The notes under the pieces are model-generated. The model was not told the origin of the DNA. It saw only the letters and a program-made list of their open reading frames with translations, and searched no databases. The translations under genes were made by a program, and so were the position numbers. This document shows, piece by piece, positions 1 through 55,207 of a stretch of 55,207 nucleotides of DNA. This DNA comes from Akkermansia muciniphila (GTDB lineage: Bacteria; Verrucomicrobiota; Verrucomicrobiia; Limisphaerales; BJHT01): assembly GCA_945861535.1 (NCBI GenBank), contig CAMAUZ010000052.1:1-55207 (forward strand), given 5' to 3'. Numbering within the stretch: the stretch's first letter is position 1; every line of letters starts with the position of its first letter.

Positions 1-845
1 TCGCCATACTGAAGATCGGCCTGGTTTTCCCAGCGGACGAAATCCTTCGAAGTCGCGGTGCGGATGGCGCGCACGCCGCCGCGCTTGGAGAAGTAACGCC
101 AGTAGGCGCGATACTCGCCGCGCAGCGCGTCCCAGAACGCGAGGTTCTGTGAATCAAACGCGCCGTCGGTGATCACCGGCTCCTGCTTCATCCACGACCA
201 GCGCACGCCGTCCGGCGACTGATACGCATACAGGCCTTTGCGAAACACGGCGGACACGGCCTTGTAGCGGGCCTCCGGCGGCGCGGCGGGATTGCCATCC
301 TTGAACGCGGCGAAGCAGTGCGTGCCGGTGCCGGTGAGTATGATGTTGTTCTCCTTCGAACCGTTGAAATCGAACAAACCCAGCTTCGGTTTCTCCCACC
401 GCAACCCGTCGCGGCTCTCGGCGTAGCAGGTGAATTCCGGGTGCGCCTCCTTCTTCGCCGCGACGTCCCAATGCGAGGCGCGGTAATACATGCGGAAACG
501 GTCGTCGTCCGCGAACAGCGTGAAATACGCCGACGTGTTTCCCTCCCACGGCGCATCGCACACGAGCGCGACGTCCTGCGCGACGGGGCGGTGCATTTTC
601 AACTCTGCGCCGGCAACCCGCTCGATGAGAAAATCATCCACGAACAACTCGCGGCGCGAGCCGAGGGCGAGGGGCGAGGGCGGCGTGGGCGGCGCGACAG
701 CGGGTTCGGCCGCCGCGGCGAAGCCGGGCACGGGGGAGGAAAATGCCGCGGTCGCGCCGAGGAGGGACGCGGCTTTGAGCCAATGGCGACGGGGCATCGG
801 CGCGGTATTGGCGGTGGTGGCGGAGGCGGAGAATTCAGGTTTCAT
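1..845 (-). CDS. Tat-exported glycosyl-hydrolase-like protein, 3' truncated
   Basis: The reading frame opens at ATG 845 and runs off the left edge, so only the N-terminal 281 or so residues are present. The N-terminus has a twin-arginine-like signal (RRHWLKAASLLGATAAF, about residues 19-35), implying folded export. The mature part begins with SRRELFVDDFLIE and continues with APWEGNTSAYFTLF and RFRMYYRA. These phrases are typical of planctomycete and verrucomicrobial secreted proteins with a five-bladed propeller related to GH32/GH43 or sialidase folds. A role in sugar-polymer breakdown is inferred from family resemblance; no catalytic residues can be assigned with certainty. It is read in the same direction as the downstream WD40/DUF1501 cluster but separated by about 250 bp, so it is probably an independent unit. 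Confidence 0.7.
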   Translation of the reverse strand, partial: MKPEFSASATTANTAPMPRRHWLKAASLLGATAAFSSPVPGFAAAAEPAVAPPTPPSPLALGSRRELFVDDFLIERVAGAELKMHRPVAQDVALVCDAPWEGNTSAYFTLFADDDRFRMYYRASHWDVAAKKEAHPEFTCYAESRDGLRWEKPKLGLFDFNGSKENNIILTGTGTHCFAAFKDGNPAAPPEARYKAVSAVFRKGLYAYQSPDGVRWSWMKQEPVITDGAFDSQNLAFWDALRGEYRAYWRYFSKRGGVRAIRTATSKDFVRWENQADLQYG

Positions 846-959
846 GGTGCGTGGGTCGGTGTGTGATCGCGGCTCGGACGTTGGTGCGAGGTTGGCGAAT
901 CAGTTTGGGGCGGGTGTCGAAACTGAAACGCGAACGAACGCTCCGCGCGTGAACGGGTT

Positions 960-976
960 GGGGACGACCCGTCCCC
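960..976. repeat. Perfect short hairpin GGGGACG-ACC-CGTCCCC
   Basis: Seven-base perfect arms around a 3-nt loop, with partial extension by flanking GTTG/CAAC. It lies in the 248-bp gap between the truncated hydrolase gene and the end of the WD40 gene. It has no T-tract, so it is more likely a small palindromic repeat than a terminator. The rest of this gap shows no gene. Confidence 0.5.
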
Positions 977-1093
977 ACAACCGCAATCCTGAGGGGGGAC
1001 AAGCTATTCCCACCCTGCCTTTCAAAGCTTCGCCGACATTGGACATCAATTCGCTTGGGGACGGGCGCACGCCCCGCCTGGCCGAGCGGTGCG

Positions 1094-2281
1094 CTAAACC
1101 TTCTTCGCCGGTGCCTTCGCGGGGGCTTTGCTGGGGGCTTTGGCCTTCGGGTTTTCGTACAGGTTGAACAACTGCAAGCTGGCGCTGTTGGCGACGTACT
1201 TGCTTTTGAACTTCTCGCGGGCGCCGTTGCCACCGCTGCCCGAGGCGACGAATTGCGGGGTGACTAGGCGCAGCCCGTCGGGGTGCAGGTCAAGGTCGTA
1301 GGCGGACGTGGCTTTCAGATGATGAAATGGCTCGTCCTTGTCCGTTTTCCAAAATGCCAGCTCGGTGCCCGGTCCCTGGGTTTCCGCACAGCCGACAAGC
1401 GTGCCGTCGGGCAGGAAGCGCAGGGCGTTGACGGGGCCGTCGGCTTTGTTGGCGAGCTTGAGTTGCAGGCTGGATTTGCCGGTCGCCCAGTCGAACACGA
1501 GCACGACCGGCGTGCCGGGGCAGAAGGCGTTGCTCTCGGCGTCCTTCATGCCGCCGCACGCGAGCAGCTTGCCGGTCGCATCGAACGCCAGGCTGCGCAC
1601 GCCGCCGACGTCGGCGATGAAGTCGGCCTTGCGCGTGTGCAGCGCGGACGCGTCGAGATCGCGGGTAGCCTTGCCGGTCTCGAGGTCCCATTGCTTGACC
1701 ACGCCGAACAGGTCGCCGCTGACGAATGACTTGCCGTCGGGATGACAGGCGAGGCTGAAGACGCACTCGCGATGGCCGGGGAACTCGCGCACCAGCTTGC
1801 CGGAGATCGCGTCCCAGAGGCGCACGATGGTGTCGTCGCCCGCGCTAAGGAGGTGCCGTCCGTCGAGCGTGACCGCGAGGGCGCGGGTGATGTTGGCGTC
1901 GGCCTTGGGGATGGTGAAGAGCGGCTTGGACCCGGCGGTGGCGTAGTCCCACGCGTGGATGACGCCGTGATAGTCGGAGGTGAAAAGCGACTTGCCCTTG
2001 GGATTGAACGCGAGCGACGCGACCCACGTTTGATGCCCGGCGAACGAGTATTTTTTGTCGGAATCCAATTCCCAAACGTGAATGAGCCGGTCGAGGCCGC
2101 CGGCCGCGACGAACTTGCCACAGGGACTGAAGCGGCAGCGGATCAACTGGCGCTCGTGCTTGATGACCTTGTCGGCCCATGCCTTGGCGGGATCGAACGT
2201 CGGCGGCTTGGGCGCGCCCTTTTCCTTGTCCTTCAGGTCGTCGAGGACATCCGTCAGCCCGGAATCTTTTTCTTTGCTCAT
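1094..2281 (-). CDS. WD40 repeat protein of the DUF1549/DUF1501 operon
   Basis: 395 residues from ATG 2281 (MSKEKDSGLTDVLDDL). A longer in-frame extension exists upstream, but it overlaps the DUF1501 gene, and this ATG sits 11 nt after that gene's stop. The body is a series of WD40 blades: HERQLIRCRFSPCGKFVAAG, GHQTWVASLAFNPKGKSLF, RALAVTLDGRHLLSAGDD, GHRECVFSLACHPDGKSFVS, GVRSLAFDATGKLLACGG. No signal peptide is visible. The C-terminus is Lys/Pro/Ala rich (KAKAPSKAPAKAPAKKV). In PVC bacteria WD40 proteins are regularly encoded after DUF1549/DUF1553 and DUF1501 genes. The beta-propeller probably scaffolds protein partners, but its molecular function is unknown. Confidence 0.9.
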   Translation of the reverse strand: MSKEKDSGLTDVLDDLKDKEKGAPKPPTFDPAKAWADKVIKHERQLIRCRFSPCGKFVAAGGLDRLIHVWELDSDKKYSFAGHQTWVASLAFNPKGKSLFTSDYHGVIHAWDYATAGSKPLFTIPKADANITRALAVTLDGRHLLSAGDDTIVRLWDAISGKLVREFPGHRECVFSLACHPDGKSFVSGDLFGVVKQWDLETGKATRDLDASALHTRKADFIADVGGVRSLAFDATGKLLACGGMKDAESNAFCPGTPVVLVFDWATGKSSLQLKLANKADGPVNALRFLPDGTLVGCAETQGPGTELAFWKTDKDEPFHHLKATSAYDLDLHPDGLRLVTPQFVASGSGGNGAREKFKSKYVANSASLQLFNLYENPKAKAPSKAPAKAPAKKV

Positions 2282-2292
2282 GGTGTTTTTCC

Positions 2293-3582
2293 TCAGGCCA
2301 AAACTTCTTTGATCGGCTCGCAATCCTCGCGCGCGATGGGCAGCGGCTGGCCGTTGTTCTTGTATTCGACCTTCTTCGAGTTGATGCCGAGCGCGGCGAA
2401 CACGGTGTGGAACAAATGGCCCACATCGAAGGGCGACTCGTCCACCCACACGCCGTCCTTGGTGGTCTTGCCGACCACGACGCCCTTTTTGATACCGCCA
2501 CCGGCGAGCACGAGCGACCACGCATCGGGCCAGTGATCGCGGCCGAGGCGGGCGTTGATCGTGGGCGTGCGGCCGAACTCGGACATGAGCACGACGACGA
2601 CGTTGTCGAGCAGGCCGCGGTCTTCTAGGTCGTTGATGAGCGCAGCGAACGGGCGGTCGATCTGCGGGACGAGGCGCTGCGACATGTTGAAATTGTCGCC
2701 GTGCGTGTCCCAGTGATACGAGGTGGCCTTCACAAACTGCACGCCGGCCTCGATCAAACGGCGCGATTGCAGGAGATGCCGGCCGAGCGGATGCGTGCCG
2801 TAGCGCTCGATTTCCTTGGGGTCGAGGCGGTCGTTGTCGAAGAGGTCCTTCCGCGCCATCAGCTTGATCGCCATGTCGTAGGAGGCTTCGTAGGCATCGA
2901 CCTCGGAATCGCGGCGGTCGAGGCGAAAGCGGGCGTTGGCCAGGCGGCGCAGGTTGTTACGCGCGTCGTCGGTCTGGTCGGTGATCGAATCGGGACGGTT
3001 GATGTGAATCGGCGGCTTGCCATCGCCCAGCGCCAGCGCGCCAAACTTCGAGCCGAGAAAACCCGCTTCCTGATAAATGAAGCCGCCTGAGCCGGGCTTG
3101 ATCCAGATGTAGGGCGGCAGGTGATTGTCCGGCGCGCCGAGGAGCTTCGTCACCGCGCAGCCCATGAAGGGATAATCCACGCCGCGATTGGCCGGGTCAC
3201 CGCGCTGGATGCGCGCCACGCCGGTCGAGTGATTCGGGTCCTTGGTACACATGCTGCGAACCACCGCGATCTTGTGCGCGATCTTCGCCGTCTGCGGGAC
3301 CAGCTCCGAAAAATGAACGCCGGGGATGCTGGTGGAAATACTGCGGAACGGCCCGCCGAACTCGGAGTCGGGATGCGGGTCCCAGCTCTCGAACTGGCTG
3401 ATGCCGCCGTCGAGCCAGATGAAAATCACCTGCTTGTTTTTCTTCCGCATTTCCGCCGCCACGGTCTCCTGCATCAACGCGCCGAAGCCGCTGATGCCGA
3501 CCGCTGCGCCGCCCAGCGTACCGAGCATTTTTCGCCGGGACATTCCGTGATCCGGACTGCCGCATTCATACCACTTTTTCAT
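2293..3582 (-). CDS. DUF1501 family protein
   Basis: 429 residues from ATG 3582. The N-terminus carries a Tat-type signal (SRRKMLGTLGGAAVGISGFG). The mature protein shows the DUF1501 pattern, an alkaline-phosphatase-superfamily-like fold: VIFIWLDGGISQFESWDPHP, IAVVRSMCTKDPNHSTG, a central YDMAIKLMARKDLFD region, HWDTHGDN, and VVVLMSEFGRTPTIN near residue 320. It lies between the DUF1549/1553 gene upstream and the WD40 gene downstream, a common PVC operon. The substrate is unknown; a periplasmic role in degrading complex polymers has been suggested for such clusters from context only. Confidence 0.93.
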   Translation of the reverse strand: MKKWYECGSPDHGMSRRKMLGTLGGAAVGISGFGALMQETVAAEMRKKNKQVIFIWLDGGISQFESWDPHPDSEFGGPFRSISTSIPGVHFSELVPQTAKIAHKIAVVRSMCTKDPNHSTGVARIQRGDPANRGVDYPFMGCAVTKLLGAPDNHLPPYIWIKPGSGGFIYQEAGFLGSKFGALALGDGKPPIHINRPDSITDQTDDARNNLRRLANARFRLDRRDSEVDAYEASYDMAIKLMARKDLFDNDRLDPKEIERYGTHPLGRHLLQSRRLIEAGVQFVKATSYHWDTHGDNFNMSQRLVPQIDRPFAALINDLEDRGLLDNVVVVLMSEFGRTPTINARLGRDHWPDAWSLVLAGGGIKKGVVVGKTTKDGVWVDESPFDVGHLFHTVFAALGINSKKVEYKNNGQPLPIAREDCEPIKEVLA

Positions 3583-3625
3583 ACGCTAAATTTTGTTTCG
3601 TCTCGGTTGGCGGGGGCAAAGAAGC

Positions 3626-3741
3626 ACCACTAACCTGCACTAACCGGCACTAATGGGAACCGATTCAATCGGGTCCGGGAAGTTTGATTCGCTCCGTGCA
3701 TTTTTCTGATTAGTGCCAGTTAGTGCCGGTTAGTGGTTTCT
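3626..3741. repeat. Palindromic repeat with CACTAAC triplet arms (period 10)
   Basis: The left arm contains CACTAAC, CACTAAC and CACTAAT at 10-nt spacing. The right arm is its reverse complement (ATTAGTG, GTTAGTG, GTTAGTG). The two arms are about 50 nt apart and fill the gap between the DUF1549/1553 and DUF1501 genes. This is one member of the window-wide class of arms built from iterated short words. Confidence 0.8.
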
Positions 3742-3755
3742 ATTCCGTTTTCAGT

Positions 3756-5399
3756 TCAGTGGTTCAACCGGAACTCGGCCGACGCCAGCAGCGCCCACGC
3801 GAGTTCGCCCAAGGCGTCGTCGCGCCGGCTCGTGTTCTTCGCCAGGTAGTCGCCGAGCTCGGCCACTTCCAGTTTGTCGGACGGCCGTGCCAGCACGCTC
3901 AGATAAAGCTCGTCCGCGATCTCCTCGGGCTTCGACAATTTCGCCAGCCGCCCGACCAGATTGTCCGTTTCCGGCTTGAGCCAGCCGAGCACCAACCGCT
4001 CGTTCATCAGGAACAAGCTGTGCCCCATCGACGGCGCGAACTCGACTTCCGGCTCGCCCGGTGGATTGCCGAAGGTCGAGGTGAAGAGCTGGAGCGTGTC
4101 ATCGAGGTTGGCCGGCGGCACCGTGCTGGTGCCGGTGTTGTAGGCTTTGTACACGAATTTCGACGCGCCCGCCGGGGCCTTGGTGACCTTGTCGAGGCTG
4201 CCCGTCGCCACCATCACCGACCACGCGGTCTGCTCGGCGGACAGGCCCTTCAGATTCGCCACGCGATAGCTCGCCGCGGGAATCGTTTTCGGATCGACGC
4301 CCTTGGGCGCGCGCGAGGAGCGCTGATACGCCTCGCTCAATGCGATCTCGCGCAGCAGCCAGCGCACGTCGAATTTGTGCGCCGCGAACTCCTTCGCCAG
4401 CGCGTCCAGCAGCTCGGGGTGCGACGCCGGATTCCCCGAGTGCATCATGTCGAGCGGATGCACCTGGCCCCGGCCCATCAGCACGAACCAGAAGCGATTG
4501 GCGCTGTTGCGGGCGAACTGCACGTTGTCCGCCGAAGTCAGCTCTTCCGCGAGCAGCGCGCGGGCGCGGAACTTCAGCACACCGGGCTTCCCATCCGTTG
4601 GCGGCTCGGCGAATTCCTCGCCTTTCGCGAACACCGGGATCGTCACCTCGGGCCGTCCTGGCAGATGCGGCGCGGTGGTCTCTTTGGTCTTCTTGAACAC
4701 CGACTTGAACTCGACCTTGTTCGTGACCGCGCCCTCGACCAGCATCGCGGCCTTGGTTTTCTTGTCCTCCTGCACGCGCGTCTGGTTCAGATAGGCGTAG
4801 ATGCCGTAAAAATCCGCCTGCTTGAAATCATCCACCACCGGATGGTCGTGGCATTGCGCGCAGCCCAGGTTCATCCCGAGGAACAGCCGCGCGATGTCGT
4901 GCGCCGTCTTCTCAGGATCGAGCTTCTCGCCGTCGGCCATGAACTTCGCGGCCGGCTTGTTCTTGAAATCGCCGTCCACCGCCAGCAGCTCACGGACGAT
5001 TTCATTCCACGGCCGGTTCTTCGCGATTTGCTCGCGCATGTAATCGCGCCACTTGCTCTCGGGAATCTTCCCGCCGCCGCGCCGCTCCAGCAGCATCACG
5101 GTGATGGCCTGCTCAAATCGGCGGGGAAAATCCGCTCCCGCCAGCAATTGCTCCACCAGCTTGGTCCGCTTCTGCGCATCGGCATCTTTCAGAAAGCGTC
5201 GCGCCTCGTCCGCCGTCGGAATGCGCCCCGCCAGATCGAGATGGATGCGGCGCACGAAGTCCGCGTCCGAGCACCGCTCCGCCAGCGGCCCGCCCGCCTT
5301 GGCCGCGATCGCCGCGTCAATCTTCGCGCTCAGCGCCTGCGCCTGCGCCGACGCGACGCCCGCGGCAACCAACAAAACCAATGTGATTCGCAACATCAT
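3756..5399 (-). CDS. DUF1549/DUF1553 secreted c-type-cytochrome-motif protein
   Basis: 547 residues; ATG at 5399 or 5396 (MMLR). A Sec signal spans about residues 1-22 (LVLLVAAGVASAQA). The DUF1549 region includes FVRRIHLDLAGRIPTADEA at about residue 48. A CxxCH motif, CAQCHDHP, sits near residue 180, as expected for covalent heme attachment in this PVC family. The C-terminal DUF1553 part includes FARNSANRFWFVLMGRG and DVRWLLREIALSEAYQRS. It is the first gene of a three-gene operon with DUF1501 and WD40 genes, although 173 bp containing a palindromic repeat separate it from the next gene. Family members are abundant in Planctomycetes and Verrucomicrobia; their biochemical role is not established. 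Confidence 0.93.
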   Translation of the reverse strand: MMLRITLVLLVAAGVASAQAQALSAKIDAAIAAKAGGPLAERCSDADFVRRIHLDLAGRIPTADEARRFLKDADAQKRTKLVEQLLAGADFPRRFEQAITVMLLERRGGGKIPESKWRDYMREQIAKNRPWNEIVRELLAVDGDFKNKPAAKFMADGEKLDPEKTAHDIARLFLGMNLGCAQCHDHPVVDDFKQADFYGIYAYLNQTRVQEDKKTKAAMLVEGAVTNKVEFKSVFKKTKETTAPHLPGRPEVTIPVFAKGEEFAEPPTDGKPGVLKFRARALLAEELTSADNVQFARNSANRFWFVLMGRGQVHPLDMMHSGNPASHPELLDALAKEFAAHKFDVRWLLREIALSEAYQRSSRAPKGVDPKTIPAASYRVANLKGLSAEQTAWSVMVATGSLDKVTKAPAGASKFVYKAYNTGTSTVPPANLDDTLQLFTSTFGNPPGEPEVEFAPSMGHSLFLMNERLVLGWLKPETDNLVGRLAKLSKPEEIADELYLSVLARPSDKLEVAELGDYLAKNTSRRDDALGELAWALLASAEFRLNH

Positions 5400-5473
5400 G
5401 TAAATACTTATGCTCCAAAACTAACGCCGCCGCCATCGTGGTGATTCACCGGCCGCATCCAGGACCGCCCCCC

Positions 5474-5598
5474 GGAGCGCGGCTGTGTCGCAGACCAGCC
5501 GCAGCCGCGACCAGCGGTCGGGGTGACGGAATGGTTCTGTGACCGTCCCGTCTGCCAACGTGCTGCGGCTGGTGCTGCGCACACAGCCGCGCTCCGGG
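5474..5598. repeat. Interspersed inverted repeat, GGAGCGCGGCTGTGT family (copy 1)
   Basis: The left arm at 5474-5504 (GGAGCGCGGCTGTGT then CAGCCGCAGC) and the right arm at 5561-5598 (its reverse complement, ending GCCGCGCTCC) enclose about 57 nt. A second full copy lies at 47869-47999 and a partial one near 37396-37434. It is the main content of the 413-bp gap at 5400-5812, where I see no convincing gene. Confidence 0.8.
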
Positions 5599-5812
5599 GG
5601 CAGTGTGCGGTCGCGCCCTGATTGACCTCCGGTTCCGACACATCGACAGCTCCCGAACTGTCCCAACTTCCCACGGACAAACCTCCACCCACCGTCCTCC
5701 ACCACCGGAATTTGCCTTGGCCGTGAGCTTGCAAACCAACGTGGGCGTTGAATGCCGTGGCGGGGAGGAAGCACAACCAAGGCCTTGGAACTCGGTAAGC
5801 CGCAGGCCGAAC

Positions 5813-6625
5813 TCAACGCAGCCAGCCCTTCACCTTGATCAGGTCGTTGGCATCCGCTGCGGTCATCAGCGGAATATCCCCGGCACCGCCGTAATGATTC
5901 GGGGAGGAGGGGGTCAAGCCGGCCTCGTTTTGGGAAAGAAACGAGCCCTGCCATTTTTCCATGACGACCCGGCCGTCCGCGAAACTGAACAGCCCCGAGT
6001 TGGCATGTCGCGCGCCGGGATATTTGCCCCAGAAGGTGTCCGCCGGGGTGATGATCAGATCGCAATGACTGGCCCATTTCATGTCCACAAATACGAACAC
6101 GCCCGCCGGACTGCTGAGATGATCCACCTTCCTCACGTTCGGAGCGGTGACCCCGGGATCACCCAAGTTCCCATTCATACACACACTGTAGGTGCCGTGG
6201 CTGAAGGACGCCCCCACCTCGGCTTTTTGCGACGGGCACCGGAACAACGACGGCGCTTCAGCGTAGCGGTACAGGGTGCCGTTGGTGATGGGATAATCGC
6301 GGTTGGGATACGCCGGTGAAGGGTTCGCTGAACCAAATTCCGTGGCCCCCATCCAAGCGCCGGAGTCCGCGTACGTTGGCGCCGGTGGGTTGACGTTCCT
6401 CGGAAAACTGTCCGCGTAATCGCCCGCGTACAAAGTGACGCCCAACTGAAGCTGCTTGAAATTCGAGACGCACTGCGTGCCTTTCGCCTTGGCCTTCGCC
6501 GACGCCAAAGCCGGCAGCAACATGCTGGCGAGAATCCCGATGATCGCGATGACCACCAGCAATTCGATCAGGGTGAACGCCGCGCCACCGAGATTCCGCC
6601 GCAGGAGGTGAGTGGGGATTTTCAT
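5813..6625 (-). CDS. Prepilin-type N-terminal cleavage/methylation protein with H-X9-DG tail
   Basis: 270 residues from ATG 6625. The N-terminus is a type IV pilin/pseudopilin leader: a short basic segment, then AAFTLIELLVVIAIIG with the conserved Glu at +5 of the mature part. This is followed by the common verrucomicrobial run ASAKAKAKGTQCVSNFKQL. The C-terminal ARHANSGLFSFADGRVV matches the H-X9-DG signature of these proteins. They are abundant in Verrucomicrobia and Planctomycetes, often with tens of copies per genome, and are thought to be type II-secretion-like surface proteins. The upstream neighbour is an unknown protein; no pilus assembly genes are in the window. Confidence 0.93.
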   Translation of the reverse strand: MKIPTHLLRRNLGGAAFTLIELLVVIAIIGILASMLLPALASAKAKAKGTQCVSNFKQLQLGVTLYAGDYADSFPRNVNPPAPTYADSGAWMGATEFGSANPSPAYPNRDYPITNGTLYRYAEAPSLFRCPSQKAEVGASFSHGTYSVCMNGNLGDPGVTAPNVRKVDHLSSPAGVFVFVDMKWASHCDLIITPADTFWGKYPGARHANSGLFSFADGRVVMEKWQGSFLSQNEAGLTPSSPNHYGGAGDIPLMTAADANDLIKVKGWLR

Positions 6626-6686
6626 GAAAAATTTTACGTGGTGTCACCGACAGCCGACCACCCCGACCTATTCAGGAACCGCCCGG

Positions 6687-7220
6687 TCATTCGTCCCGCC
6701 CCGGTACGTCGCCGTTGGCAAGAATGTAATTGAACCCATTCTTCCCGCAGTGCCGGTTCAGTCGCGCCATCACCCGTTCCGCAAATTCCGGCGAGTCGTT
6801 GGGACCCTGGATGTACATCGGCTTGCCCTCCTCGCCGAAGGTGAACGTCCGCTCCGCCTCCGCCGGATTGATGCCGCCGAACACCCGCTGCGCCATCCGG
6901 TAATCCGCGTACGGCTCGAACCCAAATCTCCGGGCGTAAGCCACGGCGTCCTCGACCAGTTTGCGCGCGCACGCCGGCGAGATCGGATCAAGCCCCGAGT
7001 GCCCGCGGAAGCCCTCCACCAGCCGCGTCTGATATTCCGCGAAACTCAGCCGGGACAAAAAAGCGTCCTTCACCCCGAGGCACTTCATGTCCAGCAGGAA
7101 CGCCGCCGCCTCCGCTTCGCCATCCGCCTTGAACCGCGCGACGATGACATAGCCCATCCCAATTTTTTCGACACCGTGACCGAGCCACGCTTCCGTGGGC
7201 GTTTTTTTTGCTGCTTCCAT
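6687..7220 (-). CDS. Conserved protein of unknown function (paralogue of 17289-17852)
   Basis: 177 residues from ATG 7220 (MEAAKKTPTEAWLG). A longer in-frame extension upstream reads through an intergenic repeat and is unlikely to be coding. It shares clear motifs with the product at 17289-17852: VARFK at the start of the domain, CLGVKDA, CARKLVEDAVAYA, then DYRMAQRVFGGINP, GKPMYIQGP and HCGKNGFNY. Three cysteines are conserved in place between the two. There is no signal peptide or membrane segment, so it is probably cytoplasmic. I do not recognise the family. Neighbours give no functional clue. Confidence 0.8.
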   Translation of the reverse strand: MEAAKKTPTEAWLGHGVEKIGMGYVIVARFKADGEAEAAAFLLDMKCLGVKDAFLSRLSFAEYQTRLVEGFRGHSGLDPISPACARKLVEDAVAYARRFGFEPYADYRMAQRVFGGINPAEAERTFTFGEEGKPMYIQGPNDSPEFAERVMARLNRHCGKNGFNYILANGDVPGRDE

Positions 7221-7370
7221 AATCCGTTCCAACCGCCGGTTTCCTGCACCGTTGCTTGTTTTCTCCGCGCCCACCCGGGCGCAAATGACCAGCAACCCGC
7301 CCGATGCTGTTGTCCGCCGCCGCCGCAGGAAAGTCACAAATGCAAAAGGTGAGCGTGCCGCTGCCGCCCC

Positions 7371-7446
7371 GTAGCCGCCGACGTGAGGAGGCGGATTTCC
7401 CTGCAATTTGTTTTGGGTTCCTCCGCCTCGTCACTTCGGGGGCTAC
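7371..7446. repeat. Inverted repeat GTAGCCGCCGACGTGAGG family (copy 1)
   Basis: The arm GTAGCCGCCGACGTGAGGAG and its imperfect reverse complement (CTCCGCCTCGTCACTTCG.GGGCTAC) enclose about 25 nt. A second copy is at 50513-50588. It lies in the 729-bp gap 7221-7949, which holds three more palindromic repeats and no recognisable gene. Confidence 0.75.
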
Positions 7447-7502
7447 TTGTCCCCCACGCGCGTGCGGCCACAGCGGTGTGCCCGAACATTGGGCGTCGAA
7501 GT

Positions 7503-7635
7503 GCCCCGCAAAATCTTCCCCATGATTCTGCCTCAAATGATTCTGTTCCAATCTTCATTCTGTTTCTTCGGGTTGGCGCTCGCGGGGGGATGGGGAGTGC
7601 TCAGAATCATTAAAGGCAAAATCATGAGGAGAAGG
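7503..7635. repeat. Inverted repeat built on AATGATTCTG / CAGAATCATT
   Basis: The left side reads CATGATTCTGCCTCAAATGA followed by TTCTG. The right side, about 60 nt later, reads CAGAATCATTAAAGGCAAAA then TCATGAGG, which is approximately the reverse complement. No gene is associated. Confidence 0.6.
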
Positions 7636-7734
7636 CGTTGAGGCGCTCCAGTGCTCCTCACGTCGGCGGCGACCGCGCTCGGTCGAACGCGTCATGGCCA
7701 ACCTCAAGCTGAACCCCAATCCCCGGAACGGTTT

Positions 7735-7810
7735 GGCAAAGGAATGGAGGCAAAGGAATGCAGACAAAAACCTTCCCCGTCCCCATTCCTTTGCCTCCAT
7801 TCCTTTGCCC
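7735..7810. repeat. Inverted repeat with iterated GGCAAAGGAATGGA arms
   Basis: The left arm repeats GGCAAAGGAATG with a 14-nt period. The right arm is its reverse complement (CATTCCTTTGCCTCCATTCC then TTTGCC). The spacer is about 25 nt. This is another member of the iterated-word palindrome class. Confidence 0.75.
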
Positions 7811-7888
7811 AAAACTCCGCAGCCCCACTCCCGTGCGCCCATTGTCACCGCACCGTGCCCCTTGGTCCTTGGCCCGGTTTGGTCCCTT

Positions 7889-7922
7889 CCCTTGAGCTTT
7901 GAGCTTTGTCCTTGGAGCTTCC
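7889..7922. repeat. AGCTCAA-heptad repeat arm
   Basis: A run of TTGAGCTTTGAGCTTTG, two heptads of the complement of AGCTCAA, just before the YjhG-type gene. The same word recurs at about 15.75, 17.22, 17.95, 21.05, 21.23 and 46.0 kb, in both orientations. Confidence 0.7.
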
Positions 7923-7949
7923 CCTCCGCGCGTGCTTCACTTTCGCCCG

Positions 7950-9926
7950 ATGAATCCAGCCGTTGACTCCCTTCTCGCCGCCACTTCGCCCGATGTTTAC
8001 CGCGTTCGCACCAAGGCGCCCGGACCCGAGGGACGGCTGCCGATTACGGCGGAATATCTGGCCGAGCGCCCGAGCGGCGACCTGTTCGGTCTCACGCAAA
8101 ATGTCGGCATGGGCTGGAATCCGGCGGAGCTGGGGCGCAAACAGTTTTTGATTCTCAGCACGCAGGGCGGCGTGCGCGCGCCGGATGGTTCGCCCGTCGC
8201 GCTCGGGTATCACACGGGGCATTGGGAAATCGGATTGCTCGTCGAGGCGGCGGCGCGCGAACTGCGACGGCTCGGCGGCATTCCCTTTGCCGGCACCTGC
8301 TCCGATCCGTGCGACGGCCGCACGCAGGGAACGGTCGGCATGTTCGACAGCCTGCCGTATCGCAACGACGCCGCGATCGTCCTGCGCCGCCTCGCGCGCT
8401 CGCTCCCCACGCGCGCCGGCGTGCTCGGCGTGGCCACGTGCGACAAGGGACTGCCCGCAATGATGATGGCGCTCGCGGCGTTGTCCGAGCTGCCGACCGT
8501 GCTCGTGCCCGGCGGCGTCACGTTGCCACCCAACAACGGCGAGGACACGGCGATGGTCCAAACCCTGGGCGCACGGTTTTCGCACGGCCTGATCTCGCTG
8601 GAATACGCGGCGGAAATGGGCTGTCGCGCGTGCGGCTCGGCGGGCGGCGGGTGCCAGTTTCTCGGCACGGCGGCGACGTCGCAGGTCGTCGGCGAGGCGC
8701 TCGGGATGTCGCTCCCGCACTCGGCGCTCGCACCCTCGGGCGAGCCGGTGTGGCTGGACATGGCGGTGCGCTCGGCGCGCGCGCTGGCCGAACAGGATCG
8801 CCGCGGTCGCGCGATGCGCGACGTGCTCACCGACGCGAGCGTGCGCAACGCGATGGTCGTTCACGCAGCCTTCGGCGGCTCGACGAACCTGCTGCTGCAC
8901 ATCCCCGCCATCGCCCACGCCGCGGGCCTGCGCCGGCCGACGGTGGTGGATTGGATCGAGGTCAATCGCCGCGTGCCGCGCCTCGTGAGCGTGCTGCCGA
9001 ACGGCCCGGTGCATCATCCCACGCTGCGCGTTTTCCTCGCGGGCGGCGTGCCGGAAGTGATGCTGCATTTGCGCCGGCTCGGCCTGCTCGACTTGAGCGT
9101 CCTGAATGTCGCGGGCCTCACGCTCGGCGAAACGCTCGACTGGTGGGAGCAATCGGAACGGCGCACGAAGTTCCGTGAAATTCTCCAGCGCGAGGACGGC
9201 GTGCATCCCGACGACGTCATCATGGCGCCTGAACTCGCGCGCGAACGCGGCCTCACCAGCACCGTCACCTTTCCGCGCGGCAACCTCGCCCCCGAAGGCG
9301 CGGTCATCAAAAGCACCGCCATCGATTCGTCGGTCGTGGATGCCGACAATGTCTATCGCAAGGAAGGCCCCGCGCGCGTGTTCGTGAGCGAGAAGGCCGC
9401 CATCGCCGGGATCAAGGGGCATCAGGTGCAGGCCGGTGATGTGATGATTCTTGCCGGCATCGGGCCGATGGGCACGGGCATGGAGGAGACTTATCAGGTC
9501 ACGTCCGCGCTGAAACATCTGCCGTTTGGCAAGCACGTCGCGCTCATCACCGATGCGCGCTTTTCCGGCGTCTCGACGGGCGCGTGCATCGGGCACGTCG
9601 GCCCCGAGGGGCTGGCGGGTGGACCGATTGGCAAACTGCGCGACGGCGACTGGATTCGCATCGTGATCGACCGCGACCGCGGCGAGGGCAGCCTCGATCT
9701 CATCGGCGAGGGTGCGACGCGCTTCACGCCCGAGGAAGGCGCGGAGATTCTCGCGCGCCGCCCATCGCGTCCCGACCTCGCGGCCAATGCCAAACTCCCC
9801 GCCGACACGCGTCTCTGGGCCGGCCTGCAACACGCCAGCGGCGGCACCTGGGGCGGCTGCGTGTATGATGCCGACGCGATCTTGCGCCAGCTCGAAGCCG
9901 GGCGGCGGGCCTTGGCCATTCCGTGA
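7950..9926 (+). CDS. yjhG: YjhG/YagF-type D-xylonate dehydratase (IlvD/Edd superfamily)
   Basis: 658 residues from ATG 7950 ([13 protein letters not shown]). It aligns by eye along its length with E. coli YjhG/Yag[17 protein letters not shown] near the start, [98 protein letters not shown] and SGGTWGGC near the end. The three cysteine motifs (DPCDG, TCDKG, GGCQF) fit the iron-sulfur cluster ligands of the superfamily. Expected reaction: dehydration of a sugar acid such as D-xylonate to the 2-keto-3-deoxy acid. The Tm-1-like gene follows 321 bp later in the same direction; no aldolase or dehydrogenase for the pathway is in view. The exact substrate is inferred. Confidence 0.93.
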
Positions 9927-10025
9927 CCCACCCCTCCTGAACTCGTGAACCCTGCAACTCTGATTCTCCGTCGTTTTGAAGGGCATGACCGAGCTGAGAG
10001 ATGTCCGATCCTCGGCACGCCGTCG

Positions 10026-10105
10026 CTGGTAGGGCGCGTCTGTCCCCAGCGCGCCGGTGGGATGTCCACACGCCCGCGGCGCGCTGAGGACAGACGCGCC
10101 CTACC
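10026..10105. repeat. Inverted repeat GTAGGGCGCGTCTGTCC
   Basis: TAGGGCGCGTCTGTCCCCAG and its reverse complement (CTGAGGACAGACGCGCCCTA) face each other across about 40 nt containing GCGCGCC/GGCGCGC. It lies in the 321-bp gap 9927-10247. Just before the next gene, 10208-10232 holds a TTCAACYC word iterated three times with an 8-nt period. Confidence 0.8.
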
Positions 10106-10247
10106 TACGCAGGTCAGTCCGTTCAGAGCGGCGGGGAACTTGATGGTTCAACGCCGCGACTCGCCGACAACACTGCTGCGGGCGGGTCGTCCGCGCTCCT
10201 GAACAACCCTTCAACTCTTCAACCCTTCAACCCTTTTCCCGTCCCCC

Positions 10248-11465
10248 ATGCCCACCATCGCCGTCCTCGGAACTCTCAACACGAAAGGCGAGGAGCACGC
10301 CTTCGTCGCCGACCTCATCCGCCAGCGCGGCCACACCGCGCTGCTGATCGACGTCGGCCTGCTCGCCGCGCCGACGTGCCGCCCCGACATCACCCGCGAA
10401 CAAGTCGCCACCGCCGCCGGCCTTGATCTCGCCGCGCTCGTCGCGCGCCGGGACCGCGGTGCGGCGGTCGCCGCGATGGCACTCGCCGCGCCCGTGCTCG
10501 TCGCACAGCTCGCCGCCGAGGGCCGCATCGACGGCATCATCTCGCTCGGCGGCGGCGGCGGCACGGCCATCGGCACGGCGGCGATGCGCGCGCTGCCGGT
10601 GGGTTTTCCGAAGCTCATGGTCTCGACCCTCGCGAGCGGGAACACCGCGCAATATGTCGGCGTGAAGGACATCGTGATGTTCCCGAGCATTGTCGATGTC
10701 GCGGGCTTGAACCGCATCTCGCGGCAGATTTTCACGCGCGCCGCCGGAGCCATCTGCGGCATGGTCGAAGCCCGCCCACAGCCCGCGCCGGACAAGCCCA
10801 TCATCGTCGCGAGCATGTTCGGCAACACCACGGCGTGCGTTGAGCACGCGCGCAAAATCCTCGAAGTTGCCGGCTACGAAGTCCTCGTCTTCCACGCCAC
10901 CGGCACCGGCGGGCGCACGATGGAATCGCTCATCGAGACCGGCCTCGTCGCCGGCGTGCTCGACATCACCACCACCGAATGGGCCGACGAACTCGTGGGC
11001 GGCGTCCTCTCCGCCGGACCGACCCGCCTCGAAGCCGCCGCACGCCACGGCGTCCCCGCCATCGTCACGCCCGGCTGCCTCGACATGGTCAATTTCCACG
11101 GGCCGGAAACCGTCCCCGCCAAATTCCAAGGCCGCAATTTTTACGCGCACAATCCGCAGGTGACCCTCATGCGCACCTCGCCCGACGAATGCGCGCAGCT
11201 CGGGAAAATCCTCACCGAAAAACTCAACCTCTCCACCGCGCCCGTCACCGTGCTGCTCCCGCTCCGCGCCCTCAGCGTCATCTCCGCGCCGGGGCAGAAG
11301 TTCCACGATCCCGACGCCGACGCCGCGCTCTTCACCGCGCTCAAGACCCATCTCCGCCGCGACATTCCCGTGATTGAACTCGACTGTACTGTCAACGACA
11401 CCGCCTTCGCCGCGGCTTGCGCGCAAGCCTTGCTGAAGAATATTGCGACCGCAAAACAGCCATGA
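10248..11465 (+). CDS. Tm-1-like ATP-binding (UPF0261) family protein
   Basis: 405 residues from ATG 10248. The N-terminal MPTIAVLGTLNTKGEEHAFV followed by IRQRGHTALLIDVG is the hallmark of the Tm-1/UPF0261 family, related to the ATP-binding domain of tomato Tm-1. The first domain also carries GIISLGGGGGTAIGTAAM and LPVGFPKLMVSTLASGN. The second domain has SMFGNTTACVEHARKILE, FHATGTGGRTMESLIETG and a C-terminal EIDCTV-like end (PVIELDCTVND). Bacterial members are of uncertain function and often sit in catabolic operons. Here it follows the sugar-acid dehydratase, which is only contextual evidence of a link. Confidence 0.93.
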   Translation: MPTIAVLGTLNTKGEEHAFVADLIRQRGHTALLIDVGLLAAPTCRPDITREQVATAAGLDLAALVARRDRGAAVAAMALAAPVLVAQLAAEGRIDGIISLGGGGGTAIGTAAMRALPVGFPKLMVSTLASGNTAQYVGVKDIVMFPSIVDVAGLNRISRQIFTRAAGAICGMVEARPQPAPDKPIIVASMFGNTTACVEHARKILEVAGYEVLVFHATGTGGRTMESLIETGLVAGVLDITTTEWADELVGGVLSAGPTRLEAAARHGVPAIVTPGCLDMVNFHGPETVPAKFQGRNFYAHNPQVTLMRTSPDECAQLGKILTEKLNLSTAPVTVLLPLRALSVISAPGQKFHDPDADAALFTALKTHLRRDIPVIELDCTVNDTAFAAACAQALLKNIATAKQP

Positions 11466-11584
11466 GGTTTAGGCCGACAACCCACGCAGCCGTTGAGGAA
11501 TTCACCGTTCCCATCCGTTTCCATCCACACTCCAACTTTGCGACCGTGGGTGGAGACTTCTTGAAGGGTCCGAGACCCGGCAGT

Positions 11585-11774
11585 TTGGAGTGCGGTGACT
11601 CGTCACCGCTTTTGCGCAGGCGACTTGTCGCCGTCGAAGTTCCGGGCGCGTCCGGTCACGCGAACGTCGCTGCGCTGGCGCGAGCCGTGGACGCGCTGAT
11701 TCCAATCGTTGCCCCGTCGAAGTTCGACGGCGACAAGTCGCCTCGGGAAAGCGGTGACAAGTCACCGCACTCCA
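11585..11774. repeat. Inverted repeat TTGGAGTGCGGTGACTCGTC family
   Basis: The left arm GGAGTGCGGTGACTCGTCAC then CGCTTTTGCGCAGGCGACTT; the right arm 11711-11774 is the approximate reverse complement, ending GTCACCGCACTCCAA. About 70 nt separate them. A half copy occurs at 16150-16201. It occupies most of the 405-bp gap 11466-11870, where no gene is evident. Confidence 0.8.
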
Positions 11775-11870
11775 AAGGCGCGCTGTCGGTTGCGTTCGTA
11801 GCGATGACCGGTTTCATCCGTGTTTGAATCGCTTCGTGTTGCCTTCCCCATCACTCTCCAAACCAACCCC

Positions 11871-13466
11871 ATGAACACCACCGAAACTCCGCCCCCGAGC
11901 CACCGCTTCTGGATTCCCGGCACGATCTGCACCGTAATCTTTGTGATCTTTGTCGTCGTGCAGGCGCAGCCGGAACTGGAGCGCAACATCAAGGGCTGGA
12001 TCACCGGCGCGCTGCTCATTTTGCTGGTGCTGCTGAATTTCCTCTGGCTCGTGCTGTTAAGCCGGTTCTCGTGGCGACGCCGCCTGCTGGTCGCGGTGGT
12101 GGCGCTCGTCGGCGTCGCGGTGCTAAAGGGGTTGATCACGGTCGATGGCACCATAGATGGCACCGGGCGGCCCAAGCTCGTTTGGAAATCTCCCCGCAGC
12201 GCTCTCGCGCTGCCCGCGCCCGCGCCGTGGCCCGTCGCGGGACTGTCCCCGCTCGAAGGCGAAAAGCCCGTGGCCGATGTCCCGCAGTTCTTCGGCCCCG
12301 CGCGCGACGGCGTGGTGCGCGGCGCGCGGCTGGCGCTCAATTGGAACACCACGCCGCCGAAGCAGCTTTGGCGGCAGCCCATCGGCGGCGGTTGGTCCGC
12401 CTTCGCGGTCGTGGGCGAACGCGCCTTCACGCAGGAACAGCGCGGCGACGGCGAGTGCGTGACCTGCTACGACGTCTTCACCGGACGCCTGCTCTGGGCG
12501 CACACCAACCAGGCCCGCTTCTTCCAATGGCAGGGCGGCGAAGGCCCGCGTGCGACGCCCACCGTGGTATCCAATCGCGTCTTCGCCATCGGCGGCACCG
12601 GCGTGCTCGACTGCCTCGAGGCCGACACCGGACGCCGCGTGTGGTCCCGCAATGTCCTCGGCGAAAACAAACTGCCGAACCTCACCTGGGGCGTCAGCGC
12701 ATCACCCTTGGTCTTCGATGAATCCGTCGTCGTCACCGGCGGCCTCGGCAACGGCCCGACCGTCCTCGCCTATCATCGCCAGACCGGTGAACCGCTCTGG
12801 CGCGCCGGCACCGACAAATGCAGCTACGCCTCGCCCGTGCTCGCCACCATCGCGGGCCGCCGCGTGATTCTCTCGGTGAACGCCTCCTCCCTCACGATCC
12901 ATGATTCCACCAACGGCACCGTCCTCCTTGACCATCCGTGGTCCAATGAGAAATGGCCCAAGGCCGCGCAGCCCGTCGTGCTCGACGGCGACCGCGTCTT
13001 CCTCTCCGCGGGCTACGGCATTGGTTGCGAACTGCTCCAGTTGAAATTCCTGAGCACCGGCAAGCTCGCGGTCACCGAGCTGTGGAAGGGGCGCAGCATG
13101 AAGAACCAGTTCAACTCCTCGGCCTATCGCGACGGTTTCATCTACGGTCTCGACGACGGCTTCCTCGCCTGCGTCGATGCCGCCACCGGCGAGCGCCGCT
13201 GGAAAGACGGCCGCTTCGGCTCCGGCCAATCCCTCCTCGTCGATGACCTCGTGCTAATCCAGAGCGAACCCGGCCCGATCGTCCTCGCCCGCGCCCGCCC
13301 CGACGCCTACGAGGAACTCGCCCGCCTGCCCGCCCTCAGCAGCAAGACTTGGAATCATCCTACGCTCGCCGGCCGCCTGCTTCTGGTCCGCAATGATCGT
13401 GAGGCGGCGTGTTACCAATTGCCTGGTGCCGCCGCCACGTCCGCGTCGGCGGTTGCAAAGCCATAA
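11871..13466 (+). CDS. Membrane-anchored PQQ-binding-like beta-propeller protein
   Basis: 531 residues from ATG 11871 (MNTTETPPPSHRFW), preferred over an upstream start because the extension looks non-coding. Three hydrophobic segments at the N-terminus (GTICTVIFVIFVVVQA; ITGALLILLVLLNFLWLVLL; LLVAVVALVGVAVLKGLI) anchor it in the membrane. The rest is a PQQ-type outer-membrane-lipoprotein/alcohol-dehydrogenase-like propeller beginning FFGPARDGV, with blades such as TCYDVFTGRLLWAHTNQARF, DCLEADTGRRVWSRNV, YHRQTGEPLWRAGTDKCSYA and ACVDAATGERRWKDGRFGSG. No catalytic PQQ dehydrogenase residues are apparent, so a structural or binding role is likelier. It converges with the esterase gene on the other strand. 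Confidence 0.88.
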   Translation: MNTTETPPPSHRFWIPGTICTVIFVIFVVVQAQPELERNIKGWITGALLILLVLLNFLWLVLLSRFSWRRRLLVAVVALVGVAVLKGLITVDGTIDGTGRPKLVWKSPRSALALPAPAPWPVAGLSPLEGEKPVADVPQFFGPARDGVVRGARLALNWNTTPPKQLWRQPIGGGWSAFAVVGERAFTQEQRGDGECVTCYDVFTGRLLWAHTNQARFFQWQGGEGPRATPTVVSNRVFAIGGTGVLDCLEADTGRRVWSRNVLGENKLPNLTWGVSASPLVFDESVVVTGGLGNGPTVLAYHRQTGEPLWRAGTDKCSYASPVLATIAGRRVILSVNASSLTIHDSTNGTVLLDHPWSNEKWPKAAQPVVLDGDRVFLSAGYGIGCELLQLKFLSTGKLAVTELWKGRSMKNQFNSSAYRDGFIYGLDDGFLACVDAATGERRWKDGRFGSGQSLLVDDLVLIQSEPGPIVLARARPDAYEELARLPALSSKTWNHPTLAGRLLLVRNDREAACYQLPGAAATSASAVAKP

Positions 13467-13515
13467 TTCCTGAGCGGGTTTGCCTGCGGCAGGGACCGCG
13501 TGCTGCTGCCGCGAG

Positions 13516-14847
13516 CTATTTCCCCTTCATCTCCGCCACATGCGTGCGCACGGCCTCCTGCATGGCGGCGCTGGCTTTGGGCGTGCTCGTGTGGCCGGCG
13601 TCGGGGTCGTGATGGATGCTCTTTTTTCCGGTCACATTGTTATAGGCCGCGTAAACACTGGTGGGCGGGCAGGTGGTGTCGATGAAGCCGACGGTGAAGA
13701 CGGCACCGGCCGTGGTGCGGGTGGCGAAGTTCATGGCGTCGTAGTAGCGGACGGCTTCGACGATCTTGCGGTCGGGCTTCTGGGGACTGGGTGAGGGGCT
13801 GGGGAGGAATTTCGGCCAGCCATTGATGCGTCCCGCGATGATGCCGGTGTGGTCGCACATGGCGGGAACGCCGGCGGCGATGAAGGTGACGCGCGGATCG
13901 AGTCCGGCAGCAACGATGGCTTGCGCGCCGCCCTGACTCGCACCGTAAACGACGACGACCTTGCCATCCCACTCAGTTTGGGCGGTGAGGAAATCAAGGG
14001 CGCGCACGAGGCGGAGAAACATGCCGCGGAAATAGACGGTGTCGCGGGATTCACGGCCGCGGGCACGGTAATCTTTCAGGTCGCCGTTCATCAGTGCGGT
14101 GTAGAAGGCGTCGGGTTTGCCGTTGGGCAGGCCGTGGGCGTTGATGTCCATCGCGAGAAAGCCGTTCTTGGCCCAGTTGGCCGCGCCGCCGAGGCTGGAG
14201 CTGCGCACACCCGCGCCGTGGACCAGCAGGATGATCGGGAGACTCTTGGGCTTGGCTCCGGCGGGTTTGGCGAAGTAACCGGACACGGGCGCGCCCACGC
14301 TGTCGGCTTGCAGGTCGAAGGCCTCGGTTTCCGCGATGGGGGATTTCACGGGGGTGAGGCGGGGGTTCACCGGGATGGCGGCGAGCGTTTTTTTCTGCGC
14401 GGTCCAGAAGGCGTCGAAGTCCTCGGGGACGGGCAGGCTGGGATTGATGAGCGTGGGATCGACACCCGCGCCGGCGAGGGCGGTGACGGTTTTTTTGTCC
14501 GGCGTGGTGAAGGTGGCGCGGCAGAGGAGGAAGCCGGGTTCGTCGAGTTTGCCGGCGACGGTGGCGGTGCCGTTCTCCAATTTCAGCAGGCCGTTGGTGA
14601 CGGGCGGCATGCCGTCTTTGGTGATGCTCCATTGCACCTCGGTGTTCTTGGCGGGCTGCTGATCGAGCGTGAGGGAAATGGTGAAGGTGACGGTTTCGCC
14701 TTGTTGGTAAAGGGCGGCGGGGCGGTCGGGTTTGGCGCTGAGGACGTAGTTGGCGGCAGGCTTGGCGGTTTGCGCGGTCAGCGACGTGAGGGTGACGAGA
14801 AGCGCGGCGAGCGTGGCGACGAGTGGGCGGAGGGCGTGGAGTGTCAT
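13516..14847 (-). CDS. Secreted acetylxylan-esterase-like alpha/beta hydrolase
   Basis: 443 residues from ATG 14847 (MTLHALRPLVATLAALLVTL), a Sec signal ending near SLTAQTA. An N-terminal immunoglobulin-like region (about 30-130) precedes an AXE1-type alpha/beta hydrolase domain. Its features: oxyanion region LLVHGAGVRSS, DINAHGLPNG, YFRGMFLRLVRALDFL, nucleophile motif YGASQGG (Ser), acid region FIDTTCPPTSVYAAYN, and a terminal HDPDAGHTSTP with the candidate catalytic His. This architecture fits the secreted cephalosporin-C deacetylase/acetylxylan esterase family, which removes acetyl groups from xylan-type glycans. That matches the sugar-acid theme of the neighbouring plus-strand genes, but substrate is inferred. 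Confidence 0.88.
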   Translation of the reverse strand: MTLHALRPLVATLAALLVTLTSLTAQTAKPAANYVLSAKPDRPAALYQQGETVTFTISLTLDQQPAKNTEVQWSITKDGMPPVTNGLLKLENGTATVAGKLDEPGFLLCRATFTTPDKKTVTALAGAGVDPTLINPSLPVPEDFDAFWTAQKKTLAAIPVNPRLTPVKSPIAETEAFDLQADSVGAPVSGYFAKPAGAKPKSLPIILLVHGAGVRSSSLGGAANWAKNGFLAMDINAHGLPNGKPDAFYTALMNGDLKDYRARGRESRDTVYFRGMFLRLVRALDFLTAQTEWDGKVVVVYGASQGGAQAIVAAGLDPRVTFIAAGVPAMCDHTGIIAGRINGWPKFLPSPSPSPQKPDRKIVEAVRYYDAMNFATRTTAGAVFTVGFIDTTCPPTSVYAAYNNVTGKKSIHHDPDAGHTSTPKASAAMQEAVRTHVAEMKGK

Positions 14848-15053
14848 GGGCGTATTGGTGGCGGGGAATGGTGGAAAGTTCAAAGCTTAAACCGGGAAAT
14901 GGGGGATTAACCACACGGATGGACACGGATGGGAACGACCCGCTTGCGCGGCCGGGACTCGCGGGAGGGGAAGCCGAGAAGACCGGTGTGACGGTTCGGG
15001 CACGATCAGTGCCGCCTATTTTAAAGCGGCGGTTCGGCGTGCGCAGCGGGGAA

Positions 15054-15099
15054 CACGGGGCAGGGATGCCCCGTGAACCGGCAGGCAGGGATGCCTGCC
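15054..15099. repeat. Twin perfect hairpins with GGGA loops
   Basis: CACGGGGCA-GGGA-TGCCCCGTG (15054-15075) and GGCAGGCA-GGGA-TGCCTGCC (15080-15099) are two adjacent perfect hairpins of 9 and 8 bp. Both have the same GGGA loop, a GNRA-type tetraloop if transcribed. They sit 17 bp beyond the stop of leuD, on its 3' side. There is no T-tract, so a REP-like or RNA-stabilising role is as likely as termination. Confidence 0.7.
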
Positions 15100-15115
15100 C
15101 CACGCACGCGGTGGA

Positions 15116-15670
15116 TCAGGCGCGGGCGGCGATCATGCCGGTTTGGCGGGCGTAGTTGAAAAGGCCGCCGGCATCGACCACGGGACGGACGTCGCCGAGC
15201 GGCTTGAAACCGTACGTTTTGCCTGTCGCCAGATCGGTCACGGTCGCGGCGTCGAGATCGACGGAGACGCGGTCGCCGGTTTTGAGGACATCGCACAAGC
15301 GGTCGGCGCATTCGCAGGGATAGAGTTCGCCGGTGGCGACGCTGTTGCGGAAAAAGATGCGGGCGAAACTCTCGGCCAACACGACGCGACAACTGGCGGA
15401 GCCGAGCGCGATGGGGGCGTGTTCGCGGGAGCTGCCGCAGCCGAAATTGCGGCCGGCGATGATGATGGCGTAGTCGCTGTCGAGCTTGCCCTCGGCGACA
15501 TAGCGGGCGGGATAAAGGGAGTTGGGCAGGCCGCACATGGCGTAGCTGCCGAGTTTCTCGTACTCCTCGGCGATGGTGGGGACGAGGTTGAGATACTGCG
15601 CGGGGATGATCTGATCCGTGTCGATGTTGTCGCGCACGACGTAAACTGAGCCTTCAATTACCGATTTCAT
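15116..15670 (-). CDS. leuD: 3-isopropylmalate dehydratase small subunit
   Basis: 184 residues from ATG 15670 (MKSVIEGSVYVVRDNIDTDQ). The aconitase swivel-domain signature is complete: DNIDTDQIIPAQYL, IIAGRNFGCGSSREHAPIAL and RIFFRNSVATGELYP. LeuD works with LeuC to isomerise 2- and 3-isopropylmalate in leucine synthesis. The large subunit is not in this window, so the heterodimer is split or encoded just as a separate locus. It uses a start after the in-frame upstream extension, which has no family similarity. Confidence 0.93.
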   Translation of the reverse strand: MKSVIEGSVYVVRDNIDTDQIIPAQYLNLVPTIAEEYEKLGSYAMCGLPNSLYPARYVAEGKLDSDYAIIIAGRNFGCGSSREHAPIALGSASCRVVLAESFARIFFRNSVATGELYPCECADRLCDVLKTGDRVSVDLDAATVTDLATGKTYGFKPLGDVRPVVDAGGLFNYARQTGMIAARA

Positions 15671-15747
15671 GGCGTCGAATCTGCGGATCGTGCGGGGCGT
15701 TTGCAAATACTGATTCCGGGGCCGTGGAAAGGGCGGAAAAAAAGTTC

Positions 15748-15800
15748 CAAGGGCAAAGCTCAAAGCTCAAGGGAAGCAGCAAGCGCCAAGTGCCAAGCCG
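15748..15800. repeat. AGCTCAA-heptad repeat arm
   Basis: AAAGCTCAAAGCTCAAGGGA followed by AGCGCCAAGTGCCAAG-type words: two AGCTCAA heptads plus a CCAAG tail that recurs with the other copies of this family. It lies in the 672-bp gap 15671-16342, which contains only repeats. Confidence 0.75.
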
Positions 15801-15833
15801 AAGGCGGCGGTGGCGGCCGGGATCGCTTCCGTG

Positions 15834-16100
15834 TCGTGCCGGAGGCACCTAAGAAATTAGCCGGTGGTGAAGCGGAGCGGAGCCACCGGAACCACGGCCC
15901 ATCCCGACCGTGCGCCCCGGCGGGGGGCGAGAGGCGTGAAAATGCACCACACGACTCGGCTCCACGCCGTATTCCCTTGGCTCGGGGTTTCGTCCTACGC
16001 GCGCCCCGCTCGGGCGCAGCGGGCTTTGGTTTGGGCTTTCCGGTGGTTCCGCTGCGCTTCACCACTGGCTAATCTTTTGCGTGCCTCCGACACGAAACGG
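15834..16100. repeat. Interspersed element with long terminal inverted repeats (copy 1)
   Basis: The left end TCGTGCCGGAGGCACCTAAG then AAATTAGCCGGTGGTGAAGC; the right end 16040-16100 is its reverse complement (GCTTCACCACTGGCTAAT ... GTGCCTCCGACACGA). Arms are about 55-60 nt, the whole about 267 nt, and the centre has no coding sequence. A second copy of about 338 nt with nearly identical ends is at 40753-41090. The shape is like a MITE or a large REP/BIME element; no target-site duplication was established. Confidence 0.85.
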
Positions 16101-16149
16101 AGGCGGAGATCTCTGGGCGGGAGTCCGGGGCTGATCTGTGACCCCCGGC

Positions 16150-16201
16150 AGTTCGACGGCGACAAGCAGCCTGCGCAAAAGCGGTGACGAGCCACCGCAC
16201 C
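16150..16201. repeat. Half copy of the TTGGAGTGCGGTGAC repeat
   Basis: GTTCGACGGCGACAAGCAGC then CTGCGCAAAAGCGGTGACGA and CCACCGCACC match the right arm of the repeat at 11585-11774. Only one arm is present here. Confidence 0.65.
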
Positions 16202-16342
16202 CGAAACCGCCGCGCCCCGTTCCGTTCCACGCCGCTGCGGCTGGTGCTCGGCACCTGGCCGCGCGCCGTGGGGCCGGATCGCGATAGGTTCCGCGTGCGG
16301 TTGCCTTCCCCGCGGCGGCCGGTTTTACTCGCGGCACTCGAT

Positions 16343-17203
16343 ATGAAAATCATCACCGACGAACGTTGCACGGGGTATTCGCAGGCGGGGCATCCGGAAC
16401 GGCCGGAGCGCGTGAGCCGCACGCTGACGCGGCTCCGCGCGCAGGAGGAAGTTCCCATCACCTGGCTCGCACCGCTGGCGGTGACGGATGAATCGCTGTT
16501 GCGCGCGCATTTTCCCGATCACGTCAAGCAGGTGGCGGTGGCGAAGTTTTTTGATGGCGACACGCCGGCGTATCCGGACATCGATGCGCACGCGCGGCGG
16601 TCGGTGGGCGGGGCGTTGCACGCGCTGGCGCTGGCGCGGAAGGGCGAGACGAATTTCAGCCTGCTGCGGCCGCCGGGACATCATGCGACACGCGATCGGG
16701 CGATGGGTTTTTGTTTTTTCAATTCGATTGCCACAGCGGCGCTCGAGGCGCGGGCGGCGGGGGTGAAGAAGGTGGCGGTGTTCGATTTCGATGTGCATCA
16801 CGGGAACGGGACGGAAGCGATTTTGCACAACCAGCCGGGCTGCGCGTTCTTCTCAATTCACCAGCATCCGGCGTATCCGGGCACGGGGTTGAAGAGTTTC
16901 GACAACTGCCACAACTACCCGGTCGCGCCGCGAACGCCGCGGCTGGAGTGGCGCGCGGTGGCGGTGCGGGCGCTGGAGGAGATGCAGAAGTTCAAGCCGG
17001 ACGTGGTCGGCGTGTCGGCGGGATTCGATGCGTACAAACGCGATCCGCTCTGCCAGCAGCAGCTCGAGGCGGAGGATTATCACTGGCTCGGCGAGACGAT
17101 GCGGAAGCTGGGCGTGCCGGTGTTCAACGTGCTCGAGGGCGGATACAGCAGTGATCTGCCGGAGCTGATTTTGGCGTACTTGAAGGGGTTGGAAGGAAAG
17201 TAG
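16343..17203 (+). CDS. Histone-deacetylase-family (class II-type) hydrolase
   Basis: 286 residues from ATG 16343 (MKIITDERCTGYSQAGHPER). The deacetylase fold signatures are present in order: HPERPERVSRTL near the start, RPPGHHATRDRAMGFCFFNS with the catalytic His pair, VFDFDVHHGNGTEAI with the zinc-binding Asp and His, VSAGFDAYKRDPL with the second zinc Asp, and NVLEGGYSSDLPELI. Bacterial members hydrolyse acetylated small molecules such as polyamines, or are acetoin-utilisation-like. The exact substrate is unknown. Upstream in-frame sequence lies in repeats and is not counted. Confidence 0.92.
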   Translation: MKIITDERCTGYSQAGHPERPERVSRTLTRLRAQEEVPITWLAPLAVTDESLLRAHFPDHVKQVAVAKFFDGDTPAYPDIDAHARRSVGGALHALALARKGETNFSLLRPPGHHATRDRAMGFCFFNSIATAALEARAAGVKKVAVFDFDVHHGNGTEAILHNQPGCAFFSIHQHPAYPGTGLKSFDNCHNYPVAPRTPRLEWRAVAVRALEEMQKFKPDVVGVSAGFDAYKRDPLCQQQLEAEDYHWLGETMRKLGVPVFNVLEGGYSSDLPELILAYLKGLEGK

Positions 17204-17204
17204 A

Positions 17205-17265
17205 AGAGAAGCTCCAAGGCTAAAGCTCAAAGCTCAAGGGAAGGGCCAAGCACCAAGGACCGGGC
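17205..17265. repeat. AGCTCAA-heptad repeat arm
   Basis: CTAAAGCTCAAAGCTCAAGG then GAAGGGCCAAGCACCAAGG, the same word order as the copies at 15.75 and 46.0 kb. It fills most of the 85-bp gap between convergent genes. Confidence 0.75.
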
Positions 17266-17288
17266 TTCCTCGTCTGGCGGGCATCGGC

Positions 17289-17852
17289 TCAAGGGTCGAG
17301 ATCGGCGTTGATCTCGGCCACGGTTCCCAGGCGGACGAAGTAGTCGAACTTCCCCTCGCCGCAGCGCCGTGCGAGATGGGCGACGATCAGCCGCGCCCGG
17401 TCCTCGGTTTCGCTCGGCCCCCGCATGTAGAACGGCTTGCCGTCTTTTCCATAGGTGAAAGCCTCGGTGCACGCCTCCGGTTGGATGCCCCCGAATACGC
17501 GGCTGGCTTTCTTGTAATCGGAATGCGGTGCGAAGCCCAGATTGGCCGCATATTTGACCGCGCCCTCGACCAGCTTGCGGGCACAGCAGGGCGCCAGCGG
17601 AACCATGGGAAAGTCGGCGGCGTAATGTCCGAGAATCCGCGCGCGATAGACCTCCGGCGTGGTGTCGTCGAGGTGCGCGATTTTTGCTCCGAGGCACCAA
17701 GTATCGATGCAGAACACGCCGACTTCGGCGCGCTGGCCGCCGGATTTGAAGCGGGCGACAACCACCCAGCCGATCCCTTTCTCAAAGATGTCGCTGGCAT
17801 AGTACGCTTCGTGGGAGGGCAGGGGATTGGTGGGTGGGATTGCTGCATTCAT
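17289..17852 (-). CDS. Conserved protein of unknown function (paralogue of 6687-7220)
   Basis: 187 residues from ATG 17852 (MNAAIPPTNPLPSHEAYYAS). Shared with the 6.7-kb paralogue: WVVVARFK, CLGAKIA, CCARKLVEGAVKYAANLGF, SDYKKASRVFGGIQPEA, GKPFYMRGP, and CGEGKFDY near the end. The N-terminal SDIFEKGIG segment is clearer here. No signal, membrane or known catalytic motif is visible. Two dispersed, strand-matched copies 10 kb apart suggest an old duplication rather than a recent one, because identity is moderate. Function unknown. Confidence 0.82.
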   Translation of the reverse strand: MNAAIPPTNPLPSHEAYYASDIFEKGIGWVVVARFKSGGQRAEVGVFCIDTWCLGAKIAHLDDTTPEVYRARILGHYAADFPMVPLAPCCARKLVEGAVKYAANLGFAPHSDYKKASRVFGGIQPEACTEAFTYGKDGKPFYMRGPSETEDRARLIVAHLARRCGEGKFDYFVRLGTVAEINADLDP

Positions 17853-17935
17853 CGGGTGTTGGTGTTGGATAAATGCGGGCAGGGCAGGGCGGGACTGTCA
17901 TTGGCGCTGCCACGAAATCTCCCGCTGGTGCTTGG

Positions 17936-17976
17936 TACTTCCTTTGAGTTTTGAGTTTTAGGCTTTGAGCTTTTCC
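17936..17976. repeat. AGCTCAA-heptad repeat arm (reverse orientation)
   Basis: CTTTGAGTTTTGAGTTTTAG then GCTTTGAGCTTTTCC, diverged heptads in the inverse orientation to the copy at 17.2 kb. The two flank the unknown-protein gene 17289-17852 as an inverted pair. Confidence 0.65.
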
Positions 17977-17978
17977 CC

Positions 17979-20105
17979 TTACGGCAGCACTTCCGGCGTC
18001 AGCGTGTACACCACGCGGTTGGTGCCGAGGTCGCTCTCGAGGGGTTCCACGAAGCCGTTGCGCGCGGAGAGGATGTCGCCGGTGCGGCGCCACTGCGCGT
18101 CGGCGGGTTCCTCGATGCGGCAGGTCTGGCGGCTTTTGCCGAGGGTGACGGTGGCGACGGAGTTGGTGAGGCGGACGGTGGTGGCGCGCACGCCGGTGAA
18201 GACGAGGGCGGGGAAGCGCAGGCGCAGTTCTTTCGCGGTGCCTTCGACGGTGGTGGTGACCTGCACGCGCTGCGGGGTGAGGTCGTAGTGCTCGAGGACG
18301 GCGTGGACGTTGGTGGTGCCGACCGGGTAGCGGACGGTGAAGCGCACGTGGTTCGGGGCGGTTTTCAGCACGGTGAGCTTGGGGACTTTTGCGAAGTCGA
18401 AGAGTTCCCCGGCCAGGGGTTTCCAGATGTCGCCGTCGCGCCACGCGACGCCGATGGCGAGCGGGTGATGGCGCAGCGGGAGCGAATCGCTGGGGCCGAT
18501 GACGCCCTCGACGCCGGTCTTGTGGAGGCGCACGAAGCCGGTGCTGTGGTAGTTGGTGTCGGGCTTGGTATCGAGCTCGACGTAGAGGCCGCCGGCGTTG
18601 GCGATGATCTTCCGAAATTCCGCCAGTTCGAACACGAAGCCGCCGACCTCGGCGGGTGCGACGGTGGCGAAGATCGTGTCGTCAGCGACGCGCCAGGCGA
18701 GGGCGAGCATCGAGGCGGTGAGGAGGTTGAAGTGCGAGTGGGAGGAGTATTTCTCGAAGCCGTGCTGTGCCGCGGGATCGAAGGCGTTTTTGACAACGTT
18801 GAGTTCACCCGAGGGCCGCACCCAGCGGCGGACAGACTGCCAGCTCAACTGGGCGCCGCGCTTGAAGGCCTGCGCGGCGAGGGTGTCGCCGGCCGCCTTT
18901 TTCCGCGTCGCCCAGAGTTCGAAGACGAAGGCTTGCTGTGCCTCGTTCCACTGGTGTTGCGAGCCGCGTCCGCCGGTGGGGACTTCGCCGAGGGGGGACT
19001 GGGCGAGCAGCGCCGTGAGCGCGCCGCGGTCGAGGAGTTCGTGGAGCAAGTCTTTGCCCGGCCCCGCGTATTCGTGCCACACGAGCTGGGCGAGGAAATG
19101 GCGCGCCATGCCGTCGTAGGCCACCGGGGCAAAGGTGTCGCGATACATGCCCTCCACGGTGAAGTTGCGCAGTTGCACGGGCAGATGCTGGTAGAGGAAG
19201 GCGGGGTCGCCGACGCCGTTGTATTGCCGGAGATATTCGCCGGTGAGCGCGCCCACGTTGTAGCTGGTGACGCGGGTGCGGGAGTCGGTGAGTCGGTCGC
19301 GATAGGCTCGGTTCGGAGCGATGGCGCGGAGCTGATTCTGCCACTGCTGGCGGCGCTCGGCGGTGACGAGCGGTTGCAGCCATTCGTAGGCGATCATGGC
19401 CGGAGCGATGCTCAGGTCGGCACCGGGGGATCTTTCATTGAGATTGACCACGCGCTGGAGGGTGTAGTCCAGCGCGAGGGCGGCGCTGCTGAGGAAGTTG
19501 GTGTCCTGCCCGCTGAGGACGAGGGCGGCGGCGACCACGGCGTAACAGGCGGTCGCGTTCTGCACTTCGCGGAACTGGAACTCATCCATGATCTTGCCGT
19601 CTGCGTCTTGAAAGCGCCGGAAGTAGGTGGCGTTGGCCTGAAGGTAAGGGAGGTAGTCCTGCCGTTTCATGACGGTGGGCGGGGCGTTCGTGGTGGACGC
19701 GGCCGCTGCGCCGCCGAGGTGCAGGCGGGCTTGTTGCCAGACGGGATCGAGCGGATAACGGTTGAGGGTGGTCGGCGCGCGGGTGGGTGGCGGCGGCGCG
19801 GCGACCGGGGGCGCGCCGGGGGGCACGGGAGGTGCCGCGGCGCGGGCGGGGGCGAGAGGGGCGGAGGTGCAGAGACAGAGGGCGAGGAGCAGGAGGAAGA
19901 GCTTTCCCAGAAGGCAAAGCCCGCGCGGCGCGGCGTGGAGCGGACGCGGAGCGGCGTTGGTTTGGAGTTCCGCCTTTAGGCGGCGGGTGCCCCGAATGGG
20001 CGCGGTGTGACAGCTTGCCATTGGCGTTCCGTTCAACGTCCCTCCGGCTAAAGCCGGAACTCCAAACCGGCGGCGGGTCGGGCGGCTCAGGGAAATGGGT
20101 TTCAT
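17979..20105 (-). CDS. Secreted polysaccharide-lyase-like protein with repeat-derived N-terminus
   Basis: 708 residues from ATG 20105 (MKPISLSRP); a GTG at 20123 is also possible. The hydrophobic signal (LCLLGKLFLLLLALCLC) lies unusually far in, near residues 63-79, because an inverted repeat at 19963-20072 encodes about residues 12-48 in frame. After a Pro/Ala-rich linker, the middle part is helical (ACYAVVAAALVLSGQDTNFL, MIAYEWLQPLV, MYRDTFAPVAYDGMARH, QHQWNEAQQAFVFELWATRK) and includes EKYSSHSHFNLL. The C-terminal third looks beta-rich. This order resembles the (alpha/alpha)-toroid plus beta-sandwich of heparinase/alginate-lyase-type proteins, but I cannot assign a family. A role in polysaccharide degradation is inferred. 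Confidence 0.7.
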   Translation of the reverse strand: MKPISLSRPTRRRFGVPALAGGTLNGTPMASCHTAPIRGTRRLKAELQTNAAPRPLHAAPRGLCLLGKLFLLLLALCLCTSAPLAPARAAAPPVPPGAPPVAAPPPPTRAPTTLNRYPLDPVWQQARLHLGGAAAASTTNAPPTVMKRQDYLPYLQANATYFRRFQDADGKIMDEFQFREVQNATACYAVVAAALVLSGQDTNFLSSAALALDYTLQRVVNLNERSPGADLSIAPAMIAYEWLQPLVTAERRQQWQNQLRAIAPNRAYRDRLTDSRTRVTSYNVGALTGEYLRQYNGVGDPAFLYQHLPVQLRNFTVEGMYRDTFAPVAYDGMARHFLAQLVWHEYAGPGKDLLHELLDRGALTALLAQSPLGEVPTGGRGSQHQWNEAQQAFVFELWATRKKAAGDTLAAQAFKRGAQLSWQSVRRWVRPSGELNVVKNAFDPAAQHGFEKYSSHSHFNLLTASMLALAWRVADDTIFATVAPAEVGGFVFELAEFRKIIANAGGLYVELDTKPDTNYHSTGFVRLHKTGVEGVIGPSDSLPLRHHPLAIGVAWRDGDIWKPLAGELFDFAKVPKLTVLKTAPNHVRFTVRYPVGTTNVHAVLEHYDLTPQRVQVTTTVEGTAKELRLRFPALVFTGVRATTVRLTNSVATVTLGKSRQTCRIEEPADAQWRRTGDILSARNGFVEPLESDLGTNRVVYTLTPEVLP
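19963..20072. repeat. Inverted repeat TTTGGAGTTCCGCCTTTAGG inside a coding start
   Basis: The arm GTTTGGAGTTCCGCCTTTAG and its reverse complement GGCTAAAGCCGGAACTCCAA are about 60 nt apart. The whole element is translated in frame at the N-terminus of the lyase-like protein (PALAGGTLNGTP ... RRLKAELQTNAA). Confidence 0.8.
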
Positions 20106-20130
20106 TTTCAGCGCAATTCTCACCCGAGTT

Positions 20131-20982
20131 TCACACGACGAATTCCAGCTCCGGCGGGCGCGGGATGAGGCCTTGCCCGTGCGCCCTCGTCAGGAAGCGG
20201 CGGATGGATTCACGGCCGGCGTCGCCGTAGTCGAGCGTCCAGTGATTCACGTACATTCCCACGAACTGGTCGGCCAGGTCGCGGCCCATGTCGCGGGCGT
20301 ATTGCAGCGCGTGCTGCACGGCTTCGGCGCGATGTTCGAGGCTGTAGCGGATGCTGGCGGTGAGGGTGTCTGAGATCGTTTTCCGCAAGGCGGGCGCGAG
20401 GCGTTTGTGGATGACGTTCCCGCCGAGGGGCAGGGGCAGGCCGTTGTTTTCCGCCTTCCACCACGCGCCCAGATCGACGCTGCATTCGAGGCCTTCGTTG
20501 CGATACGTGAGCTGTCCCTCGTGGATGATGAGGCCGACATCGGCGGCACCGGAACGCACGGTTTGAAAAATCTGGTCGAAGGGAACGACGACGTAATTGA
20601 AATCTTTGGCGGGGCGACCGAGCCACAGTTGCAGTGCGAGGAAGGCGCTGGTCATCGTACCGGGCACGGCGATTTTTTGGGTCGCGATTTCGGCGCGGGT
20701 GAAGCGCTGTTTGCCCACGAGCATCGGGCCGTAGCCGTCGCCCATGCTCGCGCCGCTGGGGAGCAGCGCGTACTGATCGCACACGTAGGCGTAGGCGTGG
20801 ATGCTGATGGCGGAGATGTCGAGTTCGCCGCGGGTGGCGCGTTCGTTGAGGGTCTGGATGTCCTGTAAAATGTGCTGAAACGTGAGGCCGTGCGCCGGGA
20901 TCAAGTCCTTGGCGAGCGCGTAAAACATGAAGGCGTCGTCCGGGTCGGGCGAGTGGCCGAGGGTGAGTGGCGGTTGGCTCAT
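20131..20982 (-). CDS. mqnD: 1,4-dihydroxy-6-naphthoate synthase (futalosine menaquinone pathway)
   Basis: 283 residues from ATG 20982 (MSQPPLTLGHSPDPDDAFMF). It has the MqnA/MqnD periplasmic-binding-like fold: HSPDPDDAFMFYALA at the start, RGELDISAISIHAYAYV, YALLPSGASMGDGYGPMLV, VPGTMTSAFLALQL, DVGLIIHEGQLTY and LGGNVIHKRL. The SIHAYAY and HEGQ segments favour MqnD over MqnA. It converts cyclic dehypoxanthine futalosine to 1,4-dihydroxy-6-naphthoate. No other mqn gene is in view except possibly the UbiD-family gene at 27.5 kb (compare MqnL). Its stop is 26 bp before the lyase-like gene in the same direction. Confidence 0.9.
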   Translation of the reverse strand: MSQPPLTLGHSPDPDDAFMFYALAKDLIPAHGLTFQHILQDIQTLNERATRGELDISAISIHAYAYVCDQYALLPSGASMGDGYGPMLVGKQRFTRAEIATQKIAVPGTMTSAFLALQLWLGRPAKDFNYVVVPFDQIFQTVRSGAADVGLIIHEGQLTYRNEGLECSVDLGAWWKAENNGLPLPLGGNVIHKRLAPALRKTISDTLTASIRYSLEHRAEAVQHALQYARDMGRDLADQFVGMYVNHWTLDYGDAGRESIRRFLTRAHGQGLIPRPPELEFVV

Positions 20983-21040
20983 AGGGGCGGGAGTTTCGTG
21001 GCGTGAGCCGGGAGATGTCGAACGGAAAAGGGGCGGGAGA

Positions 21041-21252
21041 AAGGACCAAGCTCAAAGCTCAAAGCTCAAGGGAAACGCCAAGCTCCACCGGCGAAGTCGG
21101 CCGCGTGGAGGTTTTCGCGAACCGCCGTAAGCGGCACCCTCGGGAAACCACGCCTGACCAGTTCGAGACGCACCATTGCCTAACTTGGCTTGGCGCTTGG
21201 ATGCGCTTGAGCCTTCCCTTGAGCTTTGAACTTTGAGCTTTGAGCTTCTCCC
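21041..21252. repeat. Inverted pair of AGCTCAA-heptad arms
   Basis: The left arm CAAGCTCAAAGCTCAAAGCT then CAAGGGAAACGCCAAGC (three heptads). The right arm CTTGGCGCTTGGATGCGCTT ... CTTGAGCTTTGAACTTTGAG then CTTTGAGCTTC is its reverse complement, about 90 nt away. This is the clearest inverted pair of the family and occupies most of the 329-bp gap 20983-21311. Confidence 0.85.
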
Positions 21253-21311
21253 GCGCCCGGGTTTGTGTTCGCCGGGCGGGACGGATGCCCCGTAGAAACT
21301 GCGGCACGCAA

Positions 21312-21785
21312 ATGAATGCAACCGGATTGATTTACGAACGAGCGGCCGTCGTGGCGCACACGCAGGTGCTGGCGCGCAGCCTGCGGCACTGGACGGGGCG
21401 CGAGCTGCTGCCGGGCGTCACGGACGCGCGCGAACTGGCGCGGGGCGTATTTGCCGCGCCATTCGTGCTCGTGTCGCACGGCACGGAGGCGGACCCGGTC
21501 CTGAACTACGGCAATCAATCCGCCCTGACGCTCTGGGAGATGTCGTGGGAGGAACTCACCCGCACGCCTTCGCGTTTCACCGCCGAGGCGCCCAACCGCG
21601 AGGAACGCGCCCGTCTGCTCGCCGAGGTCAAGCGCCGCGGCTTCATCGACAACTACTCCGGCGTGCGCATCGCCAAGAGCGGCCGCCGCTTCCGCATCGC
21701 CTGCGCGACCGTGTGGAATCTCCTCGATGCTGCCGGCGCGCCGTGCGGCCAGGCGGCGATGTTCGGGCAGTGGGAGTTTTTGTGA
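21312..21785 (+). CDS. MEKHLA domain protein
   Basis: 157 residues from ATG 21312 (MNATGLIYERAAVVAHTQVL). The upstream in-frame stretch comes from the heptad repeat, so this ATG is preferred. The domain pattern matches MEKHLA proteins: RSLRHWTGRELLPG, APFVLVSHGTEADPVLNYGN, ALTLWEMSWEELTRTPSRFT, FIDNYSGVRIAKSGRRFRI and FGQWEFL at the end. MEKHLA resembles a PAS fold and is found in plant HD-ZIP III regulators; single-domain bacterial members are common in several phyla but have no proven role. No neighbour suggests a pathway. Confidence 0.88.
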   Translation: MNATGLIYERAAVVAHTQVLARSLRHWTGRELLPGVTDARELARGVFAAPFVLVSHGTEADPVLNYGNQSALTLWEMSWEELTRTPSRFTAEAPNREERARLLAEVKRRGFIDNYSGVRIAKSGRRFRIACATVWNLLDAAGAPCGQAAMFGQWEFL

Positions 21786-21801
21786 ACGCGCGCGGGCTGT
21801 C

Positions 21802-22251
21802 TCACGCGCGGGTTAAAGCGTTTTCGCTGATGAACAGATTGCGCGAGCGGAAGGCGGCGGGGCTTTCCAATATCAAAACCGCGCGCAAGGAGGCCATTTG
21901 CGAGGCGAACCACGGGCGGCGCAGTTTGCGATCCTCCGTGCCGACCCAGGCCGGGATCGGGAAGCCGTGGGCGCAGGCCAGATGCTCGGCAGTGGCCGCG
22001 AGATAGGCATCTTGCACCCGGCCCAGTTCGCCGAGTTGCGGTGCGAGCAATTCGGGCGTGGGCGACAAGGCCGTCGCGGCGGGCGCGCCGTAAAACTCAT
22101 CCAGAAAATTCGCCAGGCAGCGGTCGAAGGAATCGCCAGCGGCGGCGAGTTGCGCGACTTCGGCGAGTGTTTTCGGTCGTGGGTTTTGTCGGCTTCGGAC
22201 CACCGCTCCAGCCGCCAGCGTCGAGCCGTCGGCATTTTCTTGTGCGCTCAT
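21802..22251 (-). CDS. Hypothetical protein
   Basis: 149 residues from ATG 22251 (MSAQENADGSTLAAGAVVRS). Mostly helical, with LAEVAQLAAAGDSFDRCLAN in the middle and AFRSRNLFISENALTRA at the C-terminus, which I have an impression of from other uncharacterised bacterial proteins but cannot name. It is convergent with the MEKHLA gene, 16 bp apart. No signal peptide or membrane segment. Function unknown. Confidence 0.65.
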   Translation of the reverse strand: MSAQENADGSTLAAGAVVRSRQNPRPKTLAEVAQLAAAGDSFDRCLANFLDEFYGAPAATALSPTPELLAPQLGELGRVQDAYLAATAEHLACAHGFPIPAWVGTEDRKLRRPWFASQMASLRAVLILESPAAFRSRNLFISENALTRA

Positions 22252-22357
22252 AAGGGCGGGAGCCTATCGCGGGCCGGAACATCTTTCCACCTTCGCCGGC
22301 ACCGCTTCGGAGCCGCGCGCGCCTACGCACACAGCCGCCACGCCTGACGCCTCTCCC

Positions 22358-22474
22358 GGAGCGCCGATCTCCGATCCGGCGCGGTGCTACGTTGGCTTGC
22401 CCGGTCCACCGGGTTTGGAGACCAGCGCTCCAAAGAGCCGCGCCACGCATCACGCCTTACGCATCACGCCTCCC
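22358..22474. repeat. Palindrome plus CACGCAT/CACGCCT heptads
   Basis: GGAGCGCCGATCTCC (22358) faces GGAGACCAGCGCTCC (22420) as an imperfect inverted repeat. Immediately after, CACGCAT-CACGCCT-TACGCAT and CACGCCT form four consecutive heptads (about 22444-22471). It lies in the gap before the permease operon. Confidence 0.7.
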
Positions 22475-22535
22475 GTCCCCGCCCTTTTCCCTCGCCAACG
22501 CTCGCCCCCATCGGCCACGCTCCGCGCCGCGAACC

Positions 22536-23501
22536 ATGTGGCAATACCTGCTCAAACGGCTGGTGCATCTGATCCCGCTCCTCATCGGGGTGTCGTTGCT
22601 TACGTTTCTGCTGATGTCCCTCACGCCGGGTGACTACTACACGACGCTCTCGCAGAACCCCCAGATTTCCCCCGAAAAACTCGCCGAACTGCGCGCCAAG
22701 ATGCACCTCGATAAGCCGTGGTACGTGCAATATCTCTACTGGCTCAAGGGCGCAGTGCGCGGCGATTTCGGCTACTCCATCGCCTACAAAGTCTCCGCCA
22801 CGGAGCTGATCCTCTCGCGGCTTTGGAACACCTTCGTGCTGTCCTTCGCGGCCACCGTGCTCGTCTGGCTGGTGGCCGTGCCGCTGGGCATCTGGGCCGC
22901 TGTGAAAAAAGATTCGTGGGTGGACCGCGCCTGTTCGCTGATCGCGTTCATCGGCTTGTCGGTGCCGGAGGTCTTGCTGGCGCTGCTGGCGCTGCTCTTC
23001 GCGGCTTCGACGGGCTGGTTCCCGGTCGGCGGCGTACAGAGCGCGCTCTATGACCTGATGACGCCATCGGAGAAATTCTGGAATCGCGCGCATCATCTGG
23101 TGCTGCCCACCATCGTGCTCGCCGCGAGTTCGCTGGCGGGAATCATGCGCCAGATGCGCTCGAACCTGCTCGACACCTTGCGCTCGGAATACGTGACCAC
23201 CGCGCGCGCCAAGGGCCTCAGCGAAGGCCGGGTGATCTATAAACATGCGCTCCGCAACGCGATCAATCCGCTGCTGACCATCTTCGGCTATTCGCTCGCC
23301 GGTCTGCTCAGCGGCGCGTTCATCGTCGAGAACATCATGGCCTGGCCGGGTCTGGGCCGGCTCACGCTCGAAGCGCTTTTCGCCAAGGACTACCAGCTCG
23401 TGGTCGCGACCGTGGTGATGGCCACGGGCCTGCTCGTGGCGGGCAATTTCATCGCGGACCTGCTGCTGGCGTGGAGCGACCCGCGCATCCGGCTCAAGTG
23501 A
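22536..23501 (+). CDS. Opp/Dpp-type ABC transporter permease, subunit 1
   Basis: 321 residues from ATG 22536 (MWQYLLKRLVHLIPLLIGVS). Upstream in-frame codons lie in repeats, so this start is preferred. The pattern is of DppB/OppB permeases: an N-terminal TM, the extracytoplasmic loop with MHLDKPWYVQYLYWLKG and GDFGYSI, then five TM segments. The EAA loop is at RSEYVTTARAKGLSEGRVIY. It should pair with the permease at 23965 to move peptides or similar solutes across the inner membrane. A hicBA pair separates the two permease genes. Confidence 0.92.
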   Translation: MWQYLLKRLVHLIPLLIGVSLLTFLLMSLTPGDYYTTLSQNPQISPEKLAELRAKMHLDKPWYVQYLYWLKGAVRGDFGYSIAYKVSATELILSRLWNTFVLSFAATVLVWLVAVPLGIWAAVKKDSWVDRACSLIAFIGLSVPEVLLALLALLFAASTGWFPVGGVQSALYDLMTPSEKFWNRAHHLVLPTIVLAASSLAGIMRQMRSNLLDTLRSEYVTTARAKGLSEGRVIYKHALRNAINPLLTIFGYSLAGLLSGAFIVENIMAWPGLGRLTLEALFAKDYQLVVATVVMATGLLVAGNFIADLLLAWSDPRIRLK

Positions 23502-23552
23502 CCCAGCAAAAGCCTTTTGGCAAACCGACTGGAACCAAGTAAGGAATCCCGC

Positions 23553-23771
23553 ATGACACAACTCACGGCCATCATTCACCGCGGCGAGCCAGACGAAGGC
23601 GGTTTCTGGGCGACGTGCCTCGAAGTCCCCGGCGCCAACGGCCAGGGCGAAACGCGCGACGAATGCCTCGCCAGCCTCGCCGCGGCCGTGCGCCTCCTGC
23701 TGGACCTCGGGCGCGAAGAAGCTCTCCGTCTGGATCCCCAGGCCGAGACCGCCGAGCTGCTTGTGGCATGA
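23553..23771 (+). CDS. hicB: HicB-like antitoxin
   Basis: 72 residues from ATG 23553 (MTQLTAIIHRGEPDEGGFWA). It has the partial RNase-H-like HicB fold: an N-terminal strand pair, GGFWATCLEVPGANGQGETR and DECLASLAAAVRLLLDLGRE. AAGGA lies 8-12 nt upstream and could serve as ribosome binding site. It also overlaps a TTGGCA-17-TAAGGA promoter-like match. It overlaps hicA by 4 nt (ATGA), in the order antitoxin-toxin. Together they form a type II TA module sitting inside the transporter operon. Confidence 0.88.
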   Translation: MTQLTAIIHRGEPDEGGFWATCLEVPGANGQGETRDECLASLAAAVRLLLDLGREEALRLDPQAETAELLVA

Positions 23772-23962
23772 AGCGCCGCGCGCTCCTCAGTCACTTGCAG
23801 GAACACGGCTGTTCGTCGGTGCGCGAGGGTGGCAGCCACTCCATCTGGACCAATTCGAAAACGGGCCGTCGCGAGGCGATTCCTCGCCACAACGAAATCA
23901 AAAAGCATCTGGCCCGCTCAATTTGCAAAAACCTGTCCGTGCCGATTCCGCCGGGCGATTGA
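23768..23962 (+). CDS. hicA: HicA-like mRNA interferase toxin
   Basis: 64 residues from ATG 23768 (MKRRALLSHLQEHGC). It has the dsRBD-like HicA/YcfA features: KRRALLSHLQEHGC, the catalytic-His segment REGGSHSIWTN, and IPRHNEIKKHLARSICKNL. HicA cleaves mRNA and is neutralised by HicB, encoded immediately upstream with a 4-nt overlap. Its stop lies 2 nt before the ATG of the next permease gene, so it is probably co-transcribed with the transporter. Confidence 0.88.
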   Translation: MKRRALLSHLQEHGCSSVREGGSHSIWTNSKTGRREAIPRHNEIKKHLARSICKNLSVPIPPGD

Positions 23963-23964
23963 AC

Positions 23965-25035
23965 ATGTCTGCTGCCGCCACCACTGCGCCCGTTTCCCCA
24001 GGACAGATTTTCTGGCGACGCCTCCGCACCTACCGGACGGCGATGGCGGGCGGGGTCATCCTCATCGCGCTGTATTTATTCGCGCTCTTCGCCGGCTTTA
24101 TCGCGCCCTATCACTACGAACGGCAGGATCGCGAGCGGTTTTTTCATTCACCGATCTGGCCGCGGATCGAGGGCGTGCGGCTGGTCGTGCCGCGTTACGA
24201 ACAGGTGAAGGGACAGTTTGTCTATCAACGCGTGCCGGGCGATTCCAAGCCACTCAAGTTCTTCGTCCGCGGGGAGAAATACAGCTTCTTCGGACTCACC
24301 ACCGCGACGCTGCATCTCTTCGGCACCGGCGACGACGCTTACCCCGTGTATCTGTTCGGCACGGACCAGTTCGGGCGCGATGTGTTGTCGCGCGTGCTCT
24401 ACGGCTCGCAGATTTCCCTGTCGATCGGCGTGCTCGGCATTCTCCTGTCGTTCAGTCTCGGGATGCTCATCGGCGGCATCTCGGGCTATCACGGCGGGAC
24501 ACTGGACAATGTCATCATGCGCGTCTGCGAACTGATCATGTCCGTGCCGGGGCTGTATCTGATTATATCCCTGCGCTCGACCTTCCCACCGAAACTCAGC
24601 TCGACGCAGGTCTATGCGCTGATCGTGGTGATCCTGAGCTTGATCGGCTGGGCGAGCATGGCGCGGGTGATCCGGGGAATGACACTGTCGCTGCGCGAGC
24701 GACAGTTCGTGCTGGCGGCGCGGGCGCTGGGACAGCGGGAACTCACGATCATCTTGAAGCACATCCTCCCGAGCACGTTCTCCTATGTCATCATCGCGGC
24801 GACGTTGAGCGTGCCGTATTATATCCTCGGCGAAGTGGTACTGAGCTTCCTCGGCGTCGGCATTCAGGAACCGGACGCGAGCTGGGGCATCATGCTCAAC
24901 GCCGCGCAAAACACCGAGTATCTCCAGCGTTACCCGTGGCTGCTCGCGCCGGGCGTGGCCATCTTTGTCACCGTGCTGGCCTTCAACTTCCTCGGGGACG
25001 GGCTGCGCGATGCGGCCGACACGAAAAACCAGTGA
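23965..25035 (+). CDS. Opp/Dpp-type ABC transporter permease, subunit 2
   Basis: 356 residues from ATG 23965 (MSAAATTAPVSPGQIFWRRL), 2 nt after hicA. DppC/OppC-type: first TM GGVILIALYLFALFAGFIAP, a long soluble loop typical of the larger OppC subgroup, then LFGTDQFGRDVLSRVLYGSQ. The permease core follows with the EAA loop RERQFVLAARALGQRELTII and the C-terminal LAFNFLGDGLRDAADTK. It should form the channel with the 22536 product. No solute-binding protein gene is present in the window. Confidence 0.92.
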   Translation: MSAAATTAPVSPGQIFWRRLRTYRTAMAGGVILIALYLFALFAGFIAPYHYERQDRERFFHSPIWPRIEGVRLVVPRYEQVKGQFVYQRVPGDSKPLKFFVRGEKYSFFGLTTATLHLFGTGDDAYPVYLFGTDQFGRDVLSRVLYGSQISLSIGVLGILLSFSLGMLIGGISGYHGGTLDNVIMRVCELIMSVPGLYLIISLRSTFPPKLSSTQVYALIVVILSLIGWASMARVIRGMTLSLRERQFVLAARALGQRELTIILKHILPSTFSYVIIAATLSVPYYILGEVVLSFLGVGIQEPDASWGIMLNAAQNTEYLQRYPWLLAPGVAIFVTVLAFNFLGDGLRDAADTKNQ

Positions 25036-25040
25036 ACGCC

Positions 25041-25440
25041 AAATTTCGAATTGCGAATGAAGAATTGCGAATGGCCCAGACGCCCGCTGGTTGGCAAATT
25101 GGGAGTCGCCCGACAACCTGAAGCTGTAAAAGTCAAAGTTGTGAAAAATCCTGCACCTATTCTGCAATCCGCGAAAACGCTGGACGAATCCGAGAACCGG
25201 CTGACGGCGCAGTATCTCGGCATGCTCGCAGAACTATGCGCGGCTCGGGCCGAGGACCTCGCCGGTGAATTTCAGCCTTGGAAGCCGCGCTTTCTAACCT
25301 GCCAGACTGAGTTGAATCAGACTCGCACCTCGTCGCTCATGCCATGAGATACAAACTCCAAATGGTATCGGACGAGACGTGGCCCTCGCCGCTGCGGCAT
25401 TTCCATTCGTTATTTGTAATTCTAAATTCGTAATTTCCAT
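25041..25440. repeat. GAATTGC/GAATGAA heptad inverted pair flanking a 320-bp spacer
   Basis: Left arm GAATTGC-GAATGAA then GAATTGC-GAATGG (heptads, from 25049). Right arm CCATTCGTTATTTGTAATTC then TAAATTCGTAATTT (25401-25438) is the diverged reverse complement, running up to the ATG of the ATPase gene. The 403-bp gap between the second permease and the ATPase genes therefore looks like an inserted palindromic element. A weak open frame in the middle (to 25347) has no recognisable similarity. Confidence 0.75.
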
Positions 25441-26395
25441 GCCTCTCCTCGAAATCAAAAACCTCAAACTCGAGTTCGGCACCGGCAAGGATGCCGTGCG
25501 GGCGGTCGATGACGTGTCCTTCACCATCAACGCGGGCGAGACGGTCTGTCTCGTCGGCGAGAGCGGTTGCGGCAAGAGCGTAACGGCGCTCTCGATCGCG
25601 CGGCTTGTGCCCATGCCGCCGGCGCGCTATCCCGGCGGCCAGATACTGCTCAACGGCCGCGATGTGTTGCAGATGGACAAGACCGAGCTGCGCGCGATCC
25701 GTGGCGGCGTGGTGAGCTATATTTTTCAGGAACCCAGCGCGTCCTTGAACCCCGTCTTCCGTATCGGCAACCAGATCAAGGAATCCCTCAAGCTGCATCG
25801 CCCGCAGGTGGCGACCGACGACGAAGTCATCCGGTTGCTGAAGCTCGTGGGCATTCCCGCGCCGGAATCGCGCATCAAGGACTACCCGCATCAGATGTCC
25901 GGCGGCATGCAACAGCGCGTGATGATCGCGATGGCCCTCGCTTCCGAGCCGAAGTTGCTCATCGCCGACGAACCGACCACCGCCCTGGATGTGACCATCC
26001 AGGCGCAGATTCTCGAGCTGTTGAAGGAACTGAAAGTGCGCCTCGGCATGAGCATCCTGCTCATTACCCACAACCTCGGCATCGTCGGCGACATCGCCGA
26101 CCGCGTTGCCGTGATGTACGCCGGTCAGATCGTGGAACTCGCGCCCGCTCGCGAATTGCTGCGCCGCCCGCTCCATCCCTACACGCAGGCCCTGATGAAC
26201 AGCGTGCCCAAGCTTGGCCGCGAGCAGCAGCGCCTGGAAGCCATCCCCGGCAATGTGCCGAACCTGGGTCACTTCCCCAGCGGCTGCCGCTTCCACCCGC
26301 GCTGTCCGAAGGCGCAAAGTGACTGCTCGCAGAAAGCGCCAGAGTTGGTGGAGGTCGAGCCGGGGAGATTTGTCCGTTGTCCCTACTGGAAATGA
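25439..26395 (+). CDS. Opp/Dpp-type ABC transporter ATPase
   Basis: 318 residues from ATG 25439 ([20 protein letters not shown]). Walker [11 protein letters not shown]-loop region [20 protein letters not shown], signature [16 protein letters not shown], Walker [16 protein letters not shown]-loop ITHNLG. The C-terminal oligopeptide-type region [20 protein letters not shown] contains the cysteine cluster common in OppD/DppD. It energises the permease pair. A second ATPase (DppF type) and a binding protein are not adjacent, so either one ATPase serves twice or the other parts are elsewhere. Confidence 0.93.
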
Positions 26396-27491
26396 CCGCT
26401 AATTCTGGTGCGCGTTCCAGAGAAGGCTGATTCGCCGGTGCTTTTCGCCGCGGCCGCGTAATTTGTGTCACAGGTCCCGTTGGGATGTGATCTTCCCTTG
26501 CGCCGTGGCGGCGGTAATAATCTCGGCGCGGCTTAACTGTTTCCATTCCGTTGGAATGGATGTGAGAACCACAGAGACACGATGGACACAGAGAACAAAC
26601 AAGAACTCGCTGCTCAATCGTCATTCACTGATTGGTAGCTCCCTGAAGCCGACCCGGTCGCTCGGCTTTCTCTATACTACAACTGTGCAAAAATCTCGCG
26701 TCCCGCGAGGACTTTGCATACCACGCTCACCCCGTCCCCAGTTCGTCGCCTTCCCATTCCCCTGCCCCAAATTCCCCTGCCAAACTCGGCTGTGTCTCCC
26801 CGAATGCCGGCGGCGCACTTCGGCAGCCAAATAATCCGTTTCCTTTTGCGCCCGCCGCACGAAAGCGGCCGGAAAATTGCGCTCCCTTCTCCCGTTTCCC
26901 CCGGTGCGACCGGGGACCCGTCGCGCTCCTTCGGTTGTGACGCTGGCGCCCAGTGTTCATGGGATAGTTTTGGTTTTCTTTCCCGTTCCAACTGAGTCGT
27001 TACGGCTTGGGTTTTCCTGCGCTTTCGCGGGTGCGTAGCTACTGCGGGCGCGGACCGCCCGAGGATGCAGGCCATGCTGACGGGGCCTTCGTGCTTCCGC
27101 AGCGCTGAAGAGTAGCAAAGTGGCCAAATTGTAGGGTTGGTTGCCAGTCAACAAACGAAAAACTTGCTGCCGCCGGACTGTCTTTCAGAAACACGACTTG
27201 ACGCCATCCCTGCAAGGAAATCAGAGCGGAGATCGTCGCTTGGTTATCGTTGAGCGGGTCATCGCCTTGTATGAAACCACACGCTACAAATGCCTCTGCG
27301 TCGGCTCCCGATGTCGCCATCTCTGCGGATGATGGCTGTGAATCTCCGGAGATCATGGTTTCCGATTTATGTGACCTATTTCTGGAAATATTACGGGATG
27401 CTGTTTCTTCTTGAGCGCGGGAAATGTACGGCTCGTAGCCATCATTCCTCTCGTTGCTAGCACCTCCTCGTTATGTCAGCGTCGCGGGAAT
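26396..27491. other. 1.1-kb gap of repeats without recognised gene
   Basis: Lower GC than the flanks. It contains an iterated CACAGAG-type arm (AACCACAGAGACACGATGGA then CACAGAGAAC, 26568-26605) and pyrimidine-rich iterated words at about 26730-26785 (CCCATTCCCCTGCCCC, AATTCCCCTGCC). A minus-strand frame 27039-27356 starting MISGDSQPSSAEMATSG is open for 105 codons, but its second half reads through repeat-like sequence. I do not count it as a gene. No tRNA or terminator stands out. Confidence 0.5.
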
Positions 27492-29069
27492 ATGGCTTTT
27501 GATTCCTTCCGCGATTTCCTCGCCGCCCTCGAACGCGCCGGCGAACTCCTCCGCATTACCCAGCCTCTTGCCACTGAACTTGAGATCACCGAACTCGCCG
27601 ACCGCGAGATGAAAAAGCCCGGCGGCGGCAAAGCCCTCCTCATCGAGCAACCCACTGTCAACGGCGTCATCTCCCCGTTCCCCGTCGCCATCAACACCCT
27701 CGGCTCCCACAAACGCATGGCCATGAGCCTCGGCGTTGAGACCGTTGATGCCGCCGCCGCCGAACTCGGCGCACTCATGCGCGCCAAGCCCCCCACCGGC
27801 TTCAAAGAAACCCTCCGCCTCCTCGGCACCGCCCTCGACCTCCGCCACGCCAAACCCAAACTCGTCAAGTCCGGTCCCTGCCAGGAAGTCATCCACAAAT
27901 TCGCCGTCCCCCCCACCCGCACCATCTCCTGGCCACCGGCCCCTCCGATTTCCAATCTCCAATCTTTAATCTCCGCTCCCGCTCCACAGACCCCAGACCC
28001 CAGACCGCAGACCCACGCGTCACCCACGCTGCTTAATCTCCCGGTGCTGCGCTGCTGGCCCCTCGACGGCGGCCGTTTCCTCACCCTCCCCTGCGTCGTC
28101 ACGCGCGACCCCGACACCGGTGACCGCAACCTCGGCATGTATCGCATCCAGATCTACGACGACCGCACCACCGGCATGCACTGGCAGCTTCAGAAAGTCG
28201 CTGCACGCCACGGCCGCCGCTACTACGAAACCGGCACCCGCATGCCCGTCAGTATCTTCCTCGGCGGCGACCCCGTGTTCACCTTTGCCGCCACCGCGCC
28301 CTTACCCGACGGTTTGGATGAATTTCTACTCGCCGGCTACTTAAGAAAGAAATCCGTAGAGTTAGTGAAGTGCCAGACTAATGACTTAGAAGTCCCGGCT
28401 AACTCCGACATAGTCATCGAAGGCTACATCGACCCGCTCGAACCCCTCCGCGACGAAGGCCCGTTCGGCGACCACACCGGCTATTACACTTTGCCCGAGC
28501 CGTATCCCGTCTTCCACGTCACCGCCATTACCCACCGCAAAGACGCCATCTATCCCGCCACCATCGTCGGCATCCCGCCGATGGAAGACTTCTACATCGG
28601 CGGCGCGTCCGTGAAGCTCTTCCTGCCAATCTTCAAGATGAACTTCCCCGAGATCGTTGACATCGCCCTACCCGCCGAAGGTGTCTTCCACAACCTCGTC
28701 TTCGTAAGCATCAAGAAGACCTATCCGATGCAAGCCTACAAAATCATGCACGGCCTCTGGGGCATGGGTCAGATGATGTTCACCAAATACCTCATCGTGG
28801 TGGACGCCGACGTAAACGTACACAACACCAGCGAAGTCCTCTTCCACCTCTGCGCCAACACCGACCCGCAACGCGACAGCCTCTTCACCAAAGGCCCGTC
28901 CGACGTGCTCGACCACGCCACCACCGAAATCGCCACCGGCAGCAAGCTCGGCATCGACGCCACCAAGAAACTCCCCGGCGAAAGCTTCAACCGCCCCTGG
29001 CCGCCGCTCATCAAGATGGATGAAGTCACGCGGAAGAAAATTGACGCGCTGTTCGGGCACAAACCGTAG
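27492..29069 (+). CDS. UbiD-family decarboxylase with an in-frame repeat insertion
   Basis: 525 residues from ATG 27492 (MAFDSFRDFLAALERAGELL). Family signatures: ITELADREMKKPGGGKALLI, RFLTLPCVVTRDPDTGDRNL, GMYRIQIYDDRTTGMHWQLQ, VIEGYIDPLEPLRDEGPFGD, HTGYYTLPEPYPVFHVTAIT and PPMEDFYIGGASVKLFLP. UbiD enzymes use prenylated FMN, made by UbiX, to decarboxylate aromatic acids. In futalosine-pathway organisms a UbiD-like protein (MqnL) acts late in menaquinone synthesis, and mqnD is 6.5 kb away. Residues about 151-176 (PPISNLQSLISAPAPQTPDP ... QTHA) are encoded by heptad repeats rather than family sequence. Codons at 28341-28412 are unusually AT-rich. Three fragments of another ubiD lie downstream. 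Confidence 0.92.
   Translation: MAFDSFRDFLAALERAGELLRITQPLATELEITELADREMKKPGGGKALLIEQPTVNGVISPFPVAINTLGSHKRMAMSLGVETVDAAAAELGALMRAKPPTGFKETLRLLGTALDLRHAKPKLVKSGPCQEVIHKFAVPPTRTISWPPAPPISNLQSLISAPAPQTPDPRPQTHASPTLLNLPVLRCWPLDGGRFLTLPCVVTRDPDTGDRNLGMYRIQIYDDRTTGMHWQLQKVAARHGRRYYETGTRMPVSIFLGGDPVFTFAATAPLPDGLDEFLLAGYLRKKSVELVKCQTNDLEVPANSDIVIEGYIDPLEPLRDEGPFGDHTGYYTLPEPYPVFHVTAITHRKDAIYPATIVGIPPMEDFYIGGASVKLFLPIFKMNFPEIVDIALPAEGVFHNLVFVSIKKTYPMQAYKIMHGLWGMGQMMFTKYLIVVDADVNVHNTSEVLFHLCANTDPQRDSLFTKGPSDVLDHATTEIATGSKLGIDATKKLPGESFNRPWPPLIKMDEVTRKKIDALFGHKP
27944..28018. repeat. Heptad repeats inside ubiD
   Basis: Two heptad runs: TCCAATC-TCCAATC-TTTAATC (about 27950-27973) and CAGACCC-CAGACCC then CAGACCG-CAGACCC (27986-28013). 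They are translated in frame and add about 25 residues to the UbiD protein at a place where UbiD relatives have a short loop. Confidence 0.85.
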
Positions 29070-29083
29070 GTCGGTGTCCTGCG

Positions 29084-29112
29084 TTGCATCGCGCGCGGAG
29101 AAAACGTACCTT
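29084..29112 (+). promoter_or_regulatory. Leaderless promoter of the RHH/PIN cassette
   Basis: TTGCAT (29084-29089), a 17-nt spacer, TACCTT (29107-29112), then exactly 6 nt (TGCCGC) to the ATG at 29119. Transcription would be expected to start at or next to the ATG. No Shine-Dalgarno is visible. The same spacing occurs in three other cassettes. Confidence 0.6.
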
Positions 29113-29118
29113 TGCCGC

Positions 29119-29343
29119 ATGAAACACCGCAAAAGTTTCTCCCTCTCCCACCAGGCCATTGCTCGCGGCGAACAGCTTGCCGCTGAAACTGGCAAAAGTC
29201 TTTCTGACGTTGTGGAGGAACAATTGCTGGCTATTCCTTCCGCCGCTGCGGGACCTGAAGAATTCTGGCCCGGACGCGCGCTCAAGCCGATCAAACGCCC
29301 CGGCGACGCCCGCCACGAATTCCTGAAACGCAAACACGGCTGA
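29119..29343 (+). CDS. Small antitoxin of RHH/VapB type
   Basis: 74 residues from ATG 29119 (MKHRKSFSLSHQAIARGEQL). The N-terminal SFSLSHQAIARGEQLAAETG with SLSDVVEEQLL fits a ribbon-helix-helix or DUF6364-like DNA-binding antitoxin. The basic C-terminus (KPIKRPGDARHEFLKRKHG) would bind the toxin. It lies 1 nt before the PIN gene, so they form one module. It begins 50 bp after the ubiD stop codon. Confidence 0.8.
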   Translation: MKHRKSFSLSHQAIARGEQLAAETGKSLSDVVEEQLLAIPSAAAGPEEFWPGRALKPIKRPGDARHEFLKRKHG

Positions 29344-29344
29344 C

Positions 29345-29749
29345 ATGGTAGTTCTCGTCGATACGAACGTTGTTTTCGACGTTCTTGGCAAACGCCAGCC
29401 GCATTACGCTGCGTCGAATCAAATCCTCTGTCTTTGCCAACGCAAGGCCATCGTCGGTGCGGTGGCTTATCACACCGTCGCCAATGTGTTTTATTACTAC
29501 GGCAAGGCTGCCACGCCGTTTTTGCGGGAGCGGCTGCTGGTTCATTTGGCCGTCCAGGGCGCAAGCAGCGCCACGGTTCAGGACGTGTTGCGCTGGGGAA
29601 TGAGCGATTGGGAAGACGCGCTGCAAGCCGCCGCCGCGCAAGCCGCTGGCGCGAGTTTCATCGTCACCCGCAACGTGAAGGACTTCAAATTCTCCCGCGT
29701 TCCAGCACTAAGTCCGAAAGATTTTCTCAAGCGGTTTCACCCGGATTGA
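29345..29749 (+). CDS. PIN-domain (VapC-type) toxin
   Basis: 134 residues; the frame begins at ATG 29345 (MVVLVDTNVVFDVLGKRQPH). PIN-domain acidic residues: VDTNVVFD near residue 6, AYHTVANVFYYYGKA in the middle with less typical residues, WEDALQAAAAQAAGASFIVT and RNVKDFKFS with the late Asp. PIN toxins are Mg-dependent ribonucleases. Partner: the RHH-like antitoxin 1 nt upstream. Confidence 0.87.
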   Translation: MVVLVDTNVVFDVLGKRQPHYAASNQILCLCQRKAIVGAVAYHTVANVFYYYGKAATPFLRERLLVHLAVQGASSATVQDVLRWGMSDWEDALQAAAAQAAGASFIVTRNVKDFKFSRVPALSPKDFLKRFHPD

Positions 29750-29772
29750 AACCTTAACGCCATGCAACAATG

Positions 29773-29829
29773 TGCCGCCGCTGATCAAAATGGATGCCGC
29801 CGTGAAGGCGAAAATTGACGCCTTGTTCT
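29773..29829 (+). pseudogene. ubiD 3'-end fragment (fragment A)
   Basis: Encodes PPLIKMDAAVKAKIDALF, matching the C-terminus of the intact UbiD (PPLIKMDEVTRKKIDALF) just before its stop. The DNA is diverged from the intact gene at third positions, so it comes from a different ubiD copy. It lies between two TA modules. Confidence 0.85.
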
Positions 29830-29879
29830 GGGAGTCGTGCCGTTCACTTACCACCGAAAAACCGGAGACTGCCGCAACG

Positions 29880-30116
29880 ATGACACCGCCAGCCCTCAGC
29901 GACCTCGAATACGAGTTCGCGCGCCTGTCACCGGAGGTCCAACTCAGCCTGCTGGAACGTCTCCTCCACCGCACCTGGGTCACGGTGTCTGACCGCCGGG
30001 ATACTTGGGACGCCGATCTCGCCGCGATGGCCGCCGATCCGGAAATGCAACGGGAACTCAGTTGCATCAAGGCTGAGTTTGACGTGACCGAAGCCGACGG
30101 CTTGGAGAGGCACTGA
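29880..30116 (+). CDS. Putative antitoxin of a MazF-type module
   Basis: 78 residues from ATG 29880 (MTPPALSDLEYEFARLSPEV). A helical domain, LSPEVQLSLLERLLHRTWVT, followed by an acidic tail (MAADPEMQRELSCIKAEFDV), resembles small antitoxins whose last base overlaps a MazF gene. Its TGA overlaps the ATG of a mazF-like remnant at 30116. The upstream in-frame stretch is the ubiD fragment A, so translation could also run from it. Family assignment is tentative. Confidence 0.65.
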   Translation: MTPPALSDLEYEFARLSPEVQLSLLERLLHRTWVTVSDRRDTWDADLAAMAADPEMQRELSCIKAEFDVTEADGLERH

Positions 30117-30434
30117 TGGCTGTCCAACGCGGCAAAATCTACTTTGAAACCATGAAACGCGAACACATCGGTTCTGATTTCGACGGCTTCCTGCAAGCGG
30201 ACGGTCTGCTGGCGGAGTGCGAAGCCGGCGCGCTCAAGCGCGTAGGCGCACGGCAAATTGAGCGAGAGAAGAAGCGCCGCAAAACCTTCACGGTCCAAGC
30301 TCGCGGGCCGCATGAAAACCAAACGCGCGACCCTCGACCGCTAGTTTGCACAGAACGAATCTTCCATGATGCTTCGACTCATGGAGCAAGCTGCGCTGGC
30401 CCTGGGGCCGCAAGCTCAGGATTGAACTTGCATT
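30116..30434 (+). pseudogene. Chimeric remnant: mazF start joined to a HigA/XRE-type antitoxin
   Basis: The frame opens MAVQRGKIYF, the usual N-terminus of MazF-like toxins, and after 11 codons continues as MKREHIGSDFDGFLQADGLL (from ATG 30152). That continuation matches XRE-type antitoxins of HigBA modules (IGSDFDGFL, ALKRVGARQIEREKKRR). The HTH part is broken by frame changes: MKTKRATLDR appears in another frame at 30305, and KLRIEL near 30413. I read it as a recombination junction between two TA modules followed by decay. Confidence 0.7.
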
Positions 30435-30502
30435 AGAATCATCGACGGTAGCGCGGGCGACTCGCCTGCGGCTCCGGGTGACCCCGGCTGATGCAAATCT
30501 TC

Positions 30503-30745
30503 TCAAACCTCATCGCAACCAGCGAAGAGTTCGTTCCAATCACAGCGAAGGACGGCGCGCAAACGCGCCAGCGCGGGCAGGCTGGGAAAGTTGTCGCCAG
30601 CTTCGACGTTTTGGTTGTAGCGGGCGCTCACGCCAACTATTTCGGCCAGCTTTTCTTGAGTCAAATCCCGACGCGCTCGCAATGAGGCGACGTTCTTTCC
30701 GAGTCGCCTTCGATGCGGACAGAATTCGGGTTTGCGCGACGGCAT
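30503..30745 (-). CDS. XRE-family helix-turn-helix regulator
   Basis: 80 residues from ATG 30745 (MPSRKPEFCPHRRRLGKNVA). The HTH signature is clear: GKNVASLRARRDLTQEKLAE then IVGVSARYNQNVEAGDNFPS and LPALARLRAVLRCDWNELF. It is the only minus-strand gene in the TA region. A 19-nt dyad lies 34 nt upstream and could be its operator. It may be a solitary regulator or the antitoxin of a lost partner. Confidence 0.83.
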   Translation of the reverse strand: MPSRKPEFCPHRRRLGKNVASLRARRDLTQEKLAEIVGVSARYNQNVEAGDNFPSLPALARLRAVLRCDWNELFAGCDEV

Positions 30746-30778
30746 TGCCGAATCGTCGGGGAAAGCTGGCCAGCCAAA

Positions 30779-30797
30779 CACGAGGCTGTACCTCGTG
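30779..30797. promoter_or_regulatory. Dyad CACGAGG-CTGTA-CCTCGTG, possible operator
   Basis: Perfect 7-nt arms around 5 nt, located 34 nt upstream of the XRE gene start. On the plus strand a TAATCT hexamer sits 6 nt before ATG 30823, which opens a 44-codon frame (to 30957) of doubtful reality. A repressor site between divergent promoters is a plausible reading; a simple palindromic repeat is the alternative. Confidence 0.45.
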
Positions 30798-31003
30798 CTC
30801 TGTCTGAGTGTAATCTTTCCGCATGAACCGTTCAGATTCGTCGAAAAGCAGCCTCGCGAGAATTGGGCTGCACGGTCAAAGACCGAACTCGGCACATTTG
30901 CCGGAAAATCCTTGGCGGCACTCGTGCTCTTGCCCAGGCCGATCCCCGATGAAATGAAAGCGAACAAGTGTTTTACAGCGAACCACAGCACCATTTAGGC
31001 ATC

Positions 31004-31453
31004 ATGACAACAAGCAGGGTTTTCTTTTTCGGGTTGGTACTGCTGGGCATCTTGTTATTTCTTTGGCTGGAAATGCCGATTCTTCGAAGCGATACCATCC
31101 CGCAGGATCAGATTGGGGCAATATTCTGGCTTCGCTCCCCGGGTTGGATCATTCCAATTGTCTTGGCAATCCTCATCCAGGTTTTTGACGCTTTTGCTGC
31201 ACATCTCTCAATAGTTGATACGAGCACGATGCTGTGCCTTTTCCTCCTAGCCGTCGCTGGCGCGCTTGGTTTGGCCGGAATGCTTCTCATGAAGCAAGAA
31301 AAGGAAAGGGCCGAATGGCTGTTCAAAGGGGCAACGGCGGTTGGAAGCTTTGCACTCGGCTTGGAAGTCGGCGGCAGATTTCAAGCGAAAGACAAGTCCG
31401 CCGCTGCCACGAAGAAGAAGGCCACGAAAACCGACACCACCAAAACATCATGA
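31004..31453 (+). CDS. Small membrane protein coupled to the purine permease
   Basis: 149 residues from ATG 31004 (MTTSRVFFFGLVLLGILLFL). Three to four hydrophobic segments (about residues 7-22, 48-65, 78-97 and a weaker one near 112-125), then a Lys/Ala/Thr-rich basic C-terminal tail (AAATKKKATKTDTTKTS). Its TGA overlaps the ATG of the NCS2 permease by 4 nt (ATGA), so the two are translationally coupled. I do not recognise the family. GC content is lower than the window average, as for its partner, which hints at acquisition. Confidence 0.75.
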   Translation: MTTSRVFFFGLVLLGILLFLWLEMPILRSDTIPQDQIGAIFWLRSPGWIIPIVLAILIQVFDAFAAHLSIVDTSTMLCLFLLAVAGALGLAGMLLMKQEKERAEWLFKGATAVGSFALGLEVGGRFQAKDKSAAATKKKATKTDTTKTS

Positions 31454-32844
31454 ATACTGAAACACAGAGCATCCGGGCGCGGTTGGACTCATGGTTTGAA
31501 ATCACAAAGCGGAAGACAAACATCCGCACTGAGGTTCTGGCCGGCATTTCGACATACCTCTCCCTCGCCTACATCTTCATCGTGAATCCCGCGATTCTGG
31601 CAAAAGCGGACATGCCCATCAGTGGTGTATTCTTTGCGACAGTTATCGCCTCTGGTCTGGCGACAGTGGCGATGGGGATTTGGGCAAGACTTCCTTTCGC
31701 GCTTGCACCAGGTCTCGAGATGAACGGCTTCGTGGCGTTCGTGGTCGTCGGTGCGCTCCACCTGACGTGGCAGCAAGCTCTTGGCGCAGTATTCTGGTCG
31801 GGCGTGCTGTGCACAGTGCTGAGTTTCATGAAAGTTCGTGACAGAATCGTGAAGTCAGTGCCGGACGCCTTGAAGTCGAATCTCGCTGTCAGTGTTGGTG
31901 TATTCGTGATGACTATCGGTTTGTTTTTGGTCAAGGCTGTCGCGTTCAAGGATGGTAAACTGGATTCTTTTTCGTTCTCGTGGTCGCCAGAGGTGGCGGC
32001 GCTCTTTATCGGCTTCGCGATTTGTTTCTTGCTGGATTGGAGTTGGCTATCAAAGAAGGACGCCGAAGGGCATTTGGTTTCGCGATTCCCGGCCGGCTCA
32101 TTAATCCCAGGCTCGTTTCTCATCGCCATTATCTGCACAGCCATCTTCTGCCGCTCCAAAGGAATCAAGGTGGATGACGCGCCGACTTCCTCCGGCTTCC
32201 TTGACGCCGCGTTCAAGTTGGAATTCTTCGTTATTCTACTGAATCCCAAATTCTGGCCTGTGTTCCTTGTTTTGTTCCTCATCGATTTTTACGGCAGCAT
32301 CGCAAAGTTTATTGGCCTGACCGAAGCGACGAATTTGAAGTCGCCAGAGAAGGGTGTCACGAACATCGCGCAGGCAATGCAGGTTGATGGCATCGCCACC
32401 AGTGCCGGTGCTCTCGTGGGAACTACGAGCATCATCACTTATGTTGAGAGCGCCGTTGGCATTGCGGCTGGCGGGCGGACAGGAATTGTCGCGATTGTCT
32501 GCGGGATTCTGATGCTTGCCAGCGTCTTCGCAACCGGATTGATTGGCCTCGTCCCAGTTGTAGCCACATCGGGAATCCTACTTTATGTCGGCTGGCTCTT
32601 GTTGCCCCGCAACGCTTGGCAGGCCGGACTCTACAAAGGTTTCGACATCGTCGTCGGCTTGTTGATGGGGGCGATTTCGTTTTTCACGTTCTCGCTCGAT
32701 AAGGCGATGGTCGTTGGCTTCGGTCTCTACGCCGTGAAGAACGTGATTGAAACAAGGCGGATTCATCAAAATCCAGACTGGTTCTTGGTTGGCTCGTTCG
32801 TGCTCCTGCTCGTTTCTGTCGTTATGCAGTATGCGTTGAAGTAA
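31450..32844 (+). CDS. NCS2 family (AzgA-type) purine permease
   Basis: 464 residues from ATG 31450 (MNTETQSIRARLDSWFEITK). AzgA-type features: TEVLAGISTYLSLAYIFIVN, the ALAPGLEMNGFVAF motif (APG(M)xxN), TEATNLKSPEKGV, the STIITYVESAVGIAAGGRTG-like block (here TTSIITYVESAVGIAAGGRT), and about 12-14 TM segments. It would import adenine, guanine or hypoxanthine across the inner membrane. It lies between TA modules, is coupled to a small membrane protein, and has a lower GC than most of the window. Confidence 0.92.
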   Translation: MNTETQSIRARLDSWFEITKRKTNIRTEVLAGISTYLSLAYIFIVNPAILAKADMPISGVFFATVIASGLATVAMGIWARLPFALAPGLEMNGFVAFVVVGALHLTWQQALGAVFWSGVLCTVLSFMKVRDRIVKSVPDALKSNLAVSVGVFVMTIGLFLVKAVAFKDGKLDSFSFSWSPEVAALFIGFAICFLLDWSWLSKKDAEGHLVSRFPAGSLIPGSFLIAIICTAIFCRSKGIKVDDAPTSSGFLDAAFKLEFFVILLNPKFWPVFLVLFLIDFYGSIAKFIGLTEATNLKSPEKGVTNIAQAMQVDGIATSAGALVGTTSIITYVESAVGIAAGGRTGIVAIVCGILMLASVFATGLIGLVPVVATSGILLYVGWLLLPRNAWQAGLYKGFDIVVGLLMGAISFFTFSLDKAMVVGFGLYAVKNVIETRRIHQNPDWFLVGSFVLLLVSVVMQYALK

Positions 32845-33092
32845 TCTCGCTCGGTTCGCCACGAGACGGCGGGAGCTTTTCTCTTCGTTCTCTTGAGGCA
32901 AAAGAAATCCGTGTCCATCGGTGTCCATCCGTGGTGGGAGTTCTTTGCGCCTCCGTGGCGTTGCGTTGGAGCGAATCAGCGGTTGAACTAAGTTTTGGCT
33001 GAGCGCAAGGACGGTTTCGGTTATCGAACTTTGATCGAGTTCGCAGAGAGTTTTTCCAAAGTTGGCCGAGCCTTAAAGTCATTTTCCACGAA

Positions 33093-33278
33093 TTGAAAAC
33101 CACTCTGCCCAACGCCGACTTCACCATCGAAGGCTACATTGACCCCAAAGAGCCGCTCAGCGACGAAGGCCCGTTCGGCGATCACGGCGGTTACCACACG
33201 TTGCCCGAGCCGTATCCCGTCTTCCACGTCACCGCCATCACGCACCGAAAGGACGCCGTCTATCCCGCCACCATCGTC
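33093..33278 (+). pseudogene. ubiD internal fragment (fragment B)
   Basis: Encodes KTTLPNADFTIEGYIDPKEP, then DEGPFGDHGGYHTLPEPYPV and FHVTAITHRKDAVYPATIV. This matches about residues 305-365 of the intact UbiD. The reading frame is intact but the homology stops sharply after TIV and is followed 34 nt later by the promoter of the DUF433 cassette. Confidence 0.9.
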
Positions 33279-33311
33279 GCCAACGCCGTTGGGATGTTTC
33301 CATTTGAGAGC

Positions 33312-33340
33312 TTGTTGCGCACAGGGCGTTGGAGTACTCT
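33312..33340 (+). promoter_or_regulatory. Leaderless promoter of the DUF433/DUF5615 cassette
   Basis: TTGTTG (33312-33317), 17-nt spacer, TACTCT (33335-33340), then GCCGGC and ATG 33347. The block is similar in sequence to those before 34125 and 34581 (TTGTTGCGC at the -35 side and CCGGC/CGGCC before ATG). Confidence 0.7.
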
Positions 33341-33346
33341 GCCGGC

Positions 33347-33571
33347 ATGAAACTTCTGGAACGCATCACAGTCGAGCCGGGTAAATGCGGCGGGCGCCCC
33401 TGTATCCGTGGGTTGCGCATCCGTGTGACGGACGTTCTCGGTATGCTGGCCGAGGGCGTGCCGCACGAGGAAATCCTCCGCGACTTTCCCTACCTTGAAC
33501 CGGATGACATCAAGGCGGCGCTCGCCTATGCGGCCCGGCAGGCCGACCACGCGGTCTTGCAGGCAGCGTGA
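33347..33571 (+). CDS. DUF433 antitoxin
   Basis: 74 residues from ATG 33347 (MKLLERITVEPGKCGGRPCI). DUF433 signature: ITVEPGKCGGRPCIRGLRIR followed by VTDVLGMLAEGVPHEEILRD and FPYLEPDDIKAALAYAA. DUF433 proteins act as antitoxins for DUF5615 PIN-like toxins. The stop overlaps the next gene's GTG by 4 nt (GTGA). Confidence 0.92.
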   Translation: MKLLERITVEPGKCGGRPCIRGLRIRVTDVLGMLAEGVPHEEILRDFPYLEPDDIKAALAYAARQADHAVLQAA

Positions 33572-33900
33572 ACTTCTTGGTTGATGCGCAACTCCCGCCC
33601 GCGCTGGCACGCTGGATTGGCAGCCAAGGGCATCAAGCCACGCATGTCTCCGGCATCGGCTTGCAGACCGCCGATGACCCGGTGATTTGGGAACGCGCCC
33701 GAAATGAAAGCACCGTCATCATCAGCAAGGACGAGGATTTCGTTGACCACTGGCTTTTGAGCGCCGAACCGGTGCAATTGGTTTGGATTCGGAAAGGGAA
33801 TTGTTCCAACCGGGCGTTGATCGCATGGCTCGAACCGCTGTGGCCCGACACGTTGAAGCGGTTGGAACTGGGAGAGCGGCTCATTGAACTGCGGGCTTGA
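33568..33900 (+). CDS. DUF5615 PIN-like toxin
   Basis: 110 residues starting at GTG 33568 inside the overlap with the DUF433 gene. MNFLVDAQLPPALARWIGSQ gives the first acidic residue; ISKDEDFVDHWLLSA is the conserved second acidic motif; VWIRKGNCSNRALIAWLEPL follows. It is a VapC-related toxin with an expected RNase fold. Intact and in the usual antitoxin-toxin order. Confidence 0.9.
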   Translation: MNFLVDAQLPPALARWIGSQGHQATHVSGIGLQTADDPVIWERARNESTVIISKDEDFVDHWLLSAEPVQLVWIRKGNCSNRALIAWLEPLWPDTLKRLELGERLIELRA

Positions 33901-33914
33901 GAGCTTGCCCGAAT

Positions 33915-34078
33915 TTGAAAACCGTTTTGCCCAACGCTGACTTCGTCATCGAAGGCTACATCGCCCCCCTCGAACCCCTCGCGACGAAGGCCCGTTCGGC
34001 GAACACACCGGCTACTACACCCTGCCCGACGCGAATACTGTCTTCCACCTCACCGCCATCACGCACCGCAAGGACGTG
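33915..34078 (+). pseudogene. ubiD internal fragment (fragment C), frameshifted
   Basis: Encodes KTVLPNADFVIEGYIAPLEP, then, after a one-base loss near 33981, FGEHTGYYTLPDANTVFHLT and AITHRKDV. It covers the same part of UbiD as fragment B and shares the left end TTGAAAACC plus TGCCCAACGC. It begins 14 nt after the DUF5615 stop and ends about 12 nt before the next cassette promoter. Confidence 0.88.
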
Positions 34079-34089
34079 GTTTTGCCGCC

Positions 34090-34118
34090 TTGTTGCGCGG
34101 GCGGCACTGCGGTACTTT
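34090..34118 (+). promoter_or_regulatory. Leaderless promoter of the Phd-type cassette
   Basis: TTGTTG (34090-34095), 17-nt spacer, TACTTT (34113-34118), then GCGGCC and ATG 34125. Confidence 0.7.
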
Positions 34119-34124
34119 GCGGCC

Positions 34125-34399
34125 ATGACAACATTGACGGTCGAGGAAGCAGGGGCTGGTCTGGCCCGCTGGGTGGAGCGGGCGCTGGCGGGGAGCAAAT
34201 CCAAATCTGCCAGGGCGATGCAGTGGTGGAACTGCGCGCGACGCAGCCGACGCAATCCGGCATTAAGGAAGCACTGTCGCCGCGTGAGGCGCTGCGGTTG
34301 ATGCAGGAGGAATCCCGTTTGACACCCGAGCAGGCCGAGCAATATCTGCGCGAGGTGCGCGAGGAACGGGTGACGGCGGAAGCCCGGGTTTCGGCATGA
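34125..34399 (+). pseudogene. Phd/YefM-type antitoxin with a frameshift
   Basis: From ATG 34125 the frame gives MTTLTVEEAGAGLARWVERA and then loses similarity. In the next frame the expected continuation, EQIQICQGDAVVELRATQPT and ALSPREALRLMQEESRLTPE, runs to 34399. A single-base indel near 34192 (GGGGAGC) explains it. The parts together resemble Phd-type antitoxins ending in an acidic TPEQAEQYLREVREER helix. A sequencing error is possible, but the PIN partner downstream is also broken. Confidence 0.78.
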
Positions 34400-34440
34400 T
34401 CCATCTCGATACGAACTACCGCATCCGATTGCCAATGAAG
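34396..34440 (+). pseudogene. PIN toxin 5' remnant
   Basis: The frame starts MIHLDTNYRIRLPMK, the standard PIN-domain start with the first catalytic Asp, overlapping the antitoxin end by 4 nt (ATGA). After about 11 codons the similarity ends and the remaining frame (to 34584) is unrelated. The toxin was lost by truncation. Confidence 0.75.
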
Positions 34441-34545
34441 GCGGCGGCGGTCGCGCTGGTCGTGGCGGATGCGCTCAAAACCCCACGCGCCCGCGACAAT
34501 TTCCGGGTCCGATTCCCCGACCTCGGACCGCAATGTTCTGGAGGC

Positions 34546-34574
34546 TTGTTGCGCGGGCGGCGGCGCAGTATTTT
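34546..34574 (+). promoter_or_regulatory. Leaderless promoter of the DUF6516 cassette
   Basis: TTGTTG (34546-34551), 17-nt spacer, TATTTT (34569-34574), then CCGGCC and ATG 34581. Confidence 0.72.
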
Positions 34575-34580
34575 CCGGCC

Positions 34581-34853
34581 ATGAAACGCGAAGACATCAT
34601 CCGGGACATTCACGGGCTGGACGCGGAACTGGCGACGCTGGAGGAGCAATACGGCCTGCTGTCGGCCGACTTTTATCATTGCTTCCGCGCCGGGGAATTG
34701 GAGCAGACGCGCGATTTCATCCGCTGGGCGGGCTTTTACGAAGCGAAACAGGAACGCGAAACGCAATATCGCCGGCTGGTGTATGAGCATCTGCGGGAGT
34801 TGCGGCGGCAGTCGGGTCTGGGCGCGTTGGAACTCACCCCGGCGGGTGCATGA
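34581..34853 (+). CDS. Partner (probable antitoxin) of the DUF6516 protein
   Basis: 90 residues from ATG 34581 (MKREDIIRDIHGLDAELATL). Highly helical and charged: LDAELATLEEQYGLLSADFY then ELEQTRDFIRWAGFYEAKQE, consistent with a coiled-coil. It overlaps the next gene by 4 nt (ATGA). Small proteins of this kind commonly precede DUF6516 genes. The antitoxin role is inferred from order and size. Confidence 0.78.
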   Translation: MKREDIIRDIHGLDAELATLEEQYGLLSADFYHCFRAGELEQTRDFIRWAGFYEAKQERETQYRRLVYEHLRELRRQSGLGALELTPAGA

Positions 34854-35275
34854 GCACACCGCTGGACGGCATCGCCAGCTATAGCAGCTTTGTTTACGCG
34901 TTGGCGGAGCGGCATTCGTTGGTCACCCACTCGACACTGATTCTCGCACCCATCGGCGCAACGCTGGCCAAGCTGGAAGGCCGGATAGAGTGTCAGCGCG
35001 GAATTCATGTGGAAGTTTGGGAATTGGTGGATTTCGCGGCCCGGCGGATTCGAACTTACAGTTATGGGGTGTATCGCGGGACTGAGAAAATCGGCTGGTA
35101 TGACTCATGGGAGCATCCCGAAATTCCCGCACTGGCAATCACCTTTCCGCATCACCGACACCGGCCGCCAAATCTACGCGACCACCGTCTGCCGGCACCG
35201 GGCATCAGTTTCGCGTCACCGAACCTGGATGTTGTCTTGGAAGATGTGCGGCGGGACTGGCTGGAAGGAGTGTGA
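34850..35275 (+). CDS. DUF6516 (TumE-type) putative toxin
   Basis: 141 residues from ATG 34850 (MSTPLDGIASYSSFVYALAE). Recognisable segments: SFVYALAERHSLVTHSTLIL, APIGATLAKLEGRIECQRGI, VEVWELVDFAARRIRTYSYG, EKIGWYDSWEHPEIPALAIT and FPHHRHRPPNLRDHRLPAPG. This is the DUF6516 family, which databases describe as a TA toxin (TumE). The biochemical activity is not clear to me. It is the last and an intact member of the cassette array. Confidence 0.85.
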   Translation: MSTPLDGIASYSSFVYALAERHSLVTHSTLILAPIGATLAKLEGRIECQRGIHVEVWELVDFAARRIRTYSYGVYRGTEKIGWYDSWEHPEIPALAITFPHHRHRPPNLRDHRLPAPGISFASPNLDVVLEDVRRDWLEGV

Positions 35276-35298
35276 TCCTGGAAAGGACAGTTGAGTTG

Positions 35299-35425
35299 AA
35301 CCACGAAAGACACGAAAGGCACGAAAAGAAAGGGCGGAATTCTTTTGACCGACACCGAATCATCTCACCCGGCTGATATTACTCCCGCCTCCTCAAGCCC
35401 ATTTCCTTTCGTGCCGTTCGTACAG
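35299..35425. repeat. CACGAAA iterated-word inverted pair
   Basis: Left arm ACCACGAAAGACACGAAAGG then CACGAAAAG (period 9). Right side TTTCGTGCCGTTCGTAC at 35405 is a degenerate reverse complement. It closes the TA region before the minus-strand BNR gene. Confidence 0.7.
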
Positions 35426-35492
35426 TTGGCCACCGGGAAGGTTTTGGTTTCAGCCGAAACTGACCGCCGCCGTGGCGGTGGGTCGTTGTTTC

Positions 35493-36605
35493 TCAAACGA
35501 CCGCAGCTTTCACGCAGTGGATGGGCGGAAGTGAGTCGAAGAGACATTCCCATTTCTCGCCACCGTCGCGGCCCATCCAAAGCTGGCCGGTGGTGGTGCC
35601 GAAGTAGAGAGCCGGTGCGGGTAACTCGTCCATGTCCATGCCGTCGCGCAGGACGGTGAAGTAGCTGTCTTTCTTGGGCAGTCCTTGCGCGAGTTTCTTC
35701 CACGAGCCGCCGCCGTTTTCGCTGCGCCAGACGGCCGCCGAACCACCCGGACAGGTGCGGGTCATCGGTTCATGGGGGACGACATAGACGATGTCAGGAT
35801 TGTGCGGATGCACGGCGATGGGGAAGCCGAAGTCAGACGGCAGTCCCTTGGCGATGGAGCGCCAGGTGTGACCGTGGTCGTCACTGCGCAGCACGCCGAT
35901 GTCGGGTCGCTTGCCACCGGGGCCTTCCCACTCAGCCCAGCCGCCGTGGTTCTGCATGTAGAGCCGTCCGGGCGCAGCTTGGTGGCCCGCGATCTTGTGG
36001 ACGCACTGTCCGAACTCGGGGTAGGGATCGGGCGAAAATCCCGCGCCGACACCTTGGTTGGCTGCCGCAAAGGTCTCGCCGCCATCTTCGCTTAGATAGT
36101 GTCCGCCGGTAGAGATGCCGAGATGCACCCGGTTCCCGTCGCGCAGGATGGTGTGCAGACACAATCCGCCATTGCCCGGCTGCCACTTGCGCGCGTGTTC
36201 GTGGTTGCTGATACCAGGCACTAATTCCCAAGAGTCGCCGCCGTCGCGGCTCCTGAACAGCGAGGCCGGCTCGACGCCGCACAACAGTTCCTTCTTATCC
36301 TTGCCCGGTTCGAGCGACCAGATGTTGGCGAGCGCGCGGCCATCGTCCTTTGGAAAGGCTGGAGCCGACTTGGTCTCTTTGAAGCTCTTTCCCAGATCGG
36401 ATGAGCACAGCACCTTCATGCCGAAGAAGGGATTGCAGCTCGACGCGTAGAGTCGCGGCGTCCCGCGGTTGTCAATGAGGGCGGAATAGACGCTCACGCC
36501 CTGGGCAAAGGGTCCGCGCAACGCGAAGCCGCGCCGGCTCTTCGATGACTCGGCCACGAACAGACCCTTCTTGGTGCCGATACACAGGATGATTTTATCG
36601 CTCAT
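35493..36605 (-). CDS. BNR/Asp-box repeat propeller protein (sialidase-like fold)
   Basis: 370 residues from ATG 36605 (MSDKIILCIGTKKGLFVAES). It has no signal peptide. Several Asp-box repeats: LCSSDLGKSFKE, LFRSRDGGDSWELV, YLSEDGGETFAA, VLRSDDHGHTWRSI, VWRSENGGGSWKKL, WMGRDGGEKWECL. The sequence also carries IAVHPHNPDIVYVVPHEP. Proteins of this kind are often annotated exo-alpha-sialidase or WD40/YVTN/BNR-like, but the catalytic Arg triad of true sialidases is not evident. It follows a MoaD/ThiS-like gene with a 3-nt gap, so the two form an operon. Confidence 0.9.
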   Translation of the reverse strand: MSDKIILCIGTKKGLFVAESSKSRRGFALRGPFAQGVSVYSALIDNRGTPRLYASSCNPFFGMKVLCSSDLGKSFKETKSAPAFPKDDGRALANIWSLEPGKDKKELLCGVEPASLFRSRDGGDSWELVPGISNHEHARKWQPGNGGLCLHTILRDGNRVHLGISTGGHYLSEDGGETFAAANQGVGAGFSPDPYPEFGQCVHKIAGHQAAPGRLYMQNHGGWAEWEGPGGKRPDIGVLRSDDHGHTWRSIAKGLPSDFGFPIAVHPHNPDIVYVVPHEPMTRTCPGGSAAVWRSENGGGSWKKLAQGLPKKDSYFTVLRDGMDMDELPAPALYFGTTTGQLWMGRDGGEKWECLFDSLPPIHCVKAAVV

Positions 36606-36608
36606 AAT

Positions 36609-36926
36609 TTAACCTCCGGAGACTGCGGTCATGATGGTAACAACGTCGCCCGCGGCGAGCCGGGTCGCCAGCCCGTCGCGGTCGCGCATGTGGTGGATGT
36701 TTACGAAAAGATTAATGTGTCGGCGCAGCGCTCCGGTCTCGTCGCAGATGCTGCGGTGCAACTTCGGACAACGCCGCTCCAGTTCCTCCAACACCGCTTG
36801 TAGGTTGGCAGCCGGGAAAGACAGCTCGCCCGCGCCACGGCAGCAGTCCCGGAGCGGGGTGGGAATGCTGACGGTGATCGCGCTGGCACGGGTTGCCAGA
36901 TTCGTGGTGGGGAGTCGGGGGGACAT
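36609..36926 (-). CDS. MoaD/ThiS-like ubiquitin-fold protein
   Basis: 105 residues from ATG 36926 (MSPRLPTTNLATRASAITVS); a GTG at 36956 is an alternative. Features: TVSIPTPLRDCCRGAGELSF in the first strands, VLEELERRCPKLHRSICDET, LRRHINLFVNIHHMRDRDGL, and a C-terminal DVVTIMTAVSGG. The terminal Gly-Gly is the activation site used by MoaD and ThiS for thiocarboxylation or conjugation. No moaE, moeB or thiF gene is nearby. Its partner is the BNR-repeat protein immediately downstream, a pairing I recall from other bacterial genomes. Confidence 0.88.
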   Translation of the reverse strand: MSPRLPTTNLATRASAITVSIPTPLRDCCRGAGELSFPAANLQAVLEELERRCPKLHRSICDETGALRRHINLFVNIHHMRDRDGLATRLAAGDVVTIMTAVSGG

Positions 36927-37548
36927 GGGGCTGGAGGGTATGAATGGCGATGGCACCGGTCGTGAGTTATGCGCCCCGGCAACTGTCTGGGGATTGCCCC
37001 CGGAACGCTGTGCGGCTCGGGAAGAACTGTTTACGCGCGGGATTCACTCCCGGGATGCTACGAAGCTGCGAGTCGGCGTCAAAACCTTTTGCCGACTTGC
37101 TCCATAGGTGCATCCCGGGCAGGTCTCCATCGATCAGCCTGCGCGGCGCCCGACGACTGGGGGGGCGGTCGATGTCCGTGGTCGCGATCAAGCCAGCAAG
37201 GGATCGGCAGCGGTGTCGTGGTCCAAAGTTCGTCCGACCGACCAAACCCTCGCCCGTGCGTCCCGTAGTGATTGGCGGGTCCGAGGCGGATGTTGGCCAG
37301 ATCGCCGGAGCGGGGGTAGGTCGCAGATCAGCCGCGGCGGGCTTCTCACGGGTGGATCAGGAAACATTCTGAAGTGGCTGGGAGGTGTCAGCTTGGTGCG
37401 CTTGGTGCTCTGCACACAGCCGCGCCTCGGGGCAGGTTCCATCTCGCTCCAGCACACTAACGACCGCAGATGTTCAGTCGCCAAACCACATGCTCCTGCC
37501 CTGATTTTCGTTTGACCACCCCACCGCCAAAACCTAGCGTCACCTCCA
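36927..37548. other. 622-bp divergent intergenic region
   Basis: It separates the minus-strand MoaD gene from the plus-strand DUF6807 gene, so it should hold promoters for both. A partial copy of the GGAGCGCGGCTGTGT repeat lies at about 37396-37434 (GTGCTCTGCACACAGCCGCG). I see no convincing gene. Confidence 0.5.
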
Positions 37549-38535
37549 ATGATTCCAGTGCGAACCTCCGTTCGACTCCTCGCCGTCACGCTTATCCTCG
37601 CGGCCGCCAGCCTCGCCGCCCGGGCCGTCGACGGGGTGCAATTCACCGATCAAAAGGGGAAAGTCCGCGTCGAGATCAACGGGCAGCTCTTCACCGACTA
37701 CCATTATCAGGACGTGCCGCGGCCCTTCTTCTATCCCGTTCTCGGCGTCGGCGACGCGCCGATGACGCGCAACTTCCCGATGAAGACCGTCCCCGGCGAG
37801 GAGACCGACCACAAGCATCACCGCGGCCTCTGGTATGGGCATCAGCTCGTCAACGGCATCAGCTTCTGGGGCGAAACCGGCAAGGAGGGAAAAGTCGTCC
37901 ACGACAAGTTTCTTGAACTGAAAAGCGGCGCGGACATCGGCGTGATCACCGCCCAGAACAAATGGGTCGCCCCCAACGGCACCGTGGTCTGCACCGACAC
38001 CCGCACCATTCGCATCCACAATCGCAAGGACGAGCGCCTCCTTGACTTCGACATCACCTTCACCGCCGGATCGGAGGACCTCGTCTTCGGCGACGACAAG
38101 GACGGCGCCATGTCCATCCGCATCGCCGAATCCATGCGCCTCAAGCATCCCAAGGGCAGCGGCGACAAGCCCACCGGCCACATCGTCCTGAGCACCGGAG
38201 CTCGCGATCAGGAGACGTGGGGCAAGCAGGCCGCGTGGTGCGATTACTACGGCCCGGTCGGCGGCAAGACCGTCGGCGTGGCCATTTTCGATCACCCCGC
38301 CAATCCGCGGCATCCTACTTGGTGGCATGTGCGCGACTACGGTCTCTTTGCCGCCAATCCCTTTGGCAAACGCCACTTCGAGAAACTCAAAGACCCCAAG
38401 GCCGGGGAGTTCAAAGTCCCCGCCGGCCAGAGTGTCACCTGGCGTTACCGCTACTATTTCCACGCCGGCGACGACCAGACCGCGAAGGTCGCCGAGCACT
38501 ACGCCGACTATGTCAAAACCACCGCCGCCAAATAA
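37549..38535 (+). CDS. DUF6807 (PmoA-named) secreted protein
   Basis: 328 residues from ATG 37549 (MIPVRTSVRLLAVTLILAAA), a Sec signal ending near AARAVDG. Family phrases: FTDYHYQDVPRPFFYPVLGV, PGEETDHKHHRGLWYGHQLV, SFWGETGKEGKVVHDKF, YYGPVGGKTVGVAIFDHPAN and YGLFAANPFGKRHFEK. The family is called PmoA by some databases, but similarity to methane monooxygenase is not implied. It is usual next to Gfo/Idh/MocA genes, as here (57 bp upstream), in PVC sugar-utilisation clusters. A role in glycan or sugar-derivative metabolism outside the cytoplasm is inferred. Confidence 0.9.
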   Translation: MIPVRTSVRLLAVTLILAAASLAARAVDGVQFTDQKGKVRVEINGQLFTDYHYQDVPRPFFYPVLGVGDAPMTRNFPMKTVPGEETDHKHHRGLWYGHQLVNGISFWGETGKEGKVVHDKFLELKSGADIGVITAQNKWVAPNGTVVCTDTRTIRIHNRKDERLLDFDITFTAGSEDLVFGDDKDGAMSIRIAESMRLKHPKGSGDKPTGHIVLSTGARDQETWGKQAAWCDYYGPVGGKTVGVAIFDHPANPRHPTWWHVRDYGLFAANPFGKRHFEKLKDPKAGEFKVPAGQSVTWRYRYYFHAGDDQTAKVAEHYADYVKTTAAK

Positions 38536-38591
38536 TTTCGCTTCCACTCATCGTCCCTGGTTCCACTCCTTAACCTATCATTACTAACTCC

Positions 38592-40049
38592 ATGAAATCA
38601 CTCAGTCGTCGTAACTTCCTCAAAGCGGGCGTGGCCACCGGTGCCACCCTCAGCATGCCATTCCCGGCCATCACCCAGACCAGGAGTCCGGGCGAAACCA
38701 TCAATGTCGGCGTCGTCGGCATCAACGGCCGCGGCCAGTCCCACATCGGCGGCTACATTGCCCTCAAAGACAAGAGCGTCCGCCTCGGCGCGCTCTGCGA
38801 TGTGGACAAGAAAGTCCTCGGCTCCAACGTGGACAAATACGGCGGCAAAGTCGGCAAGGTCGATGGCTACACCGACATCCGAAAGCTGCTCGAAAACAAA
38901 GACATCGACGCCATCAGCATCGCGACCCCGAACCATTGGCATTCCCTCGCCGCCATCTGGTCCATGCAGGCCGGCAAGGATGTCTATGTCGAGAAGCCGG
39001 TCTCCCACAACGTTTGGGAAGGCCGCCAGTGCGTCAACGCCGCTCGCAAGTACAACAAGATCTGCCAGACCGGCACCCAGAGCCGCTCCTCGCGCACGGG
39101 TATCTTTGAGGCCGTGAAATGGGTCCAGGAAGGGAACCTCGGCAAAATTCTCATCGCCCGCGGCATGTGCTACAAACCCCGCGGCTCCATCGGCAAGAGC
39201 GAAGGTGCGGTTCCCGTGGCGGATACGGTTGACTACGATCTCTGGTGCGGCCCGGCCCCCAAGGATGAGCTTCGCCGCAAGCGGCTCCACTACGACTGGC
39301 ATTGGATCTGGAACTACGGCAACGGCGACCTGGGCAACCAGGGCATTCATCAGATGGACATTGCCCGCTGGTTCCTTGGCGAAATGGAACTCGCTCCCCG
39401 GGTCTGGAGCGTCGGCGGCCGCCTCGGCTACATCGACGACGGCGAAACCGCCAACACGCAGATCGTCTTCCAAGACTACAAGAAAGCCCCGCTCATCTTC
39501 GAGGTTCGCGGTCTGCCCAGCAAAAAGGGCGGGAAGGACATGGATAAGTTCATGGGTGCCGGGGTCGGCGTGGTCATTCATTGCGAAGGCGGCTATGTCA
39601 CCGTGCCCAACTACAACGGCGGCTCGGCGCACGACAAGGATGGCAAGGAAATCAAGAAATGGAGCGGTTCGGTCGATCACTTCGCCAACTTCATCGAAGC
39701 CTGCCGCAGCCGGAAACACACTGACCTCCACGCAGACATCCTCGAAGGCCATCTCTCCAGCGCTCTCTGTCACACCGGTAACATCTCCTACCGCCTTGGC
39801 ACCAAATATGTCCCCGGCGAAATCATCGAGCGCATCAAGGGCGACCGCGGTGCTTCCGAAACCTTCGAGCGTATGACCAACCATCTCAGCGCCAACGAAG
39901 TGGACATCAACATGGATAAGCTCGCTCTCGGCCCCGTCCTCACCATGGACCCGAAGACGGAGAAATTCCTCGGCAACCCCGAGGCCGACAAGATGCTCAC
40001 CCGCGAGTATCGCAAGCCCTTCGTCGTGCCGGAAATCACCTTGAGCTGA
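38592..40049 (+). CDS. Tat-exported Gfo/Idh/MocA-family oxidoreductase
   Basis: 485 residues from ATG 38592 (MKSLSRRNFLKAGVATGATL), with a Tat motif SRRNFLKAG. The Rossmann domain starts NVGVVGINGRGQSHIGGY. The nucleotide- and substrate-domain signature AGKDVYVEKPVSHNVWEGRQ is near residue 135 (the EKP motif). The C-terminal domain has GNGDLGNQGIHQMDIARWFL and a final Gfo/Idh/MocA-type end. It is NAD(P)-dependent by family. Export by Tat suggests periplasmic action with pre-bound cofactor, as for glucose-fructose oxidoreductase. Between the DUF6807 gene and a small lipoprotein gene. Confidence 0.93.
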   Translation: MKSLSRRNFLKAGVATGATLSMPFPAITQTRSPGETINVGVVGINGRGQSHIGGYIALKDKSVRLGALCDVDKKVLGSNVDKYGGKVGKVDGYTDIRKLLENKDIDAISIATPNHWHSLAAIWSMQAGKDVYVEKPVSHNVWEGRQCVNAARKYNKICQTGTQSRSSRTGIFEAVKWVQEGNLGKILIARGMCYKPRGSIGKSEGAVPVADTVDYDLWCGPAPKDELRRKRLHYDWHWIWNYGNGDLGNQGIHQMDIARWFLGEMELAPRVWSVGGRLGYIDDGETANTQIVFQDYKKAPLIFEVRGLPSKKGGKDMDKFMGAGVGVVIHCEGGYVTVPNYNGGSAHDKDGKEIKKWSGSVDHFANFIEACRSRKHTDLHADILEGHLSSALCHTGNISYRLGTKYVPGEIIERIKGDRGASETFERMTNHLSANEVDINMDKLALGPVLTMDPKTEKFLGNPEADKMLTREYRKPFVVPEITLS

Positions 40050-40081
40050 CGCTGAGGTTCACCTGAGCCGCTGCTATTCTC

Positions 40082-40450
40082 ATGTCAGGAAGGCTCGTAA
40101 TATTACTGATTGGTTCCGTCGTTCTGTTGCCGCTGGTCGGTTGTCAACCAACCGACCGCGGCAACCAGACGGTGGCCGAGGGAGTGATCTGGTCCGTCGA
40201 GTACAAACTGGATAATGGTAAAACTGGAGGTTTCACCCGGATCAATGACAGCCGTGCGGTCCCTGGCGGCAACGGTAGTTGGAACGTGGATGCCTACGGG
40301 AAGCTGACGCGGGACTATCTCATCATTACCCATCCCCAGCGGAAAGGTCGCGGGACCGAAGTCATCCCGGCCCACCGGCTGGTGTCGATTCACTTTGGTG
40401 ACGGTGGGATCAAGACGGTGAGTGAGAACCAGCCTGCACCGGGTAAGTGA
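40082..40450 (+). CDS. Small lipoprotein, unknown function
   Basis: 122 residues from ATG 40082 (MSGRLVILLIGSVVLLPLVG). Lipobox LPLVGC near residues 17-21 with Cys for lipidation. The mature part (WSVEYKLDNGKTGGFTRIND; HRLVSIHFGDGGIKTVSENQ) is compact and beta-rich. It lies 32 bp after the oxidoreductase stop and may be co-transcribed. I do not recognise the family. Confidence 0.75.
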   Translation: MSGRLVILLIGSVVLLPLVGCQPTDRGNQTVAEGVIWSVEYKLDNGKTGGFTRINDSRAVPGGNGSWNVDAYGKLTRDYLIITHPQRKGRGTEVIPAHRLVSIHFGDGGIKTVSENQPAPGK

Positions 40451-40752
40451 GTGTGGTCTGGACGGTGACGGCGCGGACGGCGGGTAGGGTGGGGTTTGGC
40501 GGTTGCAGCCGAAGAAATCGAAACCGTCGTTCAACAACGGATGGACACGATTAACACCAATAGGAAAGGGTTTCGCTTGCTACTCGGGGTGGTGAACTGA
40601 GACCGGGTGACTCTGCCGTGCCTGTCGGTGTTATTCCGTGTGATTGTATTGCCCTTGGCAGGCTAAGTCGGAGCGCCGAACTCCAGTTCGGCGGGCTGGA
40701 GTTTCGACATTTGCGTTCGGCCCTTACCCGCGCGTCCCGCCTCGCCTGCGCG

Positions 40753-41090
40753 TCGTGCCGGAGGCACGCAAGAAATTAGCCGGTGGTGAAGCGTAGCGAA
40801 ACCACCGGAAAAACCGGACCGAAGCGCGCTGCGCCCTGGCGGGGCGCGAGAGTCGGGGTACTCCGCCGCCGGGTCTCGCTCAAGCGACGTTTCGGCACTG
40901 GCAGATTTCTCGACCTGCGCCAACCGGGACACAGAGCGACCGACGATGCGTCGCAGCGGCGAACCGTGTCGGCGGGGTTCCATGCGTCTCGCGCCCCTCC
41001 GGGGCGCACGGGTTTTTTGGGGGCGTATCCGGTGGTTCCGCTGCGCTTCACCACCGGCTAATTTCTTTGCGTGCCTCCGGCACGAAGCGG
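40753..41090. repeat. Interspersed element with long terminal inverted repeats (copy 2)
   Basis: Left end TCGTGCCGGAGGCACGCAAG then AAATTAGCCGGTGGTGAAGC. Right end 41029-41090 is its reverse complement and is nearly identical to that of copy 1 at 15834-16100. The centre differs in length and sequence. It sits in the 833-bp convergent gap 40451-41283, which shows no gene otherwise; an iterated GGACACGATTAACACC word lies at about 40545. Confidence 0.87.
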
Positions 41091-41283
41091 AGGCGGAGAT
41101 GTCCGCGCGCCACCGCCGGAGCGCGACCGGATCTCGGTCGGGGTGCGTGGGCACACGAGCGGGCGGCCCGGAAATATCCCGGCACTTTTGCGGGTTCGTT
41201 GCCGCTGCGGGCGGGGACCACCCGCGCTCCTCAAAAAACCTCCGAATTCCAGCGCGCCGATCAAGCGATCGGCGCTCCGCGGT

Positions 41284-42579
41284 TCACGGCTGCTTGGCGG
41301 GCTTCGGATCGGGGCTGAGCTGCTTGAGCCAATTGCTGGCCTGCGACGCTTTTTTGAAGGCCTCGTAGCCTTGGGGGCCGAGCACGCCGGTGACGGCGGT
41401 TTCGGTCTCGGTGCGGATGCCGGCCAGCGCGGCCTGCCGTTGTTCGCTGGAGAGCGCGGAGTCGTTGCGGATTTTTTTGGCCTGTTCCTCGGCGACCTTC
41501 TTCATGTCGAACACCTTGTTGGCGGCGTCGCGACTGAGCTGCTGTTTTTCGGTGAAGCGAAACAGACCCTGATAAACATAGTCTTGGGCGCGTTCGTAGT
41601 CGGCGTAGCGGGTTTCGCCGAGGGTTTGTTTGAGCTGGGTTTCCAGTTCTTTTTTGGCGGCGTCGTACTTCTCGCGCTCGGCCTTGTCGGTCGGCGGGAC
41701 GCCGGCGAAACCATATTCGTCATCGAATCTTTTCTTCACTTTGAACACGTCGCGATACTCCTGCTCGCTCGGGGCGAAGCTGGTGAGTTGAAAGCGCATC
41801 ATGTTCGCGGTTTGCGACATGCGGAGATTGTAGTCCTCGAGTTCCGCCGGGGTGAGCAACTTGGCCAGTTCGGCCTCCTTTTCCTTCTGCACCTTCAACA
41901 TGTTTTTCATGCCGTCGGCGTCGCCGAAGCCGCCGCCGTCCATCGATTTCATGAGCTTGGCGGCGAATTTCTGCTCGATCTCCATGGCCTGGGTCTGTTT
42001 GCCGGACGGCAGGAAGTCGAGCATGCGCTCGAAGGGATTGCCGCCGCCGAACATGGCCATCAGGTCGGGTTTTTCCTCGGGGGCGGAACCGAGCAATTCG
42101 GTGAGCAGGGCGCGTTTTTCGCGGCTGAGCGCCTGGCGTTTCTCGACCTGGGTTTCATCCGCCATCTCCTTGAACATCGCCATGCCCGGTTTCCAATACT
42201 CGAATTTGTTCGTGCCGCCGGGGCGCAGGGCCTTGAACCGGGCCTCGTAGAGTTTGGTGACATCGGCGGTGATGAGGTCGCGGATGGTTTCGTCCGGGCA
42301 GCCGATGGCGCGCAGGTTGGTGATGTATTGGCGGTAGTCGGCGGACTCGACCATGCGCCAGTCGATCTTCTGGACGGCGGTGTTGGTGACGGTCTGGACG
42401 ACGATCTGGGTTTTGAGTTTGGGTCCCGCAACGGATGCGGCGTGCGCGGGCGCGACTGATCCGACGGTGGCCGGTGGCGGTGGTGAAGCAGCGGGGGCGG
42501 CGGCCTCCTTTTTGAAATACGCCACCCCGAGGGCGACGTTCACGACCACGGAAAATACCAGCAGGAGTTTCGCGTTCAT
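41284..42579 (-). CDS. Membrane-anchored helical protein, last gene of DUF6263 operon
   Basis: 431 residues from ATG 42579 (MNAKLLLVFSVVVNVALGVA). An N-terminal membrane anchor (5-20), then an Ala/Pro-rich linker and a long, highly charged alpha-helical body. Phrases such as WRMVESADYRQYITNLRAI and CPDETIRDLITADVTKLYEA recur in verrucomicrobial proteins of unknown function. The many Glu/Lys-rich helices (KVQKEKEAELAKLLTPAELE; AAKKELETQLKQTLGETRYA) resemble extracytoplasmic sensor-like folds. It starts 8 nt after the gene upstream, so it belongs to the same operon. Function unknown. Confidence 0.82.
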   Translation of the reverse strand: MNAKLLLVFSVVVNVALGVAYFKKEAAAPAASPPPPATVGSVAPAHAASVAGPKLKTQIVVQTVTNTAVQKIDWRMVESADYRQYITNLRAIGCPDETIRDLITADVTKLYEARFKALRPGGTNKFEYWKPGMAMFKEMADETQVEKRQALSREKRALLTELLGSAPEEKPDLMAMFGGGNPFERMLDFLPSGKQTQAMEIEQKFAAKLMKSMDGGGFGDADGMKNMLKVQKEKEAELAKLLTPAELEDYNLRMSQTANMMRFQLTSFAPSEQEYRDVFKVKKRFDDEYGFAGVPPTDKAEREKYDAAKKELETQLKQTLGETRYADYERAQDYVYQGLFRFTEKQQLSRDAANKVFDMKKVAEEQAKKIRNDSALSSEQRQAALAGIRTETETAVTGVLGPQGYEAFKKASQASNWLKQLSPDPKPAKQP

Positions 42580-42587
42580 AATGGAGT

Positions 42588-44705
42588 TCAGTTCGTCGGT
42601 GGAATGTCGGTCATCTCAAGAACCTTCACGCCGACTTTCGTTTTCATTTTGGTCGTTCCGTTACGACCGCCGAACGGCGAGGTCACCTTCAGCTCCTGTT
42701 CGCACACCGAATCGACGACCGTGCCGGAAGCGGGATCGAACCATACTCGGCCCGCGATCCGTCCGTCCTCGACGGTGATCGTCTTGCCGGCGGGGTGCGC
42801 TGGATTGGTGGTGATGGTGCCGCTGAATTCGATCACGACGCAGCGGCGCTGGTCGTGTTGCTCCCAAGCGAGGAAAGTATTCGTCAGACTGCCTTGGAAA
42901 AATCTCGCCGCAGCGCGCATTCCCCACGGGTCGATCGACAGGAATCGGTGCGACGGCCAAGTGTCGCCGACCTTCACCGGATGGTCGGGAAAGTCAGGTG
43001 CGATTGCCACGACCTGTTGGAGGTGGTCGTCGCTCAAAATGGTGTGAAAAATGTTGAAGGCCAGAGGTGTGGCACCGGGGGAGAGACTGGTCCACAGTTC
43101 CCACAACCCGGCAACCCGGACGAAACCGCCATAGGCATCCATCAGATAGCGGAAATTCACATTGGCGAGGCTCTGCAGCGCGACGACCCCAGGATTGTCG
43201 CGGTCATTGTTCGCCTCGGGCTTCGCCTCAAAACTGGCAAACTGGCCGCGCCCATCGAACGTGGGGAACTGGAATTTTTGGGTGCCAAACTGAACTTCGA
43301 GTTCACTCCGGCCATCCGGTTGTTTTTCCCGTACCCTGACCACGCACTCCTGGTGCAGAAAGATTTCCTGTTTCAGCGGCCGCGGAGGAACGGGCAGGAT
43401 TACTTCGTTTTCCCGCTGGATCTCCATCCGGTGTAGGAAACGGCTGCCCACCGCCCAGTTTCGCCGCAGCAAGACCGTGTCGCCCGGCAACGCAATGGCC
43501 CGCGTTGGCGCAGTTTTTGCGGCCGGGTCAGTGGGGACAAACGTCGGCACCAGCCCGGCGAATTCCTGCGCCGACAGCTCCGTGACGGCCAGCAGCTTGA
43601 GGCGGCTGATCTGCGTGGTGACGCCGCTGATGCGGCTGGGGCCATCGCGGTTGCTCTCGCGGGCCAGTTCGCGGGTCACGGCAGCCTCGGTGAAAACCCC
43701 GCGGCGCAGGTCGAACCAGAAATTGCCCGTGGTCGTGCCCTTGACCACACGAACGCTGGAGGGGTGGCCACTGTTGAATCCCTCCGGGGAAATCGTGCCC
43801 GCGACGCGAACGATGGCACAATGGCGGCCCTCGTGATTTTCAAATCCAGCGACCGTATTGGTTTGGTCGATTCGCAGATTCCCGCGCGGGCTCATCAGGA
43901 ACAGCGGGCTGTCGTGCTGAACGTGCATGGCGGACCACGATTCGCCCGGCTTCAGCGGGCCTTCGGGCAAGGCGCCGACGAGGGAAAGCACGTTGCTGAA
44001 AGATTCCGCGGCGAGGAGGGTTTGCAGGATTCCTTCCCCGCCAGACGGCCGGACGGAGTTCACGAAAGCGTGTAGTTCCCGGCCAAGCGTCAGGCGCTTG
44101 ATCCGCCCGTGCCGGTCGGTGACGCAGCGAATCCGGGCACCGCCGAGCCGGCGATAGAGGGCGTTGTGCGGGTTTGACGAGTCCGTCACGGGATCTCGGT
44201 CGGAATCGAAAACGAAAGAGCCCATCGGCCCCATCGCGTGCGTGGCGCGAAAGCGGACGATTTCCACATCGACGTCGAATCCGCCGGTGCTCAGCTTTGC
44301 CAACACGGAAACGCCGACGTCCATGGCGTGTGAATTGTGCGGTCCCGACAATTGGGAGGGTCCGGATTTGGAGACCTCCAACTCGGTGGTTGTCTCGTAC
44401 CGTTGGAGATAGCGCTTCCCCACCTGCCAGCCGGGGCGGAAGTCCACCGCCGTTTGTGGGTCAACGGTCGCGGCCTGTTTTTGGTAATGCGTCCGGCACG
44501 CTGCAAGAACTGCGGATACGCCAATCAGGACCACGAGCCACCCCGCGCGAGGAAACCAACGGCTTCCGGAAGCTCCGCTGCGCCACGACCGATCCGTCGC
44601 GGCGGCTGGGGCTTCGGCACCGGGAGGAGCGTCCCCGACGCGCGCTTGCGACGCGTTGACCGAGGCCGCCGCGGTCCGCTGGGTGCCGCCGGGATTCGCG
44701 CTCAT
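42588..44705 (-). CDS. Large DUF6263-like protein with two tandem domains
   Basis: 705 residues from ATG 44705 (MSANPGGTQRTAAASVNASQ). One TM or lipoprotein-like segment near residue 55-70 (WLVVLIGVSAVLAACRTHYQ; the C of LAAC could be a lipobox Cys but is far from the N-terminus). Two DUF6263-like units follow, each starting with a WxVGxRxLxR phrase: GWQVGKRYLQRYETTTELEV and NWAVGSRFLHRMEIQRENEV. Each ends with a phrase like RRCVVIEFSGTITTNPAHPA or HCAIVRVAGTISPEG and then GRVWFDPASGTVVDSVCEQE. The single-domain relative is encoded just upstream (44714-45862). Probably periplasmic; function unknown. Confidence 0.85.
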   Translation of the reverse strand: MSANPGGTQRTAAASVNASQARVGDAPPGAEAPAAATDRSWRSGASGSRWFPRAGWLVVLIGVSAVLAACRTHYQKQAATVDPQTAVDFRPGWQVGKRYLQRYETTTELEVSKSGPSQLSGPHNSHAMDVGVSVLAKLSTGGFDVDVEIVRFRATHAMGPMGSFVFDSDRDPVTDSSNPHNALYRRLGGARIRCVTDRHGRIKRLTLGRELHAFVNSVRPSGGEGILQTLLAAESFSNVLSLVGALPEGPLKPGESWSAMHVQHDSPLFLMSPRGNLRIDQTNTVAGFENHEGRHCAIVRVAGTISPEGFNSGHPSSVRVVKGTTTGNFWFDLRRGVFTEAAVTRELARESNRDGPSRISGVTTQISRLKLLAVTELSAQEFAGLVPTFVPTDPAAKTAPTRAIALPGDTVLLRRNWAVGSRFLHRMEIQRENEVILPVPPRPLKQEIFLHQECVVRVREKQPDGRSELEVQFGTQKFQFPTFDGRGQFASFEAKPEANNDRDNPGVVALQSLANVNFRYLMDAYGGFVRVAGLWELWTSLSPGATPLAFNIFHTILSDDHLQQVVAIAPDFPDHPVKVGDTWPSHRFLSIDPWGMRAAARFFQGSLTNTFLAWEQHDQRRCVVIEFSGTITTNPAHPAGKTITVEDGRIAGRVWFDPASGTVVDSVCEQELKVTSPFGGRNGTTKMKTKVGVKVLEMTDIPPTN

Positions 44706-44713
44706 AACTGATT

Positions 44714-45862
44714 TCAGTTCGTCTTCGGTGGCTCCCCGTTCTCGATGACTTTCACGGTGATTTTGTTGCGCGTCTTGCTGTCCATCGTCCGGCCGGCGGT
44801 GGTGATTTTCATCGTCATTTCCTGATCGGTATAGGCATCGACGATCATGCCGGTGGCGGGATCGAACCACGATTTGCCCGAGGTCCGGCCCGACTCGACG
44901 GTCATCGAAACGGGCATGGCCGAGGGCGCGGCCGGCGCGCCGGGTTTGTTGGTGACGCTGCCGGTGAACTCGATCACGGCGCAGCGGCGATTGCCGTGTT
45001 CCTCCCAGCCTTTGAAGGTGTTGGTCGTGGAGAACACCAGCGTCCCCAACTGGCCCATGAGCGTGTCGCGCTGCACCGGCCAGGATTCGCCGACCTTCAC
45101 GGGTTTGGTGGGCAGGTCGATGTCCAGCGTGACGACGCGCTTGAGATTATCCTCGGTCAGCAGCGGCGTGAGAATCGCGCGGGCCTGCTGGGTGACCGTG
45201 GCGAGCAGTTTGCTCTGCAACTCCTGGGCGCCAACGACCTTCTCGATTCGCCCGTTGGTGTCCGTGAGGTAATGAATTTTCACCCCGACCAGCTTCCGCA
45301 GCGCGGTGGCCACGGCGTTGGTGCGGTCTCCCTTGGCATCGGATTTGGAATCAAACGTCACCAGCGGCCGTCCGCCCGCTTTGGAATCGATCTTCTGAGC
45401 GACAAATTCCACCTCGAGTTCCTGGCCGCCGCCCTCACGTGCTTTCAGCACGGCGAGCGAATAATCCTGGGACTGGGTGGACTCCTGCTTCGTCGGCAGC
45501 GGCACGCCGGGGATGGTCGTCTCGCTTTCCTGCACCACATCCATGCGTTGCAGATAGCGTTTGCCCACCGGCCATTTCAGCCGCAGATCGACCGCCTCGC
45601 CGGTTCCCGCCGCCGCATTGGTGGCCGCGCCGCCCGCCGTGGCATTGGTGCCCGTCGGCGGCACGGCGGCTTTGGGTTTGGGCGCGGACGGAGCCGGTGC
45701 GGCAGCCGGTGCGGGCGGAGCTTCTTCCTTGCTGCAACCCAAGGCCCCGAGCAATCCGATTGCGAGCACGGCCAGCGGCCACCGGGTTCCAAACCGGGGA
45801 ACGCGAGAACGGGTTTCGTCCGCGGGACGGTTTTCAAACGAGAGCGGGATAATAGAAGGCAT
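44714..45862 (-). CDS. DUF6263 family lipoprotein
   Basis: 382 residues from ATG 45862 (MPSIIPLSFENRPADETRSR). A hydrophobic segment LAVLAIGLLGALGC ends in a lipobox-like LGALGC near residue 43, followed by a long Ala/Pro/Thr linker. The DUF6263 domain reads WPVGKRYLQRMDVVQESETT, LEVEFVAQKIDSKAGGRPLV, VTLDIDLPTKPVKVGESWPV, NRRCAVIEFTGSVTNKPG and SWFDPATGMIVDAYTDQEMT. It is the first of three genes with 8-nt gaps. The family is frequent in Bacteroidetes and PVC bacteria; role unknown. Confidence 0.87.
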   Translation of the reverse strand: MPSIIPLSFENRPADETRSRVPRFGTRWPLAVLAIGLLGALGCSKEEAPPAPAAAPAPSAPKPKAAVPPTGTNATAGGAATNAAAGTGEAVDLRLKWPVGKRYLQRMDVVQESETTIPGVPLPTKQESTQSQDYSLAVLKAREGGGQELEVEFVAQKIDSKAGGRPLVTFDSKSDAKGDRTNAVATALRKLVGVKIHYLTDTNGRIEKVVGAQELQSKLLATVTQQARAILTPLLTEDNLKRVVTLDIDLPTKPVKVGESWPVQRDTLMGQLGTLVFSTTNTFKGWEEHGNRRCAVIEFTGSVTNKPGAPAAPSAMPVSMTVESGRTSGKSWFDPATGMIVDAYTDQEMTMKITTAGRTMDSKTRNKITVKVIENGEPPKTN

Positions 45863-46566
45863 AAGAGTTTTTTAGATTTTGGCGCCCGGACACTACACAA
45901 CGGTCCGACCGGGGAAACGGAAATCTGCCCTCGCGACGGCGCACCGGTGGCTGCGAAATTTTGGAGTGAACGAAGCGTTTGGGGGGAAGCTCAAAGCACG
46001 AAGTTCAAAGTTCAAGGGAGAGGCCAAGCGCCAATAACCAAGCGGGGTGCGGCGGGCGTGGCGAGTAGGCGATTCGTCAGAGTGACTGCGGAGGGTCGGG
46101 CCGCACAGTCAGCCCGAAATTCCCGTCGGGCCTGACCGATCCTGGCCCCAACCGTGCCTTCGGAGTCCGCGCTTTCAGTCCGCTCCCGCCGTCCGCAGAC
46201 CGGCCGGCGACGCTTCGCCAGGCGTGAGAAAAAAGATCACCGTGGAGACGGCAGTTGGAACTGAGACGCCACGGAAAAACGCCGATAAGCACGGATCAAA
46301 ACCGGTGTGCGTTGCTTCGCCTGCCGGGTGAACTCCCGTTTTTCCAACCCCTTTTCCTATCCTTATTAATCCGTGTCCATCGGTGGCTGAACGGCAGTCT
46401 TCAGGAGCACTGAATGCTGGCTCGCAAGCCGCCGCCGACTCCCTTCGTCATGCGCGAGTCACCGCTCGCGATGCGCGGTTCGCCCGCCGTAATTTCCTTT
46501 CTCCTCGCCCCGCTGCAATGGGCGGCAATACTCCGTGGGCACCGACCCCGAACTCCGTACGCACCC
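45863..46566. other. 704-bp divergent intergenic region with repeats
   Basis: Contains one AGCTCAA-type arm (AAGCTCAAAGCACGAAGTTC then AAAGTTCAAGGGAGAGGCCA, 45988-46030) and, at 46268-46388, iterated CACGG-type words (GCCACGGAAAAACGCC, AAGCACGGATC) facing ATTAATCCGTGTCCATCGGT. Promoters for the DUF6263 operon and the TIM-barrel gene must lie here. No gene recognised. Confidence 0.55.
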
Positions 46567-47556
46567 ATGCACCTCCAACTCGGCATCGACAATTACTCGC
46601 TCCGTTCGTTCGGCTGGAACGCGGCGCAACTCATCGAGTACGCCGCCGCGCTGCGACTCGATGTCCTGATGCTGTCGGACCTCGACGTTTTCGGAACTCG
46701 CGCCGACACCCACCTGCGTGAAATTCGCGCCCGCGCTGCGGATCGCGGCCTCGCGTTGCAGGTCGGGATGCTGAGCATTTGTCCGTCGTCGGTGATGTTC
46801 GATCCGCGGCGTGGCACGGCGGGCGAGCAATTGCGCGAGACCATCCGCGTGGCGGGCGCGGTGGGTTCGCCGATTGCGCGGTGCGTGTTGGGCAAGGTCG
46901 ATGACCGCCGCAGCCCCGGCGGGATTGGCGCGCGCATCGCCGAGACGGTGGCGGTGTTGCAGAGCGTGCGCAGCTTCGCGCAGGACCGCGGCATCAAAGT
47001 CGCCGTCGAGAACCACGCGGGCGATCTCCAGTCCCGCGAACTGTTGGGCCTGATCGACGCGGCCGGTCGCGACTGGGTGGGCGCGCTGGTGGACGCGGGT
47101 AACGCGACCTGGGCGCTCGAGGAACCGCTATGCAATCTCGCACGGCTCGCGCCTGTCGCGCTCACTTCGGGCATCCGCGACTCGGTGCTGTGGCCCGCGC
47201 CGGACGGCGCGGTGTTGCAGTGGGCCGCGGTGGGCGAGGGGAGCGTGGATTTGAAAAACTATTTCGCGCAGTTCGCCCGGTTGTGTCCCCAGGTGCCGGT
47301 GATTCTCGAAACCATTTCGGGCCGGCCGATTCCCATTCCGTTTCGCGCGCCGGATTTCTGGACCGCCTATCCGCCAAGCGATCCCCGCGAGTTCGCCGCG
47401 TTCATGGCCTGGATTGAGCGCGGGCAGCCACGGCCGCCGTTCGTGCCGCCCGCCGGTCCTGCGGGCGTGCTCGCCGAGCAGGAATTTCAGCGCGCCGAGC
47501 TGGAGCGCAGCGTGCGCTACTGCCGGGAAGTGCTCGGGCTGGAGCGGGGAGCGTGA
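46567..47556 (+). CDS. TIM-barrel sugar isomerase/epimerase-like protein
   Basis: 329 residues from ATG 46567 (MHLQLGIDNYSLRSFGWNAA). An upstream in-frame extension begins in sequence without family likeness, so this ATG is preferred. The xylose-isomerase-like TIM-barrel features: LGIDNYSLRSFGWNAAQLIE, VLMLSDLDVFGTRAD, GIKVAVENHAGDLQSRELLG with the metal-ligand Glu/His, DWVGALVDAGNATWALEEP with the Asp, and PVILETISGRPIPIP with a Glu. Such proteins isomerise or epimerise sugars or inositol derivatives. Substrate unknown. It stands alone on the plus strand. Confidence 0.88.
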   Translation: MHLQLGIDNYSLRSFGWNAAQLIEYAAALRLDVLMLSDLDVFGTRADTHLREIRARAADRGLALQVGMLSICPSSVMFDPRRGTAGEQLRETIRVAGAVGSPIARCVLGKVDDRRSPGGIGARIAETVAVLQSVRSFAQDRGIKVAVENHAGDLQSRELLGLIDAAGRDWVGALVDAGNATWALEEPLCNLARLAPVALTSGIRDSVLWPAPDGAVLQWAAVGEGSVDLKNYFAQFARLCPQVPVILETISGRPIPIPFRAPDFWTAYPPSDPREFAAFMAWIERGQPRPPFVPPAGPAGVLAEQEFQRAELERSVRYCREVLGLERGA

Positions 47557-48278
47557 GGCGACGCGGCCGGACCGATGTCGTTGGAACGGGTCCGCTGCTG
47601 CGCGCCTCCGATCACTGCGGTTTCTGGGGGGCGCGGCCATTCCGGGCGGGGCGTTACACAAAACACCGCAGCGATGGGAAGAACGCTGAGGGGGAATTGG
47701 GAGGAGAAAGCAGCGAGGACTGCGGAATGCGGCTGTTTCCAAACCACGCTGCGTGTTGCCTGGCCGCATCGTGAACGCAGCTTGGAACTAGCCGCAACTA
47801 TGCAGTCGCGCCGGTGCAGATTGACCACAGCGACACGATGAACACATAGCGGCGAAGCCGCAACCCAAGGAGCGCGGCTGTGTCCGCCGAGGACCAGCCG
47901 CAGCAGCCCCGAATTCGCGGAGGCATCCGTTGAAATCCGAAGCGTCCCCTGCGCCCAACCTGCTGCGGCTGGTGCTCCGCGCACACAGCCGCGCTCCGGA
48001 AAACATCCTCGCGGCACGCGAGGATTTCGGCGCGCGGGCGGTCCCCGCCCGCAGCGGCTGCGCACCCGCGAAGGCGCAACAAAGTTCCAACGCCCTGGCT
48101 CCGATATTGCCGCTGCGCCCGGGGACCGGTCGCGCTCCGGAGTGCGACCGTCCCCGGTCGCAGCGCCGCCCGCACGCACGCAGGTGCCGGGATCATTCCA
48201 CGTCACCCTCCGCTCCACGCTGCTGCGGCCAAGGACGACCGCACTCCAAAGGCGGTGGGCCGTTTCGATTGCGTCTCC
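47557..48278. other. 722-bp convergent gap made of repeats
   Basis: Holds an iterated CACAGCG/CACGATG word (ACCACAGCGACACGATGAAC, 47823-47847), the second GGAGCGCGGCTGTGT element (47869-47999) and degenerate GC-rich palindromes up to about 48240 (for example GACCGCACTCCAAAGGCGG). I see no supportable gene. Confidence 0.55.
47869..47999. repeat. Interspersed inverted repeat, GGAGCGCGGCTGTGT family (copy 2)
   Basis: Left arm 47869-47904 (GGAGCGCGGCTGTGTCCGCC then GAGGACCAGCCGCAGC) and right arm 47961-47999 (CTGCGGCTGGTGCTCCGC then GCACACAGCCGCGCTCC). Same organisation as 5474-5598. Confidence 0.82.
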
Positions 48279-49082
48279 TTATCCGGCGATCTCCCCTTTC
48301 ACCAAAGTCTCCAACTCCCCGACGATGGTCTCGAGCGGGACCGAGAAGCGGATCTGTTTCCCCAGCCCGACGGCGATGGTGTAGGGGTGGACGTGCAGGC
48401 CGGGCGCAGGGACAAGGGCGACGGTGCGCTTGCCCGGCTTGGGCACCGGCTTCACGCCGCGTCGTCCCGGCAGGGGCTGCCCTTGGCCGCGCACCTCGCC
48501 CATCATCCCGTCGTACAGCCCGGCGAAAAAGGCCGCGCGATCCGCCGGGTCAACGCCGGGCACCGCGGCGAATCTCGCCCACAGCTCGCGGAACCCGTCC
48601 GCAATGGTCTTCGCCACGCCCTTCAACCGCCGCGCCGAGGTCGGGTTCACCTCCGCCACCAACTGGTGCCCGCGAAACATGCATTCGACCCCCGTGGCCG
48701 ACGCGATGGCCCATTTCACAAAATTCCCGATCTCGATGTCCGCAATGGTCGCCACCGTCACGGAAGCGCCGCGCTTCGCTTGGTAGCGGCCGGAGAAGAT
48801 GTCGTCCTTGTTTTCGGCGTCCGGCAGCCCGAAGTCATACGCCGCCTTGAGTTGCGCCAGCTTGCGTTTCGCCGTGGCTTTTTCGCCGTCGATACCGCGG
48901 TCGGCCAGGGCCTGGAGTTTCACCAGCAGCGCGCGGGCTTTGAGGGTGGGAGTTTTCAAAGGTTGGGTTTCGGCCTCAGCCGATCGTTTGAATGTGTTTT
49001 GCAAAATGCCGTGTGACCGGTCACCGCGAGGCTGCCAATCCCCTTCCCATTTGTCCACGGGATGGCGGCGATTTCCCGTCAC
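48279..49082 (-). CDS. DUF2786-like protein
   Basis: 267 residues, probably from GTG 49082, which overlaps the upstream gene's TGA by 4 nt (GTGA). The first 45 residues may be non-homologous. KARALLVKLQALADRGIDGE then KATAKRKLAQLKAAYDFGL resembles the DUF2786 helical repeat. It is followed by VTVATIADIEIGNFVKWAIA and FRELWARFAAVPGVDPADRA, which resemble the C-terminal part found in DUF2786 proteins, and a polar C-terminus with KPVPKPGKRTVALVPAPGL. No membrane or signal sequence. Function unknown; assignment is tentative. Confidence 0.65.
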   Translation of the reverse strand: MTGNRRHPVDKWEGDWQPRGDRSHGILQNTFKRSAEAETQPLKTPTLKARALLVKLQALADRGIDGEKATAKRKLAQLKAAYDFGLPDAENKDDIFSGRYQAKRGASVTVATIADIEIGNFVKWAIASATGVECMFRGHQLVAEVNPTSARRLKGVAKTIADGFRELWARFAAVPGVDPADRAAFFAGLYDGMMGEVRGQGQPLPGRRGVKPVPKPGKRTVALVPAPGLHVHPYTIAVGLGKQIRFSVPLETIVGELETLVKGEIAG

Positions 49083-50335
49083 TTCTTCAACCGATAGAAA
49101 TTGGCGTCAGTGGAAATGGGATTGGTCACGACGTTCTGCCCGTTGACGACCACGGGCGCCGGAGTGACCGCGCTCCAGGGCAGTGCAGGCGCCAGATTGG
49201 TCCTGGATTCCAGAACGAAGCCCACCGCACTGGCCGGCCAACTGAGAATAATGGAGCTACCCTGGGTCAGGACGCCGAGGCTGGGCACGATGGCAACTTT
49301 CGGAACCAACCCATCCATCTGCATCTCAGCGCGGCCCCCGGTCGCCTCCCAAAAATTGTAAGCACTGCTCCCATCGGAACCCGGCAGACTGAAGCTTCGC
49401 ACGTCGGCGTCGTATTGCGCCAGCCGGCTGGTGGAAAGGGGGGCGACGGTGAGGACCACCACCATGGCCCGAAACTTCTTCGGCGCCGCCGCCACATTCG
49501 GAACTCTGGCACCTTGCGTGGCCACGATGTTGGAAATGGTAAGGGTATCAAAGCCGGTGGCGGTAAACTGGCCGAGACTGGGATTGGTTTGCACCCCGTT
49601 GCGGGCGATTTGAATGGGGTTGATCACCTCATTGGTCGAGATAAGTCCCATCAAATACAATTCCAGCTCACTGTAAGGGACACTGTTGCCGTAGTTGGCG
49701 GTGGCACCGAAGGCCAGATTGCCGGCCGGGCTTTTGGCTTGATACAAATTGCCGCCGAGACTCGTCACCGAGCCATAGAGCCAGCCGCCCAACTGCCCGC
49801 CCACGCTCGATAAGCCCCAATGAGAAGTCCCGTCGGCAGGGCGGGCCAGGTGTCCGCCCCACCGGTGGCAGATCTCATGGAGACTGGGGCCGCCCTTCAG
49901 ACCATTCTTGGAAGTCAGATGAATGGTCCCCTGCAAGGTGCCCGTGGAGCCATAGTAGGCGGTGGAATCAAACATCCGATAGCCTATCCCGGCGATGTCA
50001 TTCTTCGCCTCGAAATAGAGTCCGAAGTATTTTCCCGACGGAACGGTGTCCTGGTCCGAAATGAGAATGAGAAAGTCGAATTGATCGTTGAAATGGGTGT
50101 AAATCCGCGTCGTCAGGTTGCGGACATCGGCGGTGGACGGATAGCCGACCTTGGCGAATGTATTGAACTCATTGGTGGACAGGACAAGTTGAACCACCCG
50201 GTTGGAATTGTTCACGATCAACGTGTAATTCGCATTGGTGATGACAGTCTCGGCGCGGCCCGCCGCGGGGAGGAGTAACAGCCCAAAGAGTATGACAGAG
50301 AGACTACGGATGGTACCCACCAAGTTAAGACACAT
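49079..50335 (-). CDS. Secreted putative zinc metalloprotease with verrucomicrobial C-terminal domain
   Basis: 418 residues from ATG 50335 (MCLNLVGTIRSLSVILFGLL). A Sec signal ends near GRAET. The middle has LHEICHRWGGHL at about residue 153, an HExxH zinc motif followed by a nearby His (HEICHRWGGH), consistent with a metzincin-like protease; the Glu and both His are present. Upstream, FDFLILISDQDTVPSGKYFG fits a protease domain. The C-terminal FVLESRTNLAPALPWSAVTP then TNPISTDANFYRLKK is the beta-sandwich commonly ending secreted verrucomicrobial proteins. Activity is inferred from the motif alone. It overlaps the DUF2786-like gene by 4 nt. Confidence 0.75.
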   Translation of the reverse strand: MCLNLVGTIRSLSVILFGLLLLPAAGRAETVITNANYTLIVNNSNRVVQLVLSTNEFNTFAKVGYPSTADVRNLTTRIYTHFNDQFDFLILISDQDTVPSGKYFGLYFEAKNDIAGIGYRMFDSTAYYGSTGTLQGTIHLTSKNGLKGGPSLHEICHRWGGHLARPADGTSHWGLSSVGGQLGGWLYGSVTSLGGNLYQAKSPAGNLAFGATANYGNSVPYSELELYLMGLISTNEVINPIQIARNGVQTNPSLGQFTATGFDTLTISNIVATQGARVPNVAAAPKKFRAMVVVLTVAPLSTSRLAQYDADVRSFSLPGSDGSSAYNFWEATGGRAEMQMDGLVPKVAIVPSLGVLTQGSSIILSWPASAVGFVLESRTNLAPALPWSAVTPAPVVVNGQNVVTNPISTDANFYRLKK

Positions 50336-50460
50336 AATTTACGAGTTACTCGCGGGTTGAGCTTCGCAGCGAAAGCGGGTTGGTCAACGCAATTGGGATA
50401 GGCCGCGCGCTCACGGGCGAGCAATGGGCGCAGTTCAGTTCCTCGCAGCGGGTTTCCCCA

Positions 50461-50629
50461 AGTTCATTTGCACCCGGCTTTACAGATTGTGTGAAAACGC
50501 CATCGCTTCCCGGTAGCCGCCGACGTGAGGAGGCGGATTTCCGCGGCATTCGCGTGGGTCGCCTCCGCCTCGTCACCTCGGCGGCTACATATCACGCAGC
50601 CTGTGAAGCCTGGGGCCAATGAGAAGTGC
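50461..50629. repeat. Nested inverted repeats (GTAGCCGCCGACGTGAGG copy 2 inside an outer pair)
   Basis: Inner element 50513-50588 matches the copy at 7371-7446. Outer arms TTCATTTGCACCCGGCTTTA then CAG and GCCTGTGAAGCCTGGGGCCA then ATGAG face each other around it. This fills most of the 314-bp gap 50336-50649. Confidence 0.7.
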
Positions 50630-50649
50630 AAAAAACCTATACCCACCGC

Positions 50650-52830
50650 TCACCGCCCCTCTGCCACCTCGGCATCGAACACCCCCGTCAACACGCGGCC
50701 GTCGCACTTCACCTGCACCCAGAGGCGGTAGCGGCCGGGGCGCGGGAATTCGTAGGGGAAGGACACGACCTCGGCGACGGGCGCGGGTGACATTGTAAGA
50801 ACTGCCGACGCCGCTGCGGTGGGCGCGGCGGCGACGTGTCCGCGCTGCGCGACGCTGGTCGGGGATTTCCTTTCCGTCTTCTCCTCGCGCCGGATAAACG
50901 CCTCCTGCGCCGCCATCGAGATCGTTCCCGCCGGATGCAGATGCGCGAAGACGCCGCCGTCCGCATGCCGGACCGCCGCGTGGCCGGACATGCCGATATA
51001 CGATTCCAGCGGCGCGGGCGAACCGTCGGGCTTGCGCACGCGGAAGCGCAGCGCGGCTTCCTGGCGGGTGGTCAGCGGGGCGGCATTTTCCCATTCCATC
51101 ACGAAACCGCCGGGCAATCGGCACGTCCCTGGACGCGGTGGATTTCCCACCGGCAACGGATCGCCGAAATGCCACGAGTCATCCGGATCGAACGCGGTCG
51201 CCGCCGGAACGCTGCTCGCGGGGTTCGTGCCATTTGTGCCGCGCCCATCCGCCGCGCCCGCCGTGACCGCCGCGCCGGTCATTCGTCGCAACGGCACCCC
51301 GCAAAACGGATCGGCCGCGCCACCCCGCCGCGGCACGTTGTCGAGCAGCAGCGAGGGCTCGGGGAAATCCGCCTTGGCCACGAGCGTCTGCGTGAAGCCC
51401 GTCTCGTGCGTGACATCCGCGATCACGGAGTAGCGCCCTGCAGGCAACGGCGGCACCGCGGTTTCAAACGTCGTCGAGTTGCGTTGTATGGGATGCAAAT
51501 GCGCGAACGTGTCCGGCTCCTCGTCGCGAATGAGGAAGAGGTGCATCAGCTTGCCGTGGTCCGGCTGGAGCGGCGTCCAGTAGCGTTGCCCGCCACCGCT
51601 GAGGTCGACGCGCAGCCGCAGAATGGGCACGCCATTGGTCACGCGCACATCGGTCGTCATCGGCAGCGGGCGGTAGAGCCGGTTGGTGCGATAATCGCGG
51701 TCCACCGCGTCCCACCACGCCTTGCCGCCCACCACCATGCCGCTGAACAACAGCGCGCTGCCGACCATCGCGAGCAGCGCCCGTCGCTGTACCGGCGGGG
51801 AAACCGGCGCGCCTGGTTCCACCACCGCCTCGCCCCACGCCGCGCCAACCAGTCGCACCGCCGCGACGAACAGGAAGCTCGCTAGCACAATCAGCCCCGC
51901 GCCATACCAACGCGGCATCGTGAGCCGCGCGGTGGCGATCGCATTCACCGGCACCATCACGTCGCCCGCACCCGCGCCGCCCTCGACGCGAACATCCACG
52001 CTGTAGGCACCTGCCGCCATCAGCCAGAGCGTCGCGGTGTAGAGATTCGTCTCGCCGCGCACCAACTTCGCCACGTCGGGCGGCGGCGCACCGCCTTTGC
52101 CCGCCTTCCAATGCACCGGCAGCACCGCGACGCGCGTGACGCCGGAACGCAGCACGCGCACGGATATTTCCGCCAAGCCCGGAACAACCTGCGGCGGCCG
52201 CACCACCACGCGCACCGGATACGGACCGGCGTTGCCCTCGAAGACGACGTTCGGACTGCCGATGTGCGCGCCAGCCGGAGCGGCGAGCGAGAGGAGCAAC
52301 AGCAGGGCGAGGAAAAACGGGGAAAGAGGAAAAGGGGGAAACGGAAAAGCGGGGAACGTCCAACGTTCAACGTTCAACTTCCAACGTTCAAAGAGAGCGG
52401 CAGAACGCCAAAGACTTTTCCCGCTGCCCTCTGAACGTTGAGCGTTGAAAGTTGAACGTTGAACGTTCCCCATTTCCCTCCTTCCCATTTCCTCCTTCCC
52501 AGCCTTCGTCCCCACGCGGCTCATGCGTCCCTCGTTCATCGCCGCACCTTGAGGATCCAATGCCCGAACCACAGCGCGCCGCGGCGCGAACAGCAGGGCG
52601 AGGGAAAAGGGGGAAAGAGGAAAAGAGGGAAACGGAAAAGCGGGGAACGTCCAACGTTCAACGTTCAACTTCCAACGTTCAAAGAGAGCGGCAGAACGCC
52701 AAAGACTTTTCCGACCGCCCTCTGAACGTTGAGCGTTGAACGTTGAACGTTGAACGTTCCCCATTTCCCCTCTCCCCATTTCCCCCTTCCCAGCGTTCGT
52801 CTCCGCGCGGCTCAGGCGTTCCTCGTTCAT
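50650..52830 (-). CDS. Membrane protein with YtkA/CopC-like beta domains, repeat-expanded N-terminus
   Basis: 726 residues if started at ATG 52830, which overlaps the upstream gene's stop by 4 nt (ATGA); a duplicated ATG at 52539 would give 629. The first 150-plus residues are encoded by CAACGTT heptad repeats duplicated in tandem (291 bp, in frame). The real signal appears as PFFLALLLLLSLAAPAGA just before HIGSPNVVFEGNAG. An Ig-like domain follows, then two TM segments (GAGLIVLASFLFVAAVRLVG; LAMVGSALLFSGMVVGG), then an HGKLMHLFLIRDEEPDTFAH region typical of YtkA/FixH-like or copper-related proteins, and a second domain with HAAVRHADGGVFAHLHPAGT. Many His/Met residues hint at metal contact. 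Exact function unknown. Confidence 0.72.
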   Translation of the reverse strand: MNEERLSRAETNAGKGEMGRGEMGNVQRSTFNAQRSEGGRKSLWRSAALFERWKLNVERWTFPAFPFPSFPLSPFSLALLFAPRRAVVRALDPQGAAMNEGRMSRVGTKAGKEEMGRREMGNVQRSTFNAQRSEGSGKSLWRSAALFERWKLNVERWTFPAFPFPPFPLSPFFLALLLLLSLAAPAGAHIGSPNVVFEGNAGPYPVRVVVRPPQVVPGLAEISVRVLRSGVTRVAVLPVHWKAGKGGAPPPDVAKLVRGETNLYTATLWLMAAGAYSVDVRVEGGAGAGDVMVPVNAIATARLTMPRWYGAGLIVLASFLFVAAVRLVGAAWGEAVVEPGAPVSPPVQRRALLAMVGSALLFSGMVVGGKAWWDAVDRDYRTNRLYRPLPMTTDVRVTNGVPILRLRVDLSGGGQRYWTPLQPDHGKLMHLFLIRDEEPDTFAHLHPIQRNSTTFETAVPPLPAGRYSVIADVTHETGFTQTLVAKADFPEPSLLLDNVPRRGGAADPFCGVPLRRMTGAAVTAGAADGRGTNGTNPASSVPAATAFDPDDSWHFGDPLPVGNPPRPGTCRLPGGFVMEWENAAPLTTRQEAALRFRVRKPDGSPAPLESYIGMSGHAAVRHADGGVFAHLHPAGTISMAAQEAFIRREEKTERKSPTSVAQRGHVAAAPTAAASAVLTMSPAPVAEVVSFPYEFPRPGRYRLWVQVKCDGRVLTGVFDAEVAEGR
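52330..52826. repeat. CAACGTT heptad palindromes in a 291-bp tandem duplication
   Basis: Each unit contains CAACGTT-CAACGTT then CAACTTC-CAACGTTCAA and, about 45 nt later, the reverse complement (GAACGTTGAGCGTTGAAAGT or its variant). The two units start at 52539 and 52830 (ATG contexts GGTGCGGCGATGAACGAGG). The unit includes the last 16 codons of the upstream gene, showing a duplication of gene-junction sequence plus repeat. The period of 291 bp keeps the reading frame. Confidence 0.85.
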
Positions 52831-54056
52831 CGCCGCACCTTGAGCATCCAGTTCCCGAACCACAGCCCGCCGCGGCACGTCGCGACGGCCAGCACCAAAG
52901 CGGCACCCAGCCCGCGCGCCGTCACCGGATCGCGGTCCACCCGCCAGAACGAATCCATCCATGTCCCCGGATTCGAGGTGTAGGGCCAATGCCGGTGTCC
53001 GGCGAAGAACCAGTTGTTCGAGGCCGGGCTGAGCATGAACGACGAGAACATCCACTGCGCCACGAAGAATATCGTGAGAAACGCCGCGGCCAGCGCGAAT
53101 GCCAGCACCCAGTCGCGCCACCACGGGATTTCCGCTGACGCCATCGCGCCCGCGCCGCATTTCCGCCCGCGCTTCTCGCGTTCCACCAGCCAGTCAATCG
53201 CCAGCGCGGGCAGCACCAGCAGCAGCGGGAACGGCGGCGGAACCATCGATGTCACCGGATTGTAAATCGGCGCGAGCATCGGTTGCGCGGCAAAGCGCGG
53301 CAGCACCCAGATCATCAGCAGATACACGCCCACATACACGGTCGCCGCCCACGTCGCGCCCCAGCGCACCGCCGACGCGCGCGACGCCATCACCAGCAGC
53401 GCCGGATAATGCCAGCACGCGATCAGGTAAAACCGCAGCGCGTGCTGTTGGTTGGGAAAACTGTACTCCATCACGAATACCGAGTTCATCGCCGTCATGA
53501 TGCCGACCATGAACACGAACAACCGCGCCACTGCCGTCCGCTGCGGTTCCGCCGCGCGGTTCTGCCACGACAACACCAGCAGCAACACGCCCAGCGCGAC
53601 GCCGAACATGCCGATCGCCAGCAGCGAATGCGGCGGGCTGAGAATCTGCACGTCCAAGCCGTAGGCGTTGTGCCACCAGTCATCGAACGGCGCGGACGTG
53701 AGCATCGCGAAACAGCCCCAGATGGAAATCCACGCCCCCAGCGGCGCGCGCGCGCCCCACAAACTCACCGCCGCCGCGCGTTCCTCCGCCGTGCCGAAAA
53801 ACGTCGTGCGCAGCGCGAGCCAGCCGCACGTCAGCCCCGGCACCACGCCGCCGAGATAAATCACCATGTGCGCCGGTGTCCAAAACGTGTCGCGCCCGAT
53901 GCTCTCGTGCCACGAGATGTCCCACAGCACGCCCAGCGGAATGCACGTCGCGCCAAACACCGCGGCGAGGCAGGACCACGGAATGGCGTGGCTTCGGTCC
54001 GCGCACCCTGGGAGCGCGGGCGGCCCGTCCGCGAGTTGCACCGATGATGTCGCCAT
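52827..54056 (-). CDS. Multi-pass membrane protein
   Basis: 409 residues from ATG 54056 (MATSSVQLADGPPALPGCAD). Earlier in-frame codons lie in an intergenic repeat. About ten TM segments: WSCLAAVFGATCIPLGVLWD, MVIYLGGVVPGLTCGWLALR, WISIWGCFAMLTSAPFDDWW, LAIGMFGVALGVLLLVLS and LALAAAFLTIFFVAQWMFSS among others. Histidines sit in or near membrane segments (WDISWHESIGRDTFWTPAHM, DDWWHNAYGLD, CWHYPALL), which could bind metal. It is coupled by a 4-nt overlap to the YtkA/CopC-like protein downstream. I do not recognise the family; a metal- or respiration-linked pair is a guess. Confidence 0.78.
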   Translation of the reverse strand: MATSSVQLADGPPALPGCADRSHAIPWSCLAAVFGATCIPLGVLWDISWHESIGRDTFWTPAHMVIYLGGVVPGLTCGWLALRTTFFGTAEERAAAVSLWGARAPLGAWISIWGCFAMLTSAPFDDWWHNAYGLDVQILSPPHSLLAIGMFGVALGVLLLVLSWQNRAAEPQRTAVARLFVFMVGIMTAMNSVFVMEYSFPNQQHALRFYLIACWHYPALLVMASRASAVRWGATWAATVYVGVYLLMIWVLPRFAAQPMLAPIYNPVTSMVPPPFPLLLVLPALAIDWLVEREKRGRKCGAGAMASAEIPWWRDWVLAFALAAAFLTIFFVAQWMFSSFMLSPASNNWFFAGHRHWPYTSNPGTWMDSFWRVDRDPVTARGLGAALVLAVATCRGGLWFGNWMLKVRR

Positions 54057-54156
54057 ATTTTTCACTACGCACTGCGACTGCCTGACCCGGACCAAAAACT
54101 CGGGGGCGGCACGCCCGCGCTCCGGGCGCCAGCCTGGATATTTCACACCGATTTTG

Positions 54157-54284
54157 TAGCGCAGGCTTCCAAGCCTGCTGTATCGCGGGTTTCTAAACCC
54201 GCAGCGCGTACGGCGAGGCCGACACCCTGCCGACTTGGAAGTCGGCGACACAGCAGGTTTGGAAACCTGCGCTACAAGGCCGCG
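54157..54284. repeat. Inverted repeat TTGTAGCGCAGGCTTCCAAG family
   Basis: TTGTAGCGCAGGCTTCCAAG, CCTGCTGTATCGCGGGTTTC and, opposite, GCAGGTTTGGAAACCTGCGC then TACAAGG. Nested small palindromes (CGGGTTTCTAAACCCG; CCGACTTGGAAGTCGG) occur inside. It lies in the 429-bp gap 54057-54485. Confidence 0.82.
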
Positions 54285-54323
54285 TCCGCTCAGCCGTGCC
54301 TATGCAGTGAGGACCGGAGATTG

Positions 54324-54453
54324 AACCACAGAGACACGAAGAACACAGAGAAGACGTGGGGACGCAGACTGCTGGATTTGCTCACCAATCAGTGGCTCAA
54401 TCCCGCCCCGCAATTGCTTGGTTTTTCTCTGTGTTCATCGTGTCTCTGGGGTC
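54324..54453. repeat. CACAGAG iterated-word inverted pair
   Basis: Left arm ACCACAGAGACACGAAGAAC then ACAGAGAAG (three CAC words, period 8-9). Right arm TTCTCTGTGTTCATCGTGTC then TCTGGGG is its reverse complement about 65 nt away. Related arms occur at 26.57, 32.9, 35.3 and 47.8 kb. Confidence 0.8.
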
Positions 54454-54485
54454 CAAACGATTCGGTTCGACTGCATGGTTACGGC

Positions 54486-55207
54486 TCAACCCCGAATCTC
54501 CGCCGACTTCCCGTGCGCGTCCAAACCCTCCAGTTCCGCGAATTTCTTCACGGCCGACAGCGCCTTCTTCAGCGAGCCACGCTCATACTCGACCACGCTC
54601 GTGCGGCGCTGGAATTGATCGACCGTCAGCCCGGCGAAGGACCGCCCAGCCCCGCCGGTCGGCAGCGTATGACTCGGGCCGGCAACGTAATCGCCGAGCA
54701 CTGTCGGCGACCAGTTGCCGAGGAAGATCGCGCCGGCGGTGAGGATTTTTTCCGCCGCCCGGTGCGGCGAGCGAACCATCACTTCGCAGTGCTCGGGCGC
54801 GAGGCGGTTCACCAGCGCGAGGCCGTCGGCGAGGGTTTTCACTTGGATAAGCCAGCCATTGTTTTCCAGCGCCTTCGTAATGAACTCGCGGCGCGCGAGC
54901 GTGGCGAGCTGGCGCGGAATCTCCTTTTCCACCGCGCGCAAAATCTTCGCCGAAGTCGTCACCAGCCACACGCGTTCGTGGCCGGAGCCGTGCTCCGCCT
55001 GCGCGAGCAAGTCCGCGACGATGAACTTCGGATTCGCCGAATCATCCGCGAGCACCAGCACCTCGCTCGGTCCCGGCAGCAGGTCCACCGCGACGTGGCC
55101 GAACAGCAGGCGCTTGGCCGTGACGACATAGGCGTTGCCCGGACCGAAAATCTTCTGCACCGGCGCGACGGTCGAGGTGCCGCAGGCCAGCGCGGCAATC
55201 GCCTGCG
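54486..55207 (-). CDS. hisD: Histidinol dehydrogenase, 5' truncated
   Basis: The C-terminal 240 residues; the gene start lies beyond the right edge. Reading begins QAIAALACGTSTVAPVQKIF then GPGNAYVVTAKRLLFGHVAV, with the conserved DLLPGPSEVLVLADDSA and LLAQAEHGSGHERVWLV segments, the catalytic-region LAPEHCEVM (Glu-His pair) and LGDYVAGPSHTLPTGG, which includes zinc-ligand residues. HisD carries out the last two oxidation steps of histidine synthesis. The C-terminus ends KSAEIRG. Confidence 0.95.
   Translation of the reverse strand, partial: QAIAALACGTSTVAPVQKIFGPGNAYVVTAKRLLFGHVAVDLLPGPSEVLVLADDSANPKFIVADLLAQAEHGSGHERVWLVTTSAKILRAVEKEIPRQLATLARREFITKALENNGWLIQVKTLADGLALVNRLAPEHCEVMVRSPHRAAEKILTAGAIFLGNWSPTVLGDYVAGPSHTLPTGGAGRSFAGLTVDQFQRRTSVVEYERGSLKKALSAVKKFAELEGLDAHGKSAEIRG

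Follow-up and report, generated by a model that had tools for sequence, protein, structure and literature searches.

Heptanucleotide arrays recur in frame at one variable loop of the ubiD gene in Verrucomicrobia

How does a conserved housekeeping enzyme come to carry tandem heptanucleotide repeats inside its reading frame, and did the repeats move there, arise there, or persist there for a purpose of their own? The question is raised by the ubiD gene in a stretch of 55,207 nucleotides (the window), which is contig 52 of G000, a genome of 7.94 Mb split over 169 contigs. The gene and its repeats are laid out as follows.

27492..29066, + strand: ubiD coding sequence of 525 amino acids, with the Pfam domains UbiD_N, UbiD and UbiD_C; uninterrupted reading frame after the ATG at 27492
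29067-29069, + strand: ubiD stop codon
27900..28028, + strand: variable segment of 129 nt (FAVPPTR..ASPT), flanked by the conserved ..CQEVIHK and LLNLPVLRCW; the hot spot
27944..27972, + strand: heptad array 1, word CCAATCT (TCCAATC twice exact, the rest degenerate)
27983..28014, + strand: heptad array 2, word CAGACCC (three exact units and one with a single mismatch)

An in-frame TTG at 27411, upstream of the ATG, would give 27 extra codons. Both arrays sit at the place inside ubiD at which an earlier note on this DNA had located them, and the period of the segment is exactly 7 over at least three units, as in bacterial heptad tandem repeats (SSR/STRR-like). The copy numbers given in that note, three of TCCAATC and four of CAGACCC, hold when degenerate units are counted (TTTAATC and TCCGCTC come after the two exact copies of TCCAATC, and CAGACCG stands beside the three exact copies of CAGACCC), but only two and three units are exact. 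Rickettsia palindromic elements form palindromic families that insert within genes and are tolerated by the protein. The likeness to them that had been proposed extends to a tolerated, in-frame insertion within a gene; on the other hand, the window insert is not palindromic, and no inverted arms of at least 6 nt were found in the 129-nt segment. The GTAG tag is absent from both strands of the segment, CGTC occurs on the + strand only and has no stem, and the segment holds no quadruplex motif.

The position of the repeats in the protein was considered with an AlphaFold model of the window UbiD, built on 42 aligned sequences. By this model, which is of modest confidence (mean pLDDT 65) and has E. 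coli UbiD as its best structural matches, the window protein has the UbiD fold. Two long parts are poorly modelled, residues 155-178 (the loop) and 456-507, and the pLDDT blocks across residues 151-180 are 47, 31 and 36; the loop that hosts the repeats is probably disordered. The claim that the repeats lie between conserved UbiD segments is borne out, and the stretch that holds them belongs to the two regions modelled with least confidence. E. coli UbiD (2idb) has a loop shorter by about 38 residues, and the window segment exceeds the commonest length among the orthologues described below, 87 nt (35 of 103 rows), by 42 nt. On balance, and with little confidence to spare, we read the heptads as local occupants of this permissive, probably disordered loop, which would be a recurrent landing and breeding place for short repeats in Verrucomicrobia. 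Arrays would arise or grow there via slipped replication in 7-nt steps, in some orthologues through copying between the two arms of a hairpin, or might enter as copies of dispersed arrays of the same word; selection would then remove only stops, frameshifts and misfolding, and the loop peptide would have no specific function. This reading gives no reason for the period of 7.

Orthologues were taken from a contig search (the best 80 of 580 confirmed), from the genus, and from an order-wide sample in which 31 of 39 genomes had a match, and the 109 usable UbiD loci gave 103 distinct rows. The closest sequences found for the window protein come from Verrucomicrobia (among the best 80 of 580); records labelled Klebsiella, Akkermansia or Proteobacteria bear metagenome-bin labels and are intermixed with Verrucomicrobia-labelled rows on a tree with no outgroup. 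When an array is defined by 12 of 14 matches at lag 7, arrays occur at the UbiD site in 33 of the 93 distinct rows tested, of which those that share descent are not independent. Fifty synonymous recodings of the segment left an array in a mean of 1.98 of the 93 rows (maximum 7), control segments from the same genes had 0 arrays in each of 20 draws, and among the other lags only lag 14 was frequent (29 of the 93 rows, compared with 0-3 for the remaining lags from 4 to 15). Of the 103 rows that make up the final set, 33 have an array by lag 7, or 34 once lag 14 is counted. There are 43 arrays in 31 distinct sense-strand words, of which three are poor (L041, L067, L121) and some are mutual complements from the two arms of one row; examples are CAATCAT, AACACGC, CAGTGCT, CAATCGG, CAACTCT, CAACCTT, CCCTCGA and ACGCATC. 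Outside the UbiD site, 15 arrays were found in 498,598 bases (80 loci, L008-L087); our own arithmetic, which sets the 43 arrays against roughly 10 kb of segment sequence, puts the enrichment at the site at about a hundredfold. It is scarcely credible that all this reflects an assembly artefact or low-complexity protein: most of the sequences are metagenome assemblies, but the feature is present in 33 rows, two separate genomes agree at 129 nt, and the signal is lost on synonymous recoding, which rules out low-complexity protein as the cause of the arrays.

The site also varies in rows that carry no heptads. Six rows without a lag-7 array have exact palindrome arms of at least 11 nt, so that palindrome rows number at least six, and the longest such arms are those of L034 (26 nt, with GTAGGACAGGC at the start) and L074 (15 nt). 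The idea of an insertion was to be given up, according to the earlier note, if close relatives had a site of equal length with unrelated sequence, and this is partly what is seen: the loop is present in the relatives, often at one constant length, and its sequence there is unrelated. Such loops point to a site that is recurrently rewritten rather than to one insertion.

Whatever the word, the frame is kept. The segment length is divisible by 3 in all 103 rows, and the array lengths are not tied to multiples of 21; the proposal that three heptads, being 21 nt, preserve the frame already fails in the window, where four CAGACCC units make 28 nt. Because 7 cannot be divided by 3, a stop-bearing word would give an in-frame stop once in every three copies. 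Ten arrays have words that contain a stop, and nine of these would place one or two stops in frame; all nine are altered precisely at the would-be stop (TGA to TCC, TGG, TCA or TGC; TAA to TAT), five of them (L017, L023, L025, L032, L035) with a common arm pattern, probably through descent. The absence of stops is itself trivial in an open frame, and the telling point is that departures from the word fall at the stop-phase copies. Phase variation is disfavoured by these comparisons: no out-of-frame segment length was found in the 103 rows, and no change of copy number that shifts the frame was seen between G000 and its sister genome.

That sister genome (G001), the one other genome available for the genus and family, has in its ubiD both arrays, the 129-nt length and the open frame as in G000. 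Judged from these two sequences, the insert is inherited within the genus with no change of length, and this constancy speaks against fast slippage. Between the two genomes, the segment shows 0.294 synonymous and 0.123 non-synonymous differences per site, as against 0.185 and 0.046 before it and 0.264 and 0.034 after it; by these counts, amino acids change about three times faster in the loop than in the rest of the gene, a rate that is relaxed but not free. These comparisons bear on a further explanation, in which selection for a function acts on a structure in the DNA or RNA, or on the peptide (an mRNA hairpin, a quadruplex, or a Pro/Gln/Ser-rich linker). Exact inverted arms of at least 11 nt in 14 of the 103 rows and a quadruplex-like motif in 10, among them the segment of G001, are in keeping with such a function; however, 70 of the 103 rows have no array, the rows differ in word, structure and peptide, inverted arms and the quadruplex motif are both absent from the window segment, and amino-acid change is relaxed. 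We regard this explanation as very improbable. Altogether, 19 window arrays called at a relaxed threshold were compared with G001, of which five are anchored on both sides and 14 are not comparable. Conserved among the anchored ones are two GC-rich stretches (660 and 12309) and the two UbiD arrays, and the remaining one is an intergenic site with another word: positions 22444-22472 hold a CACGCAT array in G000 and a TAATCAC stretch at the same place in G001. A TAATCAC heptad array also stands directly 5' of the ubiD start codon in G001 (L007, a locus that carries the gene on its minus strand), and is absent in G000.

More can be learned from rows in which the word has changed. In 14 rows, picked by hand and by eye and all of 87 nt, the stretch before a WP motif is also heptad-like and is complementary to the stretch after it. 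The word varies between species in the copies and in both arms together, at one length (L019 GTCGAGA/CCCTCGA, L039 GTTGAGA/CCCTCAA, L035 GTTGAAA/CCTTCAA). Own arms pair at a mean of -22.5 kcal/mol and swapped arms at -19.7 (permutation p 0.0004, 14 rows). Two explanations draw on this behaviour. DNA copying in 7-nt steps might rewrite the loop in place, the word being replaced in concert across the copies and both arms with length and frame preserved; the copying machinery would then write the amino acids and selection would proofread only stops. We consider this somewhat unlikely. Alternatively, one ancient heptad array of the common ancestor could have had its word rewritten in concert ever since, by slippage and copying between arms, and have decayed in many lineages, which seems to us decidedly unlikely. 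The covariation of the word and the better pairing of own arms both favour an ancient array, but four of the 14 rows (L009, L017, L032, L053) have no better-than-average pairing, 21 control rows of the same length without two arms also differ (-15.2 vs -14.0, p 0.025, a value partly due to L112, a near copy of L046, remaining among the controls), and the arms of the two-arm rows maintain a constant one-base difference. Array-free loops resemble decayed heptad translations as well, 12 of 70 matching 6 of 7 residues where shuffles give 3.1 such rows and control windows 4.0, yet this fossil-peptide test is weak, its 12 rows including palindrome carriers as well as L046 and its near copy L112.

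The tree and the closest pairs of genes add to this picture. On a tree of 100 rows that lacks an outgroup and leaves 50 of its 97 inner branches open, the array label requires 21 changes, 7 of them forced by well-supported branches, while shuffled labels require a mean of 27.9 and only 1 of 500 shuffles is as low as 21. Arrays are thus partly inherited and partly gained or lost; the clustering of the label is what an ancient array would leave, but 21 changes, 7 of them forced, imply many gains or losses. Inside one well-supported group, L012 and L018 share 95% identity across the first 900 nt downstream of the segment, and their segments are wholly different; the same is true of L023 and L062 (91% identity), and the segments of L023 and L020 likewise differ. 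In these near-identical genes the unrelatedness includes the 30 nt preceding the WP motif. Unrelated segments in near-identical genes resemble wholesale replacement, not stepwise slippage.

If words are replaced, where do they come from? The 61 stretches sampled from G000 (1,255,207 bases) hold 96 heptad arrays vs 10 in one Markov sequence, and 281,657 bases of a further genome (G004) hold 3 vs 2. The G000 arrays form 23 word clusters, with AAGCTCA foremost (36 arrays), and 38 of the 96 lie within 150 nt of another, as against 3.3 expected, an excess inflated by their mostly intergenic position. CAGACCC accounts for five of the 96, a count inflated by four stretches (L206, L214, L233, L239) that cover known CAGACCC or CAATCCG matches. 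As an exact 20-mer, CAGACCC is found at four places in G000 including ubiD, and the word may have been copied into ubiD from elsewhere; a control with the reversed pattern is uninformative for it, the word read backwards being the same cyclic word. CCAATCT, on the other hand, may have been made locally, to judge from the slender evidence of exact 20-mers and parts of two genomes. It accounts for one of the 96 sampled arrays, the window's own in ubiD, and no second array was found in the sampled 1.26 of 7.94 Mb; its exact 20-mer, a weak probe that misses even the window's own degenerate array, has 0 matches in G000 and one each in G001 and G004. Among 10 genomes, the exact CAATCAT 20-mer is confined to the ubiD of G004, where one sampled array (L252, CAATCAA) is one base off that word, and the exact CAATCCG 20-mer has one place in G000. 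Genes other than ubiD also carry repeats in frame in G000. Two cases are listed here, the second of which came from a stretch fetched for its CAATCCG/CAGACCC match.

L091 1-1760 (G000:C2), - strand: gene for a Ser/Thr kinase; a two-arm TAATTAC hairpin lies in frame between KLIEGG and HRDIK and is conserved in G001
L206 6010-8166 (G000:C3): methyltransferase-glycosyltransferase linker with a CAATCCG heptad array and, nearby, a repeat dispersed in G001

The TAATTAC arms of the kinase hairpin match many places in G001 (54 of 63 match rows, some of the 54 being one place on both strands, with 40 of 341 candidates scored). In G004, a heptad stretch also lies within a kinase gene. Open reading frames around the heptad stretches L234, L252 and L223 look spurious and were discarded. 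Dispersed words such as CAGACCC and TAATTAC are not produced by slippage alone.

It could be asked whether the arrays are themselves small REP-like mobile elements that insert into genes, carried by a tyrosine transposase of the IS200 type or by some other enzyme, and are retained where they fall in frame. CAGACCC at three other places in G000 (exact 20-mer), the wide matches of the kinase hairpin arms in the sister genome, nine Y1 transposase (Y1_Tnp) matches in G000, and true palindromes at the UbiD site of other species, one of them with GTAGGACAGGC at its start as in published GTAG REPs, are all compatible with mobility. However, the window segment is free of inverted arms, CCAATCT has no second array in the sampled part of G000 and CAATCAT is restricted to UbiD in G004 (exact 20-mer), no shared flanks were found by eye around the CAGACCC arrays, and neither ubiD nor the kinase gene shows an empty site between G000 and G001. 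We consider this explanation unlikely. The view that the repeats are mobile or copied is kept in part: copying is possible for CAGACCC, but there is no sign of recent movement, the insert being shared with the sister genome.

Several other repeats of the window are recorded here as observations in their own right. AAGCTCA/TTGAGCT arms ending GGGAAG and CTTCCC occur at 15749-15770, 17209-17973 and 21045-21248; the interiors bracketed by such arms are not the same in G000 and G001, in the manner of exchangeable cassettes, and some are contig breaks of G001. A 291-bp tandem duplication at 52298-52876 holds AACGTTC/TGAACGT heptad arms, and 26395-26790, 11578-11790 and 54131-54282 are dispersed repeats, about 100-220 bp long, that match many places in G001.

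How far is this arrangement new? Parts of several papers allow a comparison. REPs tagged with GTAG/CGTC occur inside genes, the verrucomicrobium Opitutus terrae having the highest intragenic GTAG count; over half of the intragenic REP inserts encode 20-30 residues, and the recB genes of two Xanthomonas species carry different REPs at about the same site (PMC3733652, which also names the Rickettsia palindromic elements). Common to those REPs and the present arrays is the occurrence of short repeats in ordinary verrucomicrobial genes; each REP, as described there (PMC3733652), is a palindrome that carries a tag and the sequence of its family, whereas the window arrays are non-palindromic and without the GTAG tag, and the words of the site vary by species. 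Geobacter metallireducens has elements of four heptanucleotides at 49 places within and between genes, and regulator sites of five heptads (PMC2700814). These are likewise tandem and both intragenic and intergenic, and the sites, mostly paired, are likewise depicted as folding back onto the opposite strand; but each family has one consensus word in one genome, and one coding site with changing words is not among the features described in the relevant parts of that paper (PMC2700814). Xanthomonas and Nostoc have heptameric repeats (PMC4692102), and Beggiatoaceae have TAACTGA repeats (PMC4679880), that share the period of 7 and the short, dispersed arrays but favour one or few words per genome, and the TAACTGA sets are nearly all intergenic. 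The coding inverted repeats of nematomorph mitochondria, with long perfect arms, are similar to the two-arm UbiD group only, and their abstract mentions no heptads (PMC6649704). Template switching that converts imperfect inverted repeats is an idea cited in PMC4060949. Full-text literature searches, with most subscription journals outside their coverage, returned no title or abstract on a UbiD repeat site. REPs within genes of a verrucomicrobium, and heptads within genes of Geobacter, have already been published, and the UbiD site adds a variant to these known cases.

Two of these papers report that bacterial repeats include an excess of heptads, and the cause that they cite, polymerase slippage at 7 nt, is a proposal only (PMC4679880, PMC4692102). 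The UbiD site offers a natural set of aligned sites in which the birth, spread and word change of bacterial heptads can be followed, since the enzyme, conserved to either side, provides a fixed frame of reference. The comparison suggests that a housekeeping enzyme tolerates the repeated rewriting of one of its loops, and the amino acids of that loop may be set largely by the DNA-copying habit of the genome.
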